Below are positions 1 to 64,000 of a stretch of DNA of 64,000 nucleotides, in pieces (positions within the stretch are counted from its first letter, which is position 1; each line of letters opens with the position of its first letter). The notes beneath the pieces were generated by a model. The model searched no databases, was not told the origin of the DNA, and worked only from the letters and a program-made list of their open reading frames with translations. Source of the stretch: Acidobacteriota bacterium. GTDB lineage: Bacteria > Acidobacteriota > Thermoanaerobaculia > Gp7-AA8. A program made the position numbers and the translations under genes. Location: contig QHVT01000017.1 of NCBI GenBank assembly GCA_003223645.1, forward strand, positions 62,001 to 126,000, in the 5' to 3' direction.

Positions 1-41
1 GCGCGCGGTTGCGGTGTAGCGCCTGCACCACACGACAAAGC

Positions 42-78
42 AAAAAAAGACCTCCGCGTTTCCGCGGAGGTCTTTCGT
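42..78 (-). terminator. Intrinsic terminator of first beta-helix gene
   Basis: An 11-bp GC-rich stem (AGACCTCCGCG with its complement) around a TTTC loop. On the minus strand it is followed by a run of seven T. It lies just past the stop codon of the gene at 102-1034. The plus strand also ends in a T run, so it may work both ways. Nearly the same hairpin follows the two paralogues. Confidence 0.85.
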
Positions 79-101
79 TTTTGGTGCGTTGAGATGGGCG
101 A

Positions 102-1034
102 TTACGGGTGACCGAGCGTCACGACCGCGGTGCCGATGACGTCGCCGCCGGTGTTGTTGCCGAAGGCGTTGTTGCCGAAGCCGTTCACCGTGCTGCCGGT
201 GTTGTTGATGCCGCCGGCGCCGTTGCCGAAGAACGAGCAGCCGTCGATGAACGTCGTCGCGCCGGAGGCATTCACAATGCCGGCCGCGCCGTTGTTGCTG
301 AAGTCGCTATCGATGAAGGCCATCTGGATCGAGGTACCAAACACGTTCACGCCGTTGGCACCGTTCTGCTGGATCTGCGAGGACGTGACCGTGCCCTTCG
401 TGTTGTTCTGAAGGCGCAGGCCGTCACCGGCCGACTGGCGCGAGCGGATGTCGTTCAGCGAGAGCGTGACGGTCTGAGCGGCGCCCGGAGCCGTGACGAT
501 GCCGTGCTGCGTCGTGTGGCGGATGTCCACGTCGTTCATGAACACCTTCGTGCCGGTGTTGTTCGTCAGGATCTCGACGCCGCGCTGCTGATGCTGGATC
601 TCCATATGCTCGAGATGGAGGCTGTGCGCGACCGTGCTGAGGTCCTTGACGCCGTCGACGCCGGGCGTGCTGAAGCCGTTGATGCCGATCCAGCGAAGGA
701 TGACCGTGTTGCAGGCATCGCTGGCCGTCAGATTGACGATGATGCCGTTGAAGCCGGGGTTGGCGATGCCGGCAATCTGGCCGTAGCCGCTGATCGTGAT
801 CGACTTCGTGATCGTGACGGTGCCGAAACCGCCCGGATCGAGCACGTCGATCTCGCCGCACGAGGCGGTCTTGCTGATCGCGCCCGCGAAGGTCTTGCAG
901 GGCGCGGTGCGGCTGCACGGATTGGCATCGTCGCCGACGCCGGACACCCACGTACGCGTCGCCTGGGCACTCAGCGAAGTGGCGATGAACAGACAACAAA
1001 GGATTGCGAAAACGAACAGAACTCTATTCTTCAT
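102..1034 (-). CDS. Secreted right-handed beta-helix repeat protein (paralogue 1)
   Basis: A 310-residue protein with an N-terminal signal peptide (MKNRVLF, hydrophobic core, cleavage near SAQA). After it come a conserved TRTWVSGVGDDANPC segment and short repeats rich in Asn, Gly, Thr and Val, typical of right-handed parallel beta-helices (NosD/pectate-lyase-like fold). The start is fixed by a perfect AGGAGG 10 nt upstream; the open frame runs further upstream but reads through leader DNA. The protein is probably exported to the periplasm, cell surface or medium. No catalytic residues can be named, so an adhesin or polysaccharide-binding role is only a guess. It is the first of three tandem paralogues. 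Paired cysteines (NPCSRTAPCKT, ACGEIDVLDPGGFG) are conserved in all three and may form disulfides. Confidence 0.85.
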   Translation of the reverse strand: MKNRVLFVFAILCCLFIATSLSAQATRTWVSGVGDDANPCSRTAPCKTFAGAISKTASCGEIDVLDPGGFGTVTITKSITISGYGQIAGIANPGFNGIIVNLTASDACNTVILRWIGINGFSTPGVDGVKDLSTVAHSLHLEHMEIQHQQRGVEILTNNTGTKVFMNDVDIRHTTQHGIVTAPGAAQTVTLSLNDIRSRQSAGDGLRLQNNTKGTVTSSQIQQNGANGVNVFGTSIQMAFIDSDFSNNGAAGIVNASGATTFIDGCSFFGNGAGGINNTGSTVNGFGNNAFGNNTGGDVIGTAVVTLGHP

Positions 1035-1042
1035 GTGGAAAC

Positions 1043-1099
1043 ATCCTCCTAGCGGACACTGACGGGGCCTGCGCTCACTGACGCCGCTACGCGCGGCGT
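1043..1099 (-). promoter_or_regulatory. Conserved leader hairpin and Shine-Dalgarno, paralogue 1
   Basis: On the minus strand a GCCGC-loop-GCGGC hairpin (1081-1099) and a GCAGGCCCC block precede AGGAGG (1045-1050). The same order and nearly the same sequence lie in front of both paralogues, so the 5' untranslated region is conserved as well as the gene. It could be a duplication relic or a cis-regulatory structure. Confidence 0.5.
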
Positions 1100-1195
1100 G
1101 ATCTCTCTGTTTGCTGAAAAGCGGGACTTGGAACGGGGATGATAGCACCTTTGCGTTCCCAGGGAAGTCCCGCCGGAGACGCGTTTCCGGAAGTA

Positions 1196-1232
1196 CAAAA
1201 AAAGGCCTCCGCGTTTCCGCGGAGGCCTTTTG
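1196..1232 (-). terminator. Intrinsic terminator of second beta-helix gene
   Basis: Stem GGCCTCCGCG/CGCGGAGGCC with loop TTTC, followed on the minus strand by a T run. It differs from the terminator at 42-78 by about one base pair and lies 24 bp past the stop codon of the gene at 1256-2191. Confidence 0.85.
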
Positions 1233-1255
1233 CGTGGGATGCGTGAGAGTTGCGG

Positions 1256-2191
1256 CTACGGGTGCGCGAGCGTGTTGACCGCGTTGCCGATGACGTCGCC
1301 GCCGGTGTTGTTGCCGAAGGCGTTGTTGGCGAAGCCGTTCATCGTGCTGCCGACGTTGTTGACGCCGCCGTTGCCGTTGCCGAAGAACGAGCAGCCGTCG
1401 ATGAACGTGGTGGCGCCCGAAGCGTTCACGAGTCCGGCCTGCGTGTTGTTGCTGAAGTCGGTGTCGACGAACGCCATCTGGACCGAGACTCCGAAGATGT
1501 TCGCGCCGTTTCCGGTGTTCCCCTGGAACTGCGAGTTGGTGACCGTGCCTTTTGCGTTGTTCTGCAGGCGCAGACCGTCGCCCGCCGACTGGCGCGAGCG
1601 GATGTCCTGCAGGTCCATCGTCACGGTCTGGCCGGCGGCCGGGCGAATGTCGATGCCCTGGACCGTCGTGTGACGGATGTCGACGTCTTTCATGAAGAGC
1701 TTCGTACCGGTGTTGTTGGTCGCCATGTCGACGCCGCGCTGCTGGTGCTGGATCTCCATGTGCTCGAGGTGCAGGCTGTGCGCGACCGTGCTGACGTCGC
1801 GAACGGCCGAGAGACCGATGGAGCCGGCGCCGTTGATGCCGAGCCAGCGCAGAATGACGGTATTGCAGGCGTCGCTCGCCGTCAGGTTGATGATGGCGCC
1901 GTTCACGAGCGCGTTCAGGATGCCGCCGCCCTGGCCATAGCCGTTGATCGTGATCGACTTCGTGATGGTGACGGCGCCGAAGCCGCCCGGATCGAGAACG
2001 TCGATCTCGCCGCACGCCGCGGTCTTGCTGATCGCGCCCGCGAACGTCTTGCAGGGAGCGGTGCGGCTGCACGGATTGGCATCGTCGCCGACGCCCGAAA
2101 CCCACGTGCGCGTCGCCTGCGCGCTCATCGTCGTGGCGAGAAACAGACAGCCGAGAACCGTGAGAGAGAGCAGAATTTTGTTGATCTTCAT
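1256..2191 (-). CDS. Secreted right-handed beta-helix repeat protein (paralogue 2)
   Basis: A 311-residue paralogue of the genes on either side. The signal peptide starts MKINKILLSL and ends near SAQA. The TRTWVSGVGDDANPC and EHMEIQHQQRGVD segments match paralogue 1 almost word for word, while the middle rungs of the helix (around AAGQTVTMDLQDIRS) vary. A TAGGAGGA Shine-Dalgarno sets the start at 2191; the longer open frame to 2302 is untranslated leader. The C-terminus ends in the family pattern of a His-Pro dipeptide before the stop. A structural or adhesive surface role is possible, but no catalytic motif is visible. Confidence 0.85.
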   Translation of the reverse strand: MKINKILLSLTVLGCLFLATTMSAQATRTWVSGVGDDANPCSRTAPCKTFAGAISKTAACGEIDVLDPGGFGAVTITKSITINGYGQGGGILNALVNGAIINLTASDACNTVILRWLGINGAGSIGLSAVRDVSTVAHSLHLEHMEIQHQQRGVDMATNNTGTKLFMKDVDIRHTTVQGIDIRPAAGQTVTMDLQDIRSRQSAGDGLRLQNNAKGTVTNSQFQGNTGNGANIFGVSVQMAFVDTDFSNNTQAGLVNASGATTFIDGCSFFGNGNGGVNNVGSTMNGFANNAFGNNTGGDVIGNAVNTLAHP

Positions 2192-2197
2192 GGGTAA

Positions 2198-2257
2198 ACC
2201 GTTCCTCCTAAAATTGACACCTGGGGCCTGCGCTCGAATTCGGCCGCTACACGCGGC
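2198..2257 (-). promoter_or_regulatory. Conserved leader hairpin and Shine-Dalgarno, paralogue 2
   Basis: GCCGC-TACAC-GCGGC hairpin (2243-2257), the GGGGCCTGCG block and TCCTCCT (2203-2209, read as AGGAGGA on the minus strand), in the same order as the leaders of paralogues 1 and 3. The gap 2258-2454 further upstream holds no gene. Part of it (about 2381-2435) resembles 3560-3613, showing that the duplicated unit includes promoter DNA. Confidence 0.5.
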
Positions 2258-2454
2258 ACGGGTACTTGATTGGTCAGCGGGGAGATCCCGCCGCATACGC
2301 ACGTTTTCCTGCGACTCATCCCTCTGGAGGCAACCCTCACATGCGGGTGCGCCGGTCAGTCGTGATTCGGATCTCGCGCAAGATGGATTCAGACTCTTAT
2401 CCGCGCCGTGATCCAGCTCACACTTTCATCGATCAATTTAGGAAGTCCGGGAAA

Positions 2455-2488
2455 CAAAAAGGCCTCCGCGTTTCCGCGGAGGCCTTTG
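2455..2488 (-). terminator. Intrinsic terminator of third beta-helix gene
   Basis: GGCCTCCGCG/CGCGGAGGCC stem with TTTC loop and a five-T tail on the minus strand, 22 bp past the stop codon of the gene at 2511-3458. It is the third copy of the same terminator. Confidence 0.82.
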
Positions 2489-2510
2489 GATTGATGGCTT
2501 TGCGTCGCGA

Positions 2511-3458
2511 TTACGGGTGCGGGTCCGTGACGACCGCCGGTCCGATGACGTCGCCGCCGGTGTTGTTGCCGAAGCTGTTATTGCCGAAGCCGTGCATCGT
2601 GCTTCCGGTGTTGTTGATGCCGCCGGCGCCGTTGCCGGAGAACGAGCAGCCGTCGATGAACGTATTCGCGCCGGAGGCGTTCACGAGACCGGCCGCGCCG
2701 TTATTGCTCATGTCGGTGCTGACGAACTTCATCGCGATGGAACTGCCGAAGATGTTCACGCCGTTCGCGTTGTTCTGCTCGATCTGTGAATCCGTGACTG
2801 TGCCCTTCGCGTTGTTCTGAAGGCGCAGGCCGTCGCCCGCCGACTGGCGCGAGCGAAGGTTGTGCAGCGACAGGATCACCTGCTGGCCGGCAGTCGGGTG
2901 AATGTCGATGCCGTGGGCGGTCGTGTGGCGGATGTCGACGTCCTTCATGTAGACACGGACCGGGTTCGCATTCGTGGCGATGTCGAGGCCGCGTCCCTGG
3001 TGCTGGATGTCGACGTGCTCGATGTGCAGGCTGTGCGCGATCGTGCTCACGTCGCGGATGCCGTTCAGTCCGAATACGCCGGCAGACGGAACGCCGTTGA
3101 TCGAGATCTTGCGGAGAATGACGGTATTGCAGACGTCGGACGCCGTGATGTTGATCACGACGCCGTTGACGCCGCCGCTGTTCAGAATCGACGCCAGCGT
3201 GCCTTCGCCGTTGATGGTGATCGACTTCGTGATCGTGACGGCGCCGTACCCGCCCGGATCGAGAGCATCGATCTCGCCGCAGACGGCGGTCTTGCTGAAC
3301 GCTCCTGCGAAGGTCTTGCACGGGGCGGTGCGGCTGCACGGGTTGGCGTCGTTGCCGACACCCGACACCCACGTACGCGACGCCTGCGCGCCCGCCGTCA
3401 TGGCCAGGAACAGGCAAACGAGAACCGAGAGAGAAAGCAGAATTCTGTTGATCCTCAT
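2511..3458 (-). CDS. Secreted right-handed beta-helix repeat protein (paralogue 3)
   Basis: A 315-residue protein with signal peptide MRINRILLSLSVLVCLFLAM and cleavage near AGAQA. It follows the same plan as paralogues 1 and 2: SRTWVSGVGNDANPC, two cysteine pairs, then beta-helix rungs with NGVNIF and DMSNNGAAGLVNASG segments. Start from AAGGAGG 11 nt upstream. It has diverged a little more than the other two, for example at EHVDIQHQGRGLD. The three genes each have their own terminator and leader, so they look like independent transcription units made by tandem duplication rather than an operon. Confidence 0.85.
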   Translation of the reverse strand: MRINRILLSLSVLVCLFLAMTAGAQASRTWVSGVGNDANPCSRTAPCKTFAGAFSKTAVCGEIDALDPGGYGAVTITKSITINGEGTLASILNSGGVNGVVINITASDVCNTVILRKISINGVPSAGVFGLNGIRDVSTIAHSLHIEHVDIQHQGRGLDIATNANPVRVYMKDVDIRHTTAHGIDIHPTAGQQVILSLHNLRSRQSAGDGLRLQNNAKGTVTDSQIEQNNANGVNIFGSSIAMKFVSTDMSNNGAAGLVNASGANTFIDGCSFSGNGAGGINNTGSTMHGFGNNSFGNNTGGDVIGPAVVTDPHP

Positions 3459-3465
3459 GGGGTAA

Positions 3466-3526
3466 CTATCCTCCTTAGAATTGACACACTTGGGGCCTGC
3501 GATGATTTGCGCCGCTACGCCGCGGC
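3466..3526 (-). promoter_or_regulatory. Conserved leader hairpin and Shine-Dalgarno, paralogue 3
   Basis: Hairpin GCCGC/GCGGC (3511-3526), GGGGCCTGC block and CCTCCTT (3470-3476). The same layout precedes paralogues 1 and 2. Confidence 0.5.
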
Positions 3527-3629
3527 GCGATACTGATTTCGTTCAGTCGAGCGAATCTCGGATGGCGCGCAAGATGGGGTCGGATTCTCATTCGCGCCGT
3601 GATCCAGCGCACGTTTGTACAAGCGCCCT

Positions 3630-3635
3630 TACAAT
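3630..3635 (+). promoter_or_regulatory. Leaderless -10 element (TACAAT) for the HD-GYP gene
   Basis: TACAAT ends 7 nt before the GTG start at 3643, with no Shine-Dalgarno. Transcription would begin at or next to the start codon. This spacing recurs at many genes in the window. Confidence 0.6.
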
Positions 3636-3642
3636 CTCGCCC

Positions 3643-5352
3643 GTGCAACTCGAGGTGGAGGAGCTTCGGCCGAAGCTCAAAGAGGTCCTCTACGACTGCG
3701 CGGTGGAGATCCGCGCGAACAAGGCCGCGCTCTATCTTTTCGACGGAACGAACCGGTTCGAGCTGGTGACGGAGTACGGCTTTCGCTCCGGCATCCGCCA
3801 GTTCGCGGACTTCAATGATGTGCTCGTCGACCGCTGCGGACGCGGACGCACGCCGTTCTACATCAACGGAGTCGCGTCCGAGCCGCGCTTCTCGGAGCTG
3901 CTCTACGAGACGTCGACCGATCGCCTCCTCGCCGCTCCCCTCTACTCGCGCGGGAAACTCGTCGGCTTCATCGACATGCGCGACAAGGCGGGAAAGGCGC
4001 CGTTCGAACAGGCCGACCTCCCGAAGGCGCAGGAGATCGCCGACCGCATCGTCGCCATGTTCGCCGACATGAACATCTTCGGACATCGCTTCATCGCGCT
4101 GTCGCGACTGAGCGGCGCGCAGCAAGCGGCGGTCGAGACGACAGCAGGCGCTCCGGTCGTCAGCGACAAGCCGCCCGTCCGCGAGAAACCACTCTTCACG
4201 CCCCCTCCGCCACCTCCACCGCCGCCCCCCGTCCCGATGCCCGCGCCTACGGCCGAGCGTCCGCGCAGTCATCTCCCCGGTCTCGCCACACTCGTCATCG
4301 ACGCGCGCAACGCCGCGAGCCGTATCGACGCGGGGGCGACGCAGGAAACACTGAGCGAAGCGGAAGTCACCGCAGCGCGTGAAGTCCTCCGCTCCGTGCT
4401 CCTCATCCCCGGCGCCGTCGCCGCCATGTTCTCCGCCTTCGGCCACCTCGGCGGCGTCCAGGAGCTCGCCGCGCGCACCGCGATCGCCGATGACGCGCGC
4501 AATTTTCTGCAATCGAAGCTGAACGTCTGGCTGACCAAGCGGGGAGAAGCAGGCGGCTACGCGAAGACGTCCGTCACGACGCCGTTCGGCACCTCGGGTC
4601 TGCCGATCACCGCGAACGACTTGCACAAAGTCTTCACCGCGCCGCTCGTCACCGGATCGCTGCGCGGCCTGTATCTCACCGTCGGCTTCGCGTCGCCGCC
4701 CGATCGCGCAGCGCACGAATTGCTCGCCGTGCTGCACGGGCACATGCAACTCGTGCTCGAGCAGTCGGTGCAGCGCGGCGCGATGTCAGCGCTGCGCTTC
4801 CGAGTCGCGGAGAAACTCGTCGAGCCCGACTTCACGAAGTTTCCCGAGCTGCGCCGCCACACCGACGTCGTCGCCGGACTCGCCGAAGGATTCGCGCGCT
4901 TCCTGGCGATGACGCCCGCGGAAGTCGACAACGCGAAGTTGCTCGCCATCGTGCACGACGCCGGCCTGCGCCTCCTCGACTACGCACGCCTTTATCGCAA
5001 AAAGGACTTGAGCGAAGAAGAGCTGGCGTTCCTCCGCGAGCATCCCGCCGTCGGCGCCGCCCTCGTCGACCCGCTCCTCGGCTCCGAGATCGCGCGCGCC
5101 GTCCTCTGTCATCACGAGCGCCCCGACGGCCGCGGCTACCCGAACGAACTGCACGGCGACGAGATCCCGCTGCCCTCGCGCATCGTCGCGCTCTGCGATG
5201 CCTTCGCAACGATCACCGACCCCGGCAGCTACCAGCCGGCCGAGCCCGTGCAGACGGCGCTGACGACGATCTCACGCGCCGCGGGAACGCAGTTCGATGG
5301 CGAGCTGGCCGTGCGCTTCATCGATTTTATCCGCACCTCGGGGCGGGGGTGA
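3643..5352 (+). CDS. GAF - HD-GYP domain protein (probable c-di-GMP phosphodiesterase)
   Basis: A 569-residue cytoplasmic protein. Residues about 1-140 form a GAF-like sensor. A proline-rich linker (about 186-205) follows, then a second GAF-like region (about 215-380) and an HD-GYP domain (about 390-565). His438-Asp439 (VHDAGLRLL), His490-His491 (HHERPDGRGYP) and Gly498-Tyr499-Pro500 are all present, so the metal site and GYP motif look intact. HD-GYP enzymes cleave cyclic di-GMP to pGpG or GMP. The GTG start at 3643 is chosen because a TACAAT box lies 7 nt upstream and the GAF fold begins right after it; the open frame to 3481 would translate the leader of the divergent gene. It stands alone, divergent from the beta-helix genes. 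Confidence 0.85.
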   Translation: MQLEVEELRPKLKEVLYDCAVEIRANKAALYLFDGTNRFELVTEYGFRSGIRQFADFNDVLVDRCGRGRTPFYINGVASEPRFSELLYETSTDRLLAAPLYSRGKLVGFIDMRDKAGKAPFEQADLPKAQEIADRIVAMFADMNIFGHRFIALSRLSGAQQAAVETTAGAPVVSDKPPVREKPLFTPPPPPPPPPPVPMPAPTAERPRSHLPGLATLVIDARNAASRIDAGATQETLSEAEVTAAREVLRSVLLIPGAVAAMFSAFGHLGGVQELAARTAIADDARNFLQSKLNVWLTKRGEAGGYAKTSVTTPFGTSGLPITANDLHKVFTAPLVTGSLRGLYLTVGFASPPDRAAHELLAVLHGHMQLVLEQSVQRGAMSALRFRVAEKLVEPDFTKFPELRRHTDVVAGLAEGFARFLAMTPAEVDNAKLLAIVHDAGLRLLDYARLYRKKDLSEEELAFLREHPAVGAALVDPLLGSEIARAVLCHHERPDGRGYPNELHGDEIPLPSRIVALCDAFATITDPGSYQPAEPVQTALTTISRAAGTQFDGELAVRFIDFIRTSGRG

Positions 5353-5359
5353 CGCTGCC

Positions 5360-5460
5360 ATAGGACTTCTAGGAGCTATAGGACCTATAGACCCATAGGA
5401 CCTCTAGGAAGTCCTATAAGTCCTATCCGTCCTATAAGTCCTATCAGTCCTATACTCCGC
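5360..5460. repeat. Inverted array of 9-bp units (CCTATAAGT type)
   Basis: The right half is a run of CCTAT-based units (CCTATAAGT, CCTATCCGT, CCTATAAGT, CCTATCAGT). The left half carries the complementary TAGGACCTA-type units. Together they can form a long, imperfect hairpin filling the gap between the HD-GYP gene and gatC. The sequence is unlike the other repeat families here, but the architecture is the same. A TATACT box at its right edge, 7 nt before gatC, could be the gatC promoter. Confidence 0.7.
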
Positions 5461-5463
5461 CCC

Positions 5464-5769
5464 ATGAAAATCGATCGCGCGGAAGCGCGCCGCATCGCCG
5501 ATCTCGCGCATCTCGAATTCGATGACGCCGGTCTCGATCGGATGGCCGCGGAGATGACGAAGATCCTCACGTACATCGATCAGCTGCGCGAAGTGGACGT
5601 CGAGGGATTCGAAGAGCGCGAGCGACACGTAACGCCGATGCGCGAAGACGAGCCGCGGCCTTCAGTCGACCGGGAGGTCGCATTGAACGCCCGGGAGCAG
5701 GTCGCGCGCAACGCGCCGGCATGGCGCGACGGATTCTTCGTCGTCCCGAAGGTCATCGGCGGTGACTGA
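5464..5769 (+). CDS. gatC: Aspartyl/glutamyl-tRNA amidotransferase subunit C
   Basis: A 101-residue protein of the usual GatC length and pattern: MKIDRAEARRIADLAHLEFD at the N-terminus, a TYIDQLREVDVEGFEE centre and RNAPAWRDGFFVVPKVI at the C-terminus. GatC tethers GatA to GatB in the enzyme that converts misacylated Glu-tRNA(Gln) or Asp-tRNA(Asn) to the cognate Gln or Asn form. It overlaps gatA by 8 nt, so the two are translationally coupled. No gatB lies in the window. Confidence 0.95.
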   Translation: MKIDRAEARRIADLAHLEFDDAGLDRMAAEMTKILTYIDQLREVDVEGFEERERHVTPMREDEPRPSVDREVALNAREQVARNAPAWRDGFFVVPKVIGGD

Positions 5770-7153
5770 TCTTCTCGATCTGCCGTGGACGGAAGGGCGC
5801 GCGGACGTGTCGCCGCGCGAATACGTCGATGCGTGCCTGCGTGCGATCGAAGCGCGCGACGAGAAAGTGCACGCGTTTCTCCACGTGAACGCGGACGCGG
5901 ATGCAGCCGCGCTGCCGATCGCGATCAAGGACAACATCGTCGCGCGCAACATGCCGACGACGTGCGGCTCGCAAATCCTTCGCGACTTCGTCTCGCCGTT
6001 CGACGCGACCGTGGTCGAGCGGCTGCGCGCGTCCGGCGCGAGCATCGTCGGCAAAACGAACCTCGACGAATTCGCGATGGGCTCGTCCACCGAGCATTCG
6101 GCGTTCGGACCCGCGCGCAATCCGTGGGACCTTTCGCGCGTGGCCGGCGGCTCGTCCGGCGGCTCCGCCGCCGCCGTGGCCGCACGCATGGTACCGGCAG
6201 CACTCGGCTCGGAAACTGGCGGCTCGGTGCGGCAGCCCGCTGCGCTCTGCGGCGTCGTCGGCTTCAAGCCGACCTACGGCCGCGTGAGCCGCTGGGGACT
6301 CGTCGCGTTCGCGTCGGGCCTCGACCAGATCGGTGTGGTGACGAAGACCGTGCGCGACTGCGCGGAAGTCTTCGGCATCATCGCCGGCCATGACCCGCGC
6401 GACTCGACGTCGAGCACGCACGACGTCGACGACTACGCCGCCGACGTGAGCGCCGGAGTGAAAGGACTGCGTTTCGGAATCGTGCGCGAGGCGGTCGAGC
6501 AGCTCGGCGGCGAAGTGCGCGCGAACTTCGACGCAGCCGTCGACGTGCTTCGCCGCGGAGGCGCGATCATCGAAGAAGCGAGCGTGCCGTCGATCGGCTA
6601 CGCGATCGCGATCTACTACATCGTCGCGAACGCCGAGGCGAGCGCGAACCTGTCGCGCTTCGACGGCGTTCGTTACGGACATCGCAGCGAACGCGCGCGC
6701 ACGCTCGACGAGGTCTACTTCGACTCCCGCGGCGAAGGATTCGGCGCCGAAGTGAAACGCCGGATCATGCTCGGCACCTTCGCGCTGTCGTCCGGCTACT
6801 ACGACGCCTACTACGGCCGCGCCCAGCGCGTCCGCGCCAAACTGCGCCATGAATTCGAGGAAGCGTTCCGCTCCTTCGATTACCTCGTCACCCCGACCTC
6901 GCCCGAAGCCGCGTTCCCGATCGGCGCGAAGACCGAAGACCCGCTGGCGATGTATTTGAACGACGTCTTCACCGCGCCCGCAAATCTCGTCGGCACCCCC
7001 GCCATCGCCGTCCCGTCCGGGTTCAACGCGGAAGGACTCCCACTCTCGCTGCAGATCATGGGACCGCATTTCGGCGAACGCGCGCTGTTCCGGGCGGCGG
7101 GGTTTTTCGAGAACGAAACCGGATACTGGAAGAAGGCGCCTCTGAGCACTTGA
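5762..7153 (+). CDS. gatA: Aspartyl/glutamyl-tRNA amidotransferase subunit A
   Basis: A 463-residue amidase-signature enzyme that releases ammonia from glutamine for the GatCAB transamidation. The Ser-cisSer-Lys apparatus is visible: Lys56 in IAIKDNIV, the GGSSGGSAAA block around Ser131-Ser132, and the nucleophile Ser in ETGGSVRQPAALCG near residue 155. The FKPTYGRVSRWGLV motif follows. GTG start overlaps the gatC stop by 8 nt. It is slightly shorter than typical GatA (about 480 residues), mostly at the N-terminus, but no active-site block is missing. Confidence 0.95.
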   Translation: MTDLLDLPWTEGRADVSPREYVDACLRAIEARDEKVHAFLHVNADADAAALPIAIKDNIVARNMPTTCGSQILRDFVSPFDATVVERLRASGASIVGKTNLDEFAMGSSTEHSAFGPARNPWDLSRVAGGSSGGSAAAVAARMVPAALGSETGGSVRQPAALCGVVGFKPTYGRVSRWGLVAFASGLDQIGVVTKTVRDCAEVFGIIAGHDPRDSTSSTHDVDDYAADVSAGVKGLRFGIVREAVEQLGGEVRANFDAAVDVLRRGGAIIEEASVPSIGYAIAIYYIVANAEASANLSRFDGVRYGHRSERARTLDEVYFDSRGEGFGAEVKRRIMLGTFALSSGYYDAYYGRAQRVRAKLRHEFEEAFRSFDYLVTPTSPEAAFPIGAKTEDPLAMYLNDVFTAPANLVGTPAIAVPSGFNAEGLPLSLQIMGPHFGERALFRAAGFFENETGYWKKAPLST

Positions 7154-7269
7154 TCAAAGACGTGGCCTACGGGCCCACGAAGCGCGGCTCCGCCCCACGG
7201 AAGGCGTGATCGTAGCCCTCACCTCGGCGCGTGGTGTTGCCATCGGAGCGGCAAATGATTCGATGGCAC

Positions 7270-7500
7270 GAGTCATCAAATCAAGAACATGAATCATCAA
7301 ATCGAGAGCATGAGTCATCAAATCAAGAGCACCGAGTCATCGAATCAAGAGCAGGATTCATCAAATCGAGAACATGAGTCATTACATCAAGAGCACGATT
7401 CATCAAATCGAGAACATGAATCATCAAATCGAGAGCACGATTCATCAAATCGAGAACACGAGTCATCAAATCAAGAACACGAATCATCAAATCTATGCAT
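7270..7500. repeat. Tandem array of 21-bp direct repeats, 11 units
   Basis: Eleven head-to-tail copies of a unit like GAATCATCAAATCGAGAACA(T/C). They differ at a few fixed positions (GAA/GAG/GAT start; CGAGA/CAAGA; CAT/CAC end). One extra base at 7333 breaks the phase. There are no spacers, so this is not CRISPR. The unit equals seven codons and two DNA helical turns. Both strands stay open through it, but the predicted peptides are monotonous heptads and have no start signals. Confidence 0.9.
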
Positions 7501-7816
7501 CGAGTGATCGGCGATGTGGCGAATGTCTCCTTTAGGGGACAGGACTGGAAAAGCTCAAGTGGAGGACAGACAGTCTTGTCTGTCCGTTCCGGCATGGTCC
7601 GTGCCGAGTCGCGCGTGCGTCTAATTTTTCTTACGCGCTGCGTATAGCCGGTTGTACCCGGCTCCAATGATCCGCGCAGTGGTGCGCGTGCTTGCGAATC
7701 AATCCAACTCGTTGTCGCACCTGTAGTTGTGCGGAGTTTTGGATCGTCACCGGAACTGGTCTTCCGCTTGCGCTGACGACCCCTTGTCGTCAAATTCGAA
7801 AGGAGATCATTCCGAC
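7501..7816. other. Intergenic stretch with a short inverted repeat
   Basis: No gene is seen between the 21-bp array and the next coding sequence. The stretch holds one half-copy of the GTGGAGGACAGGCA family (7559-7585, an imperfect hairpin GGACAGAC/GTCTGTCC) and a small AGCCGG/CCGGCT hairpin near 7648. The preceding 7154-7269 also shows nothing recognisable. Confidence 0.6.
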
Positions 7817-8770
7817 ATGTTTCAACGAATCCTCACTGCTGTCGCAGCACTGTTGTTGTCCGCCGCCGCCGTATCCGCCTCGCCGTTGCGCGTCAACGAT
7901 CGCGATTATCGCGGTGCGTTCACGATTCCCGGAGCAGGAAGAATTCAGGGCCAGACCGCGCGCTATTGGACGGACATCAAGATCTTCAACGACTCGGATC
8001 ATCAGATTTATCTTCGGTTCGAGCTGTATTCCACGGCCGGCTATCGCGAAGCGCTCATCGATGTGAACCCGATCGCCGCGGGCGGAGCGGCGGGTTATAC
8101 GTGGGGAAGCGGGTATACCAACGGTTTGGACCCGGTCACGGGATTGCCGATCACTCCCGATCCGCCCGATTTCTGGGCCACCAAGCTCGGATACAACGTC
8201 ATGGGCGCACTGCGCATCGTCGCCGTGCATCAGGACGGCACCGATGACGAAAGCGCCGTTCTTCACGGCTCGGGGCGATTGATGGTGGCGCCGAATTCCG
8301 GCGGCTACATGTGGGAGTCGCAGCCGGGCTTTACCGACTATGAGCTCGGCGGGGTCGATCGCGGAAAAGTAACCGCCAACGGAACGTTGCTGCCGGGATC
8401 TCCCGAGTCGGTCTCGTTCATCACGCCGTATCTGAAGAATGCTCGTCTCGCGGCCGTCGTGACGAACTTCGACCGGCAGCATGATCTGCATTTCACGGTC
8501 GGCGAGCGCTGTGCCCAGTTCCTCGGCCCGAACGGCCTGGAAAAGGTCTGTGCCGCCGGCGCTTCGTTCGACGTTCCGCGCGGAGAAACGCGGCGCGTGC
8601 CGATCGAGATGCTCGAAGCGCATTTCGTGGACCGCCAGTTCGTCCAAGTGGGCGTGAACGAACACGGCAATCACAACTGGTCGGCCTTCCTGACGGCCGT
8701 CGACGATGAGACGAACGACTCGATCGTCATTTGGGATGCACTGTCCGAGAGGCTCTTGACGCAGCGCTGA
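7817..8770 (+). CDS. Secreted hypothetical protein
   Basis: A 317-residue protein with a clear signal peptide (MFQRILTAVAALLLS, cleavage near VSASP). The mature part is rich in Gly, Tyr, Trp and beta-prone segments, suggesting an extracellular beta-sandwich, but no family is recognised. Two cysteines (ERCAQ, EKVCAAG) could pair. The start is chosen from AAAGGAG 12 nt upstream; the frame is open further back but without coding character. It stands alone between a repeat-filled gap and a convergent operon. Confidence 0.75.
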   Translation: MFQRILTAVAALLLSAAAVSASPLRVNDRDYRGAFTIPGAGRIQGQTARYWTDIKIFNDSDHQIYLRFELYSTAGYREALIDVNPIAAGGAAGYTWGSGYTNGLDPVTGLPITPDPPDFWATKLGYNVMGALRIVAVHQDGTDDESAVLHGSGRLMVAPNSGGYMWESQPGFTDYELGGVDRGKVTANGTLLPGSPESVSFITPYLKNARLAAVVTNFDRQHDLHFTVGERCAQFLGPNGLEKVCAAGASFDVPRGETRRVPIEMLEAHFVDRQFVQVGVNEHGNHNWSAFLTAVDDETNDSIVIWDALSERLLTQR

Positions 8771-8780
8771 TCCAACCCGG

Positions 8781-8806
8781 GAGCGGCGGGCGAGAGCTCG
8801 CCGCTC
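8781..8806. terminator. Possible bidirectional terminator hairpin
   Basis: GAGCGGCG and its perfect complement CGCCGCTC flank a 10-nt loop in the 40-bp gap between convergent genes. No T run follows on either strand, so its role as a terminator is inferred from position. Confidence 0.4.
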
Positions 8807-8810
8807 CGCA

Positions 8811-10198
<1,388 letters not shown>

Positions 10199-10202
<4 letters not shown>

Positions 10203-11401
10203 TCGGGGCATGCCGCCGCGGGCAGCGTGATCCGAAACGCCGCACCATGCGTTGAGCTCGACAGTTCCAAATCGCCGTGGTGATCGAGCAGGATCTTTTT
10301 CGAGATCGCCAGTCCGAGTCCCATGCCTTCGCCGGTCTTGCGCGTCGTGGTGTACGGCTCGAAGATCCGCCGGCGCACTTCCGGTGCGACTCCCGGCCCG
10401 TCATCGACGACGTCCACCGTCACCGCCTCCGGGCCGCCGCCGATCGTGAACGTCACGTTTCCGCTGCGCTCGCCCGCCGCGAGCGCACTGTTGTTGCACA
10501 GATTCACGAGGACGCGTCGAAGCATCTCGCGATCGAGCGCCGCGCATCGGCGCGACGGTGCTCCCGCGCAGTGAAGCGTCAGATGGGGCCAGTTCGATGC
10601 GAACGTCATGCAGAACTCTTCCAGGAGTTGCCGGACGTCGCGGACTTCGAGCTTTGGTGCGCCGACGTTCGCGAGCGCGACGAACTCGTTCGTGAATCGC
10701 CGCAGGTGCTCGAGCTCTTCGAGAATGCTCGCTTCCGCCCGGCTCCACGTGCTGGCGTCCGACGGCAGCCGCCTTTGAGCTTCCTGGACCAGCTGCCGGA
10801 TCTCCAGATGAGCAGCCGTGAGCGGCGTGCGCATCTCGTGCGCATGCCGGCGCGCGGCCTCCTGCCACGCGGACAGATGCTCCAGCGCTCGCGTCCGGCG
10901 GCGCTCGCGTCCGATCACTCCCGACGTCTCCTCGATCATCCTGGCGATCCGTCCGATCACATCGCGTCCGCGGTCATCGACGGCGATCTCCGCATCGCCC
11001 ATCGAAAGCGATTGCAGCGCATCACCGATCCGCGCGAGGCGTCGCGTGCGGCTGCGCTGCTCGAGGAAATACGCGGCGACGGCGGCCGCGACGATGACCG
11101 TGACCAGGCCGACCAGCACGAGCTCGAACTGCCGCATCACTTGGCGCCGCGTCAGCGCCATGATCTCGATTCGCGTGAGCAGACGTCGCGTGTCCTCGAA
11201 GCGGCGGCGGTAGACGTCGCGGTGCGCCGGATCGGCGCGCGCCAGCGCCTTTTGATCCTCGAGACTGCGGCGCAGCACTTCCTGCGACTCGCGATTCGCA
11301 GCAAGACCGTACGATACCAGCGATAGCCGGCGTGCGACGGAGGCGAACATCACCAGGACGGCGATCGCCAGCAGAATCAGAAATGTGTTGCGGAGAGTCA
11401 T
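10199..11401 (-). CDS. Membrane sensor histidine kinase
   Basis: A 400-residue kinase. A first transmembrane helix (about 5-25), a short periplasmic segment rich in Arg (about 30-95), a second helix (about 100-125) and a HAMP-like region come first. The HisKA domain has His188 in RRHAHEMRTPLTA, and the ATPase domain has an N box (VLVNLCNNSALAAG), G1 (DVVDDGPGV) and G2 (EGMGLGLAISKKIL). The usual ATPase features are all present. It starts at 11401 with an ATGA overlap onto the preceding gene and ends in an ATGA overlap with the regulator, so the operon is translationally coupled. The signal sensed is unknown; the two genes before it encode envelope proteins that may supply it. Confidence 0.9.
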
Positions 11402-12012
11402 GGCCGCGTCAGCGGAACGGTCCAGCGCCACGAGCGAATCGGTTTTCGCCGGACTCCGTTTCCAATGATGACATCGAGGATGCTCGTGTCCGCGCCCGCC
11501 TCCCGCTGCGGCGGCGCGCGGGTGTTTCTCGCCTCGGTCATCGAGCGCATCAGCCAGCGCTGCGCGTCCGCTTCTTCCGCCGCCGAGAACGGCACCACTT
11601 CTGTTTTCACGGTCACGCGCGAGGGCGCGTCCGCGGCGGAAACCGCCGCGGCTCCCAGCGCCGCGTTGCTCCACCACGACACGAGTTTTTCGAACGTCGC
11701 AAAGGAGAGATTTTGCCGATGCGCATGGGTTCCGATCACTCCGACGAGGAACTTCTCGTCCCACAACTCGTAGCGGATCTCGACGCGCACCGCGCCGCGG
11801 ATCGGAACGCCGCTCCGCGACGTTGCTTCGATCGATGTGATCACGACGGTCGTCAGTCCGTTCGTGAGCTGCTTTTCCATCGCGGCGTCGTTCAGCACTG
11901 AGGAGGGGAGGGAGACGAGAATCTGGTCCGACTGCAGGATCGCCTTCGGCGCGGCAGGCGGACGTGCGACGGCGGCCGCGGCGGCGATCAACACGGCGGC
12001 CGCAAGCCTCAT
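11398..12012 (-). CDS. Periplasmic DUF4390-like protein
   Basis: A 204-residue protein with an Ala-rich signal peptide (MRLAAAVLIAAAAAVARPP). The mature chain contains LTNGLTTVVITSIEATSR and VRVEIRYELWDEKFLVGV, which resemble DUF4390, a family known next to NtrY/NtrX-type two-component genes. That match is from memory and not certain. It overlaps both neighbours by 4 nt (ATGA), between the outer-membrane barrel and the kinase. This position fits a role in passing an envelope signal to the kinase. Confidence 0.6.
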   Translation of the reverse strand: MRLAAAVLIAAAAAVARPPAAPKAILQSDQILVSLPSSVLNDAAMEKQLTNGLTTVVITSIEATSRSGVPIRGAVRVEIRYELWDEKFLVGVIGTHAHRQNLSFATFEKLVSWWSNAALGAAAVSAADAPSRVTVKTEVVPFSAAEEADAQRWLMRSMTEARNTRAPPQREAGADTSILDVIIGNGVRRKPIRSWRWTVPLTRP

Positions 12013-13274
12013 TCGTTGCCGAGCCTCCATCCGTTGTACGAGAGGTCGAACCGCGCGACGCCCCACACGTTGCGGAATACGAGTCCGGCGCGTGCGCTCG
12101 CGCGCAATCCGCCCGAATCCGAGTACGCCGGCTCCGCCTCGAGATGGAATCGCAGCTCGCCGGAACCGGGAGCGTGCCCGCTCCAGAGGCTCGCCGTATA
12201 ACCGGCACGCCCGGCGATCTGCCCGACGCCCGACGATCCTCTCGTGACATCGAGCCCGCCGATCACCGATTGGTGCGGAGTGATCTCCCAATATTTCGTC
12301 AATCCGGCGACGAGGTCCCGCGACCAGAAATACTCCGCGTTCAAGTTGCGCGGATCGTCCGGATCGGCAGACGTAAAACGGCTGTCGCGGTACGCGCGCG
12401 CGGAGATCGTTGCGTACACGCCCGACGACGGCAGCAGCAGGTCATCGGTGGTGTCGTAGATCCACGAGAGGTCCGCGGTGTGAACCGACCGCCGCACGAG
12501 GAAGTCCGTGCCTTCGGGATTCACATCACGCGTGCGCTGCTCGCGGTGCCACGTTGCGCGCAGCGCCTGATTTTCGCGCAGCGGAAACGCCGCGCTCACG
12601 TTCCAGATCAGATGATCGCCGAAGCTCGTCGTCGTCGCGCCGCCGAGGTCCGGAACCTCGGTGAAGTCCTGCCGAAACTCGCGATACTGGACGAGCGCGG
12701 CGATCGACGCGCGCGTAGCGAACAAATCGTATTGCGTGAACGCGATGCTGTAGCGATTGTCGCCTGCGCCGAGAGGATCCGTGCCGCCGATGTCGGCAGT
12801 GACCGCGAGCATGGTGCGGCTGCCGGGAAAAATGCGGCCGCCGATGGTTTCACGATCCACGTGATCGCGGAGCACGCGGCCGCTGACGGTTTCGGAACGG
12901 CCGGTCGAGGGGTCGATCACCTGCCGGGTCGTGGCGAACATGTCGATGGACGTGCGCCAGTTGCCGAACAGCGGCTTGTTTTCCGTGACGCGCAAGACGA
13001 CGACGTACGTTCCGCGCACCGATCCTTTTTCGAGCTGCACGTCCGTATCGAGGACAAAGGGCAGCCGCCGCACGCGCGCAACCGCGTCGCGAATCTGCCC
13101 CTCGGTGTAGCTGCTTCCGGCATTCAGCTGCGACTCGGCGACGACGATCGCCGGCGATGCGAAGCGGAGTCCCGATACCCGGATCGATTCGACTGGGAAT
13201 CGCGGCTCGTCCGCCGCGGCGGCAGCCACGCACGTCACGAGGAGGATCAGCAGCGCTGAACGCGCGATCGGCAT
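12009..13274 (-). CDS. Omp85/BamA-like outer-membrane protein with one POTRA-type domain
   Basis: A 421-residue protein. A signal peptide (MPIARSALLILLVTCVAAAA) is followed by one POTRA-like domain (about 25-105: FPVESIRVSGLRFASPAIV ... VVVLRVTENKPLFG). The C-terminal two-thirds has alternating hydrophobic strands ending in VARFDLSYNGWRL, as in Omp85-type beta-barrels. Typical BamA has five POTRA domains and about 800 residues, so this is a small relative closer to TamA/TPS-type or bacterial-surface-antigen proteins. It opens a four-gene minus-strand operon with a periplasmic protein, sensor kinase and response regulator. The start at 13274 is chosen because the signal peptide begins there. 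Confidence 0.75.
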   Translation of the reverse strand: MPIARSALLILLVTCVAAAAADEPRFPVESIRVSGLRFASPAIVVAESQLNAGSSYTEGQIRDAVARVRRLPFVLDTDVQLEKGSVRGTYVVVLRVTENKPLFGNWRTSIDMFATTRQVIDPSTGRSETVSGRVLRDHVDRETIGGRIFPGSRTMLAVTADIGGTDPLGAGDNRYSIAFTQYDLFATRASIAALVQYREFRQDFTEVPDLGGATTTSFGDHLIWNVSAAFPLRENQALRATWHREQRTRDVNPEGTDFLVRRSVHTADLSWIYDTTDDLLLPSSGVYATISARAYRDSRFTSADPDDPRNLNAEYFWSRDLVAGLTKYWEITPHQSVIGGLDVTRGSSGVGQIAGRAGYTASLWSGHAPGSGELRFHLEAEPAYSDSGGLRASARAGLVFRNVWGVARFDLSYNGWRLGNE

Positions 13275-13396
13275 TCGTCTGAATGCTATCGTCCCAGGCG
13301 CGTTCAGCAAACGGACGCGTCAAGATGCGTGGCGCCGGCAGCGTAACTCACACGGAACATGGGCGTTGGCCGTTGCGATGGCGAGCCGCGTGAAGT

Positions 13397-13412
13397 GTAT
13401 GAAGCTTCATAC
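13397..13412. promoter_or_regulatory. 16-bp perfect palindrome
   Basis: GTATGAAG followed directly by CTTCATAC, in the 163-bp gap between the Omp85-like operon and the lipoprotein gene. It has the size of a dimeric repressor site and lies about 125 bp upstream of the operon start. No regulator can be assigned. Confidence 0.35.
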
Positions 13413-13437
13413 GTTGACTGACCGCATCCCTCACACC

Positions 13438-13866
13438 TCACCCCCGGCTCACCTGCTCCCACTTCGCATTCGTAATCTTCCACTCTCCGCCTTCTTTGGC
13501 CAGCCAGACGTCGAACTTGTATTTTGCCGACGACGGCAGGAGTTGATCGAGTCCGCCGATTTCTCTCGCGGTGCCGTTGAAGTTCGCCACGAAGCGCGCC
13601 TGCGCGGTCGGGCCGCTCTGCCACGTCTGCAGATCGGAGATCGACACGTCGACGCTCTTGTAGCCGAGGAAGTAGCGCTTGAGGTTTTCTTCCGCTTCGC
13701 GGCGTCCGCCGATGTCGTCGGCGTAGTTGGTCGCGAGCTTCTCGACAATCGCACTTGCATCGCGATCGTCCGCCGCCTTTTCGATGTCATGGATCACGTT
13801 CGCGATCGGATCGCCTTTTTTGCATGCGACGAAAAGGAGAATCGCGATTGTGACGGCGCGGCGCAT
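13438..13866 (-). CDS. NTF2/SnoaL-like lipoprotein
   Basis: A 142-residue protein starting MRRAVTIAILLFVACKKG, a lipoprotein signal with the lipidated Cys at residue 15. The rest alternates helices and strands (ANVIHDIEKAADDRD, KYKFDVWLAKEGGEWKITNAKWEQV), like NTF2-like folds that bind small ligands. No catalytic residues are evident. A TAAGAT box ends 6 nt before the ATG, so the message is likely leaderless. It is divergent from the LysM-amidase gene with only 37 bp between them. Confidence 0.7.
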   Translation of the reverse strand: MRRAVTIAILLFVACKKGDPIANVIHDIEKAADDRDASAIVEKLATNYADDIGGRREAEENLKRYFLGYKSVDVSISDLQTWQSGPTAQARFVANFNGTAREIGGLDQLLPSSAKYKFDVWLAKEGGEWKITNAKWEQVSRG

Positions 13867-13872
13867 GGAGCG

Positions 13873-13878
13873 ATCTTA
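13873..13878 (-). promoter_or_regulatory. Leaderless -10 element (TAAGAT), minus strand
   Basis: TAAGAT read on the minus strand ends 6 nt before the lipoprotein ATG at 13866. It lies back to back with the TACAAT box of the divergent gene. Confidence 0.55.
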
Positions 13879-13891
13879 TCTTGACCGGGTG

Positions 13892-13897
13892 TACAAT
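13892..13897 (+). promoter_or_regulatory. Leaderless -10 element (TACAAT) for the amidase gene
   Basis: TACAAT ends 6 nt before the GTG start at 13904, and no Shine-Dalgarno is present. Confidence 0.6.
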
Positions 13898-13903
13898 TTT
13901 CCC

Positions 13904-15757
13904 GTGCGTAAGTGGTGGGTGTGGTGGTTCTGCAACCTCGGCGCTGCAGCTGTCTTCGCCGCTCCCCTCGCGCAGTCTCCCATCGCCCCTGCAATCGCGA
14001 TCGCCCAGGTTTCGTCCGAGGTGCGCGCGGCGTTGACGCGCGAATACGAGATCGAGGTGACGGTGCGGCCGCACTCGGGCGACGCGTGGACGCGTCTCGC
14101 GAAGCGCATCACCGGCGACGCCTCGAACTGGGAAGATCTCGCCTCCTTCAATCAAGCCGACGACAAGCTCGATAGCGAGCACACCGTGCGCGTTCCGTTC
14201 GTGATGCTGCGCGCGAACCTGCAGCGCGATCTCATCCGGATTCTTTTCCCGCTCGACAAAGCGACGCCCGACGGCTGGCAGCACGTCGTCGTCGGCTCGC
14301 GCGGCATCGAAGGCGAATCGCTCTGGAAGCTCGCGGAGTGGTTCACCGGCGACGGCGCGAACTACAGCCTCATTCGCAAAGCCAATCCCAATCAGGGTCT
14401 CTCGACGCACAAAGGGGACGTGATCCTCATTCCACAACGGCTGCTCACCGCCGCATTCGGCGGGAGCTCGGAGGGAGAGAATGCACCGAAGACGGCAGCG
14501 GATGTTCGGAAGGCACAGGACGATTCGGCTCAGCGTGCAACAGCGGATGAAGATGTTCCGGAGGCGGCTGCGAGTGTCGTCCCTCTGGCCTCGCCCGCTC
14601 TGACGTATGAGCGAAGCGCCGCCGAACCGTACGCCGTCTACCGGCTGCAACGAGGCGAGGCGCTCTATTCGTCCGTCGCGATTCGCTTCACCGGCCGCGT
14701 CTACTCGAAAGACGTCGGCGACGTGCTCGATCGCATCGTGAAGTTCAACGAGATCGAAGACGTGGCGAAGCTGCCGGTCAGCTTCGCGGTGAAGATTCCG
14801 ATGGACCTGCTGCTCCCCGAATACCTGCCGCAGGATGATCCCGAGCGCGTGGCGCGCGAGACGACGCGGCGCGAGAGCGCGCTCGCCGCGCGGCGCGCGC
14901 GCGCGACGGGACTCGCCGGCGTGCACGTGATCCTCGACGCAGGTCACGGCGGCCGCGACGTCGGCACCGAGCACGAGGACGTGTGGGAGTCGACGTACGT
15001 CTACGACGTCGCGTGCCGCCTCAAGCGCATCCTCGAGAACAAGAGCGGCGCGCGCGTGTCGATGACGACGAAATCGAAGGGCAACGGCTACACGATCCTC
15101 GACAAGAACGTGCTGCCGGGCGCGAACGATCACTTCGTGCGCACGACGCCCGAGTATCTGCTCGACGACGCGATCGTCGGCGTCAACCTGCGCTGGTATC
15201 TCGCCAACTCGATGTTCCGCCGCGCGATGAAGTCGGGCGTGCCGAAAGAGAAAGTGATTTTCCTTTCGATCCATGCCGATTCGTTGCATCCGTCGCTGCG
15301 CGGCGCGATGGCGTACATCCCCGGCGCCGGATTCACGACCGGCACGTTCCAGAAGAAAGGCGAGATCTACCTGGCGCGCGAAGAAGTGCGCGAGCAGCCG
15401 ACGGTCACGCATTCGCGCGACGAGGCGCTCGCCGCGGAAGGACTCTCGCGCGATCTCGCGGAGTCGGTGATCGCGTCGTTCGAAGACAAAGGACTGCGCG
15501 TCCATCCGTTCGAGCCCGTGCGCGACAACGTCGTACGCCGCGGCCACGAATGGGTCCCCGCCGTCATCAAGTACAACGAGGTGCCGACGCGCCTGCTCCT
15601 CGAGATCTGCAACCTCGGCAACCCCAAAGACCGCGACCTCGTGACGACGAAGAAATATCGGCAGCAAGTCGCCGATGCGATCTATCGCGGCATCGCCGAC
15701 TTCTATTCCGCGCACGACGACGCGCGGCGCACGGTCGTGGCGAGCGGGTCGAAATAG
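13904..15757 (+). CDS. LysM-domain N-acetylmuramoyl-L-alanine amidase (Amidase_3)
   Basis: A 617-residue exported cell-wall enzyme. A signal sequence (VRKWWVWWFCNLGAAAVFAAP) is followed by LysM-like peptidoglycan-binding repeats (LAKRITGDASNWEDLASFNQ; LWKLAEWFTGDGANYSLIRK; a third near YRLQRGEALYSSVAIRFTGR). The C-terminal amidase (about residue 340 onward) has the zinc motif DAGHGGRDVGTEH, the following Glu in VWEST, SIHADSLHPS and LLLEICNLGN. Such enzymes cut the amide between MurNAc and L-Ala during cell separation. The GTG at 13904 fits both the signal peptide and the TACAAT box. The upstream open frame is antisense to the lipoprotein gene. Confidence 0.9.
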   Translation: MRKWWVWWFCNLGAAAVFAAPLAQSPIAPAIAIAQVSSEVRAALTREYEIEVTVRPHSGDAWTRLAKRITGDASNWEDLASFNQADDKLDSEHTVRVPFVMLRANLQRDLIRILFPLDKATPDGWQHVVVGSRGIEGESLWKLAEWFTGDGANYSLIRKANPNQGLSTHKGDVILIPQRLLTAAFGGSSEGENAPKTAADVRKAQDDSAQRATADEDVPEAAASVVPLASPALTYERSAAEPYAVYRLQRGEALYSSVAIRFTGRVYSKDVGDVLDRIVKFNEIEDVAKLPVSFAVKIPMDLLLPEYLPQDDPERVARETTRRESALAARRARATGLAGVHVILDAGHGGRDVGTEHEDVWESTYVYDVACRLKRILENKSGARVSMTTKSKGNGYTILDKNVLPGANDHFVRTTPEYLLDDAIVGVNLRWYLANSMFRRAMKSGVPKEKVIFLSIHADSLHPSLRGAMAYIPGAGFTTGTFQKKGEIYLAREEVREQPTVTHSRDEALAAEGLSRDLAESVIASFEDKGLRVHPFEPVRDNVVRRGHEWVPAVIKYNEVPTRLLLEICNLGNPKDRDLVTTKKYRQQVADAIYRGIADFYSAHDDARRTVVASGSK

Positions 15758-15758
15758 C

Positions 15759-16000
15759 GGTTGCTCGGTTGCGCAGTCGCGCGGTTGCGCAGCGCCGCGT
15801 CATCCTCAGCGTGAAAAAAAAGTGTCATCCCGAGCGCAGCGAGGGATCCCCGGCACAAGAGCGCTAGACGCTCCGTCGACGGGGGATCCTTCGCCGTCTT
15901 CGCGGCTCAGGATGACATTGATTTTTTCATAGGCGTCATGACAACGATTTCTGCTCTCCACAAAGCGCCGCGCAACCGAGGGACCGCGTAACCGCGCAAC
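15759..16000. repeat. 8-bp-unit inverted repeat (GCGGTTGC type) enclosing a TCATCCCGAGC element
   Basis: The left arm (15759-15800) repeats GCGGTTGC-like units. The right arm (15968-16000) carries the complementary GCGCAACC/GACCGCG units. Between them lies a second palindrome (15823-15917): TGTCATCCCGAGCGCAGCGA ... CGCGGCTCAGGATGACA. So one repeat is nested inside another between the amidase gene and ribH. The region has no gene. Confidence 0.75.
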
Positions 16001-16003
16001 TCA

Positions 16004-16009
16004 TATAAT
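16004..16009 (+). promoter_or_regulatory. Leaderless -10 element (TATAAT) for ribH
   Basis: A consensus TATAAT ends 10 nt before the ribH ATG at 16020. No Shine-Dalgarno is seen. Confidence 0.65.
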
Positions 16010-16019
16010 CCCGCCCGCA

Positions 16020-16523
16020 ATGCCCCGTTCTTTCGAAGGCGATCTCGACGCCCGGGATCTGAAGTTCGCCATCGTCGCGTCCCGCTTCAATGACGAAATC
16101 GTCTCCGCGCTGCTCGACGGCGCGCTGGAATGTCTCACGCGCCACGGCGCATCCGACGACGCGATCGTCTGCTGCCGCGTTCCCGGCGCATTCGAAATCC
16201 CGGCCGCCGTCGCGAAGCTGATCGGCTCCTGCGACGCGATCGTCGCCCTCGGCTGTCTCCTGCGCGGCGACACGCCGCATTTCGATTTCATTTCCGCGCA
16301 GGTGACGAACGATCTCTCGCGCATCGCCAGCGACGCGAAGTTCCCCGTCGCCTTCGGCGTCATCACCTGCAACACCTACGAGCAGGCCGTCGAGCGCTCG
16401 CGGCCGGGAACGAAAAACAAAGGGTGGGAAGCCGCGCTGGCGGCGATCGAGATGGCGAACCTCTGGAAGCGGATGGCAGAGGGCAGAAGGCAGATGGCAG
16501 AGGACCGAGGAAACGAAGAATGA
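16020..16523 (+). CDS. ribH: 6,7-dimethyl-8-ribityllumazine synthase
   Basis: A 167-residue enzyme of the penultimate riboflavin step. It condenses 5-amino-6-ribitylaminouracil with 3,4-dihydroxy-2-butanone 4-phosphate. Family blocks are clear: FAIVASRFNDEIVSALLDGA, RVPGAFEIPAAVAKL, ALGCLLRGDTPHFDFI (catalytic His in the TPHFD motif) and AFGVITCNTYEQAVERS. The last 15 residues or so (AEGRRQMAEDRGNEE) are encoded by the left arm of a GGCAGA-type repeat that has run into the gene. Normal family members end near ANLWK. Confidence 0.93.
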   Translation: MPRSFEGDLDARDLKFAIVASRFNDEIVSALLDGALECLTRHGASDDAIVCCRVPGAFEIPAAVAKLIGSCDAIVALGCLLRGDTPHFDFISAQVTNDLSRIASDAKFPVAFGVITCNTYEQAVERSRPGTKNKGWEAALAAIEMANLWKRMAEGRRQMAEDRGNEE

Positions 16524-16609
16524 TGTGCCGTCCCTCCTGCCATCTGCCATCCGCCATCCGCCATCTGCCATCCGCTATCCGCCATCCGCCATCTGCCATC
16601 TGCCATCTC
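16471..16609. repeat. 7-bp-unit hairpin (GATGGCA type) overlapping the ribH end
   Basis: The left arm (GGATGGCAGAGGGCAGAAGG ...) lies in the ribH 3' end. The right arm is a run of CCATCTG/CCATCCG units. A unique core of about 40 bp lies between. The same family occurs at 25757-25852 and 53314-53474. Confidence 0.8.
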
Positions 16610-16645
16610 CTCCTGGCCTGCGAATCGCACAAGGAGTCCACCTGA

Positions 16646-17062
16646 ATGGGTGCCCGCAGGAAAGCGCGCGAGCTGGCGCTGCAGATGCTCTTTCAGCACG
16701 ACATGTCCGGCAACCGGCCGGAGCAGATCATCGACACGTTCGAAGAGTTGCAGAAGTCGAAGCCGAACACGCGCGAGTTCGCGACGAAGATTTTCAAAGG
16801 CACGATCGACCACATGACCGACATCGACGAGATGATCCAGAACCAGGCCGAGAACTGGCGCCTCTCGCGCATGGCCACGGTCGACCGCAACATCATCCGC
16901 ATGTCGATCTATGAATTTCTCCACGAGACCGACACGCCGAAGCTCGTCATCATCGACGAGGCGATCGAGATCGCGAAAAAGTACGGCACGCAGAAGTCGT
17001 CACAATTCATCAACGGAATCCTCGACGGGATTTTGAAACGCTACAATCTCGCGGGTGCTTAA
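16646..17062 (+). CDS. nusB: Transcription antitermination protein NusB
   Basis: A 138-residue all-helical NusB. It has the N-terminal MGARRKARELALQMLFQHDM and the C-terminal EFLHETDTPKLVIIDEAIEI plus FINGILDGIL blocks of the family. NusB joins NusE on boxA RNA in rRNA antitermination. AAGGAG lies 10 nt upstream of the ATG. The usual ribH-nusB neighbourhood is kept, but the two genes are separated by a large repeat. The last 8 nt overlap the next gene. Confidence 0.95.
   Translation: MGARRKARELALQMLFQHDMSGNRPEQIIDTFEELQKSKPNTREFATKIFKGTIDHMTDIDEMIQNQAENWRLSRMATVDRNIIRMSIYEFLHETDTPKLVIIDEAIEIAKKYGTQKSSQFINGILDGILKRYNLAGA
17042..17047 (+). promoter_or_regulatory. Internal TACAAT box in the nusB end
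   Basis: TACAAT ends 7 nt before the GTG of the SGNH hydrolase gene, inside the nusB coding sequence. It may give that gene its own leaderless transcript in addition to read-through. Confidence 0.45.
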
Positions 17063-17804
17063 GCGCTTCGCGTTCGCGATCGCAATCCTCCTCGCCACCA
17101 TCCCGCTCTCCGCGCAGAAGCGGCGCTCCGTTGCGCCGCAGCCGGTCGATGCCGAACAGCGCATTCTGTTCATCGGCAATAGTCTGACGGAGGGGAATGA
17201 CCTGCCGGCGGTGGTGTGCAGATTGGCGGCGGCGGGACGGCATAACGCCAAGTGCGAGTCCGTCATCGGCGGCGGCTACGCGCTCGAAGATCACTTCGCG
17301 GACGGACGCGCGCTGCGAAAACTCCAGGACGAGCGCTGGTCGATCGTCGTGCTGCAGCAGGGACCGTCCGCGTTGGACGAGAGCCGCGTCAATTTGCGCG
17401 AATGGACCGCGAAGTTCAACACGCTCATCACCGCATCGGGCGCGCGTGCAGCGCTGTTCGCGGTGTGGCCCGAAAAAGCGCGCTCGCGCGATTTCCCGCG
17501 CGTCTCCGACTCCTATCGCCTCGCCGCCGACGACGTCGGAGGCCTCTTCTTTCCCGCCGGCGACGCCTGGCTCGCGGCCTGGCGGCGCGATCCGGGTCTG
17601 CCGCTGTACGGCGGCGACAACTTCCATCCGTCGTCGGCCGGCTCGTATCTCGCGGCGCTCACCATCTATCGCGTGATCTTCGGCGAGCTGCCGCCGATCT
17701 TCGCCGATCGCGGGTTTGCGGCGGCAGCGGCGGGAAGCGATCTCGGACTCGATGCAGGGCGATTGGCAATGCTCGTCGCATCCGCCGAGGAAGCGGTGCA
17801 CTGA
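17055..17804 (+). CDS. Exported SGNH/GDSL-family hydrolase
   Basis: A 249-residue protein with a signal peptide (VLKRFAFAIAILLATIPLSAQ). It has the SGNH blocks: block I ILFIGNSLTEGNDLP (nucleophile Ser), Gly in SVIGGGYALE, VVLQQGPSAL in the block III position, and the catalytic Asp-His pair in GGDNFHPSSAGSYLAA. These enzymes are esterases or lipases with varied substrates, and the substrate cannot be told here. The GTG start overlaps nusB by 8 nt. Confidence 0.8.
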   Translation: MLKRFAFAIAILLATIPLSAQKRRSVAPQPVDAEQRILFIGNSLTEGNDLPAVVCRLAAAGRHNAKCESVIGGGYALEDHFADGRALRKLQDERWSIVVLQQGPSALDESRVNLREWTAKFNTLITASGARAALFAVWPEKARSRDFPRVSDSYRLAADDVGGLFFPAGDAWLAAWRRDPGLPLYGGDNFHPSSAGSYLAALTIYRVIFGELPPIFADRGFAAAAAGSDLGLDAGRLAMLVASAEEAVH

Positions 17805-17811
17805 AACCGCT

Positions 17812-17817
17812 ACAATT
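17812..17817 (+). promoter_or_regulatory. -10-like TACAAT upstream of the hairpin before the DUF4388 gene
   Basis: TACAAT 139 nt before the ATG at 17957. If used, the transcript would carry the whole 17841-17940 hairpin as its 5' leader. Confidence 0.35.
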
Positions 17818-17840
17818 CGCCCGGCGCATCAGCCCGGCGA

Positions 17841-17940
17841 ATGAAGGCAGAAGGCAGAAGGCAGAAGGCAGAACTTAGAAGTGCCGTTGGCACGGGCGAC
17901 TTCTGCCTTCTGCCTTCTGCCTTCTGCCTTCTGCCTTCAT
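17841..17940. repeat. 7-bp-unit hairpin (GAAGGCA type), copy 1
   Basis: ATG followed by repeated AAGGCAG units forms the left arm. Units of CTGCCTT ending in CAT form the right arm. The arms pair almost perfectly over about 35 bp. The centre is unique and holds its own GTGCC/GGCAC hairpin. Copies with the same arms but different centres are at 23201-23302 and 49862-49968. Confidence 0.9.
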
Positions 17941-17956
17941 CAGCGGGAGACCACCA

Positions 17957-19804
17957 ATGAGTCTCCTCGGCCGCCTCGAAGACCTCTCCCTCACCGACAT
18001 CGTCCAGATCGTCTATCTCTCGCGCCGCACGGGGGTGCTTGAGATCATCAACGATGACGGCCGGCACACGGTGCTGTTTCGCGGCGGTCTCGTCGTCAAC
18101 GCGTCGTCGCCCGAGCTTCCCGATCTCCTCGGCTTCCTCGCCGCCGCGGGACTGCTCACGCGCCCGAACGCCGACATGATCCGGCGGATGGAAGAGCAGG
18201 CCATTCCCGCCGGCACGTCGCTCGTCGAGATGAATCTGATGTCGAAGGACGATCTCGGCAACGCGATCCGCCAGCGCGTGCTCACCGTGATGACGCCGCT
18301 GCTGCAGAGCAAGGAAGGGGAGTTCAACTTCCTCCTCAGCGACTCGATGGACGCGCTCGACATCGAGTACGACCCCGACGACATTTTCAAGGACGGCGGC
18401 TTCGCGCCGAGCAAGATCGTCGGCGTGCCGGAAGGGGAGAAGATCAAGCCGCTCAAGGGGCTCGAAGAGTCGCTCAAAATCGGCAAGGCCCTTCTTCGCG
18501 GCACCGCCGCGCCGGACGCGACTCCCGCGTCTCTCAACCTCGGCCTCGGCCAACCCATCTCTCCCGCGCCCGTGCCCGCTCCCGCGCCCGAAAATGAGCG
18601 CAGCGACAACATCCTCCCGTTCCCCGCGCGCGAAGAAAAACCCTTCACGCCGATCGAAGAACTGCCGGACCAGCTCAGTGGAGGACAGGCAATCCTGCCT
18701 GTCCGCGATGAACAGGACAGGCGGGATCGCCTGTCCTCCACGGCCGCGAGCGGCCAGTTCAAAGTCGCCGGCGGATTGTTCGAAGTCGAAACGCCGGAAG
18801 CCGTGTTCCGCAACGTCGTCCTCTTCGAGCGCAACCCGCTCGTGCGCGTCGCCGCGCGGCGCGCGTTCACGCAGGAAGGCGCGAAGATTTTTCAGTTCGG
18901 AACGCTCGACGACGTCCGCTCCGCGCTCACCGATCTCTTCGCATCGAACAGCTTCTTCGTCACGTTCCTCGAAGTCACCGAAGACGAGTCGTCGACGCGT
19001 CTCATGCAGCAGGTAAAGCGGAAGAACGCGCGGCTTCCGGTCGTGATGATCGACTCGAGCGCGGATCTGCGCCGCCGCCACAATCTCCTGCGCGCCGGCG
19101 CGGACTTGTACGTGACGAAGCCTTCGCCCGCGCGATTGCAGCCCGGCCTCATCGAAGAAGAGCTCTCGCTCTTCGCCGACGAGCTCGTGCTCTTCGCGGG
19201 GCGGCAGTTCGAGCAGTGGGAGCGCCTCACGCGCGGGCTCGGACCGAACGCCGGCAAGCAGTTTTACGAGATGGCGACGAAGGAGACGATCGATCGCTCG
19301 TTCAGTCTCCTTCGCCAGTTGATCAACGAGCTCTCGAATCCGAACGACATCGGGCAAGTCTCCTCGACGATCCTTCGCCTCTCCGCCGAATATCTCGATC
19401 GCGGCGCGCTCTTCGTCGCGCGCAAAGAAGATTTCCTCGGCCTCGGCGGATTCGGATTCGCCGGACAAGGACAGGACCTCGACGCGCGCGTGCGCCAGCT
19501 GAAGATCGCCGCCGATCAGCCGTCGATCCTCGCCGACGTCGCGAAGAGCGGCGTCGTGCATCACGGAAAAATGCGGCGCACTCCCGCGAACGTGTCGCTC
19601 ATCGAAGGACTCGGCAGCATCCTGCCGACTGAAGTCGTCGCCCTTCCGATCACGCACGGCAAGCGCGCCATTGGTATCCTGTACGGCGACAACGCCGAAC
19701 ATCGGGCGCCGATCGACAGCATGACCGGATTGGAGATCTTCTTGTCGCAGGCCGGCTATGCCTTCGGCAACGCCGTGTTCGCATCGGAGAGAACGCGTCG
19801 ATGA
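17957..19804 (+). CDS. DUF4388 - receiver-like - GAF signalling protein
   Basis: A 615-residue cytoplasmic protein. Residues 1-110 are a DUF4388/PatA-N type domain (LLGRLEDLSLTDIVQIVYLS). A proline-rich linker (about 190-260) follows, then a degenerate receiver domain (about 275-400, VVLFERNPLVRVAARRAFTQ to GADLYVTKP) and a C-terminal GAF domain (about 450-610). In the receiver the usual acidic pocket is not intact: FFVTFLEV replaces the phosphorylated Asp region. It is the first gene of the chemosensory cluster and overlaps the next receiver gene as ATGA. Residues about 241-262 of the linker (SGGQAILPVRDEQDRRDRLS) are encoded by an inserted palindromic repeat. Confidence 0.8.
   Translation: MSLLGRLEDLSLTDIVQIVYLSRRTGVLEIINDDGRHTVLFRGGLVVNASSPELPDLLGFLAAAGLLTRPNADMIRRMEEQAIPAGTSLVEMNLMSKDDLGNAIRQRVLTVMTPLLQSKEGEFNFLLSDSMDALDIEYDPDDIFKDGGFAPSKIVGVPEGEKIKPLKGLEESLKIGKALLRGTAAPDATPASLNLGLGQPISPAPVPAPAPENERSDNILPFPAREEKPFTPIEELPDQLSGGQAILPVRDEQDRRDRLSSTAASGQFKVAGGLFEVETPEAVFRNVVLFERNPLVRVAARRAFTQEGAKIFQFGTLDDVRSALTDLFASNSFFVTFLEVTEDESSTRLMQQVKRKNARLPVVMIDSSADLRRRHNLLRAGADLYVTKPSPARLQPGLIEEELSLFADELVLFAGRQFEQWERLTRGLGPNAGKQFYEMATKETIDRSFSLLRQLINELSNPNDIGQVSSTILRLSAEYLDRGALFVARKEDFLGLGGFGFAGQGQDLDARVRQLKIAADQPSILADVAKSGVVHHGKMRRTPANVSLIEGLGSILPTEVVALPITHGKRAIGILYGDNAEHRAPIDSMTGLEIFLSQAGYAFGNAVFASERTRR
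18678..18741. repeat. GTGGAGGACAGGCA palindrome inside a coding sequence
   Basis: GTGGAGGACAGGCAATCCTG at the left and the complementary GGCGGGATCGCCTGTCCTCC at the right, 10 bp apart, sit in frame in the linker of the DUF4388 gene. The same element is intergenic at 42054-42116 and half-present at 7559-7585, so this copy is an insertion that kept the reading frame. Confidence 0.85.
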
Positions 19805-20178
19805 AGATCCTCGTGGTGGAAGACTCGTCGTCGATGCGCGCGTATCTGACGACGATCATCGAGAGCGGCAGCGAGAGCTACGAGCTCGAGATCATCGAGG
19901 CCGCGAGCGGCTTCGAAGCGCTCAAGACGCTGCCGCACCACAAATTCGACGCCATCCTCACCGACATCAACATGCCGGACATCAACGGCCTGGAGCTGGT
20001 GAGCTTCCTCAAGAACCATCCCGTCTACCGCAACATCCCGATCATGGTCATCTCGACCGAATCGACGGAAGAAGACCGCCGCCGCGCCGCCGCGCTTGGC
20101 GCCGAGGAGTACCTGGTGAAACCGTTCCAGGCGGGCGATCTCGTGGAGAAGTTGCGCAGGCTGCTCAGGGTGGCCTGA
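19801..20178 (+). CDS. CheY-like response regulator
   Basis: A 125-residue stand-alone receiver. Acidic pair Glu7-Asp8 (VVEDSSSMRAYL), phosphoacceptor Asp55 (ILTDINMPDINGLE), Thr/Ser in VISTES and Lys in YLVKPFQAGDL are all present, so it should be phosphorylatable. It overlaps the DUF4388 gene by ATGA and is probably the output of the CheA encoded downstream, like PilG/CheY in pilus chemosensory systems. Confidence 0.9.
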   Translation: MKILVVEDSSSMRAYLTTIIESGSESYELEIIEAASGFEALKTLPHHKFDAILTDINMPDINGLELVSFLKNHPVYRNIPIMVISTESTEEDRRRAAALGAEEYLVKPFQAGDLVEKLRRLLRVA

Positions 20179-20215
20179 TGCGTTGCGGAGCAGTCGCGCT
20201 GCCTGGACTTAGAGC

Positions 20216-20848
20216 TCAACCCGAGGTTCGTGCGGTGACTTTCAGCCATTCTTCGACCTGCAACACATAGTCGTTGAATGTGAGCTCTTGTGGATTCAGT
20301 TGCAGGCGTTCGCAGGCAGTAGGCAGTTCCTGCTTGAAGGTTGCGTAGCGCCGGGCAATCACGGTACCACTCGGTATCTTCACAGAATGGCGCGATGCCG
20401 TGGACAACCAATTTCTGACGGCCCGTATCGCCTCGTCAGGACTTCCCCCATGAGCTGAGATGTCCTGACCAGCGATATCCGAGATGAACTTCTGGTATCG
20501 ATAGCGCTCGATGTCGAGGATTAGACAGGTCTTTGCCCTGTGCCTGGCTGAGCCGAATCGTTTTGCGCCGAGAAAGAGTCCGAGCTCGAGCGGCATGTTG
20601 AAACGAGGGAGCTGCGTGTCTGTATCGGCTTCTGTTCGAGATATGTCGTGAATACCGAAGCGACAGGAGGCAATGATTGCCGCGATTTTGTCGATCCGAA
20701 CCTGACTCGCATCAGAGACTTCAAGCGAGCATCGAGCGACATAGCCACAATCGTGAACCGCAAATACGATGGCTTCGAAAAGCGGCCGATAGTGGTCATC
20801 GAAAGGACAGTTGATGAAGACGCCGTGTTCGGCGTCTTGCTCAGGCAT
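20216..20848 (-). CDS. TIR/nucleoside-deoxyribosyltransferase-like protein
   Basis: A 210-residue protein with the pattern HGVFINCPFDDHYRPLFEAI at the N-terminus, IHDISRTEAD in the middle and LPRFNMPLELGLFLGAKRFG with Glu88. This looks like the TIR/NDT fold, where a Glu in an E-L-G setting attacks the N-glycosidic bond of NAD or a nucleoside. RYRYQKFISDIAGQDISAHG follows. The strand organisation and family resemblance are from memory; no function is proven. Start chosen at 20848, where ATG overlaps the end of the small upstream gene by 8 nt. The pair runs against the surrounding chemosensory genes. A toxin, abortive-infection or NAD-consuming role is plausible. Confidence 0.65.
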   Translation of the reverse strand: MPEQDAEHGVFINCPFDDHYRPLFEAIVFAVHDCGYVARCSLEVSDASQVRIDKIAAIIASCRFGIHDISRTEADTDTQLPRFNMPLELGLFLGAKRFGSARHRAKTCLILDIERYRYQKFISDIAGQDISAHGGSPDEAIRAVRNWLSTASRHSVKIPSGTVIARRYATFKQELPTACERLQLNPQELTFNDYVLQVEEWLKVTARTSG

Positions 20849-21017
20849 TGCTGCTCGTGTGCGGTTTTTTTGCACGTTTCGCGCGAGCACCCATTTTGCG
20901 CTCGGAGCGCGCGTCCTTCCGCTCTTCCGCGATCGTCTTCATGACAGCCGCAACCTCAGTTCTCGTGACGGATGCATTCCGCGGTGCCGTTCGGATCGTG
21001 CGAAGTTTCGGAGCCAT
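20841..21017 (-). CDS. Small basic protein coupled to the TIR-like gene
   Basis: A 58-residue protein, MAPKLRTIRTAPRN at the start and very basic at the end (ERKMGARAKRAKK). A TACACT box ends 7 nt before its ATG, the same leaderless arrangement as other genes here. Its stop overlaps the ATG of the TIR-like gene by 8 nt, so the two are coupled. The middle (VTRTEVAAVMKTIAEER) is predicted helical. It could be an antitoxin, an adaptor or a DNA/RNA-binding partner; I do not recognise the family with confidence. Confidence 0.6.
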   Translation of the reverse strand: MAPKLRTIRTAPRNASVTRTEVAAVMKTIAEERKDARSERKMGARAKRAKKPHTSSNA

Positions 21018-21024
21018 GCGCAGC

Positions 21025-21030
21025 AGTGTA
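21025..21030 (-). promoter_or_regulatory. Leaderless -10 element (TACACT), minus strand
   Basis: TACACT read on the minus strand ends 7 nt before the ATG at 21017 of the small basic gene. Confidence 0.5.
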
Positions 21031-21090
21031 CCCGATGAGGAAACCGTGATCAGCTGCTCACGTGTTCCTTGGCGAAATGTTCGACCGGCT

Positions 21091-21156
21091 GTTGCACGGT
21101 TGCACAGTTGCGAGCCATCCGACAGTTGCCGCGTGACCGCGTAACCGCGCAACCGG
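21091..21156. repeat. 8-bp-unit inverted repeat (GTTGCACG/CGCAACC type)
   Basis: Units of GGTTGCAC and AGTTGC on the left face ACCGCGTAACCGCGCAACC on the right. This is a degenerate member of the GCGGTTGC family, between the divergent TIR-like module and cheA. Confidence 0.6.
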
Positions 21157-21157
21157 T

Positions 21158-21163
21158 TAAGAT
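21158..21163 (+). promoter_or_regulatory. -10 element (TAAGAT) for cheA
   Basis: TAAGAT ends 11 nt before the cheA ATG at 21175, next to the right arm of a repeat. No Shine-Dalgarno is visible. Confidence 0.45.
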
Positions 21164-21174
21164 GACTCCGGTCC

Positions 21175-23199
21175 ATGGCACGCGAAGACGATCGCGCACG
21201 GGAAGAGTTCACCAGCGAAGCGGAAGAGCTCCTCGACACGCTCTCGCGCGACCTCGCCGACTTCGAGTCGCAGGGTGCGAACGTGCGGCCGGAGCTGGTC
21301 AACAAAATCTTTCGCGAGGTCCACTCGCTCAAAGGCCTCGCCGGCATGCTCGGCTTCACCGAGATCTCCGAGCTCTCGCACAGCCTCGAGGACATGCTCG
21401 ACCGCCTGCGCATGGGACGTGTCGCGATCTCGAAAGACCTCGTCGATCTGCTCTACGACTCCGTCGACAGCCTGAATCGGCTCGTCATCGCCATCAACGA
21501 TCCGTCGCTCTCCGGCCTCGTCGACATGACCGGCCTCACGCGGCGCATCCACCAGATCGTCACGAATCAGCCGCAGCAGAAGCACGGCGACGCGTTCTCC
21601 GAGTTGACGCTCGACGAGCAGACGCGCAAGTCGCTCACCGAATACGAAGAGCATCGCCTCCTCGAAAACGTGCGCGCGGGAAAGCACATCCTTTCCCTCG
21701 AAGTCACGTTCGACTTCTCCGACTTCGACGAGCGACTGCGCACGATCACCGCGAACCTCAGCGAAGCGGGCGAAGTCATCTCGACGCTGCCCGCGATCCC
21801 GACCGGCAACATCAACGGCATCGCGTTCCGTTTGCTCTACGGCTCGACGCTCGATGTCGATGCCGTGGCCGTGCTCGCACCTGAAGCCAACGTCAGCTCC
21901 CTTCGCAAAACCGCCCCCGCCACCCCGACCCCCGCACCCGTCACCCCGGCACCCGAAGTCGAAGAAGAGATGTCCCTGCGCTCGCTCTCACAGACCGTGC
22001 GCGTCGACATCGCCAAGCTCGATCACGTGATGAACATCGTGGGGGAGCTGATCATCGAGAAGACGCAGCTCGAAGCGCTCACGCGCGCAATCGCGATGCA
22101 GCAGGCGCGCATGGCCTCGCACGAGCTCGGAAAAATCTCGCGCAATCTCGATCGCAAGCTCAACGAGCTGCAGAAGTCGGTCATCGAGATCCGCATGGTG
22201 CCGGTCGGGCAGATCTACTCGAAGCTTTCGAGGACCGTGCGCAAAGTCGCGCGCGAATTGAACAAAGAGATCGAGCTGATCCTGCGCGGCGAGGACACGG
22301 AGCTCGACAAGATGATGGTCGAGGAGCTGACCGATCCGCTCATGCACATCATCCGCAACGCGCTCGATCACGGCATCGAGCCGGCGGACGAGCGGAAGGC
22401 GGCAGGCAAAAATCCGGTCGGCCGGGTGACGCTGACCGCATACCAGCAGGGCAACTCCGTCGTCCTCGACGTGACCGACGACGGACGCGGAATCAATCCC
22501 GAGAAAATCCGCCGCGTCGCCGTCGAGCGCGGACTGATCGGCGAGAAGGACACGGTCGATCTGGCGCGCGCGTACGAGTTGATGTTCACGCCCGGCTTCT
22601 CGACCGCGGCCGCGGTGAGCGAGATCTCAGGACGCGGCGTCGGCCTCGACGTCGTGAAGAAAAACATCCAGGACCTCAAGGGCTCGATCGACGTGATCAC
22701 GCACCTCGGCGAAGGCACGACCTTCCGCGTGTCGCTGCCGATCACGCTGGCCATCATCCAGGCGCTGATCGTCGAGGCCGGCGGCGACAAGTTCGCGATT
22801 CCGCTCACGTCCGTCGAAGAATCGCTGCGCATCTACTCGCGCGACATCCGCACCGTCGAGCGCCGCGAAGTCTTCACGCTGCGCGACTTCACGCTGCCGC
22901 TTCTCAGACTCGCGGACGCGTTCGGACTCGAAGACCATCACGATCACGGACCCGACACGAAGTGGTTCGTCGTCGTCACGCGCGCGGGCGAGAAGACGAT
23001 CGGCATCCTCGTCAACGCCCTCGTGCGGCAGCAGGAAGTCGTCATCAAGTCGATCGGCGAGCGATTGAAGACGATCCCCGGCATCGCCGGCGCGACGGAG
23101 ATCGGCGAGAGCGAGATCGTGCTGGTCGTGGATGTGGGATCGTTGATCGATCATTTTGGGGGGCGGGCGCGAGAGGTGAGGGCGGCCGTCTTGAGTTGA
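21175..23199 (+). CDS. cheA: Chemotaxis histidine kinase CheA
   Basis: A 674-residue CheA. The HPt domain has the phosphorylated His50 in FREVHSLKGLAGM. A second region (about 150-230) resembles a response-regulator-binding domain, followed by a Pro/Ala linker. The dimerisation helices begin VRVDIAKLDHVMNIVGELII. The ATPase domain shows N box MHIIRNALDHGIE, G1 DVTDDGRGI and G2 GRGVGLDVVKKNI, and the C-terminal CheW-like regulatory domain starts near FRVSLPITLAIIQALIV. It receives signals through CheW from an MCP not encoded in this window and phosphorylates the CheY-like proteins and CheB. It probably controls type IV pilus motility given the PilT gene in the cluster. Confidence 0.95.
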   Translation: MAREDDRAREEFTSEAEELLDTLSRDLADFESQGANVRPELVNKIFREVHSLKGLAGMLGFTEISELSHSLEDMLDRLRMGRVAISKDLVDLLYDSVDSLNRLVIAINDPSLSGLVDMTGLTRRIHQIVTNQPQQKHGDAFSELTLDEQTRKSLTEYEEHRLLENVRAGKHILSLEVTFDFSDFDERLRTITANLSEAGEVISTLPAIPTGNINGIAFRLLYGSTLDVDAVAVLAPEANVSSLRKTAPATPTPAPVTPAPEVEEEMSLRSLSQTVRVDIAKLDHVMNIVGELIIEKTQLEALTRAIAMQQARMASHELGKISRNLDRKLNELQKSVIEIRMVPVGQIYSKLSRTVRKVARELNKEIELILRGEDTELDKMMVEELTDPLMHIIRNALDHGIEPADERKAAGKNPVGRVTLTAYQQGNSVVLDVTDDGRGINPEKIRRVAVERGLIGEKDTVDLARAYELMFTPGFSTAAAVSEISGRGVGLDVVKKNIQDLKGSIDVITHLGEGTTFRVSLPITLAIIQALIVEAGGDKFAIPLTSVEESLRIYSRDIRTVERREVFTLRDFTLPLLRLADAFGLEDHHDHGPDTKWFVVVTRAGEKTIGILVNALVRQQEVVIKSIGERLKTIPGIAGATEIGESEIVLVVDVGSLIDHFGGRAREVRAAVLS

Positions 23200-23200
23200 T

Positions 23201-23302
23201 ATGAAGGCAGAAGGCAGAAGGCAGAAGGCAGAACTGAGAAGTGGCAAATGGCCGCGTCTCACTTCTTACTTCTGCTTTCTGCCTTCTGCCTTCTGCCTTC
23301 AT
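23201..23302. repeat. 7-bp-unit hairpin (GAAGGCA type), copy 2
   Basis: The same ATGAAGGCAGAAGGCAG left arm and CTGCCTTCTGCCTTCAT right arm as at 17841 and 49862, with a different centre (GTGGCAAATGGCCGCGTCTC). It lies between cheA and the AAA ATPase gene. The frame upstream of the next gene stays open through the right arm, which may mislead gene callers. Confidence 0.9.
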
Positions 23303-23306
23303 CCGC

Positions 23307-24119
23307 ATGTTTGAAGAGTTCTTCGGCTTCGCCACCAAACCCTTCGGGAAAACGCCCGATCCGTCCTTCCTCTACGAATCCAACCAGCACAAGGAGGCCC
23401 TCGCGCGGCTCGAGTATTCAGTCGAGGAAAAAGAGCTCGCGCTCCTCGTCGGCGACATCGGTTCGGGAAAGACGATGCTCAGCCGCGCGTTGCTTGATCG
23501 CATCGGCGATTCACGCCCGATCATCTTGCTGATCAATCCGCGCCTGACGCCGACACAGCTTCTTCGCGCGATCGCGCGCGGCCTCGGCGTCGAGCCCTCG
23601 CGCTTTCGCAACGATCTTCTCGATCAGATTCACACGCGCCTCTACGAGCTTTACGAAGAAAAGCGCGAGCCGGTGCTGATGATCGACGAGGCGCAGCTGA
23701 TCCCCAGCAAGGCGACGTTCGACGAGATTCGCCTGCTCACGAACTTTCAGCTCGACGATCAGAATCTTTTGTCGGTGATCCTCATCGGGCAGCCCGAGCT
23801 GGAGAAGCGCCTCGATCGCGAGCACTACGCGCCGCTGCGCCAGCGCATCGGGATGCGCTACTCTCTCGGCCCCTTGTCGCTGGAAGAGACGCTTCGATAC
23901 ATCGAGCACCGCATCCACGTCGCCGGCGGCGCGCGCAATCCCTTCGACCGCAAATCGATGGAAGAGATCTACGCGCTCAGCGGCGGCATCCCGCGCCTCA
24001 TCAACACCCTCGCCACGACCGCACTCCTCGACGCCTTTGGCGAAGACGCCGAGACCATCGACCCAGCGCGCATCGTCTCCGCGGCCAAAGAACATCGCAT
24101 GGAGGCGGCGCATGGTTGA
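23307..24119 (+). CDS. ExeA/GspA-type AAA ATPase
   Basis: A 270-residue ATPase starting MFEEFFGFATKPFGKTPDPS, the typical opening of ExeA/GspA-like and TniB-like AAA_22 proteins. Walker A GDIGSGKTML, Walker B PVLMIDEAQLI, sensor VILIGQPEL and an arginine finger region RQRIGMRYSLGPLS are all present. In secretion systems such proteins handle peptidoglycan passage or complex assembly. Here it sits between cheA and cheW and overlaps cheW by 8 nt, so it may serve the pilus or chemosensory machinery. The start at 23307 is set just after the repeat; the open frame to 23241 only reads repeat DNA. Confidence 0.85.
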   Translation: MFEEFFGFATKPFGKTPDPSFLYESNQHKEALARLEYSVEEKELALLVGDIGSGKTMLSRALLDRIGDSRPIILLINPRLTPTQLLRAIARGLGVEPSRFRNDLLDQIHTRLYELYEEKREPVLMIDEAQLIPSKATFDEIRLLTNFQLDDQNLLSVILIGQPELEKRLDREHYAPLRQRIGMRYSLGPLSLEETLRYIEHRIHVAGGARNPFDRKSMEEIYALSGGIPRLINTLATTALLDAFGEDAETIDPARIVSAAKEHRMEAAHG

Positions 24120-24822
24120 TTTGGTGAAGATTCGGAAGAAGAAAGCAGAAAGCAAAAAGCAGAAAGCAGAAGAGTCTCCCGGTCTCCCGCTCTCCGAGCC
24201 TCCTGGTGAGTCGCCACCCATCCTCGCCCCTGCCACCGTGGCGGAGACACTCGAAGACTCCGCGCAACCGAGCGACCGCGCGACCGAGCAACCGGAGCCG
24301 ACCAAGCTCGAAAGGTTCAAAGAATCCGCAGGCAAACGACGCACGTCCGAGTTGGCGAAAACGGATGAAGCCAAGGCGACAACACAGAATCTCGAGCTGC
24401 TCACGTTCGTCATCGCGCACGAGCATTACGCCGTCGACATCGAGCGCATCGTCGAGATCGTCACGCCTCGCTCGGTCACGCGCATTCCGAACGCGGACTT
24501 TTCCGTCGTCGGGATCATGTCGCTGCGCGGGACGATCGTGACGCTCGTCGACGTGCGGCGGAAGTTGCGCCATCCGTCCGCGGGCGAGCCGACGCCGGAC
24601 ACGCGCATCGTCGTCATCGACTATCTCAACGAGATGATCGGCTTCCTCGTCGATCGCGTTTTGCGCGTCGTCAAAGCCGACGCCGCCGAAATCGAGGCGC
24701 ATCCCGTCGTCCATGCGACCGAGCTCGATGAATCGGTCCGCGGAGTGTTTCGTGCGGGCGGCGCGTTGACGATCCTCCTCGATTTGGACAAGCTGTTGGA
24801 CAGCAGAGCACTCGCCCTGTGA
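24112..24822 (+). CDS. cheW: CheW-like coupling protein with long repeat-derived N-terminal linker
   Basis: A 236-residue protein. The CheW domain occupies about residues 95-235 (LELLTFVIAHEHYAVDIERI, GIMSLRGTIVTLVDVRRKL, MIGFLVDRVLRVVKAD). CheW links receptors to CheA. The roughly 90-residue N-terminal extension is unusual: KKKAESKKQKAEES is encoded by AAAGCAG repeat units, and SAQPSDRATEQPEPT by GCGCAACCGAGCGACCGCG units of the 8-bp family. Two intergenic repeat families therefore appear as coding linker. It overlaps the ATPase gene by 8 nt. Confidence 0.88.
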   Translation: MVDLVKIRKKKAESKKQKAEESPGLPLSEPPGESPPILAPATVAETLEDSAQPSDRATEQPEPTKLERFKESAGKRRTSELAKTDEAKATTQNLELLTFVIAHEHYAVDIERIVEIVTPRSVTRIPNADFSVVGIMSLRGTIVTLVDVRRKLRHPSAGEPTPDTRIVVIDYLNEMIGFLVDRVLRVVKADAAEIEAHPVVHATELDESVRGVFRAGGALTILLDLDKLLDSRALAL

Positions 24823-24892
24823 AAATCAGAAAGCAAAAAGCAGAAAGCAGAAATGGCCGGCAGTTCTTTCTGCTGTCTGATTTCTGCTTTCC
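24821..24892. repeat. Hairpin of AAAGCAG units
   Basis: CAGAAAGCAAAAAGCAGAAA on the left and TTTCTGCTGTCTGATTTCTG on the right around a short GGCCGG-containing centre. It is a sequence variant of the GAAGGCA family, between cheW and the zinc-ribbon receiver gene. Confidence 0.75.
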
Positions 24893-24898
24893 AAAAAT

Positions 24899-25756
24899 AT
24901 GGATCTGACCTGCAAAAAATGCGGCTCGACCTTTCGCGCCGCGGTGAGCCTCCCGCTCACGTCACCCGTTCGCGTGGCCTGTCCCGGCTGCGGTTACCAG
25001 ATGGTTCTCAAGCCGCGCACGCTCAGCAGCATGCATCCCGTTCCCGTCCCGGAAAACGAAACGCCGCCGCCGCCCGCTCGTTTGCGCCGCCGCCGCATCG
25101 CCGCGATCGCCGATGAGCCGCGCCCGTTCCGCCATTTTCTCGGCGAGCATCTCCGCCGCCTCGGCTTCGAAGTCGAGTACTTCGAGACCGGCGATCCCGC
25201 GCTCGAATACGTCCGCTCCACGCGCGCCGATCTCATCATCGTCAACGTCTATCTCAAGGGAAAGCTCGGCGTCGAAGTCACCGAGGAGATCAAGGCCGAT
25301 GCCGAGCTCAAAGAGACGCGCGTGATTTTGATCGGCGCACTGTTCCGCGCGAACCGCTTCCGCGCGAATCCGACGAACCTCTACGGCGCCGACGAATACA
25401 TCGAAGAACAGATCCCGGAGAAAGAGTTCCGCCAGATCCTGCGCAAGCTCTTCCCGCAGATGGGCGAGACCGCCGAAGTGCCGCTCGAGCCGCGCGAGTA
25501 CGATGACGCGCGCCGTCTCGCCCGGCTCATCCTCTCCGACATCATCATCTATCACGCGCAGAAGGTGGAGCAGGGGATCCGCGACGACAACTTCTTCGAC
25601 GTGCTGCGCGAGGAGATCGAGGAAGGCCGCCAGTACTACGACTCGCGCGTGCCGCTGCGCGTGCGACGCGACACCGAAATCTACACGGAAACGCTCCAGC
25701 AATTCGTGCAGATGAAGCGCGAAGAGATGCAGAAATTGAGGACGGCCGCGCAATGA
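24899..25756 (+). CDS. Zinc-ribbon plus receiver-like domain protein
   Basis: A 285-residue protein. Cys5, Cys8, Cys28 and Cys31 form a zinc ribbon of the MJ0042/zinc-ribbon type. A receiver-like domain spans about 66-185 (RRIAAIADEPRPFRHFLGEH to ADEYIEEQIPEKEFRQIL). The phosphoacceptor position is Asn116 (LIIVNVYLKG) instead of Asp, and the acidic pair is reduced to DE, so phosphorylation is unlikely. The C-terminal about 90 residues are helical and charged. It is probably a phosphorylation-independent docking or scaffold protein of the chemosensory cluster. The start is the ATG right after the repeat. Confidence 0.75.
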   Translation: MDLTCKKCGSTFRAAVSLPLTSPVRVACPGCGYQMVLKPRTLSSMHPVPVPENETPPPPARLRRRRIAAIADEPRPFRHFLGEHLRRLGFEVEYFETGDPALEYVRSTRADLIIVNVYLKGKLGVEVTEEIKADAELKETRVILIGALFRANRFRANPTNLYGADEYIEEQIPEKEFRQILRKLFPQMGETAEVPLEPREYDDARRLARLILSDIIIYHAQKVEQGIRDDNFFDVLREEIEEGRQYYDSRVPLRVRRDTEIYTETLQQFVQMKREEMQKLRTAAQ

Positions 25757-25852
25757 GATGGCAGACGGCAGATGGCGGATGGCAGTGCATCAACACGCAG
25801 GTCGTGTTGCGCGCGAGTCTTCCGCCATCTGCCATCCGCCATCCGCCATCCA
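25757..25852. repeat. 7-bp-unit hairpin (GATGGCA type), copy 2
   Basis: GATGGCAGACGGCAGATGGC on the left, CCGCCATCTGCCATCCGCC on the right, with a unique core of about 35 bp. It fills the gap before the HEAT-repeat gene and matches the arms at 16471 and 53314. Confidence 0.85.
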
Positions 25853-25856
25853 AACC

Positions 25857-28076
25857 ATGACCGCCGATCCGCAGATCATCGAGCAGGCGCGCTCCGCCGA
25901 TCCCGACGCGCGGCAGAAAGCCGCGTATCTCGTCGCGCAGTCGACCGACGAGCGGAACCTGCCGCTCATGTTCGAGCTCCTCGGCGACAAGGACTGGCGC
26001 GTCCGCAAGACGATCGTCGACGGCCTCGTGCGCGACGCGCGTCCGATCATCGTCGACGGTCTGCTCAACGCACTGACCGATGCGGAGAACGCGGGCAAGC
26101 GCAATTCATCGACCGAAGCGCTGATGCGGATCGGCGAGCCGGCGATCGCGCCGATCGTCGATCGGCTGCGCGACGAAGCGGACGTCGATGTCCGTCTCTC
26201 ACTCGTCAATCTCCTCGGCGATCTGCGCAGTCCGGAAGGCTTCACGATGCTGCTCGATCTTTTGCAGCGCGATCGCGACATCAACGTCGCGTCGTCGGTC
26301 GTCTCGTCGCTCGGCAAGTATCGCGACGCGTCCGCGCTGCCGCATCTGATGCGCGTGCTGCGCGAGCGCGAAGATCTCTGGCTCAAGTTCCACGTCGTCG
26401 AAGCGGTCGGCGAGATCGGCGACCGTGCCGCGCTGCCGGCGATCCTTCCGCTGTACGCGGAGAAATCGCTGCGCAAGCCGGTGCTCGAGGCGATCGGCAA
26501 GATCGCCGACGTCGGCACCGTCAACTTCCTGTTGCGCGTGATCGCCGACGAAGAGAAGTTGAACCTCACGGCGCTGCGCGCGCTCGTGCGCATCGCAGAA
26601 GCAAGCAAGCCGCGGATCGTCGAACAGACGGAGCGGCATCTCATTCAACACCGCTTCCGCGAGTCGTTTCCGCGCGAGAAAATCGACGCGCTCATCGAGC
26701 ATCTGCACACCACGCCGAAGCGCGAAGTCAAAGCCTTCATCCTCAAGTTCCTCGGCTGGTCCGCCGACGAGCGCGCGCTGCCGGTGCTCATCACGCATCT
26801 CGAACATCCCGACACGTCCGAAGTCGCGGCGCAGGCGCTCATCGACTTCGGTCCCGGCGCGGTGCTGAAGATCCTCGAGGCGTTGCGCAACGCCGAAGAA
26901 GACGAGATCGTCGCGCTGCTGCTGCGCGTCGTGAACGTCGCCGGCAGCAAGGAAGCGATTCCCAGCATCCTCCCGTTCCTCGACCACGACAACTCGATGA
27001 TCCGCCGTCTCGCGATCGAGACCCTCGGCGAGATCCCCGATCCCGCATCGATCGATTACCTGCTCGCGAAGCTCGACGATCCCGACGTCGCGTCGCAGCA
27101 GGCCGCGGTCAACTCGATCTCCGCGCTCGATGTGGCGTTCCCAGAGATCGAGAACGACGTGCTGGCCAAGATCCGCAGACTGCTGCAGTCGCACTCGACC
27201 CCGATCAAGCTCAACTCGCTCTCGGTGTACGTGAACATCCAGGGCGAGGGCTATCACGACGAACTGCTGCTCGCGTCGAAAGACAGCGATCCGACGATTC
27301 GACAGAAAGCGATCTCGCTGATGGGCAAGTTCGGTGAAGACCGATTCGCCGATCAGCTCGTGCTCTCGCTCGCCGACGAAGCGACGTCCGTGCGGCTCGC
27401 GGCGATCAACGCGATCGTGCGCTTGCGCCCGGAAACGGGACTCGAGCCGCTCATCAGCTCCCTCGACGACAACGACATCTGGATCCGCACCGCGGCGGCG
27501 CAGGCGCTCGGCGAATACCGCCATCCCGCGTCGATCGAGCCGCTGATGCGACACCTCACGCACGATCCCGCGCCGGTGCGCATCGCCGTGATCGACGCGC
27601 TCGGCAAATCGGAAGACGCCGACGTGAAAGACGTGCTCTTTCGCTGTCTCGAAGAGCCCGATCCCGAGATTCAGCGCGCGGCCATGCTCGCGCTCGCGCG
27701 CATTCCGGGACGCGATGCCTTCGAGCGTCTTCTCGCCGCGCTCGGCGGCACCGACTGGCGCATTCGCGCCGCCGCCGCGGCAGCTCTGGGTGTGCGCGGC
27801 GATCGCGCCGCGCTGCCCGCGCTGCATCGCGCGCTCGACGACGCCGACACGTACGTGCAGCAGTCCGCGGTCCTCGCGCTCGACAAAGTCGCGGACCGCT
27901 CGTCGTTCCCGTATTTGTTCAAGGCACTCGAAAACGCGGCCATTCTCGACGACGTGTCGGAAGTGTTCGTGCGGCACAAGGAGTTGTATCGCGACCTGTT
28001 GGAAGAGGCGTGGCGGACGGCGGACAGCAGGCGCGAGGTCGTAATCGCAGCGATTCTTGCGGCAATGCATAAGTAG
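25857..28076 (+). CDS. Large HEAT-repeat protein
   Basis: A 739-residue all-helical protein made of about twenty HEAT/PBS-lyase-type repeats with recurring D-x-x-VR and ALG/AIG patterns (GDKDWRVRKTIVDGLVRDA; LDDPDVASQQAAVNSISALD; GGTDWRIRAAAAAALGVRGD). No signal peptide or membrane segment is seen. It has no enzymatic motif and probably acts as a protein-binding scaffold. Its position between a receiver-like gene and cheR suggests a partner in the chemosensory complex. The start is ATG 25857, just after the repeat. Confidence 0.82.
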   Translation: MTADPQIIEQARSADPDARQKAAYLVAQSTDERNLPLMFELLGDKDWRVRKTIVDGLVRDARPIIVDGLLNALTDAENAGKRNSSTEALMRIGEPAIAPIVDRLRDEADVDVRLSLVNLLGDLRSPEGFTMLLDLLQRDRDINVASSVVSSLGKYRDASALPHLMRVLREREDLWLKFHVVEAVGEIGDRAALPAILPLYAEKSLRKPVLEAIGKIADVGTVNFLLRVIADEEKLNLTALRALVRIAEASKPRIVEQTERHLIQHRFRESFPREKIDALIEHLHTTPKREVKAFILKFLGWSADERALPVLITHLEHPDTSEVAAQALIDFGPGAVLKILEALRNAEEDEIVALLLRVVNVAGSKEAIPSILPFLDHDNSMIRRLAIETLGEIPDPASIDYLLAKLDDPDVASQQAAVNSISALDVAFPEIENDVLAKIRRLLQSHSTPIKLNSLSVYVNIQGEGYHDELLLASKDSDPTIRQKAISLMGKFGEDRFADQLVLSLADEATSVRLAAINAIVRLRPETGLEPLISSLDDNDIWIRTAAAQALGEYRHPASIEPLMRHLTHDPAPVRIAVIDALGKSEDADVKDVLFRCLEEPDPEIQRAAMLALARIPGRDAFERLLAALGGTDWRIRAAAAAALGVRGDRAALPALHRALDDADTYVQQSAVLALDKVADRSSFPYLFKALENAAILDDVSEVFVRHKELYRDLLEEAWRTADSRREVVIAAILAAMHK

Positions 28077-28187
28077 GCTCATGGGCTCACAGGCTCATGG
28101 GCTCATAGAAGGGCTCATGGGCTCACAGGCTCATGGGCTCATAGAAAAAACTATGAGCCTATGAGCCCATGAGCCTCTGAGCCTGGT
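28076..28187. repeat. 8-bp-unit hairpin (GGCTCATG type), copy 1
   Basis: Runs of GGCTCATG/GGCTCACA units, duplicated once around AGAA, then the complementary ATGAGCCT units. It lies between the HEAT gene and cheR. Relatives are at 35556-35620 and 39647-39731. Confidence 0.88.
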
Positions 28188-28193
28188 TAATCC

Positions 28194-29045
28194 ATGACTA
28201 CCTTCGGCTTCTCATTGAACCATCACATCGAGCTCCCTGATGACGTCTTCAGGTTGCTCCGTGAACAGATTTATAAACGCTCCGGCATCTGGTTCCACGA
28301 CTCGTCGAAGTACCTCCTGCAGAAACGCCTCTCGCCGCGCGCGCGCGAGCTGAACTTCGACTCGTTCCAGAAATACTTCTACTTCCTGCAATACGACCCG
28401 CGCGCCGACGCCGAGTTCGATCAGATCTTCGACCTCGTCACCACGAACGAGACGTATTTCTTCCGCGAGCCCGCGCAGCTGCAGGCCTTCATCGAGGAAG
28501 TCATCCCCGACGTCCTCTCGCGCAAGTCCGTGAAGAAGGTTCGCATCTGGTCGGCCGGATGCTCGTCCGGCGAAGAGCCGTACTCGATCGCCATGCTGCT
28601 CGACGACGCCGGCTGGTACGAGCACGCCGCGTTCGAGATCTTCGCAAGCGACATCAACCAGTTGGTCCTGCAGAAGGCGCGCAAGGGGACGTATCGCGAG
28701 AACGCATTTCGCGCGACCGACGGGAAACTGCGCGCGAAGTACTTCACCCGCCAGGACGACAATTCCTGGCGCGTCAACGACGAAGTCCGCAACCGCGTCT
28801 CCTTCGGCCGCCTCAACCTCTACGACGAAGCCCGCGTCTTCCTCCTCGGCCACCTCGACATCGTCTTCTGCCGCAACGTCATCATCTACTTCGACGACGC
28901 GTCGAAAAAAGTCGTCGTCAACAACTTCTACAACCGCCTCGTGGACGGCGGGTACCTGTTGCTGGGCCACAGCGAGTCACTGATCTCCTTGTCGGCGCAG
29001 TTCAAGCTGCGGCATTTGAAGAACGACATGGTGTATCAGAAGTGA
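28194..29045 (+). CDS. cheR: Chemotaxis protein methyltransferase CheR
   Basis: A 283-residue CheR. The N-terminal helical domain is at about 15-85 and the SAM-dependent methyltransferase domain at about 95-283. SAGCSSGEEPYSIAMLL is the SAM-binding loop, and FASDINQLVLQKARKG plus LDIVFCRNVIIYFD are the characteristic following blocks. CheR methylates glutamates of chemoreceptors in adaptation, opposed by the CheB encoded at 39744. It carries no TPR extension. Confidence 0.94.
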   Translation: MTTFGFSLNHHIELPDDVFRLLREQIYKRSGIWFHDSSKYLLQKRLSPRARELNFDSFQKYFYFLQYDPRADAEFDQIFDLVTTNETYFFREPAQLQAFIEEVIPDVLSRKSVKKVRIWSAGCSSGEEPYSIAMLLDDAGWYEHAAFEIFASDINQLVLQKARKGTYRENAFRATDGKLRAKYFTRQDDNSWRVNDEVRNRVSFGRLNLYDEARVFLLGHLDIVFCRNVIIYFDDASKKVVVNNFYNRLVDGGYLLLGHSESLISLSAQFKLRHLKNDMVYQK

Positions 29046-29068
29046 GCGCGCTCGCGTGCACGGCGAGA

Positions 29069-29074
29069 TAGAAT
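29069..29074 (+). promoter_or_regulatory. Leaderless -10 element (TAGAAT) for the fic gene
   Basis: TAGAAT ends 6 nt before the ATG at 29081 and no Shine-Dalgarno is visible. The accessory gene has therefore adopted the local start architecture. Confidence 0.55.
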
Positions 29075-29080
29075 TGCACC

Positions 29081-30505
29081 ATGGGGGAAGAAGAACGGCC
29101 GGTAACAATATTCGATGTCCGTCGTGCTGATGCCGAATATCAAAGTTTTCCTTCTTTCCGCGAGTGGGCGAGCTCCACTTCTGTAGATACCGTACGGTGG
29201 GAGCGATATGCTCGGCTTCTCCGGCAGCGTGCCGAGCTAACGCCGGAGTTGTTGAGCCGAGCGCGTAATGTCGCCAAACGTGCAGCAGCCGTCGATACCG
29301 GAGCAATCGAAGGACTCTACGAGGTCGATCGTGGCTTCACATTCTCAGTCGCAATGCAAGTGGCGGCATGGGAAGCGCAATTGGATGCGAAAGGCTCTCG
29401 CGTCCGCACGTTGATCGAGGCGCAACTCAGTGCGTACGACTTCGTGTTGGATTTCGCCACACAAGCGGTTCCGATCGCTGAGGCGTGGGTTCGTACACTT
29501 CATGAAGTGATGTGCCGGGGCCAGGAGACCTATAGTGTGGTTACCGAGGTCGGCGTGCAGGAGCAGACTTTACCGCTCGGCGCGTACAAAGTGCTTCCAA
29601 ATCATGTGCTGAAGAGCGACGGTACGACACACTCCTATGCGCCGGTAGATCTCGTACCGGCTGAAATGCAGCGCTTCTGCCTGGAGCTCCGAAGTACGGA
29701 ATTTACCGCCGCTCATCCCGTCGCTCAAGCTGCTTATGCGCATTATGCGCTAACGGTCATTCATCCTTTTGCAGATGGCAATGGGCGTGTTGCACGTGCA
29801 TTGGCATCTGTTTTTACCTATCGTGCGCTGTCGGTGCCGCTTCTGATCTTGAGCGAACATCGATCCGAATACTATCTGGGCCTGGAAACTGCCGACCGGG
29901 GCGAGTATCAGCACTTTGTCGACTTCACGTTGTCACGAACGCTTGATTCGATCCAACTCGTGTCCGATACGCTCAAAGCCGCCGGCGTGCCGACACCGAC
30001 AGAAGCGGCCGCTCAATTAAAACGAGTTTATCTGACACGCGGTGGTTTTACGCATGTCGAAGTGGACGCGGCAGGCTATCGTCTATTCGATGCCTGTTTC
30101 AGCGAGATCCAGAGGCAAGCCGGAACTTTGACTACCGGCGAGCTATCCATCACCTTTGGCAGTCATCACGGCGCAAACATTACGATCAAGAACCCCGACT
30201 ATCGAGTGCCGCTGAAAGAGGGGCCGCGTCTCGCTCAAATCACACTTCAGACGTTGCCCCCTGCGCAAGTGAAACTCACGCGGCAGATCACATTAGAAGT
30301 TCCGAAGGACTCCGGGAAAGAGGATGACCTCATACTCCGATGCCTCGAAACAGACGAGACTCTCGAGTCTCGAATTACAGAGGCGCATCCGACAGTGACG
30401 GGCACATTGCAGTTACGAATTGGAGTGTTTGTGAACGGGTTTCTCGGCCGCGCTGTCGCCGAATTGGCAGCCATGGCTTCGCGCATTCTCAACAGTAGCG
30501 ATTGA
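29081..30505 (+). CDS. Fic-domain protein (probable AMP transferase) with inhibitory helix
   Basis: A 474-residue protein. The Fic motif HPFADGNGRVAR begins with catalytic His228 and is complete. Thr73-x3-Glu77-Gly78 (TGAIEG) matches the (S/T)xxxE(G/N) inhibitory motif, here placed before the Fic core, as in class II self-inhibited Fic proteins. Fic enzymes transfer AMP or similar groups to hydroxyl side chains. The C-terminal about 170 residues (from TEAAAQLKRVYLTRGGF) have no family I recognise. Codon use looks less GC-biased than in the neighbours (for example TTGTTG, CAATTAAAACG), which suggests transfer. It interrupts the chemosensory cluster after cheR. Confidence 0.88.
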   Translation: MGEEERPVTIFDVRRADAEYQSFPSFREWASSTSVDTVRWERYARLLRQRAELTPELLSRARNVAKRAAAVDTGAIEGLYEVDRGFTFSVAMQVAAWEAQLDAKGSRVRTLIEAQLSAYDFVLDFATQAVPIAEAWVRTLHEVMCRGQETYSVVTEVGVQEQTLPLGAYKVLPNHVLKSDGTTHSYAPVDLVPAEMQRFCLELRSTEFTAAHPVAQAAYAHYALTVIHPFADGNGRVARALASVFTYRALSVPLLILSEHRSEYYLGLETADRGEYQHFVDFTLSRTLDSIQLVSDTLKAAGVPTPTEAAAQLKRVYLTRGGFTHVEVDAAGYRLFDACFSEIQRQAGTLTTGELSITFGSHHGANITIKNPDYRVPLKEGPRLAQITLQTLPPAQVKLTRQITLEVPKDSGKEDDLILRCLETDETLESRITEAHPTVTGTLQLRIGVFVNGFLGRAVAELAAMASRILNSSD

Positions 30506-30514
30506 TTCTTGAAG

Positions 30515-31648
30515 ATGTTCGACGCAATCGTTGGCGGCGTGGGCGGGATGGGCAGCGCAACCGTCTACGAGCTCGCGCGGCGCGGCGCGCGCGTTCTCGG
30601 TCTCGAACAATTCGACATTGCGCACGATCGCGGCTCCTCGCATGGAATGAGCCGCATCATCCGACTCGCGTACGCAGAACATCCGTCGTATGTGCCGCTG
30701 CTACGCCGCTCGTACGAGCTGTGGCACGAGTTGGAGCGCGCGACCGGCGAGCGGCTGCTGATCACGACCGGCGGCATTGACGCCGGAACACCTAACAGCG
30801 AAACAATCGAAAGCTCGCTGCGCTCCTGCGCGATGCACGACATTCCGCACGAAGTGCTCGACGCGCAGCGATTGCACGAGCGCTTCCCCGGCTATCGCCT
30901 TCCCGGCTCGATGGTCGCCGTTTATCAACCCGACGCAGGCTTCCTGCTGCCCGAGCAATGCGTGCTGTCCTATGTCGCCGCGGCTCGAAACATCGGTGCA
31001 GAGATCCGCACGAACGAACGCGTTACCCGCTGGTCCGTCGATGACGGCGTCGTATCGGTCCTAACCGACCTATCGTCCTATCGCGCGCGCAAGCTGATCC
31101 TGACCGTCGGCCCGTGGGCATCGCAACTCGTGCCGGCGCTTCGATCGCTCGCGGTTCCCGAACGCCAGGTGATGTTGTGGACCGAGCCACTGCGACCCGG
31201 GCTCTTCACACCCGACGTCTTCCCGATCTTCAACCTGGAAGCTCCCGAAGGTCGCTTCTACGGATTCCCGATGCACGGCCTGTCGGGCTTCAAGATCGGC
31301 AAATACCATCACCGCCACGAGCGCGTCGATCCGGACCGCGTCGATCGCGAGTGTCATCCCGAAGACGAAGAGGTCCTGCGTGAAGGCGTTGCCCACTATT
31401 TTCCCGACGCGAACGGAGCGGCGATCGCGATGAAGGTTTGCATGTTCACGAACTCGCCCGACGAGCACTTCATCCTCGACACGCATCCCGAACATCCCGA
31501 AGTGTCGATCGCCGCCGGCTTCTCCGGTCACGGCTTTAAATTCTGCGGCGTCGTCGGCGAGATCATGGCGCAGCTCGCGCTGGAGGGCGGCACCAGCCAC
31601 GACATCGGCATGTTCCGATTGCGGCGGTTCACTGCTCAAAATGAGTAG
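30515..31648 (+). CDS. solA: Sarcosine oxidase/N-methyl-tryptophan oxidase-like flavoenzyme
   Basis: A 377-residue FAD-dependent amine oxidase. The N-terminal dinucleotide-binding motif is GGVGGMGSATVYELARRGA, and GSSHGMSRIIRLAY is typical of monomeric sarcosine oxidase/SolA proteins. The Cys in MKVCMFTNSPDEHF matches the cysteine that carries the covalent flavin in that family, and AAGFSGHGFKF is the C-terminal FAD block. It oxidises secondary N-methyl amino acids to release formaldehyde and hydrogen peroxide; the exact substrate is unknown. ATG 30515 is chosen; a TTG at 30509 is possible. It follows the fic gene by 9 bp. Confidence 0.85.
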   Translation: MFDAIVGGVGGMGSATVYELARRGARVLGLEQFDIAHDRGSSHGMSRIIRLAYAEHPSYVPLLRRSYELWHELERATGERLLITTGGIDAGTPNSETIESSLRSCAMHDIPHEVLDAQRLHERFPGYRLPGSMVAVYQPDAGFLLPEQCVLSYVAAARNIGAEIRTNERVTRWSVDDGVVSVLTDLSSYRARKLILTVGPWASQLVPALRSLAVPERQVMLWTEPLRPGLFTPDVFPIFNLEAPEGRFYGFPMHGLSGFKIGKYHHRHERVDPDRVDRECHPEDEEVLREGVAHYFPDANGAAIAMKVCMFTNSPDEHFILDTHPEHPEVSIAAGFSGHGFKFCGVVGEIMAQLALEGGTSHDIGMFRLRRFTAQNE

Positions 31649-31829
31649 ATGCGCACGCTGGCTTTTTTCTCTTCGCAACACAACTCGCCGGACATGAGAT
31701 CACCGTCGCGATTCACGGCAATCGCATCTGCGTTCCGGCGAGCGTGAACGGTCCTAGCCGCTGTCGTAGCTTCTGTCGGTAGGGAAATCTGCTGTCGTGG
31801 CTCTCCTATGTCTGAGGGAGAGCGCACAC

Positions 31830-34010
31830 ATGCAATATCTTTCGAGCGGTCAGGGCTTCGCGCACTTATCTTTGGCGGATCTGCTCCGCGCGCGTGATCA
31901 GTTCCATCCGCACCTCGTTCACAAACACAATGTTGTTGGGACCGCGGTGGGACGGTATCTGATTCGATCGGGTGATCCGCGACCCGACGAGCCCCATGCG
32001 CAGACGCAGTCACGGCCACCACGGACGCTAGAGAACTCTGAGATACGTGACTACTCGTGGCCATGCGTAATTGCTTTTGTGAAGGAATGGGTGGACGACT
32101 CGGAGTTCGGGCGAATCGGTGAGTTGCCGGCATCGGCGTATGTGCCGAAGACGATCTACCTCGATGACGGCAAGGCTGTCCCGGTCTGCGTCGTGCTCGC
32201 GCCGCGAGTCATGACGCCGCCTTTGCCGTTACCGGATCTGCCGCGGTACGAGACGAAAGGATTGTTGCAAGGTGGCGCGCGTGTCACCGCCACGTTGCAG
32301 AAGGTTACGCGGGCAGCGACGATCGGCTGCCTTCTCAGCGATGGCCACAAGATCTATGCGCTCACCTCGCGCCACGTCGCCGGAAAGCCGGGCGAAGTCT
32401 TGAAGAGCGAAAGCGGCGTCACCGTCGGCACGACCTCCGAACTTCAAATCGGGCGTGTGCCGTTCGAGTCGGTATATGCGCCGTGGCCGGGGCGGCACGT
32501 TTTCGTGAATCTCGATGTCGCGCTCGTCGAACTCGAAAACCTTCGCCGCTGGAGCACGGGCATCCGTCAAGTCGGCCCTATAGGGCCGATGGCCGCGCTG
32601 AGCACGTACAACCTGTCGTTGAACATTATCGGCGCGCCGGTGCGGACGTTCGGTGCGGTCAGTGGGCTTCTCGAAGGACGCATCGCTGCTTTGTTCTATC
32701 GATACAAGTCCGTCGGCGGATTCGATTACGTCGCGGATTTCTTGATCGGCTCGCGCACCGATGAGCCTTTGGCGACGCGGCCCGGCGATTCCGGAGCTGT
32801 CTGGGTGTTGGATGTCGCTGACGATGATACGTTGAATGCCCCTATCGCTGTGCAATGGGGAGGCACGGCCCTCGGCACACATGCTATGACGTTCGCTCTA
32901 GCCTCGAATCTGAGCACGATTGCGCGTGAGCTCGACGTAGATGTCTACCGAGGCTCCGACGTAGCCGCATTCGAATATTGGGGACCGGTCGGCCACAGTG
33001 CAATTGGTCAGTACGCGTGCAGTTTCATCGAGAACGAGAATCTCAAACAACTGCTCGAAGCGAATTTTGCAGCAATGGGCAAGCTCGCCAATGTGCCGGA
33101 CGACCATTGGAAGGAAGAGACCAGCACGCACAAGAAGAACGAGGGACCGAATCACTACGCTGACATGGACTATGCTCCCGAGAACGGGAAGTCTCTGGAC
33201 GATCTCACGCAGAGTGAGGCCGGGCTCGATGTTCAGACATGGATCGATTATTACGACCAACTCGGGTGGACGAAGACGAACGAGCGCGGTCTTCTGCCCT
33301 TCCGCGTCTGGCAGTGCTTCAACGAACTGGTGGAGTACATCCGCCAGAAAGACATCGACCGCATCGTTGCAGCGGCGGGCGTGCTCGCGCACTACCCTGG
33401 CGACAGTTGCCAGCCGCTCCATGGTTCCATCTATTCACAAGGCGATCCATTCCGCGATCCCGCCGGCAATCCCGTGTCGATGCGCGGACCGTTCGATCCG
33501 ATTTATGGCGGCGCCAAGAAAGGCACTCCAAAACTGGGCGTGCACAGTACTTACGAGAGCGTCATGGTGAAGGCCAAGGTGCCCCAACTCGAACAAGGGA
33601 TCGAGAAGATCCTGCCGGCGACGCATGGCATGCCTCTCGTGGAAAACGGCCGTGCCGCGGCGTGGCAGACGATCGAGCTGATGCGCCGTACACGCCAACG
33701 GATCGATCCGCTCGAAATGGTCGACACCTATGCAGAGTCGTGGGAGCGTGGCACGCAAACCGGCCAGCACGACGAAGTGAACGACCTTTGGAACAAATAC
33801 GGCGAGCGAACGATCGCGACGATGATCGACGGGTGTAAGACGTTGGCGATGCTGTGGGACAGTGCATGGAAAGCAGGAAACGGTGATGACATCGACGTCG
33901 CCGAGTTAACGGAGCGAGATGAAGAGACGCTCCTGACAACGATCTGCGACGATGATGAGAGATTCTTCACGTCGACGGGACTGGACGCCGTCAAAGATAG
34001 GCTGACGTAG
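31830..34010 (+). CDS. Trypsin-like protease fused to an S1/P1-nuclease-like domain
   Basis: A 726-residue protein in three parts. Residues 1-100 are an uncharacterised N-terminal module (LSLADLLRARDQFHPHLVHK ... GRYLIRSGDP). Residues about 140-385 are trypsin-like, with His182 (LTSRHVAG), Asp229 (NLDVALVEL) and Ser321 (RPGDSGAVW) as the evident triad. Residues about 420-726 resemble zinc-dependent S1/P1 nuclease or phospholipase C, with His521 and Asp525 in LAHYPGDSCQPLHGS, His531 and NHYADMDY upstream. There is no signal peptide, although S1/P1 enzymes are normally secreted. A GAGGGAG lies upstream of the ATG at 31830; GTG 31797 is an alternative. Codon use and position suggest an acquired gene, possibly a conflict or defence effector. 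Confidence 0.7.
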   Translation: MQYLSSGQGFAHLSLADLLRARDQFHPHLVHKHNVVGTAVGRYLIRSGDPRPDEPHAQTQSRPPRTLENSEIRDYSWPCVIAFVKEWVDDSEFGRIGELPASAYVPKTIYLDDGKAVPVCVVLAPRVMTPPLPLPDLPRYETKGLLQGGARVTATLQKVTRAATIGCLLSDGHKIYALTSRHVAGKPGEVLKSESGVTVGTTSELQIGRVPFESVYAPWPGRHVFVNLDVALVELENLRRWSTGIRQVGPIGPMAALSTYNLSLNIIGAPVRTFGAVSGLLEGRIAALFYRYKSVGGFDYVADFLIGSRTDEPLATRPGDSGAVWVLDVADDDTLNAPIAVQWGGTALGTHAMTFALASNLSTIARELDVDVYRGSDVAAFEYWGPVGHSAIGQYACSFIENENLKQLLEANFAAMGKLANVPDDHWKEETSTHKKNEGPNHYADMDYAPENGKSLDDLTQSEAGLDVQTWIDYYDQLGWTKTNERGLLPFRVWQCFNELVEYIRQKDIDRIVAAAGVLAHYPGDSCQPLHGSIYSQGDPFRDPAGNPVSMRGPFDPIYGGAKKGTPKLGVHSTYESVMVKAKVPQLEQGIEKILPATHGMPLVENGRAAAWQTIELMRRTRQRIDPLEMVDTYAESWERGTQTGQHDEVNDLWNKYGERTIATMIDGCKTLAMLWDSAWKAGNGDDIDVAELTERDEETLLTTICDDDERFFTSTGLDAVKDRLT

Positions 34011-34138
34011 TCGATCGTCGGATCCCACGCTGTCTCGGTTTTGAGTCCTGAAATCGAACACTTTCTCAATTTCAGAACGAACCAGCACGCGCGCTTAGAG
34101 AGAGATTCGTTGGCGTACCGCTTGCGCCAGGGCCGCGC

Positions 34139-35557
34139 ATGTCGTTAGACGTCCTCCTTCGCAAGGCAGCCGACGCGGGCGGGAGCGAGATTCATCTCGC
34201 GTCGTCGCGCCGCATCATGATCGTCACGCCGGACGGTGAGCGCGAGATGCGCGGGCCGGAGGTGACGCCGCAGATGATCGATCAGTTCATCGCGCCGGTC
34301 GTTTCCGCGGCCGCGCGCGACGCGCTCGCGGCCGGGCATGCGGAGTGGACGGTGCGGCATCAGGAGTTGGGGCAGATCCGCGTCGTTGCCGATCGTGAAG
34401 TGGATGCCGCCAGAGCATCGTTTTATCTCATCAAAGGCGAAGCTCTTCGGAACGCCTTCGAAGGCGCGCCGGAGGCGCACACCACTCCCGGCATCGACTC
34501 GCTCTTCCGGCAGATGGTCGAGCTGAAAGCGTCCGACCTGCATCTCTCCGCCGGATTCGTTCCGATGATTCGTCACGATGGCGAGATGAAGCCGCTGCCG
34601 CATCGCAGCGCGCTCGGCGCGGCCGACGTCGAACGTTTGGTCTGGTCGATCGCGCCCGATCGCAATCGCGAAGAGTTCGCGCGGCGGCACGACACCGACT
34701 TCGCGTACGAGCTCGAAGGCGTCGCGCGATTCCGTTGCAACGTCTTTCTCGATCGCAAGGGCATCGGCGCGGTGTTTCGCGTCATCCCTTCGAGGATCAT
34801 CACGGCCGAGGAGATGGGGCTGTCGAAAGAGATCCTCGACTTGTGCTTTCTGTCGAAGGGACTCGTGCTCGTCACCGGACCGACCGGCTCCGGCAAGTCG
34901 ACGACCCTCACCGCGCTCATCGACCACATCAACCGCCACCGCACCGATCACATCATCACCATCGAAGATCCGATCGAGTTCGTGCACGAGAACAACAAGT
35001 GTCTCGTCAACCAGCGGCAGATCGGGGAGCATACCGACTCGTTCAAGGACGCGCTCCGCGCGGCGCTGCGTGAAGATCCCGACATCGTGCTCGTCGGCGA
35101 AATGCGCGACCTCGAGACGATCGCGATCGCCGTCGAGACCGCGGAGACAGGGCATCTCGTCTTCGGCACGCTGCACACGTCATCCGCCGCGACGACCGTC
35201 GACCGCATCATCGATCAGTTCCCGGCCGATCGTCAGGAACAGATCCGCTCGATGCTCGCGTCGAGCCTGAAGGGCGTAATCAGCCAGATGCTCTGCAAGA
35301 AAATTGGCGGCGGACGCGTGCCGGCGATGGAAGTGCTGATCGGCACACCGCCGATCTCGAATCTCATCCGCGAGTCGAAGATCTTTCAGATCCCGTCGAT
35401 CATGCAGACGTCGAAGAAACACGGGATGTGTCTGATGAACGACTCGCTCCTCGACCTCGTGCGCCGCGGCGTCGTCGAGCCGCGCGAGGCGCACGCGAAA
35501 GCGGTCGACAAGCAGGGACTGCTGGGGATGCTGAACAGCAGCGGAATCGAGATGTAG
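34139..35557 (+). CDS. pilT: PilT-type pilus retraction ATPase with duplicated N-terminal domain
   Basis: A 472-residue hexameric ATPase. The classic PilT core starts at about residue 117 (LFRQMVELKASDLHLSAGFV). Walker A GPTGSGKSTTL, Asp box TIEDPIEF, Walker B PDIVLVGEMRD, His box GHLVFGTLHTSSA and a C-terminal ISNLIRESKIFQI close to the PilT AIRNLIRE motif are all intact. The first 115 residues (LLRKAADAGGSEIHLASSRR) look like a degenerate extra copy of the PilT N-terminal domain. Usual PilT is about 345-370 residues. It retracts type IV pili in twitching motility and so links the che genes to pilus-based movement. Confidence 0.9.
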   Translation: MSLDVLLRKAADAGGSEIHLASSRRIMIVTPDGEREMRGPEVTPQMIDQFIAPVVSAAARDALAAGHAEWTVRHQELGQIRVVADREVDAARASFYLIKGEALRNAFEGAPEAHTTPGIDSLFRQMVELKASDLHLSAGFVPMIRHDGEMKPLPHRSALGAADVERLVWSIAPDRNREEFARRHDTDFAYELEGVARFRCNVFLDRKGIGAVFRVIPSRIITAEEMGLSKEILDLCFLSKGLVLVTGPTGSGKSTTLTALIDHINRHRTDHIITIEDPIEFVHENNKCLVNQRQIGEHTDSFKDALRAALREDPDIVLVGEMRDLETIAIAVETAETGHLVFGTLHTSSAATTVDRIIDQFPADRQEQIRSMLASSLKGVISQMLCKKIGGGRVPAMEVLIGTPPISNLIRESKIFQIPSIMQTSKKHGMCLMNDSLLDLVRRGVVEPREAHAKAVDKQGLLGMLNSSGIEM

Positions 35558-35620
35558 GCTCATGGGCTCATAGGCTCATGGGCTCTGAGCCTGTGCGCCT
35601 CTGAGCCTGTGCGCCTCGCT
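35556..35620. repeat. 8-bp-unit hairpin (GGCTCATG type), copy 2
   Basis: GGCTCATGGGCTCATAGGCT on the left and GAGCCTGTGCGCCTCTGAGC on the right. It starts at the pilT stop codon and precedes the LodA-like gene. Confidence 0.8.
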
Positions 35621-35715
35621 CCCTCCCTCCTTCCAAAAATCGGCGTATATTCGTCCGCATCTCCCCCATGACGAATACGAAGCCGCGGCGTCCGCGCCGC
35701 AAGAAGGAGAATCCG

Positions 35716-38700
35716 ATGAGCTCCGATCCCAACAAAATCGCGTACTGCCAGATCCATCCCGGCGTCGGCATCGCTCGCCTCGGGAACAGCCCCGATGAGT
35801 TTTTCATCGGACCCGAATCGCCCGGCCACATCGCCAAGGTGACGGACGGCAAGTTCAAGGATTCCGAGGGGCGCATCAAACGCCAGGCTGCGCGCTTCCG
35901 GATCTACGCGTTCAACGCGGACAACGAGGTGATCCGCGAGCTCACCGCGGATCACGCGACGATCCAATGGACCGTGCAGCTCGCGAACAAGAAGGCCTCG
36001 TACGACATGTTCCTCGGCCGCTACTGGGACCTCCAGTACTCGACCTCGAACCTCGGCGGGAAGCATCCGCCGCGCAATCAGATCGTGTCCGATTCCGCGC
36101 AGCGCGCCGGGCTTCTCGACATCACGCCCGCGCCGCAGAGCATCACGGGGCAGAACGCGAAAAGCGATCCGATGATCGGGACCTTCGGCCCGCTCAAGTA
36201 CACCGTCGTCGACGACCGGATGTCGAAGGTCCTGCCCGGCATCCGCTCGGGATTCATCGGCAAGCCGCTGTATCCGTCTTCGCAGGGCGCGCCGTGGCCC
36301 GAGATCAACAAGATGTCGGCGTTCTGGGTCGATCCGGAGATCGCGAGCCCGCCGACCGACTCGCCGAAGCTCGAGGTTACCCTCGGCCAGCTCCGCACCG
36401 ATCCGCACGGACGTCTGCTCGTTCTCGGCGGTCTCGGCGACTCGCGAAGCCTCATCCCCGACAACGAGATCGGCTTCCTCAACCAGGACAGCTACTACGC
36501 CAACAACGACTACTGGTACGACGACACGTCGGACGGACGGGTGAGCGCGGAGGTGACGTTACCTTCCGGCGAGCCGATCGAAGTGCGCGGCGAGTCGTGG
36601 GTCCTCGTGACGCCGCCCAAGTTCGCGCCGCACGCGGAAGTGCTCACGACGCTCTGGGACTGCGCGGAGTACGCCGCGGGCCGGCGCTGGCCGGAGAAGT
36701 ATCCGCCGCACGCGACGATCTCCTTCACGCGCGACATCTACCCGCTCATGCGCCGCATCTCCGAGTACCAGTGGCTGAATCAGTACGCGAACTCGCGGCA
36801 CGGCACGGGCATGCCGTTCGATCTCTTCGATTCCGACCGCTTCGCGTCGATGCACATGCAGCGCGGCCCGGGCGACAAGGCCGCGCGCGAATACGTGTTC
36901 GGCCGCATGCGCCCGCCGCTGCAGGTGATGGAGACGCTCACCCGCAAGAAGTATCCCGACGTGCTCACCGATCCGCGGGCGACGAAGTGGGCGTCGATGG
37001 ACTACATGCCGCAGATGAACGGCGACGGCGGCGCGACGCAGCCGAACACGAACGAAAACGTCGAATCCAACGCGACCACCGGCGGCGTCTACGTCACGTT
37101 CAACGCGCTGATTCCCAGTCAATACGAAGCGCTGCGACGCTGGGCCGCCGGCGACTTCATCGACGATTGGCCGAATGACCTGGACGGCAAGCCGCTCGAT
37201 CCGCGCGCCGGCCTTCCGGCGCCTCCGCTCACCGACGATCTCCCGGCCGCGCAGCAGCCGCGCTCTCTCGACCGCGCCGCGCTCGAACCGTGCGCGGGGG
37301 GCTCGTTCTATCCCGGCATCGAGATCACATATATCTGCATGCAGGAAGACGGAACCACGGAAGAAGGCACGCTCTGGTCGGAGCTCGGACGTTTCGACAC
37401 GAAGAAGCTCTCGCCCGGCGACATCACGAAGCACATGGCGCTGCCGTGGCAGGCCGACTTCTCCGAGTGCCGCTATCGCTGGTGGCCGGCGCAGCGTCCC
37501 GACGACATCGTCAGCGAGGCGCAATACAACGCGGTGCTGGCGTCGTACGATCCGAAGCTCGACGGACCGCTGGCGACGGCGCTTGCGAACCGCGACCTCT
37601 GGACGCGCGATCTTCCGCAGGACGTGCCGCACATCGACAACCAGATGGTCCTCGCCTGGCGCGATCTCGGCTTCATCGTGCCGAAGACGGGGCCGGACGG
37701 CTCGATCGTTTATGTCGAGACCGAGCGTGCGCCATTCGTCGGCGAGAATCTGCGCGATGCGTTCTACCGCCTCATGAACATCAACTCGTATCCCGAGTTC
37801 CTGCCGCAGGCGCGACGTCTCGTCGACGAGTTCCTCAAGCAGGCGGAGATCAATCAGACCGACCCCGAGATCCCGCAGGGATACAGCTTCTTCCCGTACT
37901 CGCCGGAGGCGCTCAACGCGCGGCTGATGCAGACCTACAACGGCCTCGTCACGTCGAACACCACGGCGCTCGCCGATGCGCTCGTGAATTCGACGCGCGA
38001 GCACGAGATCTTCGGACAGGTGCAGATGGCGCCGTTCAATCAGCTCGACGGCACCTGGATTCGCGGCGCGGCGCCTCCCGGCACCGTCGATCAGGCGCGC
38101 AATCTCCTCTTCTCGATTTACATGGACGAGATGGGAGACGGCGTCGATCACCAGAACCACGCCAACGTCTACACCGACATGCTCAAGAGCGTGAACGTGT
38201 ACTTGTACGACATCCGCAGCCGCGACTACGCGTACGACCCGCGCTTCCTCGACTCCGCGTTCGTCGAGCCGGTCTTCCTCCTCGGCATCTCGCAGTTTAC
38301 GGAGCAATACCTGCCGGAGATCTTCGGCATGACGCTCTTTCTCGAGTGGGGCTCCGTCGGACTGCAGGGCGTCGTCGACACGCTCGACGCGTTCGGCATC
38401 GACTCCGCGTACTACAAACTGCACGTCGCCATCGACAACGCCGCCTCGGGACATGGCGCGCTGGCCAAGCAGGCCGTCCAGCTCTATCTCGATCAGGTGC
38501 GTGAAGGCGCGGGCGACGACGCCATGCAGGCGGTCTGGAAACGCATCTGGAACGGCTACGTTGCGTTCGGCACGCTCGGGACTCTGCAGGCCGACATCGC
38601 CAAGTACGCGGCGCCGTCGCTCACGAATCAGATGATCGACATGATCAAGCGGAAGGCGCAGTTCGGCAGCCTCAATCACGGCAACAAGACCGTCGGCTCG

Positions 38701-39483
38701 AACAACCTCAACGACATGTTCTCGCGGCCGTCGATGTTCCTCGACGCGCTCAATGACGCGGGCTACGTCATCCCGGGCGATCCGGAAAACTCGAAGATCA
38801 TGCAGCTCATGAGCTTCACCGGCCCGATGTTCCACGTCTTTACCGACGACGAGCAGACGCTCTGGCGCAACTACATTCTTTCGCTCGCACAGCCGTCGAT
38901 GCCGGAGACGCAGGAGACCGGGATCGAACGAGAGCTGCGCGAACGATGGGATCTCGATCGCGACATGATCAAAGTCATCTCCGTTCTGCGCCAGCGTCAG
39001 AACGGCGTGCCCGCGCACGCGGTGCGGCTCGTCGGGCCGCATCCCGACACCGGCGAGGACGCGACGATGCCGATCACGTGGTGGCTGAACATTCCGGGCA
39101 AGAGCGACAAGGAGATCGCGTACGCGGTGATGTCCGCATTGCGCGAGCCGCAGAACGGCTGGATCACGCCGAGCAACATCGCGCGCAGTCCATTCGTGAC
39201 GAACATGGCCGCGGGGACGAACGCCATGGCGCGTGCGTTCCGCGACGTGGTGCTGGCGAGCAACCGCACGTATCTACAGGTGTTCGCGACCTGGGTGGCG
39301 AAGGATTGTCCGATCGAGGCGGTGACCTACACGACGTTCAAGCAGCAGAAGGAGCTGGCGAAAGGAAAGCTCACGATCCGCGCGGCGGCGGCCATCCCGC
39401 AAATGGAGATCGTGCCGATCCCCGTGATCGCCCCGCCGGCGAAGCGCCACAAGCGGCTCTTCGGCATGGGCAACGTGCACTGA
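35716..39483 (+). CDS. LodA-like quinocofactor oxidase fused to a haem-oxygenase-like diiron domain
   Basis: A 1255-residue protein, far longer than LodA/GoxA enzymes (about 700-800). The first about 640 residues are LodA-like: HPGVGIARLGNSPDEFFIGP at the start, PCAGGSFYPGIEITYI with Cys526, MALPWQADFSEC, and WWPAQRPDD with Trp589/Trp590. The Cys-Trp spacing matches that of the cysteine tryptophylquinone pair in LodA. Residues about 780-930 resemble haem-oxygenase-like diiron enzymes: Glu805, His812 and His815 (DEMGDGVDHQNH), then His903, Asp907 and His913 (HVAIDNAASGHG). The last about 190 residues are unassigned. ATG 35716 has AAGGAG 8 nt upstream. No lodB-like maturation gene is nearby. 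No signal peptide is seen. Confidence 0.75.
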   Translation: MSSDPNKIAYCQIHPGVGIARLGNSPDEFFIGPESPGHIAKVTDGKFKDSEGRIKRQAARFRIYAFNADNEVIRELTADHATIQWTVQLANKKASYDMFLGRYWDLQYSTSNLGGKHPPRNQIVSDSAQRAGLLDITPAPQSITGQNAKSDPMIGTFGPLKYTVVDDRMSKVLPGIRSGFIGKPLYPSSQGAPWPEINKMSAFWVDPEIASPPTDSPKLEVTLGQLRTDPHGRLLVLGGLGDSRSLIPDNEIGFLNQDSYYANNDYWYDDTSDGRVSAEVTLPSGEPIEVRGESWVLVTPPKFAPHAEVLTTLWDCAEYAAGRRWPEKYPPHATISFTRDIYPLMRRISEYQWLNQYANSRHGTGMPFDLFDSDRFASMHMQRGPGDKAAREYVFGRMRPPLQVMETLTRKKYPDVLTDPRATKWASMDYMPQMNGDGGATQPNTNENVESNATTGGVYVTFNALIPSQYEALRRWAAGDFIDDWPNDLDGKPLDPRAGLPAPPLTDDLPAAQQPRSLDRAALEPCAGGSFYPGIEITYICMQEDGTTEEGTLWSELGRFDTKKLSPGDITKHMALPWQADFSECRYRWWPAQRPDDIVSEAQYNAVLASYDPKLDGPLATALANRDLWTRDLPQDVPHIDNQMVLAWRDLGFIVPKTGPDGSIVYVETERAPFVGENLRDAFYRLMNINSYPEFLPQARRLVDEFLKQAEINQTDPEIPQGYSFFPYSPEALNARLMQTYNGLVTSNTTALADALVNSTREHEIFGQVQMAPFNQLDGTWIRGAAPPGTVDQARNLLFSIYMDEMGDGVDHQNHANVYTDMLKSVNVYLYDIRSRDYAYDPRFLDSAFVEPVFLLGISQFTEQYLPEIFGMTLFLEWGSVGLQGVVDTLDAFGIDSAYYKLHVAIDNAASGHGALAKQAVQLYLDQVREGAGDDAMQAVWKRIWNGYVAFGTLGTLQADIAKYAAPSLTNQMIDMIKRKAQFGSLNHGNKTVGSNNLNDMFSRPSMFLDALNDAGYVIPGDPENSKIMQLMSFTGPMFHVFTDDEQTLWRNYILSLAQPSMPETQETGIERELRERWDLDRDMIKVISVLRQRQNGVPAHAVRLVGPHPDTGEDATMPITWWLNIPGKSDKEIAYAVMSALREPQNGWITPSNIARSPFVTNMAAGTNAMARAFRDVVLASNRTYLQVFATWVAKDCPIEAVTYTTFKQQKELAKGKLTIRAAAAIPQMEIVPIPVIAPPAKRHKRLFGMGNVH

Positions 39484-39491
39484 CTAAACCT

Positions 39492-39562
39492 GTGGAGCGG
39501 CGGCCGCTTCGGCCGCCGGTTTGTCGCGAAAATTCGGCGGCCGAGAGCGGCCGCCGCTCCAC
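39492..39562. repeat. GTGGAGCGGCGGCC palindrome
   Basis: GTGGAGCGGCGGCCGC on the left and GCGGCCGCCGCTCCAC on the right, each with an inner GGCCGCC/GGCGGCC pairing. It lies 9 bp past the LodA-like gene and is related to the element at 48561-48624. Confidence 0.8.
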
Positions 39563-39646
39563 AGCTACAACGGCGTCAGCATCGCCATGATCTCTCTCTC
39601 CTTTTTGGGACCTGCGAAGGCGCTGATTTACGGCATGACGAACTGC

Positions 39647-39731
39647 AGGCTCAAAAGGCTCAAGGGCTCAGAGGCTCAGAGGCTCAAAGGAAAGATGCTA
39701 TGAGCCTGTGCGCCCATGAGCCTATGAGCCT
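39647..39731. repeat. 8-bp-unit hairpin (GGCTCA type), copy 3
   Basis: Units of GGCTCAAA/GGCTCAGA on the left and TGAGCCTGTGCGCCCATGAG on the right. The arms are degenerate. The right end abuts the TAGAAT box of cheB. Confidence 0.75.
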
Positions 39732-39736
39732 AGAAT
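39731..39736 (+). promoter_or_regulatory. Leaderless -10 element (TAGAAT) for cheB
   Basis: TAGAAT ends 7 nt before the GTG start at 39744, directly next to the right arm of a GGCTCA repeat. Confidence 0.6.
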
Positions 39737-39743
39737 TCCCGCG

Positions 39744-40796
39744 GTGTCGTCCGCTCCTCCTCCGATCCGCGCCGTGGTCATCGACGATTCGGCATACAAC
39801 CGCGTGACGCTCACGCGCATGCTCGAATCCGATCCGCGCATTCGCGTCGTTGCGACTGCCGTCAACGGAGAGGACGGGATCAAGCAGGTGATGAAGCACA
39901 AGCCCGACGTCATCACGCTCGATCTCGAGATGCCGATCATGGACGGCTTCGCCTTTCTGCGCTGGCTGATGGTCAATCTTCCGACGGCAGTCATCGCCGT
40001 GTCGTCGCGCGCGAGCGATCGCAGCGTGTTCAAGGCGCTGGAGCTCGGCGCGCTCGACTTCATCGCCAAGCCCGGCGGACGTGTGTCGCCGCGGCTCGAA
40101 GAGATCCAGCAGGATTTGATCGCGAAGGTGATGCAGGTCGCCGAGCTGCGGATGGAGAACCTTCGCAAGCGCGTGCAGGAAGAAGTGCCGCACGCGGAAG
40201 GCGGCGCGCCGCTTCCGCTGGGTCCGCGCGCGATCGATCTCGTCGCCATCGGATGCTCGACCGGCGGACCACCGGCGCTGCAGCATCTCTTTCAGTCGAT
40301 GCCCGTGCTTCCCGTGCCGTTCGTCGTCGCGCAGCACATGCCGTCGACGTTCACGCGCCTCTTCGCCGAGAGAGTCAACAAGTTGACCGACTTCGAAGTG
40401 AAGGAGGCGACCGACGGCGAGATCCTGATTCCCGGCACGGTCTACATCGCGCCGGGCGGGATGCAGAGCGAAGTGCGGCGCCTGAACGAAGGTTTGCAGA
40501 TTCGTGTATTCCCCGCGTCGCCGAAAGATCTCTACGCGCCCTCGGTCGATCGTCTCTTCCAAACCGCCGGCGAAGCGTGCGGCGAGCGGATCGTGGCCGT
40601 GATCATGACGGGCATGGGCGATGACGGATCCGAGGCGATCCGCGAAATCCACGCGCGCGGAGGCAAGACCATCGCCGAGTCAGAGGAGAGCGCGATCATC
40701 TTCGGCATGCCCGCCGAGGCCATCAAAACGGGCGCGATCGACGAAGTGCTGCCGCTCGCGGAGATACCTGCGGCGATCCGGAAGTTATGCGCATAG
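39744..40796 (+). CDS. cheB: Chemotaxis protein-glutamate methylesterase/deamidase CheB
   Basis: A 350-residue CheB. The receiver domain has Asp60 (ITLDLEMPIMDGF) and the C-terminal methylesterase has the Ser in AIGCSTGGPPAL, His in VAQHMPSTFTRLF and Asp in MTGMGDDGSEA. It demethylates receptor glutamates after phosphorylation by CheA, in balance with CheR. The GTG start is supported by the TAGAAT box; the message is probably leaderless. About 10 kb of accessory genes and pilT separate it from cheR. Confidence 0.95.
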   Translation: MSSAPPPIRAVVIDDSAYNRVTLTRMLESDPRIRVVATAVNGEDGIKQVMKHKPDVITLDLEMPIMDGFAFLRWLMVNLPTAVIAVSSRASDRSVFKALELGALDFIAKPGGRVSPRLEEIQQDLIAKVMQVAELRMENLRKRVQEEVPHAEGGAPLPLGPRAIDLVAIGCSTGGPPALQHLFQSMPVLPVPFVVAQHMPSTFTRLFAERVNKLTDFEVKEATDGEILIPGTVYIAPGGMQSEVRRLNEGLQIRVFPASPKDLYAPSVDRLFQTAGEACGERIVAVIMTGMGDDGSEAIREIHARGGKTIAESEESAIIFGMPAEAIKTGAIDEVLPLAEIPAAIRKLCA

Positions 40797-40848
40797 CAAC
40801 TGTGCTACATTCAATCGTCTTGCGGGTCCGGGCAGGAAAGTCCACAGC

Positions 40849-41649
40849 ATGAGCGAAGATCGCGGAGAAAAGTTTCTCGAACTGTTCAACAAGGGGAAGG
40901 AGTTCACCGAAGAGCTCCTCCGCGAGAACCAGCGTCTTCGCTTTCGCATCGCCTCGCTCGAATCGGACCATCCTTCGCCCGAAGAAGTCTCGCGGATGAA
41001 GGAACAGATCGCGCAGCTGGGCGAGGAAAATCGCCGCCTCCAGCAGCGCTTTCGCGAAGTCGAAGAAGAGAACAAAGACTTCGCCGTCCGCTACATCGAG
41101 ATCGAAGAGCAGAACAACAATCTCGCGAATCTCTACGTCGCGAGCTACCAGCTGCACTCGACGCTCGACTTCCGCGAAGTGATCCAGATCGTTCAGGAGA
41201 TCGTGATCAATCTCATCGGTGCGGAGGCGTTCGCGATCCTGCTGCTCGACGAGAAGACGAACGAGCTGAAGACGATCGCCTACGAAGGCGACGACGTGAT
41301 GCCGGGCATCGAGCAGATCTCGACGCGCCTCGGCGAAGGCGTTCTCGGCAACGTTGCGAAGACAGGGGAGAGCTACTACGTCAATCAGGACGTCGAGGGC
41401 GGCGCGATCACGATCGAGAAGCCGCTCGCGGCGGTGCCGCTCAAAATCAAGGAGCATGTGATCGGTCTCATCGTGATCTACAGGCTCCTGCAGCAGAAGG
41501 ACGCGTTCTCGGCGGTCGACTACGAGCTCTTCTCGCTGCTCGCCGCGCATGCCGCGACGGCGATTTTCTCATCCAAGCTGTATTCGCAGTCCGAACGGAA
41601 ACTGAACACGATCCAAAGTTTCCTCGATCTGCTCACCACGACGAGTTAG
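40849..41649 (+). CDS. Coiled-coil GAF-domain protein
   Basis: A 266-residue cytoplasmic protein. Residues about 15-90 are a long coiled coil rich in Glu, Arg and Leu (LRENQRLRFRIASLESDHPS; QIAQLGEENRRLQQRFREVE). Residues about 100-255 are a GAF domain (LHSTLDFREVIQIVQEIVIN; AFAILLLDEKTNELKTIAYE). No output domain follows, so it is probably a ligand-sensing adaptor. The ATG at 40849 follows CAGGAAAG. The next gene is a receiver protein, 16 bp away, suggesting a functional pair within the chemosensory cluster. Confidence 0.82.
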   Translation: MSEDRGEKFLELFNKGKEFTEELLRENQRLRFRIASLESDHPSPEEVSRMKEQIAQLGEENRRLQQRFREVEEENKDFAVRYIEIEEQNNNLANLYVASYQLHSTLDFREVIQIVQEIVINLIGAEAFAILLLDEKTNELKTIAYEGDDVMPGIEQISTRLGEGVLGNVAKTGESYYVNQDVEGGAITIEKPLAAVPLKIKEHVIGLIVIYRLLQQKDAFSAVDYELFSLLAAHAATAIFSSKLYSQSERKLNTIQSFLDLLTTTS

Positions 41650-41665
41650 GGGAGAGTAAGAGCCC

Positions 41666-42049
41666 GTGGCGATGGAGAACGCGAATTTCCTGGTCGTCGA
41701 AGACTCGCCGACCATGCGCCAGTTGATCTCGTTTTCCTTGAAGCGATTCAAGAACGCGAAGATCATCGAAGCCGTCGACGGCGTCGACGCGCTGAAGAAG
41801 TTGTCGGGGCCCGAGAAGATCGACCTGATCCTCACCGACATCAACATGCCAGTGATGGATGGGCTGAAGCTGGTCTCGCTCGTGCGCCAGAACGCGCAGC
41901 TGAAGAACATCCCGATCATCATCATCACGACCGAGGGAGCGGAGGAGGATCGCGAGCGCGGCCTCGCCCTCGGCGCGAACGCCTACATCAGCAAGCCGAT
42001 CCAGTCGTCGCACCTGATCAAGACGATTTCGGAGCTGCTCTCGGTTTGA
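41666..42049 (+). CDS. CheY-like response regulator (second)
   Basis: A 127-residue receiver with the acidic pair at Glu12-Asp13, phosphoacceptor Asp58 (ILTDINMPVMDGL), Thr in IIITTEGAEED and Lys in YISKPIQSSHLI. All signalling residues are present. GGGGAG precedes the GTG at 41666; ATG 41672 is an alternative. It lies at the end of the chemosensory cluster, next to a GAF protein. Confidence 0.9.
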   Translation: MAMENANFLVVEDSPTMRQLISFSLKRFKNAKIIEAVDGVDALKKLSGPEKIDLILTDINMPVMDGLKLVSLVRQNAQLKNIPIIIITTEGAEEDRERGLALGANAYISKPIQSSHLIKTISELLSV

Positions 42050-42053
42050 TCTT

Positions 42054-42116
42054 GTGGAGGACAGGCAATCCTGCCTGTCTCCGTGATCAGGACAGGCAGG
42101 ATTGCCTATCTTCCAC
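42054..42116. repeat. GTGGAGGACAGGCA palindrome, intergenic copy
   Basis: GTGGAGGACAGGCAATCCTG on the left and the complementary GACAGGCAGGATTGCC ... TTCCAC on the right. It is the intact form of the element found inside the DUF4388 gene at 18678-18741. Placed between convergent genes, it could also act as a terminator stem, although no T run follows. Confidence 0.88.
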
Positions 42117-42697
42117 TACTTCCTCTTTGTCGGAATCATGCCCCGAATCTGCCGCGCATTCGCCGAATCCTCGATCAACGTCGCCAGCCGCCGCTCGCGC
42201 GTCTCTTCTTTCTTCGCGCTGACCACCCAGTGCGTGGTCACGCGGCGGTACCACGGCGGCTGTTCGCTCCACCACTGCCACGCTTTCTTGTTCTTCTGGA
42301 ATCGCGCGAGCATCTCCGCGGGAAATTCTTTCGGTGCGTTTTCGTACGAATAGATCGCTGATTTTTTCTCGTCGCGCGCTGCGAAGGCTTTGCGGCCGGC
42401 GTCGGTCATGAGCCCGAGCTTCTCCAGCTCTGCGACGCGCTTGATGTTGATGGCGCTCCAGATGCTCCCGCGGCGTCGCGGCGTGAAGCGAATCGTGTAG
42501 CTCTCGTCGTCGATGCGCTTGCGCACGCCGTCGATCCAGCCGTAGCTCAGCGCGCAGTCGACCGACTCCGGCCAGGTGATCGATTTCCGTCCCGATCCGC
42601 GTTTGTAGAAGCCGACCAGCAGCTCATCCGCTTTGTCGTAATTCTTCACCAGCCATTTTCGGAACGCCTGCGGCGTCTCAAAGAAGGTAGGATTCAT
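42116..42697 (-). CDS. YdeI/OmpD-associated family protein
   Basis: A 193-residue protein matching the YdeI family: FFETPQAFRKWLVKNYDKAD at the start, YGWIDGVRKRIDDESYTIRF and RRRGSIWSAINIKRVAELEK in the middle, and WWSEQPPWYRRVTTHWVVSA near the end. Family members are small cytoplasmic proteins of unclear function, sometimes linked to stress or bacteriocin tolerance. It is convergent with the chemosensory cluster and divergent from the radical SAM gene. Confidence 0.85.
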   Translation of the reverse strand: MNPTFFETPQAFRKWLVKNYDKADELLVGFYKRGSGRKSITWPESVDCALSYGWIDGVRKRIDDESYTIRFTPRRRGSIWSAINIKRVAELEKLGLMTDAGRKAFAARDEKKSAIYSYENAPKEFPAEMLARFQKNKKAWQWWSEQPPWYRRVTTHWVVSAKKEETRERRLATLIEDSANARQIRGMIPTKRK

Positions 42698-42708
42698 TGC
42701 ACTCCATC

Positions 42709-44265
42709 ATGCCGGGTCCGGTGCTTCGAGTCATCATCCTCAAGCCGGGCAAGTATGACGTCGACGGAAGCGTGCAGCGTTTCCGCCGCGGCTTCATGCC
42801 CAACAGTACCGTTGTGTACCTGGCGAGCCTGACGCCGAAGGAGATCGACGGCGCGAAGATCGAGGTCACGACGATCGACGAGTACGTCTACGACGATCTC
42901 GATTACCTCCATCTTCTGACGCGCGATCCGAACCGGCGCACGCTCGTCGCGTTTGCCGGAGTGCAGAGCCATCAGTTCCATCGCGCGCTCGATCTCGCGG
43001 CGTTCGCCCGCTCGCGCGGCGTCGAGAACGCGATCATCGGCGGACCGCATCCGATGACCTGCGACACGTCGGAGCTGCACGGACGCGGCGTGAGTTTTTG
43101 TCTGTCGGAGGCGGAGAGCGTGTGGGAGCAGATCCTGCGCGACGCGCTGGCGGGCGAGCTTGCGCCGGTGTACGGCGGCGACGCGCGATGGGCGTCGGTC
43201 CTCGATCCGCCGGTGCTCGTGCCGCCGAGCAAGCGCAATCTCGAGCGCTACGCCGTGCGCATGCTCGGCATCTATCCCGCGCGCGGATGTCCGTACACGT
43301 GCAACTTCTGTTCGGTGATCAAGATCGCGGGGCGGCAGGTGAGGAGTCAGCCGGTCGCGACGACGATCGCGAGTCTGAAAGCGGCGAAGGCCGCGGGCGT
43401 GAAGTCGGTGCTCTTCACGTCCGACAACTTCAATAAATACTCCGAGGTGCGGCAGCTGCTCGAGGCGATGATCGAGGAGAAGATCGAGCTGCCGTTCTTC
43501 TGTCAGTGCGACACGCAGATCGCGAGGCAGGAAGATCTCATCGAGCTGATGGGACGCGCGGGATGCTTCCAGATTTTCGTCGGCGTCGAGTCGTTCTCAC
43601 GCTCGGTGCTGCTCGCGGCGCACAAGTTTCAAAACCATCCCGACACCTACGGACGCATCGTCGAGATGTGCCGCAGGAATCGGATCAGCTCTCACTTCTC
43701 GAACATCATCGGATTCCCGACCGACACGCGCGAAGACGTCCTCGAACATCTGCGTCGATTGCGCGAGCTGCGTCCCGACATCGCGTCGTTTTACATCCTC
43801 ACGCCCATCCCGGGAACAGACCAGTACGAAGAGTTTCTCGATCAGGGACTGATCACCGTCGACAATCTCGATCGGCTCGACGGCACGCTGCCGACGTGGC
43901 GTCATCCAAACTTCTCGAGCAACGAGCTGATGGACCTGCTGATCCACTGCTATCGTGAGTTTGCGAACACGAAAGACGTGATCGCGAAAATCGCGCGCCA
44001 CGTGTTCTCGCGCTGGAGCTACCGCACCAGCGTCGATCTCTACACGGTCCTCGGATACGCGCTGCTGCAGCGTTCGTCGGTGAAACAGCGCATCCATCCG
44101 ATGAACGGCGGCAGCGGACGCGTTCGCCTCGACACCGCGTCCGATTACGCGCATCTGCGCCGCGAATACTTCGGCGTCGACCTCGTGCCGCTGCCGCACA
44201 TGCTGCACCTCTCGGCGGGCGATGAAGCCATCAATCGGAGCGCCAAACTGCAGCCGTCATCCTGA
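42709..44265 (+). CDS. B12-binding-type radical SAM protein
   Basis: A 518-residue enzyme. The N-terminal about 150 residues look like a cobalamin-binding Rossmann domain (VAFAGVQSHQFHRALDLAAF; ENAIIGGPHPMT). Cys194, Cys198 and Cys201 in RGCPYTCNFCSV bind the [4Fe-4S] cluster of the radical SAM core, which continues to about residue 400 (SVLFTSDNFNKYSEVRQLLE; IFVGVESFSRSVLLAAHKFQ). The substrate is unknown; such enzymes often act in methylation or in hopanoid or lipid modification. The stop codon and the last residues (QPSS) lie in the left arm of a palindromic repeat. ATG 42709 is preferred over TTG 42697. Confidence 0.8.
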   Translation: MPGPVLRVIILKPGKYDVDGSVQRFRRGFMPNSTVVYLASLTPKEIDGAKIEVTTIDEYVYDDLDYLHLLTRDPNRRTLVAFAGVQSHQFHRALDLAAFARSRGVENAIIGGPHPMTCDTSELHGRGVSFCLSEAESVWEQILRDALAGELAPVYGGDARWASVLDPPVLVPPSKRNLERYAVRMLGIYPARGCPYTCNFCSVIKIAGRQVRSQPVATTIASLKAAKAAGVKSVLFTSDNFNKYSEVRQLLEAMIEEKIELPFFCQCDTQIARQEDLIELMGRAGCFQIFVGVESFSRSVLLAAHKFQNHPDTYGRIVEMCRRNRISSHFSNIIGFPTDTREDVLEHLRRLRELRPDIASFYILTPIPGTDQYEEFLDQGLITVDNLDRLDGTLPTWRHPNFSSNELMDLLIHCYREFANTKDVIAKIARHVFSRWSYRTSVDLYTVLGYALLQRSSVKQRIHPMNGGSGRVRLDTASDYAHLRREYFGVDLVPLPHMLHLSAGDEAINRSAKLQPSS

Positions 44266-44354
44266 GTCGGCGAAGCGCGACGAAGGATCTCGAAATGCGA
44301 AACGCCTGCAATTTTGAGATCCTTCGGCGTCTACGCGCCTCAGGATGACGGCTG
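44251..44354. repeat. TCATCCTGAG-type palindrome overlapping two genes' edges
   Basis: CAGCCGTCATCCTGAG at the left and CTCAGGATGACGGCTG at the right are perfect complements. Inner GGATCTCG and GAGATCC blocks also pair. The left arm holds the stop codon of the radical SAM gene. It is related to the TCATCCCGAGC elements at 15823-15917 and 60914-61015. Confidence 0.85.
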
Positions 44355-44379
44355 CGAATTTCACGCTTGACCGGTACGT

Positions 44380-44385
44380 TACACT
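44380..44385 (+). promoter_or_regulatory. Leaderless -10 element (TACACT) for the polyferredoxin gene
   Basis: TACACT ends 10 nt before the ATG at 44396. TTGACC begins at 44368, too close for a standard -35. Confidence 0.5.
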
Positions 44386-44395
44386 GACCGACCAA

Positions 44396-44869
44396 ATGCC
44401 TCATTTCATCACCGACGCATGCATCGGTTGCTCGGTCTGCGAGATCAAGTGCCCGACGAACACCATCTGGGGCGAGAGCAAAGGGCAGTACTACATTCAC
44501 CCCGAGCGCTGCATCGACTGCTCGGTCTGCGGCATCTACTGCCCGGTCGACGCGATCCAGAACCAGCACGGCGAGCTGATCCCGCGCATCAAGCCGAAAG
44601 ACATCCCGAAAGCCGAGGTCATCAAGGACCTCTGCACGGGATGCGAGTTCTGCGTCGACATCTGTCCGTTCGAGTGCATCAAGATGATCGATGCCGAGGA
44701 CGAGACGCTGGCGAACCACTACAAAATCGCGTTCGTCGAGAAGAACAAGTGCGTCGCCTGCCGCCTGTGCGAGAGCGTGTGCGACAAGGACGCGATCGTG
44801 GTGCCGGATGCGCCGACACAGCTCAAGACCTACTTGCCGGACTTCGTGGTAGCGGGGACCGGGAGATGA
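44396..44869 (+). CDS. Polyferredoxin with four [4Fe-4S] motifs
   Basis: A 157-residue electron carrier with four CxxCxxCxxxC motifs: CIGCSVCEIKCP, CIDCSVCGIYCP, CTGCEFCVDICP and CVACRLCESVCD. This is two bacterial-type 2[4Fe-4S] ferredoxin modules in tandem. The 14-residue acidic/basic stretch in the middle (PRIKPKDIPKAEVIKDL) separates them. It could serve the neighbouring radical SAM enzyme or another redox system. ATG 44396 is used because the first Cys motif follows at once and a TACACT box lies 10 nt upstream. Confidence 0.88.
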   Translation: MPHFITDACIGCSVCEIKCPTNTIWGESKGQYYIHPERCIDCSVCGIYCPVDAIQNQHGELIPRIKPKDIPKAEVIKDLCTGCEFCVDICPFECIKMIDAEDETLANHYKIAFVEKNKCVACRLCESVCDKDAIVVPDAPTQLKTYLPDFVVAGTGR

Positions 44870-44872
44870 ACC

Positions 44873-44970
44873 GAATTGAGAATGGTGAATTGTGGATTGT
44901 GGATTGAGAACCGAGAATGGCTGAGCCTACGGATCCCAATTCACAATCCTCAACTCACAATTCTCAATTC
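44873..44970. repeat. Inverted repeat of AATTGTGGATTG units, right arm translated
   Basis: The left arm GAATTGAGAATGGTGAATTG with GTGGATTG units and the right arm CAATTCACAATCCTCAACTC ... CAATTC are complementary. The ATG of the next gene lies in the centre, so the right arm encodes that protein's residues about 7-18. Confidence 0.8.
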
Positions 44971-45810
44971 GACTCGCGCGGCGATGTGCCGCGCGAGTCG
45001 TCCAAAACCATCCTCTTCCAATTCGTCGTCTTCCCCCTCGGCATCGTGGCGATTGCCGTCGGCATTTTCCTTCTCTTCGGCAAGCTGGCGTCCGATGAAC
45101 AGACGATTCCCGACTACCTGAACGAAGTGCGTGCCGGCGGGCGCCGCGAGCGATGGCAGGCCGCGTATCAACTCTCGCAACTCATCAATGCCGGCGAGGC
45201 GAAGAAGTATCCGAACCTCGTCGACGACGTGATCAAGGCTTATCAGGACGCGAAGAGTGACGATCCGCGCATCCGCCAATACCTGAGCATGGTCCTCGGC
45301 AACCTCGGCGATCGCCGCGCGACGCCGCTGCTCGTCGGCGCGCTCGACGAATCACAGCCGGAGACGCGCATCTACGCCGCGCTCGCGCTCGGACGTTTGC
45401 GCGATCCCGCCGGCGTCCCGCCGCTGATGAAGATCGCGGCCTCGGATGAACGCGACGTGCGGAAGTCCGCCGTCTACGCGCTCGGCGAGATCGGCGACCC
45501 CCGCGCCCTCGACATCCTCGCGCAGGAAGCGAACGACCAGACCCCCGACGTCCGCTACAACGCCGCAATCGCCCTCGCGCGATTCGGCGACAAACGCGGC
45601 ATCGGCGCGATCCGGGAAATGCTCGACCGCACGCGCCTCGATCGCGTCCCCGGCATGCGTCCCGATCAGAAGGAAGAAACCATGCTCGCCGCGATTCCCG
45701 CGCTGATGAAGATCGCACCGGAAGAGGCGCCGAAGCTGCTGGGACCGGTGGCGCAAGGCGACGAGTCTTTGCGCGTTCGCGCGGCGGCGAAAGAGGCGCT
45801 GAAGAAGTAG
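44917..45810 (+). CDS. Membrane-anchored HEAT-repeat protein
   Basis: A 297-residue protein. A polar N-terminus rich in Ser, Asn and Gln (SQSSTHNSQFD) is encoded by the right arm of a palindromic repeat. One transmembrane helix (about 34-55, FQFVVFPLGIVAIAVGIFLL) follows, then HEAT/PBS-lyase repeats (about 75-297; DESQPETRIYAALALGRLRD, ASDERDVRKSAVYALGEIGD). It probably acts as a scaffold with its repeats on one side of the membrane. It is the last plus-strand gene before two toxin-antitoxin pairs. Confidence 0.78.
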   Translation: MAEPTDPNSQSSTHNSQFDSRGDVPRESSKTILFQFVVFPLGIVAIAVGIFLLFGKLASDEQTIPDYLNEVRAGGRRERWQAAYQLSQLINAGEAKKYPNLVDDVIKAYQDAKSDDPRIRQYLSMVLGNLGDRRATPLLVGALDESQPETRIYAALALGRLRDPAGVPPLMKIAASDERDVRKSAVYALGEIGDPRALDILAQEANDQTPDVRYNAAIALARFGDKRGIGAIREMLDRTRLDRVPGMRPDQKEETMLAAIPALMKIAPEEAPKLLGPVAQGDESLRVRAAAKEALKK

Positions 45811-45829
45811 GCGTGGAGTAGGCTGCGGC

Positions 45830-46114
45830 CTACGACGCGCGCTTCCGTTTTCGTTGTTCGGCTTGCGGCATGGCTTCGATCGCCGAGCGAAGAAACGCGT
45901 TCACGGCCTCTGATGTATGAAATACGTTCGCCACATCAGGCTCCAACACTACGATGACGCTCTCTCGAGAGAAACGACCGGCGAAGCGGTTGGCGCGCGC
46001 TTTCGAATAATCGAAGTCGTAATGATTCCGCAGGTCATCCGATGCTGATGAGCGCCGAGGTGCCGCTGCTCGTTTGCGGGGTGTTCTGATGGATTTCTTA
46101 TCGTCTCTCTTCAT
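45830..46114 (-). CDS. Antitoxin-like partner of BrnT
   Basis: A 94-residue protein, basic at the start (MKRDDKKSIRTPRKRAAAP), with HYDFDYSKARANRFAGRF and a C-terminal FHTSEAVNAFLRSAIE, a pattern I associate with small antitoxins of the BrnA/CopG kind. It lies after the BrnT-like toxin gene and overlaps it by 17 nt. That is the usual toxin-first order of brnTA. It should bind and neutralise the toxin and repress the pair. Confidence 0.75.
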   Translation of the reverse strand: MKRDDKKSIRTPRKRAAAPRRSSASDDLRNHYDFDYSKARANRFAGRFSRESVIVVLEPDVANVFHTSEAVNAFLRSAIEAMPQAEQRKRKRAS

Positions 46115-46373
46115 GTTGCCGCCGCTCGCGTGAATCACTGCCGCGGGCACTGATGATCCGGATCAAATCGTCCTCCGGTTCCGTGAAGGATACCAATAGC
46201 AGCCGGCCAGTGACCGAGTACCCGATGATGAGCTCGCGAAGTTCGCCTTTGGAATGATCAGGATCGTCGAAGATAGAAGCCTCATCGTCCAGGAAAACCG
46301 TCGCCGCCTCCTCGAAAGTTACGCGGTGTTTTCGAAGGTTCGATCGCGCCTTCGCGGCATTCCATAGGAACTG
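46098..46373 (-). CDS. brnT: BrnT-family ribonuclease toxin
   Basis: A 91-residue BrnT: VQFLWNAAKARSNLRKHRVT, FEEAATVFLDDEASIFDDPD, ELIIGYSVTGRLLLVSFTEP and LIRIISARGSDSRERR follow the family pattern (KA..N..KHgV, IiSAR...ER). BrnT is a ribonuclease that blocks translation. The GTG at 46373 is chosen over a TTG at 46397 because it gives the normal family N-terminus and has TATGCT 8 nt upstream. It is paired with the antitoxin-like gene downstream. Confidence 0.82.
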   Translation of the reverse strand, partial: QFLWNAAKARSNLRKHRVTFEEAATVFLDDEASIFDDPDHSKGELRELIIGYSVTGRLLLVSFTEPEDDLIRIISARGSDSRERRQHEERR

Positions 46374-46475
46374 CACCGTTGCGTAGCATACGCACAAGCT
46401 CCATTCGACTCTCCTCGATTTGGTCCTGCGGCACCGGGCTGCGGCATCAGGCAGCCGTGTTGCGCAGTTCCGGCG

Positions 46476-46481
46476 TACACT
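46476..46481 (+). promoter_or_regulatory. Leaderless -10 element (TACACT) for the DUF433 gene
   Basis: TACACT ends 7 nt before the GTG at 46489, with no Shine-Dalgarno. Confidence 0.5.
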
Positions 46482-46488
46482 TTCGGAC

Positions 46489-46722
46489 GTGACTCACGAG
46501 CAACTGCTCCAACGGATTTCGATTGACCCCGCGATCTGCGGCGGCAAGCCGTGCATCCGCGGACATCGCATCTGGGTCTCGCTCATCGTCGATTTACTCG
46601 CATCGGGCATGAGCGTGGAAGAAATCCTGGAGGAGTACCCGCAGCTCGCCGTTGAAGATATTCGCGCGTGCTTGGCGTACGCGTCCGAGATGACGCGCGA
46701 GCGCACCGTTCAGGTGGGGTGA
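46489..46722 (+). CDS. DUF433 antitoxin
   Basis: A 77-residue DUF433 protein: ISIDPAICGGKPCIRGHRIW, LIVDLLASGMSVEEILEEYP and LAVEDIRACLAYASE are the family signatures. It is a small winged-helix-like DNA-binding antitoxin, typically paired with a DUF5615 PIN-like toxin, as here. GTG 46489 is used because of the TACACT box and because the fold begins right there. Confidence 0.88.
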   Translation: MTHEQLLQRISIDPAICGGKPCIRGHRIWVSLIVDLLASGMSVEEILEEYPQLAVEDIRACLAYASEMTRERTVQVG

Positions 46723-46725
46723 TTT

Positions 46726-47100
46726 CTGCGCGCCAAGCTCGACGAGAACTTCGGCGTTCGTGGAGAGGCCTTGTTACGCGGACGCGGTTGGGAAGTGGCG
46801 ACCGTTGACGGACAGGGACTATCGTCGGTTACGGATGAGACGTTGATCGAGATCTGCCGCGTTGAAGACCGGGCGGTAGTCTCGTTCGATAAAGACTTCG
46901 CCGACGTGGTTCGTTTTCCACCGCTTCGCTATCGCGGAATCATTGTGCTCCGGCTTCCAGAGCCGGTGACGCTACCGATGATTCTGAACGCGTTGACGAG
47001 AGTCGCGGACCTGTCTGAGACGAGGGGTGTGGTCGGGCGATTATGGATCGTGTCGATCAACCGAATTCGTGAGTACGAAGATCCGATGAGTCAAGACTAA
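46726..47100 (+). CDS. DUF5615 PIN-like toxin, probable non-canonical start
   Basis: A 124-residue protein with LRAKLDENFGVRGEALLRGR at the start, ICRVEDRAVVSFDKDFADVV in the middle and YRGIIVLRLPEPVTLPMILN. It is a Mut7-C/PIN-like nuclease with acidic residues at LDEN and SFDKDF. The LDEN block is a conserved N-terminal part of the family, yet no ATG, GTG or TTG lies between the DUF433 stop (46722) and that block. The only near-start codon is CTG at 46726. A TTG at 46771 would drop the conserved Asp. Translation by reinitiation after DUF433 is likely. Confidence 0.75.
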   Translation: MRAKLDENFGVRGEALLRGRGWEVATVDGQGLSSVTDETLIEICRVEDRAVVSFDKDFADVVRFPPLRYRGIIVLRLPEPVTLPMILNALTRVADLSETRGVVGRLWIVSINRIREYEDPMSQD

Positions 47101-47189
47101 ACGCCTCACACACCCTCGTGTTTGCCGTCACCGATCTTGTTGACAGCGTTCCTTTTTTCACCGATAGTTGCGCCCGCGTCGACCCGTCA

Positions 47190-47762
47190 ATGTCTGAGCA
47201 AATCACGCCATATCAGGTGACCCCGAAAACGCCGCTGGCGGGCAGCGCTGCGTCCGATATCCGCGAGCAGGGGGAGATCACCCGGCGCAAGTTTCCGTTC
47301 GTGCTCACCACCGCCTGGGTCGCGCTGTCCGCGGCTCTCGGCGGACTGGCCAGCGTGCTCGGCCGCTTCATGTTCCCGAACGTGCTCTTCGAGCCGGTGC
47401 AGAAGTTCAAGGCCGGGCTGCCGAACGACTACTCCGTCGGCGAAGTGGATGAGCGCTGGAAAGAGAAGTACGGTATCTGGATCGTGCGCAACCAGGAGAT
47501 GATGTACGCGCTCATCACGACGTGCACGCACCTCGGATGCACGCCCAACTGGCTTCCGTCGCAGAACAAATTCAAATGCCCGTGCCACGGCAGCGGCTAC
47601 TACCGGACCGGTGTCAACTTCGAAGGTCCGGCGCCGCGGCCGCTCGAGCGGGCCAAGATTTTCGTCGACCCGGCTGACGGCCAGATCGTCGTCGACAAGT
47701 CGGTGCAGTTTCACCAAGAGCGCGGTGAATGGACCAATCCCGATTCGTTTTTGAAGGCGTGA
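47190..47762 (+). CDS. qcrA: Rieske iron-sulfur protein of the bc complex
   Basis: A 190-residue protein. One N-terminal membrane helix (about 38-62, FPFVLTTAWVALSAALGGLA) anchors a periplasmic Rieske domain with CTHLGCTPNW and CPCHGSGYYR, the four ligands of the [2Fe-2S] cluster (two Cys, two His). It moves electrons from quinol at cytochrome b to a c-type cytochrome. It heads the respiratory operon and is followed 16 bp later by cytochrome b. ATG 47190 gives the usual cytosolic tail length. Confidence 0.92.
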   Translation: MSEQITPYQVTPKTPLAGSAASDIREQGEITRRKFPFVLTTAWVALSAALGGLASVLGRFMFPNVLFEPVQKFKAGLPNDYSVGEVDERWKEKYGIWIVRNQEMMYALITTCTHLGCTPNWLPSQNKFKCPCHGSGYYRTGVNFEGPAPRPLERAKIFVDPADGQIVVDKSVQFHQERGEWTNPDSFLKA

Positions 47763-47778
47763 GCGAAAGAGGAGAACG

Positions 47779-48561
47779 ATGACGCTGAAGCAGGTTCAGG
47801 AGGGCATCGTTAATTCGCAGGTCTGGAAGTCGGTCTTCCGGGTCGGCATCCCCAACACCAACCGCAAACGTGTCCTGGCGGTTCTCGGCTCCCTCATCCT
47901 TCACCTGCATCCCGTCAAAGTCCGCCGCAGCGGCGTGCGCATGTCGTACACGTGGTGCATGGGCGGCACGTCGTTCTTCCTCTTCCTCGTCGAGACGGTC
48001 ACCGGCCTCTTGCTGATGTTCTATTACCGTCCGACGATCGAGTACGCGTTCACCGACATCATGGACCTGCGCGAGCAGGCTCCGTTCGGGATCATGCGCG
48101 AGATGCACCGCTGGGGCGCGCACGCGATGGTCATCGCGGTCTGGCTGCACATGTTCCGCGTCTTCATGACCGGCTCGTACAAGCCGCCGCGCGAGTTCAA
48201 CTGGAACGTCGGCGTGATCCTCCTCGTGCTCACGCTGCTCCTTTCATTTACCGGATATCTGCTGCCGTGGGACCAGCTCGCGATCTGGGCCATCACCGTC
48301 GGCTCGAACATGGCGCGCGCCACACCCGGCGCGGGGAATGAGGGGCCGATGTCGGCCCTCATAAAACTTGGCGATGTGCCGCTGATCCACGCGGGTGACG
48401 ACGCTCGGTTCGGGCTGATCGGCGGCCGCTCGATCGGCGCGGCCACGCTGCTCCGCTTCTACGTGCTTCACTGCATGGTCATCCCGCTGGCCGCGGGTTT
48501 CCTGATGGCGATTCACTTCTGGCGCGTACGCAAGGACGGAGGCATCAGCGGCCCAATGTAG
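47779..48561 (+). CDS. qcrB: Cytochrome b N-terminal subunit (b6-like)
   Basis: A 260-residue membrane protein with four helices. The haem b ligands are visible as two His pairs: MHRWGAHAMV and WLHMF in one, FYVLHCMVIPL and MAIHFWRVRK in the other. The GYLLPWDQLAIWA segment is the quinol-site signature. This corresponds to the b6 half of a split cytochrome b; the C-terminal half is the next gene. GAGGAG precedes the ATG. The last G of the TAG stop is the first base of the following palindrome. Confidence 0.92.
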   Translation: MTLKQVQEGIVNSQVWKSVFRVGIPNTNRKRVLAVLGSLILHLHPVKVRRSGVRMSYTWCMGGTSFFLFLVETVTGLLLMFYYRPTIEYAFTDIMDLREQAPFGIMREMHRWGAHAMVIAVWLHMFRVFMTGSYKPPREFNWNVGVILLVLTLLLSFTGYLLPWDQLAIWAITVGSNMARATPGAGNEGPMSALIKLGDVPLIHAGDDARFGLIGGRSIGAATLLRFYVLHCMVIPLAAGFLMAIHFWRVRKDGGISGPM

Positions 48562-48624
48562 TGGAGCGGCGGGCTCTCTCAGCCCGCCGGACAAGACGGC
48601 GGGCTTCAGAGCCCGCTGCTCCAC
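48561..48624. repeat. GTGGAGCGGCGGGCT palindrome
   Basis: GTGGAGCGGCGGGCTCTCTC ... with AGCCCGCC on the left and GGCGGGCTTCAGAGCCCGCT ... CCAC on the right. It sits between the two halves of cytochrome b inside the operon, so it must not stop transcription. It may trim or stabilise the mRNA. It is related to 39492-39562. Confidence 0.85.
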
Positions 48625-48641
48625 CAGACGAGAACGACGAC

Positions 48642-49865
48642 ATGACATTCCTCAAGAACTTCATCAACGTCCTGTCCGTCGCATCGATCTCCTTCATTTT
48701 CCTTTCCGCCACCTTTGCCTTCATCGTCTACTTCTGTCTTCTCGACGGAAAGGTGAAGTCGAAGGCCGGCGTCGCCTTCATCATCGTCGGCCTCATCCTC
48801 GCCACGGCGGGACTCTGGTTCCTGCCGATGTTCTATCTCTCGATCGCCTACTTCCTCTCCCTCTGGGGACTCGCGACGCTCGGTCCGCGCCTGTGGGACA
48901 GCAAGACCGGGCTCTGGCTGCTGATCGCCGGCGCCGGCGGATTCGGCCTCTCGCTCCTCGATTCGAACTTCAAGCTGATCGCGGCGAAGCCGGACAACGT
49001 GCCGATCGGCGCGATGATCTTCCTTCTCGGCATCTTCACCTGGATCGCGCTGCGCAAGGCCTACCTCAACGACCGGCAGATTGCCGCCGGCGGCATGACC
49101 TTCGAGAAGACGGAGACGAACGAAAAACTGTTCGTGTGGCCCGACCTCGTTTACACCGAGATGCTCTGCATGATCGCGCTGACGATCGTCATGATCATCT
49201 GGTCGGTCGCCCTGCGCGCTCCGCTCGAGGAAGCGGCGAACCCGACGTCCTCTCCGAATCCCGCGAAAGCGCCGTGGTACTTCCTCGGCCTGCAGGAGAT
49301 GCTCGTCTACTTCGATCCCTGGCTCGCCGGTGTCGTGCTGCCGACGCTCATCATCGTCGGCCTGATGGCGATTCCGTACATCGACACGAATCCGAAAGGA
49401 AACGGCTACTACTCCTTCCGCGAGCGGAAGTGGGAGATCGGCGTCTTCCTCTACGGCTTCCTCGTGCTCTGGTCGTTCCTCATCATCACCGGCACGTTCC
49501 TGCGCGGCCCGAACTGGAACTTCTTCGGACCCTTCGAATTTTGGGACCCGAACAAACTCGAGCCATTGGTCAACGTCGACCTATCGGAGTTGATCTGGGT
49601 CAAGGCGCTGTCGATGCCGCTGCCGAAGCTCTGGATCATCCGCGAAGCGTTCGGCCTCGGCCTGATCCTGCTCTACCTCGGCCTCGCACCCGCCGCCGCG
49701 AAAGGTCCGTTCCGCCGCTTCTATTTGAAGATGGGCGCGCCGCGCTACTACGTCGGTGCGTACCTGTTCCTGGTCATGCTCGCGCTGCCCATCAAGATGG
49801 TTTTGCGCTGGATCTTCAATCTCAAGTACATCGTTCATATCCAGGAGATCTTTTTCAACATATGA
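48642..49865 (+). CDS. Cytochrome b C-terminal subunit (subunit IV-like), enlarged
   Basis: A 407-residue membrane protein with about nine helices. The segment PAKAPWYFLGLQEMLVYFDP is the PEWY-region counterpart of cytochrome b C-terminal/subunit IV proteins. Four or so extra N-terminal helices (about 1-150) precede it, which a standard subunit IV (about 160 residues) lacks. It forms part of the quinol-oxidising site with the preceding b6-like protein. The TGA stop lies inside the first ATGAAGG of the following repeat. Confidence 0.82.
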   Translation: MTFLKNFINVLSVASISFIFLSATFAFIVYFCLLDGKVKSKAGVAFIIVGLILATAGLWFLPMFYLSIAYFLSLWGLATLGPRLWDSKTGLWLLIAGAGGFGLSLLDSNFKLIAAKPDNVPIGAMIFLLGIFTWIALRKAYLNDRQIAAGGMTFEKTETNEKLFVWPDLVYTEMLCMIALTIVMIIWSVALRAPLEEAANPTSSPNPAKAPWYFLGLQEMLVYFDPWLAGVVLPTLIIVGLMAIPYIDTNPKGNGYYSFRERKWEIGVFLYGFLVLWSFLIITGTFLRGPNWNFFGPFEFWDPNKLEPLVNVDLSELIWVKALSMPLPKLWIIREAFGLGLILLYLGLAPAAAKGPFRRFYLKMGAPRYYVGAYLFLVMLALPIKMVLRWIFNLKYIVHIQEIFFNI

Positions 49866-49968
49866 AGGCAGAAGGCAGAAGGCAGAAGGCAGAAGTGAGA
49901 AGTGATTCGCTGCACGCGTTTGGTGCATTTCTCACTTCTGCCTTCTGCCTTCTGCCTTCTGCCTTCAT
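49862..49968. repeat. 7-bp-unit hairpin (GAAGGCA type), copy 3
   Basis: The same arms as at 17841 and 23201. The centre is different (GATTCGCTGCACGCGTTTGG), flanked by AGTGAGAAGTG and its complement CTCACTTCT. It contains the stop codon of the preceding gene and precedes the octahaem cytochrome gene in the operon. Confidence 0.9.
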
Positions 49969-49986
49969 CCGGGCGGGGGAGCGGCC

Positions 49987-52900
49987 ATGAAGCCCCAAGA
50001 GCCCATCCCCCACAACTACTCGATGAGGAAGCTCAACCTCATCTTTGCGCTGACGAGTCTCGGCTTGTTGGCCGGCACGGGCTTGATGGTCGGCTACGAC
50101 TACATCCGCGGCTGGAAGTGGTTTCAGCTCGAGTTCAACCGCATTCAGGAAGAGCGGATCGAGCAGGAGCTGAAGGCGAAGGACGACCCGGCGACGCGCG
50201 CGAAGCTCGCGGAATTCGACAGGGAAATGCGCGAGGGACAGGTCGTGATCGCGAAGAAGCGCGATGCGTACCTCGAGGCGCAGAAGGTCCTCGACGAGTG
50301 GGAAGGGAAGCATTACGCCGCCGATCAGGACTACCGCTTCACCAAGGCGAAGCTCGACGCGCAGCGGTATGTCACCGAGCTGTCGGTCGTCCAGCATCGC
50401 TCCGACGGCCGGGAGCAGCAGAAGAAGTTCGCGGACCTGACGGCGAGAGTGCAGGCGCTCAACCTGCGCCTGCAGCAGGCCACGCGCGACCGCGACGCCG
50501 CACGCGCGCGCGTCGACGCCTATCTCGCCGAGATCAAGAAGATCGAGGACCGTAAGAAAGAGATCACCGCCAGCGTCGAGCTGCTGAACAAACAGCTCGA
50601 GGCCGTGTCGCCGAAGTCGAAGCGCATGGTGTTGAACCTGCCGATGCTCGACTTCATCAATCCGACGCTCAAGATCGATCAGGTCGTCCTCGGCGATCTC
50701 TTCATCGACATGAACTACATGTCGGTGCCGCGCGTCGACCGCTGCCAGACCTGCCACCGCGCGATCGACCGTCCCGGCTTCGAGTCGAAGAAAGAAGCGG
50801 AGCGTCTCGCCGCCGAACTGAAGCGGGAGCTCGACGCGAACCGCATTCAGCCCACGAAGCGCGCGGAGACGGAAGCGCGCGTTGCGGAGCTGCAGCGCAT
50901 CGTCGATTCGCCGCGCGAGATTCCGAATCCCTTCCGCACCCATCCGAAGCTCGACATGTTCGTCGGCTCCGCGTCACCGCATCCGCTCCTCGAGTACGGA
51001 TGCACGGTCTGCCATCGCGGACAGGATCGCGCGACCGAGTTCGGACGCGCGGGCCACACCGCGATGTCACCGAAGATGGAGAGCCGGTGGAAGAGAGTGA
51101 AGATGCCGTTCTTCCCCGGCCCGTGGGACTACAAGCAGCGCAACTGGGGCTACGAAGAGAACCCGTTCCTCGAGACGCCGATGTATCCCCGCCAGTACAC
51201 CGAGGCCGGCTGTCTCAAGTGCCACGGCGGACAGATCGAAGTGAAGAACGGCGACCAGATCAACAAGGCCACGCACATGGTCGAGCTGTACGGCTGCCAT
51301 GCGTGCCACAAGATCAACAACTGGCGCTTCACCGGCCTGCAGAAGCCGGGACCGAGTCTCGAAGGCATTGCCGAGAAAACGTATCCGGCGTGGGCCGTGC
51401 GCTGGATCTCGAACCCGAATCACTTCCGGCCGACGACGCGCATGCCGTCGTTCTTCTATCAGCGCAACATGGTCGGTCCGGCGGTTCCGGCCGACGAGCG
51501 CGCGCGCAACATCAAGTACCAGGACGCCGAGATCCACTCGATCGTCACGTATCTCTTCGATCGCTCCACGCATCGCACCTGGACTCCCGGACCGCAGGGC
51601 GACGCCGGCCGCGGCAAGCAGCTCGTCGACTCGATCGGCTGCATGGCCTGCCACATCCAGCAGGACACGGTGAAGGACGAGAAGACCGGCGCCGTGCGCG
51701 TCGCGCGCCGCGACGACTTCCCGCTCGAGCGCAACTTCGGCTTCAACCTCGTCGGCGTCGGCACGAAGACGCACGCCGCGTGGATCTACAACTGGATCAA
51801 GAACCCGAAGGCCTACGACAAGCTCGCGCCGATGCCGAGCCTGCGCCTTTCCGACGGCGAAGCCGCCGACATCACCGCCTACCTCCTGACGCTGCAGAAG
51901 CCGAAGTTCCTTCAGGAGCCGATGCGTGCTCCCGATCCGAACGTGATTCGCGAACTGGCGAAGGGCTATCTCATCGGCACGATGACGGACACCGATGCCG
52001 ACGCGAAGCTGCGCGTCATGCCGGTCAAAGAGCAGATGCTCTACCTCGGCCAGCGCAGCATCGAGAAGTACGGCTGCTACTCCTGCCACGACATCAAAGG
52101 CTTCGACGGACTCAAGCCGATCGGCACCGAGCTGACGACCGAGGGATCGAAGGCGGCGCATCTCTTCGACTTCGGGTTCGTGCATGAATACGAGCACGAG
52201 GACGGCAAGCACGAGCACATCATGCACAACGTCCCGTCGTGGATTTACAACAAGGTGCGCAGCCCGCGCATCTACGACGACGAGCGGACGAAGCCCTACA
52301 ACGACAAGCTGAAGATGCCGAACTTCCACCTCTCGGAAGAAGAGGCGCGCCTGGCCACGATGGTCGTCGTCGGCCTGACGAAAGAGAGAGTCGCGGCGAA
52401 TCGTCTGGCCGCCTCGGACTCGCGCATGCGCGCGGTCGAGGAAGAGCGGAAGATCATCTCGCAGCGCAACTGCCGCGGATGCCACATCGTGAATCGCAGC
52501 GGACGCGCGATCGCGGCGATGATCAGCGACTCGAACTTCCTGCCGCCCGATCTCACGCCGCAGGGCGCGCGAGCACAGTCGCCGTGGCTCTTCAACTTCA
52601 TCAAAGATCCGACGGTCATGAAGATCCGTCCGTGGCTGAGCGTGCGCATGCCGACGTTCGGCTTCAGCGATCACGAGGCAGCCACGCTCGTCGCGGGATT
52701 CGCCGCCGAAGGAAACGAGTCGCAGTTCGATACGCATCGCTACGACATTCCGCCGCAGGGCAACGTCGCGGTCGGACGCGAAGTGTTCGCGATGCTCCGC
52801 TGCGCGCAGTGCCACTCGACGACGTCGGTCGATCCGGCGAATCCGCCGGTGCCGAACACCGCCGACGCGACGTCGCTCGCGCCGAACCTGACACTCGCGA

Positions 52901-53313
52901 AACTGCGCCTGCATCACGAATGGATCGCCGACTGGATTCGCCGTCCCGGCGAGATGATCCCCGACACGCGCATGCCCGCGAACTTCCCGCGCGACGCGCA
53001 GACCGGCGGCTTCAAGTCGCCGCTCGCCGGCGCGATCGACACGCCCGCATTCGCCGCGCACAAAGCAGCGCTGCTGCCGTACTTCGAGAGCGAAGAAGCG
53101 CTGCGCAAGACGATGAGCGACGCCGTCGCACTCACCAACTATCTGCGCGACTACATCTGGTCCATCGGAATCAATCAGATGCGCAGCGCCGGCGCCGGCC
53201 CCGAATCCCCCGCGCCGCAACAACAACCCACATCGCCGCCGGTGCCCGTACAGACCGGCGATCGCGCGCCGGCTCCTCCGGTCAGGAGCGCGCGCGCAGG
53301 ATCACGCCGATGA
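49987..53313 (+). CDS. Membrane-anchored octahaem c-type cytochrome
   Basis: A 1108-residue protein. One N-terminal helix (about 17-38, LIFALTSLGLLAGTGLMVGY) is followed by a coiled coil (about 45-215). Then come eight CxxCH haem sites: CQTCH, CTVCH, CLKCH, CHACH, CMACH, CYSCH, CRGCH and CAQCH. Several modules have the mono-haem cytochrome c pattern with a later Met (MPSFF, MPSLRLS, MPNFHLS, MPTFGFS, MPANFP). It lies between cytochrome b and the oxidase genes, so it probably replaces cytochrome c1 and carries electrons to the oxidase. A Pro-rich tail ends the protein. I know of no standard name for it. Confidence 0.88.
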   Translation: MKPQEPIPHNYSMRKLNLIFALTSLGLLAGTGLMVGYDYIRGWKWFQLEFNRIQEERIEQELKAKDDPATRAKLAEFDREMREGQVVIAKKRDAYLEAQKVLDEWEGKHYAADQDYRFTKAKLDAQRYVTELSVVQHRSDGREQQKKFADLTARVQALNLRLQQATRDRDAARARVDAYLAEIKKIEDRKKEITASVELLNKQLEAVSPKSKRMVLNLPMLDFINPTLKIDQVVLGDLFIDMNYMSVPRVDRCQTCHRAIDRPGFESKKEAERLAAELKRELDANRIQPTKRAETEARVAELQRIVDSPREIPNPFRTHPKLDMFVGSASPHPLLEYGCTVCHRGQDRATEFGRAGHTAMSPKMESRWKRVKMPFFPGPWDYKQRNWGYEENPFLETPMYPRQYTEAGCLKCHGGQIEVKNGDQINKATHMVELYGCHACHKINNWRFTGLQKPGPSLEGIAEKTYPAWAVRWISNPNHFRPTTRMPSFFYQRNMVGPAVPADERARNIKYQDAEIHSIVTYLFDRSTHRTWTPGPQGDAGRGKQLVDSIGCMACHIQQDTVKDEKTGAVRVARRDDFPLERNFGFNLVGVGTKTHAAWIYNWIKNPKAYDKLAPMPSLRLSDGEAADITAYLLTLQKPKFLQEPMRAPDPNVIRELAKGYLIGTMTDTDADAKLRVMPVKEQMLYLGQRSIEKYGCYSCHDIKGFDGLKPIGTELTTEGSKAAHLFDFGFVHEYEHEDGKHEHIMHNVPSWIYNKVRSPRIYDDERTKPYNDKLKMPNFHLSEEEARLATMVVVGLTKERVAANRLAASDSRMRAVEEERKIISQRNCRGCHIVNRSGRAIAAMISDSNFLPPDLTPQGARAQSPWLFNFIKDPTVMKIRPWLSVRMPTFGFSDHEAATLVAGFAAEGNESQFDTHRYDIPPQGNVAVGREVFAMLRCAQCHSTTSVDPANPPVPNTADATSLAPNLTLAKLRLHHEWIADWIRRPGEMIPDTRMPANFPRDAQTGGFKSPLAGAIDTPAFAAHKAALLPYFESEEALRKTMSDAVALTNYLRDYIWSIGINQMRSAGAGPESPAPQQQPTSPPVPVQTGDRAPAPPVRSARAGSRR

Positions 53314-53474
53314 GATGGCAAGGCGGATGGCAGATGGTGGATGGCGGATGGCAGATGGCAGATGGCAGGGGGACCGACGCTACGGTGCCGTTGGTCGAGA
53401 CCATCCGCCATCTGCCATCCGCCATCTGCCATCTGCCATCTGAGGCGCCATCCGCCATCCGCCATCTGCCATCC
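53314..53474. repeat. 7-bp-unit hairpin (GATGGCA type), copy 3
   Basis: Starts one base after the cytochrome stop codon. The left arm has GATGGCAAGGCGGATGGCAG units and the right arm CCGCCATCTGCCATC units, interrupted by TGAGGCG. A unique core of about 35 bp lies between. Confidence 0.88.
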
Positions 53475-53489
53475 AACAAAGGAGAAATG

Positions 53490-54302
53490 ATGTCCGCACG
53501 GAAGTACCTCAGTTTGTTGTTCGCATTCATGCTCGCCTTCGCCCTTGCCTGCGGCAAGGGCAAAGAAGTCGTCGACGAAGGCGAAGACGACGGCGCGTTG
53601 AAGACCGCCGACACCGCCGCGACGTCGACTGCCGCCGCGACTCCCGCGGCTGCGCCGGTCGCAGTCGCCGACGCCGCGACGATCAACGGCCTCGTGAAGT
53701 TCGAAGGCGCCGCGCCGAACATGCCGGCGATTCCGATGGGCGCCGATCCGTACTGCGCGTCGCAGCATCCGACGCCGGCGAAGGACGAAGAAGTCGTCGT
53801 CGGTCCGGGCGGCGAGCTGGCCAACGTGATCGTGTGGGTGAAGAACGCGCCCAACGGTCCCGCCGCGACGACACCGGCCGTCCTCGATCAGAGAGGCTGC
53901 CAGTATCACCCGCACGTGCAGGCCGTGCAGGTCGGCCAGACGCTCCAGATCAAGAACAGCGACAACACGCTGCACAACGTCCACGCGATGCCGGCCGTGA
54001 ACAGCCAGTTCAACGAAGGACAGCCCGTGCAGGGAATGGTCTCGGAGAAGAAGTTCGACAAAGTCGAAGGGACGCCGTTCCGCGTGAAGTGCGACGTCCA
54101 CGGATGGATGAAGTCGTGGATGATCGTCCTACCGCACCCGTACCACTCCACTTCGGCAATGAACGGCACGTTCTCCATCGCCAACCTCCCGCCCGGCAAC
54201 TACACCCTCGTCGCCTGGCACGAGAAGTATGGCCAGCAGGAGCAGCAGGTGACGGTGGGAGCGAAAGAGCAGAAGCAGATTACGTTTACGTTCAAAGGAT
54301 GA
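53490..54302 (+). CDS. Plastocyanin-like copper lipoprotein
   Basis: A 270-residue protein. The signal peptide MSARKYLSLLFAFMLAFALA ends in a lipobox, with Cys22 lipidated (ALACGKG). An Ala/Thr linker follows. The cupredoxin part shows LHNVHAMPAVN (copper His) and FRVKCDVHGWMKSWM with the Cys, His and Met of a type 1 copper site. It may carry electrons between the octahaem cytochrome and the oxidase. AAAGGAG lies 5 nt before the ATG at 53490. Residues 55-75 begin the structured domain (ATINGLVKFEGAAPN), and carboxypeptidase-like beta folding ends the chain (LPPGNYTLVAWHEKYGQQEQ). Confidence 0.83.
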   Translation: MSARKYLSLLFAFMLAFALACGKGKEVVDEGEDDGALKTADTAATSTAAATPAAAPVAVADAATINGLVKFEGAAPNMPAIPMGADPYCASQHPTPAKDEEVVVGPGGELANVIVWVKNAPNGPAATTPAVLDQRGCQYHPHVQAVQVGQTLQIKNSDNTLHNVHAMPAVNSQFNEGQPVQGMVSEKKFDKVEGTPFRVKCDVHGWMKSWMIVLPHPYHSTSAMNGTFSIANLPPGNYTLVAWHEKYGQQEQQVTVGAKEQKQITFTFKG

Positions 54303-54305
54303 GAA

Positions 54306-54387
54306 TGCGGTTGCGCGGTTGCGCGGTCACTCGGTTACGCGGCAAATGCACCGCGCGACCGCGCGACCGCGCAACTGCGCAACCGAG
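54306..54387. repeat. 8-bp-unit hairpin (GCGGTTGC type)
   Basis: GCGGTTGCGCGGTTGCGCGG units on the left and CCGCGCGACCGCGCAACTGC units on the right around a short CAAATGCA core. It sits 3 bp after the cupredoxin stop and before ctaD. It belongs to the same family as 15759, 21091 and the triplicated 57701 element. Confidence 0.85.
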
Positions 54388-54400
54388 GTGAGGAGGCAAG

Positions 54401-56320
54401 ATGCCCCCAAAACGACAGATTCGCGTAGGCACCCAATGGATGTACGCGCGCGACGCGCAACGCGCGCTCGAAGAGGCGATTCGCGTCTCGGAAGACGAAC
54501 AGCGCGAGCACGGGCATCACGTTCCGTTCATTCGCAAGTACGTCTTCTCCACCGATCACAAGTGGATCGGCATTCAGTACGCGATCACGGCGCTGACGTT
54601 CCTCCTCATCGGCTTCTCGCTGATGCTGCTCATGCGCTGGCAGCTCGCGTTCCCGGGCCGGTCGATGACCGAGATCCCGATCATCGGCTCGTTCCTCGTG
54701 AAGTTCCTCGGGCAGTCCAACGTCCCCGGCGGCGTGATGCTCCCCGAGTTCTACAACCAGCTCGGCGCGATGCACGGCACGATCATGGTCTTCCTCGCGA
54801 TCGTCCCGCTCGCCGTCGGCGCCTTCGGCAACTACGTCGTGCCGCTGCAGATCGGCGCGCCCGACATGGCCTTCCCGAAGCTCAACATGATGAGCTACTG
54901 GTGCTACCTGCCGGGCGGCATCCTCATGCTCTCGAGCTTCTTTTTTCCCGGCGGCGCGGCGAACTCCGGGTGGACCTCGTATCCGCCGCTCTCCATCATC
55001 GCCACACAAGGGCAGACCATCTGGATTCTCGGCATGGTCCTGCTCATCACCTCATCGCTCCTCGGGTCGGTCAACTTCATCGTCACGATCTTCCAGCTGC
55101 GAGCGAAGGGGCTGACGTTCATGCGCCTGCCGTTCTTCGTCTGGGCGCAGCTCGTCACTTCGTTCCTTCTCCTCCTTGCGTTTCCTCCGCTGGAGGCCGC
55201 GGCGATTCTGCAGCTCATGGATCGCGTCGCCGGCACGAGCTTCTTCCTGCCGAGCGGTCTGGTGATCAGCGGCACGCCGCTCACCAACGCCGGCGGCGGC
55301 AACCCGCTGTTGTGGCAGCACCTGTTCTGGTTCCTGGCGCACCCCGAGGTGTACGTGCTGATTCTTCCCGGGATGGGAATCATCTCGGAGGTCATCGCCA
55401 ACAACACGCGCAAGCCGCTGTGGGGCTACAAGTCGCTCGTCGGCGCCGGCGTGTTCCTCGGCTTCATGTCCTTCGTCGTCTGGGCGCACCACATGTTCAT
55501 GACCGGCATGGGCACGGTCATCAGCGCCTTCTTCCAGACCACGACGATGATCATCTCCATCCCGTCGGTCATCATCCTTACGGCGCTCATCATGTCGTTA
55601 TGGGGCGCATCCATCCGCTTTACAGTGCCGATGCTGTTCGCGCTGGCGTTCCTTCCGATGTTCGGCATCGGCGGCTTGACCGGACTTCCTCTCGGACTCG
55701 CCGCCGCCGACATCCATCTCCACGACACCTACTACGTCATCGGTCACTTCCACTACGTCGTCGCGCCGGGAACGATCTTCGCGATGTTCGCCGGCATCTA
55801 CTACTGGTTCCCGAAAGCGACCGGGCGCCAGATGAACGAGAAGCTCGGCAAGATCCACTTCTGGCTCTCGCTGATCTGCATCAACTGCGTGTTCATGCCG
55901 ATGTTCTATCAGGGACTGGCCGGCGTCTCGCGGCGCCTGTACGACGGCGGCGCGCAATACGCGCACGCGAAGCCGGTCATCTGGTCCAACCTCTTCATCT
56001 CCAGCGCGGCGTGGCTGCTGCTCGTCGCGCAGATCCCGTTCATCTTCAATTTCTTCTACAGCATCTTCAAAGGACAGCGCGTCGGCGCGAACCACTGGCA
56101 GGCGACGACGCTGGAGTGGGCGGCCGCGACTTCGCCCCCGCTCGCACACGGCAATTTCGCCGTCGCGCCGGTCGTCTATCGCGGACCGTACGAATACAGC
56201 GTGCCGGGATACGAAGCGGCCGACTATCTCCCGCAGAACGTGCCGGATGAACCGGCGCTGCCGCCGGCCACCGGCGGCGGAATGCTCGGCGCGGCCGCGG
56301 TTGCGCAGAAGGAGTCATAG
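54401..56320 (+). CDS. ctaD: Cytochrome c oxidase subunit I (aa3-type)
   Basis: A 639-residue twelve-helix-plus oxidase subunit. HPEVYVLILPGMGIISE contains the HPEVY cross-link motif with the E278 equivalent, so it is an A-type oxidase. WGYKSLVG carries the K-channel Lys, HHMFMTGM the CuB His pair and HDTYYVIGHFHYV the haem ligands. An extra N-terminal stretch of about 55 residues precedes helix I. It reduces O2 to water and pumps protons. GAGGAGG precedes the ATG at 54401. Subunit III follows by 3 bp. Confidence 0.96.
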   Translation: MPPKRQIRVGTQWMYARDAQRALEEAIRVSEDEQREHGHHVPFIRKYVFSTDHKWIGIQYAITALTFLLIGFSLMLLMRWQLAFPGRSMTEIPIIGSFLVKFLGQSNVPGGVMLPEFYNQLGAMHGTIMVFLAIVPLAVGAFGNYVVPLQIGAPDMAFPKLNMMSYWCYLPGGILMLSSFFFPGGAANSGWTSYPPLSIIATQGQTIWILGMVLLITSSLLGSVNFIVTIFQLRAKGLTFMRLPFFVWAQLVTSFLLLLAFPPLEAAAILQLMDRVAGTSFFLPSGLVISGTPLTNAGGGNPLLWQHLFWFLAHPEVYVLILPGMGIISEVIANNTRKPLWGYKSLVGAGVFLGFMSFVVWAHHMFMTGMGTVISAFFQTTTMIISIPSVIILTALIMSLWGASIRFTVPMLFALAFLPMFGIGGLTGLPLGLAAADIHLHDTYYVIGHFHYVVAPGTIFAMFAGIYYWFPKATGRQMNEKLGKIHFWLSLICINCVFMPMFYQGLAGVSRRLYDGGAQYAHAKPVIWSNLFISSAAWLLLVAQIPFIFNFFYSIFKGQRVGANHWQATTLEWAAATSPPLAHGNFAVAPVVYRGPYEYSVPGYEAADYLPQNVPDEPALPPATGGGMLGAAAVAQKES

Positions 56321-56323
56321 ACG

Positions 56324-56971
56324 ATGACGGCACATGCGGAACCGCTGCACGCGGTCGGCGGACACGAAGAACATCACGAGATCGAGATCCCGTACACCGT
56401 TCACGCGCGGCCCGACACCGGCGTGTACAACGGCAAGCTCGGGATCTGGCTCTTTCTCGCCTCCGAGGTCATGTTGTTCGGGGCGCTCTTCTCGACGCTG
56501 ATCCTCTTGCGCACCAGCGCGCCGACGTGGCCGCGCGGATTCGAAGAGCTGAACATCCCGCTGGCCACGATCAACACCTTCAACCTCATCGCCTCATCGG
56601 TGACCGTCGTGATGGCCTGGGCGAATCTCCGCCTCGGCAAGCTGAAAAGAGCGAAGCTGTTCCTCGGCATCACGCTCTTGTGCGGCTTCATCTTCATGGG
56701 GATCAAGGCCGTCGAGTACGGCACGAAGTTCCAGCACCATCACTATCCGTCGACCAACAACTTCTTCGCGACCTACTTCGTGATGACCGGCCTGCACGGA
56801 CTGCACGTCCTCGGCGGGATGGTCGTCTTCACCTATCTGCTGCTGACCGCGGACAAGTGGTACGAGAAGCACCGCGATCAGTACACGAACCGCGTCGAGA
56901 TCACGGGCCTCTACTGGCACTTCGTCGACCTCGTCTGGATCTTTCTCTTCCCGACTCTGTACTTGTTGTAG
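56324..56971 (+). CDS. ctaE: Cytochrome c oxidase subunit III
   Basis: A 215-residue protein with five helices. The short HIS-rich N-terminus (HAVGGHEEHHEIEIPY) is followed by LGIWLFLASEVMLFGALFST, TGLHGLHVLGGMVVF and WHFVDLVWIFLFPTLYL, all subunit III blocks. The five-helix length is normal for bacterial caa3/aa3 oxidases. It lies between subunits I and IV. Confidence 0.95.
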   Translation: MTAHAEPLHAVGGHEEHHEIEIPYTVHARPDTGVYNGKLGIWLFLASEVMLFGALFSTLILLRTSAPTWPRGFEELNIPLATINTFNLIASSVTVVMAWANLRLGKLKRAKLFLGITLLCGFIFMGIKAVEYGTKFQHHHYPSTNNFFATYFVMTGLHGLHVLGGMVVFTYLLLTADKWYEKHRDQYTNRVEITGLYWHFVDLVWIFLFPTLYLL

Positions 56972-56980
56972 GAGCGCGCG

Positions 56981-57493
56981 ATGACTGACAACGCAGCACC
57001 GCATCCCCCCGCGCACATGGCCCCGGATCAGCAGGCCGGAGGACCGCCGCAAGAGCCGCTCGGCGATCACTCCGGCCACGATCATGCGCACGAGCTGGGA
57101 CACGACAACAGCCCCGAGGCGGTGAAGAAAGAGATCAGGAAATACCTGTACGTGTTTTACTCGCTGGCGGTGCTGACCGGCATCACCGTCTGGATCAGCA
57201 CGTTTCATTTGCCGATCCACATCGCCGTCATCATCGCGCTCGTCGTCGCGGCGACGAAGGGCTCCCTGGTCGCGGCGTTCTTCATGCATCTCATTTCCGA
57301 GCGAAAGCTGATCTACGCCGTGCTGGTGCTGACGGTGTTCTTCTTCGGGGTGCTGATGTGGGGACCGTGGCATCACCGCTACGACGCGCAACGCGAATGG
57401 CCGGGCTACGACCTGCACGCGGGCAAACCGTCCGCGGCGGCCGAGCCGGCCGAACAGAACCCGAATCACCCGGCAACCACAACGACTCATTAA
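56981..57493 (+). CDS. ctaF: Cytochrome c oxidase subunit IV (prokaryotic type)
   Basis: A 170-residue protein. A His- and Pro-rich N-terminus (1-45) precedes three helices (YLYVFYSLAVLTGITVWIST; VIIALVVAATKGSLVAAFFM; YAVLVLTVFFFGVLMWGP). The KGSLVAAFFMHL segment is the family mark. The His-rich tail could bind copper. It follows ctaE by 9 bp. Confidence 0.88.
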   Translation: MTDNAAPHPPAHMAPDQQAGGPPQEPLGDHSGHDHAHELGHDNSPEAVKKEIRKYLYVFYSLAVLTGITVWISTFHLPIHIAVIIALVVAATKGSLVAAFFMHLISERKLIYAVLVLTVFFFGVLMWGPWHHRYDAQREWPGYDLHAGKPSAAAEPAEQNPNHPATTTTH

Positions 57494-57496
57494 TGC

Positions 57497-57697
57497 ATGT
57501 CGCTCAAGGTCTTCCACATCGTGTTCGTCATCGTGACGACGATCCTGTCGCTCTTCGTAGCGCTGTGGGGGATCCGCGAGTTCGCGCAGCAGAAAAGCAC
57601 CGGCGGACTCGCCCTCGGCCTGGTCTTTCTCGCGGCCGCGATCGCGCTGATGGTGTACGGCAAGCGCGTGTACGCGAAGTTGAAGGAGATTCCTTGA
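57497..57697 (+). CDS. Small two-helix membrane protein of the oxidase operon
   Basis: A 66-residue protein: MSLKVFHIVFVIVTTILSLF at the start (first helix), GGLALGLVFLAAAIALMVYG (second), ending in a basic YGKRVYAKLKEIP. It is probably a small assembly or accessory subunit of the oxidase. The start is 3 bp after the ctaF stop. Confidence 0.72.
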   Translation: MSLKVFHIVFVIVTTILSLFVALWGIREFAQQKSTGGLALGLVFLAAAIALMVYGKRVYAKLKEIP

Positions 57698-57700
57698 TTC

Positions 57701-58033
57701 GGTTGCGCGGTTACGCGGTCGCGCGGTTATGCGGCAAAGCGCGTGCGATGTTCGCGCCGCGCAACCGCGCGACTGCGCGACTGCGCAACCTCGTGCTCGT
57801 GCTCGTGACATGGTTGCGCGGTTACGCGGTCACGCGGTTGCGCGGGAAAGCGCGTGCGATGTTCGCGCCGCGCAATCGCGCGATTGTGCGACTGCGCAAC
57901 CTCGTGCTCGTCCCCATGACGCGGTTGCGCGGTCACGCGGTCACGCGGTTGCGCGGCAAAGCGCGTGCGATGTTCGCGCCGCGCAACCGCGCGACTGCGC
58001 GACTGCGCAACCTCGTGTTCGTGCTCGTCGTGC
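57701..58033. repeat. Three tandem 111-bp units containing a GCGGTTGC hairpin
   Basis: Units begin at 57701, 57812 and 57923, exactly 111 bp apart. Each holds GGTTGCGCGGTTACGCGG, a GCGCGTGCGATGTTCGCGCC centre, the complementary GCGCAACCGCGCGACTGCGC arm and CAACCTCGTGCTCGTGCTCG. The last segment of unit 3 merges with the signal peptide of the next gene, so the duplication copied the hairpin plus the gene's start. 111 is divisible by 3 and the frame remains open. Confidence 0.88.
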
Positions 58034-58254
58034 TCATGCTCGCCCAGCCTTTGTTCGCGTGTCCGGCCTGCTACGGCGCGCCCGGCGATCCGATGGTGAA
58101 AGGCACGAACAACGGCGTGTGGGTGCTCCTCGGCGTCGTCGGCTTCGTGCAGACCGGCTTCGTCGCGATGTTCTGGAGTTTCTGGCGGCGCGCGCGGGCC
58201 CAGAAGAAGTTCCGCGACCAGTTCCACGTCATTGAAGGGGGACCGCATCCATGA
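57970..58254 (+). CDS. Small exported membrane protein with repeat-derived N-terminus
   Basis: A 94-residue protein if ATG 57970 is used. MFAPRNRATARLRN gives a basic n-region, LVFVLVVLMLAQPLFA the hydrophobic core, then CPACYGAPGDPMVKG and a transmembrane helix (about VWVLLGVVGFVQTGFVAMFW). The basic n-region lies in the repeat. GTG 58015 is an alternative start. The CPACYG motif could be a metal or redox site. It overlaps ctaC by ATGA, so it belongs to the oxidase operon. Its role is unknown. Confidence 0.6.
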   Translation: MFAPRNRATARLRNLVFVLVVLMLAQPLFACPACYGAPGDPMVKGTNNGVWVLLGVVGFVQTGFVAMFWSFWRRARAQKKFRDQFHVIEGGPHP

Positions 58255-59018
58255 GGAATTTCCTCGCCAAGTACATGCCGCCGGATTACTCCGCGCATGG
58301 CCCAGCGCTCGATCAGCTCAATGCCGTCGTGCATACACTGATGCTGATCCTCTTCGTGATCTGGGGCCTGCTGTTCGCGTACATGCTGTGGCGCTTCCGC
58401 GCGTCGAAGCAGCCGAAGGCGGTCTATCACGGCACCCATTCGCATCTCTCGACGTATGCGGAAGCAGGCGTGGCGGTCGTCGAAGTCATCCTGCTGGTCG
58501 GCTTCTCGATCCCGCTCTGGTATCGATGGACGCAGCGTCCCGAGCCGGCCAAGAACCCGATCGAAGTACGCCTCGTCGCCGAACAGTTTGCGTGGAACGT
58601 TCACTATCCTGGACCCGACGGCGTGTTCGGCAAGATGAACGTGAAGCTCGTGTCCTCGTCGAATCCTCTCGGACTCGATCCGAATGATCCGACCGCGAAG
58701 GACGACGTCGTGACGCTCAATCAGCTGCACATGCAGGTGAACCGTCCGATCATCGTGCGCATCACCTCGAAGGACGTCATTCACAGCTTCTCCCTCCCGT
58801 ACATGCGCGTGAAGCAGGACGCCCTTCCGGGGATGGAAGTTCCGGTACACTTCACGCCGATCAAGACCAGCGGCACGGAGCCGTGGGAGATCGCGTGCGC
58901 GCAGCTGTGCGGCCTCGGCCACTACCGCATGCGCGGGCAGTATCACGTCCACACCAAGGCGGATTTCGACAAGTGGTACGCGTCGGAGCCGCGCGCGGTC
59001 GCCAACATCTCAGGATGA
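58251..59018 (+). CDS. ctaC: Cytochrome c oxidase subunit II
   Basis: A 255-residue protein with two N-terminal helices (about 27-47 and 72-92) and a periplasmic cupredoxin domain. The CuA site is complete: His in VIHSFSLPYM, and the Cys-x3-Cys, His and Met of CAQLCGLGHYRMRG. There is no C-terminal cytochrome c domain, so it is aa3 rather than caa3. The order I-III-IV-II is rearranged from the common II-I. It overlaps neighbours by ATGA on both sides. Confidence 0.95.
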   Translation: MRNFLAKYMPPDYSAHGPALDQLNAVVHTLMLILFVIWGLLFAYMLWRFRASKQPKAVYHGTHSHLSTYAEAGVAVVEVILLVGFSIPLWYRWTQRPEPAKNPIEVRLVAEQFAWNVHYPGPDGVFGKMNVKLVSSSNPLGLDPNDPTAKDDVVTLNQLHMQVNRPIIVRITSKDVIHSFSLPYMRVKQDALPGMEVPVHFTPIKTSGTEPWEIACAQLCGLGHYRMRGQYHVHTKADFDKWYASEPRAVANISG

Positions 59019-59992
59019 AACTCGTTCAGCCCAATGTCCCCACGGAAACGACGCCTCTCTGGCTGCGGCGCTTCACCAGGCTCGTCGCGGTCAGCACGCT
59101 GTTCCTGATCTTCGCCGGCGCGATGGTGACGTCGCACGACGCCGGCCTCTCCGTTCCCGACTGGCCGACGACGTACGGCCGGAACATGTTCACGTTCCCG
59201 TTCAGCCAGTGGCGCGCGAACATCTTCTACGAGCATAGCCATCGTCTCGTCGCGTCGACCGTCGGCTTTCTCGTCGTCATCCAGGCGCTCTGGCTGCAGC
59301 GCCGCGAGCCGAAACGCTTCGTGCGCCGCCTCGGATGGCTCTCCCTCGGCGCCGTTCTCGCGCAGGGACTCCTCGGCGGATTGACCGTGATCTTCCTGCT
59401 GCCGAAGGCGATTTCGATCTCCCACGCCGGCCTCGCCGAGATCTTCTTCTGCCTCAATGTCTCGATCGCCTTCTTCACCTCGCGCTTCTACGAAGACCTG
59501 CGCAAACACGAGAAAGGCGACGCGCCTGTCGGCATGGCATGGGGACTGACCGCGCTCGTCTACGCGCAGATCCTCGCCGGCGCGCTGATGCGCCACCTTC
59601 ACGCCGGACTGGCGATCCCCGACTTCCCGCGCTCGTTCGGACGCTGGATCCCGCGCTTCACGTCGATCGAGATCATCTCCGCCTTCACGCATCGCGTCGG
59701 AGCCGTGCTCGTCGCGCTGATGGTGATCGCGATGGCCGTGCGCCTCCTGCGCTTCGATCGCAATCATCCGCTGCGCTTCTTGTCCACACTGCTCGTCGTC
59801 ATCGTCGCCGCGCAAGTCCTGCTCGGCGCCTACACGATCTGGAGCGGCAAACAGCCGATCATCACCAGCTTGCACGTGATGACCGGCGCGTCGACGCTCG
59901 CGATTTCGCTCATCCTCACGCTCACCGCGCGGACGGTCGCGTGGCGTCACTTCCGTGCTGGTGCGCTGATCGCAAGCGAGGTTCCGGCATGA
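59015..59992 (+). CDS. ctaA: Haem A synthase
   Basis: A 325-residue protein with eight helices that oxidises the haem O methyl group to formyl. His residues in EHSHRLVAS, ISISHAGLAEI, FTHRVGAVLV and ITSLHVMTGAS match the four conserved haem ligands. The N-terminal GAMVTSHDAGLSVPDWPTTY and the repeated HAGLAIPDFPRSFG motifs confirm the family. The ATGA overlaps with ctaC and ctaB keep it in the operon. Confidence 0.94.
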   Translation: MKLVQPNVPTETTPLWLRRFTRLVAVSTLFLIFAGAMVTSHDAGLSVPDWPTTYGRNMFTFPFSQWRANIFYEHSHRLVASTVGFLVVIQALWLQRREPKRFVRRLGWLSLGAVLAQGLLGGLTVIFLLPKAISISHAGLAEIFFCLNVSIAFFTSRFYEDLRKHEKGDAPVGMAWGLTALVYAQILAGALMRHLHAGLAIPDFPRSFGRWIPRFTSIEIISAFTHRVGAVLVALMVIAMAVRLLRFDRNHPLRFLSTLLVVIVAAQVLLGAYTIWSGKQPIITSLHVMTGASTLAISLILTLTARTVAWRHFRAGALIASEVPA

Positions 59993-60909
59993 CGACGATG
60001 CCGAATGTGGCGACCGCTGCCCCCAGCGGTCGCGGTGCCGCTGAGGGCAGCGGCACCCACAAGCTTGCGGACTACTTCGAGCTCTCGAAGTCACGCATCG
60101 TTCTGATGGTGCTCATCACCACCGCCGCCGGCTTTCTCTTCGCGGCGAAGCACGTCGATCCCGTCCTGCTCCTGCACGCGCTCATCGGCACCGCGCTCGT
60201 CGCCGCCGGCACGAACGCGCTCAATCAATACGTCGAGCGCGATCTCGACGCGAAGATGCATCGCACGCGCTCCCGTCCGCTCCCCGCCGGCCGCATGGCG
60301 CCGCGTACCGCGCTCCTCTTCTCCTCCGCGATCGCCATCCTCGGCACGCTCTACCTCGGCGTCTTCGTCAACTGGCTGACCGCCTTCCTCGGCGCGTTCA
60401 CGCTCACCAGCTACATCTTCGTCTACACGCCGCTCAAGCGCGTCTCCACCATCTGCACGCTCATCGGCGCCATCCCCGGCGCGATCCCGCCGCTCATGGG
60501 CTGGACCGCCGCGACCAACGCGCTGTCGCTCGGCGGCTGGATCGCCTTCGGCATCCTCTTCCTCTGGCAGCTCCCGCACTTCATGGCCATCAGCTGGATG
60601 TACCGCGACGACTACGCGCGCGGCGGCTTCGCCATGCTCTCCGTGCGCAACGAAGACGGATCGGCCGTCGCGCGCCAGGCGATTCTCTACACGCTCGCGC
60701 TCCTCGCCGTCAGCGTGCTCCCGTGGACGTTCGGCATGACCGGACTCGTCTACCTCATCGGCGCCGTCGCCGCCGGAGCCGCACTCCTCGCCGCCGCGAT
60801 CCGCTTCTTCCACGACCGCGACGTCAAACACGCACGCAGCGTGTTCATGATCTCGAACCTCTACTTGCTTACCGTGATGTTGCTCCTCGTCATCAATGCG
60901 CGCGCGTAA
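59989..60909 (+). CDS. ctaB: Protohaem IX farnesyltransferase (haem O synthase)
   Basis: A 306-residue UbiA-family prenyltransferase that adds a farnesyl group to haem B. The motif NALNQYVERDLDAKMHRTRS contains the Asp-rich site, YTPLKRVSTICTLIGAIPGA follows, and there are about nine helices. Residues 8-24 (ATAAPSGRGAAEGSGTH) are encoded by two small palindromes (60010-60058), another case of repeat DNA inside a coding sequence. It is a normal partner of ctaA. Confidence 0.95.
   Translation: MTTMPNVATAAPSGRGAAEGSGTHKLADYFELSKSRIVLMVLITTAAGFLFAAKHVDPVLLLHALIGTALVAAGTNALNQYVERDLDAKMHRTRSRPLPAGRMAPRTALLFSSAIAILGTLYLGVFVNWLTAFLGAFTLTSYIFVYTPLKRVSTICTLIGAIPGAIPPLMGWTAATNALSLGGWIAFGILFLWQLPHFMAISWMYRDDYARGGFAMLSVRNEDGSAVARQAILYTLALLAVSVLPWTFGMTGLVYLIGAVAAGAALLAAAIRFFHDRDVKHARSVFMISNLYLLTVMLLLVINARA
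60010..60058. repeat. Two adjacent palindromes inside the ctaB start
   Basis: GCGACCGCTG/CAGCGGTCGC (60010-60033) and GGTGCCGCTG/CAGCGGCACC (60034-60058). They encode part of the N-terminal tail of CtaB, before the first conserved residue. Confidence 0.75.
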
Positions 60910-60913
60910 CGCC

Positions 60914-61015
60914 TGTCATCCCGAGCGTAGCGAGGGACCCGGGCGGGAGGGGCGCGATACTCATGCCTGTGCCGCCACCCGAGCCCCAGCTCCCTCGCTC
61001 GCGCTCGGGATGACA
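60914..61015. repeat. TGTCATCCCGAGC palindrome supplying the sco start codon
   Basis: TGTCATCCCGAGCGTAGCGA at the left and CTCGCTCGCGCTCGGGATGA at the right are complementary. The final ATGACA contains the ATG (61010) of the Sco gene. It is related to 15823-15917 and 44251-44354. Confidence 0.88.
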
Positions 61016-61552
61016 TTGCTTCTGTTCGCATTCGCCTGCCATCAGCACTCCGATCTCCCGAAGCTCTTTCCCGTCCCCGACGCGCATCTCGTGAGCGAGC
61101 GCGGCACGCCGGTCTCGCTCGCATCGATGAAAGGCAGCGTGACGGTCTACGACTTCATCTACACGACCTGCAGCGGCACGTGCCCGATCATGACCAACAA
61201 CATGCGCGCGCTCACGAAGCAGATCGGCAAGAACGCGCCGGTGCGCTTCGTCTCCATCAGCGTCGACCCGACGCACGACACGCCCGAAGTGCTCTCCGTG
61301 TACGCGAAGCGCGTCCGCAACGACGACCGCTGGTCGTTCCTCACCGGAACGCGCAACGACATCGTCAAGCTGTCCATTCAGGGCTTCAAGCTCGCCGCGG
61401 GCGATCCCGGTCCCGGCGGCGATCCGCTCCTGCACTCCTCCAAATTCGCCGTCGCCGATAAAGAAGGAACGATCCGCGCGTACTATGACGGCGCGGACGG
61501 CGCGACGACGGACGACATCGCGAAAGCGGTCAACGCGCTCGCGCGCGAATGA
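61010..61552 (+). CDS. sco: Sco-family copper chaperone lipoprotein
   Basis: A 180-residue protein starting MTLLLFAFACHQ, with a short lipoprotein signal and Cys10 as the lipid site. The thioredoxin-fold Sco domain has Cys54-x3-Cys58 (TTCSGTCPIM) and the later copper His in LLHSSKFAVADK. FVSISVDPTHDTPEVL is characteristic. Sco delivers copper to the CuA site of ctaC. The start codon is part of a palindromic repeat; the earlier open frame would read the repeat and is not credible. It closes the oxidase operon. Confidence 0.9.
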   Translation: MTLLLFAFACHQHSDLPKLFPVPDAHLVSERGTPVSLASMKGSVTVYDFIYTTCSGTCPIMTNNMRALTKQIGKNAPVRFVSISVDPTHDTPEVLSVYAKRVRNDDRWSFLTGTRNDIVKLSIQGFKLAAGDPGPGGDPLLHSSKFAVADKEGTIRAYYDGADGATTDDIAKAVNALARE

Positions 61553-61579
61553 TCGTGTGTCTACGCGATTCAACCGAGA

Positions 61580-62028
61580 ACAGCCGCGGATGAGATATCC
61601 CTGCCACGCATGGAATCACACCAATAGCCGTGGCTGAGACATCCTTGCATGCAGATGATCGGAGTAACAGCCCTGGCTATTGATATCAATGGTCACGGAG
61701 CAGGCAGCCTACTCGAGATCAGGAAGAACGTTGATGATTTGATCAAGGAATGACAGCCAAGGCTATTACTACTTTGACTGAATGAGCTACCCGTACCAGC
61801 CCGGGCTAATGAAGACAATACAACACCAGCAGAGTAGCAATTGCCGAGGCTATTGCATCTGACTCATACATGCCAGGGCGTACCAGCCATGGACAAGAGC
61901 CCTAATAGCCGTGGCTATTGCATATCCTCGCCGCGGTCAGTCGCTGATTGTTACTCCCAGCAACAGGGTAACAGCCACGGATGGCGTCACAACCTTGATC
62001 TGCATTGATCTCAATAGCCACGGCTGGT
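61580..62028. promoter_or_regulatory. Phased array of AGCC-NN-GGCT palindromic sites
   Basis: Thirteen sites matching or near (A/C)AGCC-NN-GGCTATT fill the 490-bp gap before the XRE gene. Their centres are near 61586, 61606, 61630, 61673, 61695, 61759, 61802, 61846, 61889, 61911, 61933, 61977 and 62020. All intervals are close to multiples of about 21.7 bp, so the sites face one side of the helix. The best site (61904-61919) has 7-bp arms AATAGCC/GGCTATT. The last site (62013-62028) touches the TACGCT box of the XRE gene. Additional loose matches (near 61875) are out of phase. It is likely a cooperative operator or iteron-like array. Confidence 0.65.
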
Positions 62029-62033
62029 ACGCT
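62028..62033 (+). promoter_or_regulatory. Leaderless -10 element (TACGCT) for the XRE gene
   Basis: TACGCT ends 7 nt before the ATG at 62041, the same spacing as at other genes in the window. It lies right next to the last site of the palindrome array, so binding there should block the promoter. Confidence 0.5.
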
Positions 62034-62040
62034 TCATCAA

Positions 62041-62370
62041 ATGCCGAAAGCAGCGCGACGAAACCCAGATGCGACCCGCTTCGGAATGGTGATCCGCCGG
62101 CTTCGACAGGAGCGCGGCTGGACCATTGGGACCTTGGCTCACCGTGCCTTCATGAATCAGACCCACCTCGGCGTGCTGGAAGCCGGCGGCAACATTCCAA
62201 GCCTGATCACCATCCTCCGACTCGGCGACGCATTGGGAATCAACGGCGCCGATATCGTCCGCGAAGTCGAGGAGATGCGGCGAGAAGCGGAACGCGTCCG
62301 GCTCGCAGCGAAGAAGGCCGCCATGACACCGCCGCCGCCGGTGAACGACGACGATGTCGGCGGTTCATGA
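62041..62370 (+). CDS. XRE-family transcriptional regulator
   Basis: A 109-residue protein. Residues about 14-68 are a helix-turn-helix of the XRE/Cro type (IRRLRQERGWTIGTLAHRA; NQTHLGVLEAGGNIPSLITI; LGDALGINGADIV). A charged helix (VEEMRREAERVRLAAKK) and a Pro-rich tail follow. It should bind DNA as a dimer. ATG 62041 is chosen; an upstream in-frame GTG/ATG would place an operator-like site inside the gene. The array of palindromic sites directly upstream is the obvious target, implying autoregulation. Confidence 0.85.
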   Translation: MPKAARRNPDATRFGMVIRRLRQERGWTIGTLAHRAFMNQTHLGVLEAGGNIPSLITILRLGDALGINGADIVREVEEMRREAERVRLAAKKAAMTPPPPVNDDDVGGS

Positions 62371-62384
62371 TGCACATGCCAACG

Positions 62385-62601
62385 AACTCGCGCGCGATTG
62401 ATCGCCGCGGCGAGCACGGACATCCCTTTGCGAATCGCTTTTTGCATCCGTCGATCCGTAGCCGAGGATCAGGCCGCGCGCGTTACCGTAGTCGGACACG
62501 AGCGGGACTTCGATGCCGTTGGCCGCCGCCATTTTTGCGAAGCGTGATTCGTTTACGCCTGCGTGCAGACGGACGACGAGATGCGATCCTGCGCCCTGCA
62601 C
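62385..62601 (-). pseudogene. Remnant of a MocR-type (GntR-PLP) regulator, C-terminal end
   Basis: GAGSHLVVRLHAG, FAKMAAANGIEVPLVSDYGN and GLILGYGSTD in one frame, then QKAIRKGMSVLAAAINRA in another, together match the C-terminal end of PLP-aminotransferase-fold MocR/PdxR-type proteins. A 1-nt frameshift near 62450 separates the two. Nothing of the rest of the gene is seen upstream. The stretch 62602-62810 shows no feature I can name. Confidence 0.55.
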
Positions 62602-62810
62602 CGAGGATGACTAACGCGAGTCAACTCGAGACCGTCGCTTTGCCTTCTTCAGGAACGTAAACCTCACGACCGTGCCTACGAAGCGTGGTGTCGCGTGATG
62701 GGTGGGCGATGGACGAGCAAAAAGAAAGCACCGCGACAGCCGTCGATGAGAGGAGGAAGCAGAGCGGTCGCGTACCGTTGGTCGTCTTTGCAAAATCCAC
62801 TTCGTCCCGT

Positions 62811-64000
62811 TTAATGCCTGGCCGCCCGGCGGCGACCGACGGGCGAAGTGGTTAGCCCTAACTCGACTCCAGCCAGTTGCACTCCGCTCGTGTTCGTTCC
62901 GAAGCCGTCGAGGCGAAAGACAATGCTGTGCGTTGCAGGCGCTAACGTGCCGGTATCACCACCAACATAAATCTGCTCGGTGGCTAAGGACGCCGATGAC
63001 ACGTGGCGTTGGTCGAGTTCGCGCATGAGTATCCCGTCTACGAATACGCGCAGGAAGCCCTCGCCCGAAGCCGCGAAACTCCAGTTGAAACGCATTGTGT
63101 TTACTAGTTGCGTCGTTTTCACCTGTACGGTGATCGATGACGGTGATTCAGTGGGAGTAGCCGCGAGTCCCGTGGGGATGACAGCAGTAGAATTAGGCGT
63201 CGGAGAGTTCGCGCCGAGCTGGAGTGAGTTGAACAACGTGCTGCCAGCACCCGCAACATAATTGACCGCACCTGTCGTTGCCTCGACAACGCTGCTGGCG
63301 ACCGCACCAGGGAAGAAGGTCCAAGTGCTTGCGGGTAGACTGCCCGCGTAACAGATGCCCTTGTCCATGATGCACTTCGCACCCGTGGGGTAGAGGTTGT
63401 TTAGAAGACTCAATGAGTGACCATTTTCTAAAGAGAGAGGGTAGCCCATGCCACCGGTACCGTTGATGGGATCGCACGACGCAGCAGTGGCGTCACTAAA
63501 AGAAGAGTCGACTGACTGACCATAGAACCTGTAGGGCCGACTATGGCGGCATTCATAAGAATAATCATCGGTCGCTGGATTCGGCGTAACGTCGATGTTG
63601 TAGGCGTTCTGCAGAAACAGTTTGGTTCCGTCGAAACCGGTGACACCAGAAAGGAGGCCAACGTCGCGCGTGTCCACATAGCTGTCAGCCCAGTCGGCTT
63701 GTTTGCCGTAGCGCGAGGAATCTAGTCCGGGGTCGTAGGCATCCAAGAATGTTTCGTGTATTTGAAGCGCCGGCCGATTCTCTTTCTGTACCCAGAATTT
63801 CAGTCCGATTGTCGCGAAGTCGATCAGATTGGCGCCGGCGCTATGCGCAATGAAATGGATATATGAGTAGTTTTTGGCTCTGAGGTTCAAGGCCAAATTC
63901 TCGCCGATCGCGCTAGCGTTAGCATAGGCCTCCCACGGGCAAGGGAGGTGGCACGAGTTCGCAGCCTTGCTCTGCCAGTCCAGGACCCAGACATCCCAAT
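62811..64000 (-). CDS. Lipase-like alpha/beta hydrolase with C-terminal beta domain (5' end outside window)
   Basis: At least 396 residues; the gene begins beyond the window edge. The visible start contains WDVWVLDWQS and YIHFIAHSAGANLIDF, in which the Ser lies in a nucleophile-elbow setting (HSAGA) like lipases of the PGAP1/triacylglycerol lipase sort. Then an Asp (DAYDPG) and a His region (LENGHSLSLLNN) may complete the triad. After a Thr/Pro-rich linker (TPNSTAVIPT) the last about 110 residues are beta-rich (SITVQVKTTQLVNTMRFNWS), like a carbohydrate-binding module. The base composition is less GC-rich than in the operon genes, which suggests acquisition. Confidence 0.68.
   Translation of the reverse strand, partial: WDVWVLDWQSKAANSCHLPCPWEAYANASAIGENLALNLRAKNYSYIHFIAHSAGANLIDFATIGLKFWVQKENRPALQIHETFLDAYDPGLDSSRYGKQADWADSYVDTRDVGLLSGVTGFDGTKLFLQNAYNIDVTPNPATDDYSYECRHSRPYRFYGQSVDSSFSDATAASCDPINGTGGMGYPLSLENGHSLSLLNNLYPTGAKCIMDKGICYAGSLPASTWTFFPGAVASSVVEATTGAVNYVAGAGSTLFNSLQLGANSPTPNSTAVIPTGLAATPTESPSSITVQVKTTQLVNTMRFNWSFAASGEGFLRVFVDGILMRELDQRHVSSASLATEQIYVGGDTGTLAPATHSIVFRLDGFGTNTSGVQLAGVELGLTTSPVGRRRAARH

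Follow-up and report, generated by a model that had tools for sequence, protein, structure and literature searches.

What is the series of palindromes that lies between a sco gene and a small XRE regulator gene in this Acidobacteriota genome, and what might it do for the gene that follows? The window (the whole stretch of DNA that was analysed, 64,000 nucleotides) contains an SCO1/SenC gene recognised by Pfam (sco; 60896–61552, forward strand), an upstream neighbour that we place outside the module, and in the gap between its stop codon (61552) and the XRE start codon (ATG at 62041) there are ten clear palindromes of the form AAYAGCC-NN-GGCTRTT, together forming an array at 61579–62028 to which no strand is assigned. 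From left to right, with position weight matrix (PWM) scores in parentheses, these are AACAGCCGCGGATGAG at 61579–61594 (15.9), AATAGCCGTGGCTGAG at 61623–61638 (19.1), AACAGCCCTGGCTATT at 61666–61681 (22.3), GACAGCCAAGGCTATT at 61752–61767 (19.2), ACCAGCCCGGGCTAAT at 61795–61810 (16.8), AATTGCCGAGGCTATT at 61839–61854 (18.5), ACCAGCCATGGACAAG at 61882–61897 (11.9; the weakest site accepted), AATAGCCGTGGCTATT at 61904–61919 (24.1; perfect), AACAGCCACGGATGGC at 61970–61985 (15.7) and AATAGCCACGGCTGGT at 62013–62028 (21.3), the last of which (site 10) is centred 20.5 bp before the ATG and is the candidate promoter-proximal operator.

The array is real, non-random and helically phased. The site centres fit a period of 21.68 bp (Rayleigh fit, R = 0.990), which sets the sites two helical turns, or a multiple of two, from one another, and none of 2,000 random placements of the same number of sites matched this R (P ≤ 5e-4); there are 22 lattice slots, ten of them occupied. 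In the 64-kb window AATAGCCNNGGCTATT has eight matches with three or fewer mismatches, seven of which are in 61623–62028, and 0.8 are expected by chance. A PWM scan of the window scores the ten lattice sites at 11.9–24.1 bits and nothing outside the array above 10.4, an unsupervised palindrome finder recovered the identical ten sites, and none of 150 dinucleotide shuffles yielded any motif with even three sites. The first-pass annotation had described 13 sites on a grid of about 21.7 bp; the grid is borne out and ten sites are secure, but the other three (61599–61614, 61688–61703 and 61926–61941, with PWM scores of −0.1, −1.5 and 1.5) are marginal, their scores being close to the value that marks the 95th percentile for off-lattice positions (−0.9).

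Pairwise identity among the sites is 0.67, whereas that among the spacers is 0.28–0.31 (28–29% for the 13 bp on each side of the sites), close to the 0.26 expected from composition. Since the sites are alike and the spacers unrelated, tandem duplication does not account for the phase, and a simple tandem repeat is rejected; Tandem Repeats Finder reports none here. If tandem duplication did start the array, the spacers have become near random since then, while the phase was left undisturbed by insertions and deletions, which suggests that selection acts on the sites as well as on their phase.

The XRE gene (62041–62370, forward strand; start codon chosen from an alignment of paralogues) codes for a 109-residue protein that matches the Pfam helix-turn-helix (HTH) families HTH_31 (PF13560, E = 2.4e-8) and HTH_3 (PF01381, E = 1.4e-6), both above cut-offs. 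The AlphaFold model (mean pLDDT 90) has five helices, including a recognition helix at residues 40–47 and a long C-terminal helix at 69–95, and Pfam and the model together give a five-helix XRE-type HTH, with no domain besides this and the C-terminal helix found by either. Restriction-modification (R-M) controller (C) proteins are at the top of both sequence and fold searches, with C.AhdI and C.BclI the nearest solved structures; C.AhdI is the best sequence match (E = 9.4e-13) and has a TM-score of 0.94 (target-normalised). Matches to the PADLOC control-protein and HipB-like models are weak, and those to NCBIfam models are far under the naming cut-offs. Pairs of XRE genes have Ka/Ks ratios of 0.06–0.24, and the XRE is under purifying selection.

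A search of 18 genomes of the same family with the A1 profile identified 16 XREs at 117 bits or more, with all others at 88 or less. A profile search of an even sample of 396 genomes from the phylum found no further members of the group, and a scan of GTDB r220 found distant XRE fragments only. Thirteen of the 14 members of one XRE clade (maximum-likelihood tree, support 92/84) have an array upstream, three in the window's own genome (the window, G000:C44:51 kb and G000:C26:40 kb) and ten in genus g5, and the sole member without one (L037) represents a single loss. Two XRE loci outside the clade (L041 and L050) have just one or two sites near the promoter. We also note an XRE paralogue in the window's own genome (L066 3317–3514, in G000:C24) whose HTH seems to be missing its middle part, and which has no upstream array.

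The arrays at XRE loci contain about 4–15 sites each and span 250–600 bp. Those that are well resolved have lattices of 20.9–21.7 bp; three others (at L051, L053 and L057), either short or mixed, are individually weak. The array recurs upstream of orthologues and paralogues in the family genomes, with the lattice retained and the motif varying, and this recurrence favours the suggestion of helically phased, probably cooperative sites. All share the core CC-NN-GG, and it is the flanks that differ: TGNCAACC in L048, CATCC in L051, CTCTTRCC in L052–L054, ATGTCC in L036 and L055, and AGCCATGGACAC in L038–L040. Distances between motif flanks and between proteins are correlated (Mantel r = 0.58, P = 3.5e-4); for example, proteins with MTPTY in the helix go with CTCTTRCC and those with MNPTYLGF go with AGCCATGGACAC, a pattern that co-inheritance of gene and array could predict as well as cognate recognition.

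The motif is private to its array. In the window's own genome matches with at most one mismatch are restricted to the array, and two-mismatch matches elsewhere are not above a reversed control (35 versus 92 per strand); the g5 motif AGCCATGGACACTTGA similarly occurs in arrays only, barring a few scattered two-mismatch matches. A local regulon acting through similar sites was considered and rejected, there being no near-consensus sites elsewhere in this genome. The arrays resemble REP/BIME elements (PMC3733652) in being intergenic, palindromic and present or absent among relatives, but REPs are dispersed copies of one sequence, whereas here each array has its own motif on a strict helical lattice, the window motif at one mismatch or fewer is found only in its array rather than genome-wide, and a subset of arrays is tied to a regulator gene.

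In most relatives whose sco locus could be read, a conserved small membrane-protein gene is next after sco (judged by eye from translated ORFs and sequence), and the window has the array and XRE in its place. Two g5 modules are missing from the corresponding gaps of sister species. At L039 the gap containing the module is 829 bp and those in G017 and G014 are 23 bp and ~165 bp, and at L054 it is ~0.8 kb, whereas G017 has 98 bp there and G005 has 162 bp. The loci L040 and L038 form an orthologous pair in which each member has an array. Apart from this pair, no gene recurs beside the modules at 16 XRE loci, where translated ORFs were inspected by eye and a few were scanned with Pfam, and at each locus the module has different neighbours, all of them ordinary chromosomal genes. 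No target-site duplication is seen at the presence/absence gaps, and the direction of change, gain or loss of the module, is read from its sparse distribution. In G014 there is a solo array with no XRE (contig C6, L094 2820–3175) that has the motif of L038, an XRE locus of the same genome. It separates rimM from trmD, and the gap between these genes measures 436 bp here as opposed to 77 bp or less in other genomes with both ends placed.

A putative promoter, TTGATC-17-TACGCT (62005–62033, forward strand), can be read from the sequence; it is weak, site 10 fills its spacer, and the start would be near-leaderless. The idea that the final site abuts the −10 box is accordingly plausible, with the reservation that a consensus scan of the region upstream of the XRE gene in the window found no sigma-70 promoter. 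The slot of site 10 (centre at −18 to −22) is also occupied in L048, L036, L055, L051 and L054, and the corresponding site of L048 extends into a TATAAT. At most loci the final site overlies the promoter region, but in three related loci (L038–L040, at ~50 bp) and in L057 the nearest strong site lies ~50–62 bp ahead of the start codon and thereby upstream of a possible promoter, and activation rather than repression is possible at these loci.

The array is probably an extended cooperative operator for the XRE gene immediately downstream, with gene and array forming an autorepressing, stand-alone cassette. XRE dimers with the fold of R-M controllers would occupy the palindromes, which share a single face of the helix, with neighbouring dimers touching directly at 21-bp steps, and a DNA bend or an intervening weakly held dimer might bridge the 43- and 64-bp steps. 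The array would fill cooperatively, and occupation of the promoter-proximal site would block the promoter and turn XRE transcription off; the outcome could be a sharply switching or a well-buffered autorepressor, to which some functional benefit presumably attaches. The cassette of array and XRE (~0.7–0.8 kb) would be gained and lost in intergenic gaps, and private site specificity should prevent cross-talk between paralogous modules of one genome. The geometry is compatible with cooperative binding of adjacent dimers upstream of their own gene, and the suggestion in the first-pass annotation that the adjacent XRE is the natural ligand gains from the recurrence of the arrays, the motif–protein co-variation and the confinement to the array of matches with one mismatch or fewer.

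Among the closest known systems are the C proteins, which bind cooperatively to adjacent or helically spaced dimer sites (PMC3758141, PMC4321490). C.Esp1396I dimers are strongly cooperative on adjacent operators (PMC3758141), and C.Csp231I binds two sites separated by 18 bp, a spacer for which length matters and sequence does not (PMC4321490). C proteins (C.AhdI, C.BclI, C.Esp1396I and C.Csp231I) are, like the window XRE, small XRE-fold proteins, acting as homodimers on operators of their own gene, and the dimer–dimer cooperativity on neighbouring palindromes that has been measured for them is predicted here from the sites. Their operators, however, are pairs, whereas here there are ~4–15 sites over 250–600 bp. 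No restriction or methylase genes were recognised beside the XREs (16 loci, ORFs by eye), and because of this we do not file the window system under R-M controllers; the best reading is of a regulator that acts in the manner of a controller protein but has a far longer operator. A second relevant group is the lambda/434-type repressors, in which XRE HTH dimers bind several phased palindromes and control their own promoter. The HTH and the several phased palindromes at a predicted own promoter are common to both, but those repressors have few operators, a phage context and extra domains, none of which apply here. An RNA element was also considered and discarded, as there is no Rfam match and a two-base centre with degenerate arms is unsuited to an RNA hairpin.

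An alternative is that a general process generating or maintaining tandem repeats of helical length made the lattice, and that the XRE adopted one such array. A survey of four genomes, each in part, with the same palindrome finder, its period left free between 15 and 34 bp, identified 14 phased arrays in 864 kb of the window's own genome (13 at 20.4–21.6 bp and one weak at 22.3) and 12 in 400 kb of G005 (all at 20.5–21.5 bp), most with no XRE nearby, as this alternative would have it. Tandem Repeats Finder, which ignores palindromes, agrees on the period, with most multi-copy repeats with units of 20–80 bp in G000 and G005 at 21–22, 41–44 or 63 bp, and some XRE arrays (L038–L040 and L052) are themselves partly homogeneous tandem repeats. 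With so many XRE-free phased arrays, the lattice does not require a neighbouring XRE. The window array, however, is not a tandem repeat, its spacers being near the composition expectation and its sites kept, and array presence follows the XRE clade. Moreover, there is a single array in 400 kb of G001, which is of the same genus and has no array XREs, and none at this period in 400 kb of G050, of the same class. As these are four genomes at partial length, a link between the abundance of phased arrays and the XRE clade is a lead and not a result. We regard a repeat process as an unlikely source of the window array. Lattice-period repeat units are modestly palindromic overall (Fisher P 0.002), and individually in 6 of 29 cases; the notion that XRE-free arrays are as palindromic as those at XREs was thus weak when tested, and the palindrome finder itself selects for palindromes. 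Two XRE-free arrays of the window's own genome (L193 and L196, at G000:C44:186.1 kb and 256.9 kb) resemble the window array in that the sites are conserved and the spacers between them have diverged.

It is also improbable, to a similar degree, that the XRE regulates remote targets, or is a repressor of antitoxin-like type, and that the array is a sink that titrates free protein. Small stand-alone XREs do score against antitoxin and repressor families, and the solo array in G014 with the same motif as an XRE array would suit such a role, but the own genome lacks near-consensus sites elsewhere to serve as targets and there is no recurrent partner gene.

A centromere-like or nucleoid-organising scaffold, in which the XRE coats the array as SopB coats F sopC and autorepression is secondary, seems a little less likely still. 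In F sopC a 43-bp unit that contains a 16-bp inverted repeat is present twelve times (PMC6238139, PMC9178275), and the 43-bp steps here have the same geometry, with 16-bp palindromes at ~43-bp spacing in about a dozen copies; the solo array between rimM and trmD is also in keeping with such a role. The sopC repeats, however, are tandem and the window spacers are unrelated in sequence, and SopB, which is of the ParB type, has SopA as its partner, whereas here there is an XRE with no domains beyond the HTH and C-terminal helix and no ParA-type partner recognised beside the loci inspected. Motifs also differ from module to module. Finally, iterons of a plasmid or phage, as raised in the first-pass annotation, and likewise the control region of a prophage, can be dismissed as highly improbable: iterons can have a phase of about two helical turns and are direct repeats beside a replication initiator, but the contexts here are ordinary chromosomal ones, inspection of the loci revealed no initiator and no neighbouring rep, par, integrase or phage gene that could be recognised, viral scans found no relative and a phage collection gave one weak match.

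Several other repeats are present in these genomes. XRE-free arrays in the window's own genome are at L165 7248–7849, L167 681–1117, L169 17080–17436, L173 3950–4170, L176 1060–1377, L179 18850–19343, L182 571–1069, L193 6079–6600, L196 16859–17030 and L200 19292–20000, with a common motif in L167 and L176. A second 21-bp phased array in the window (7266–7493; 10.8 copies of CACGAGTCATCAAATCAAGAA, a GATT-N5-AATC-type inverted repeat) lies between a GatA-like gene and one for a probable secreted protein, with no XRE nearby. A tandem repeat of 43-bp units whose centres are CCATGG and CACGTG (L095 3012–3360, in G000:C3) also has no XRE found nearby. In G292, from another family of the phylum, a dispersed element of ~700 bp, made up of ACCATGGT sites on a 21-bp lattice, is present in several copies, full or partial, with no XRE seen (L096 1903–2585, L097 2705–3450 and L098 1198–1948). 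The window also contains facing pairs of 7-bp tandem repeats (16475–16608, 17843–17938, 23203–23300, 25756–25851, 49864–49966 and 53313–53474), such as four copies of GAAGGCA followed by five of CTTCTGC, which could form long hairpins.

By extrapolation of the survey, each of the family genomes may have on the order of 100 phased arrays, and we raise, tentatively and with some doubt, the possibility that these arrays, on a 21–21.6-bp lattice and mostly with locus-private motifs, are an undescribed class of nucleoprotein scaffold, of which the XRE cassettes would be the subset that encode their own ligand. A search of open-licence papers found no description of such arrays. The XRE-free arrays in turn raise the question of what holds intergenic repeats on a helical lattice. 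That a gene can regulate itself through two or three operators is textbook knowledge. An architecture in which a dozen phased operators precede a single small regulator, with a motif that changes between paralogues, is not described in the open-licence literature searched. A natural series of protein and motif pairs in one fold may permit the XRE recognition code to be read, and the cassettes would offer both a clean system in which to test how cooperativity depends on helical phase and a supply of repressor–operator pairs that are insulated from one another.
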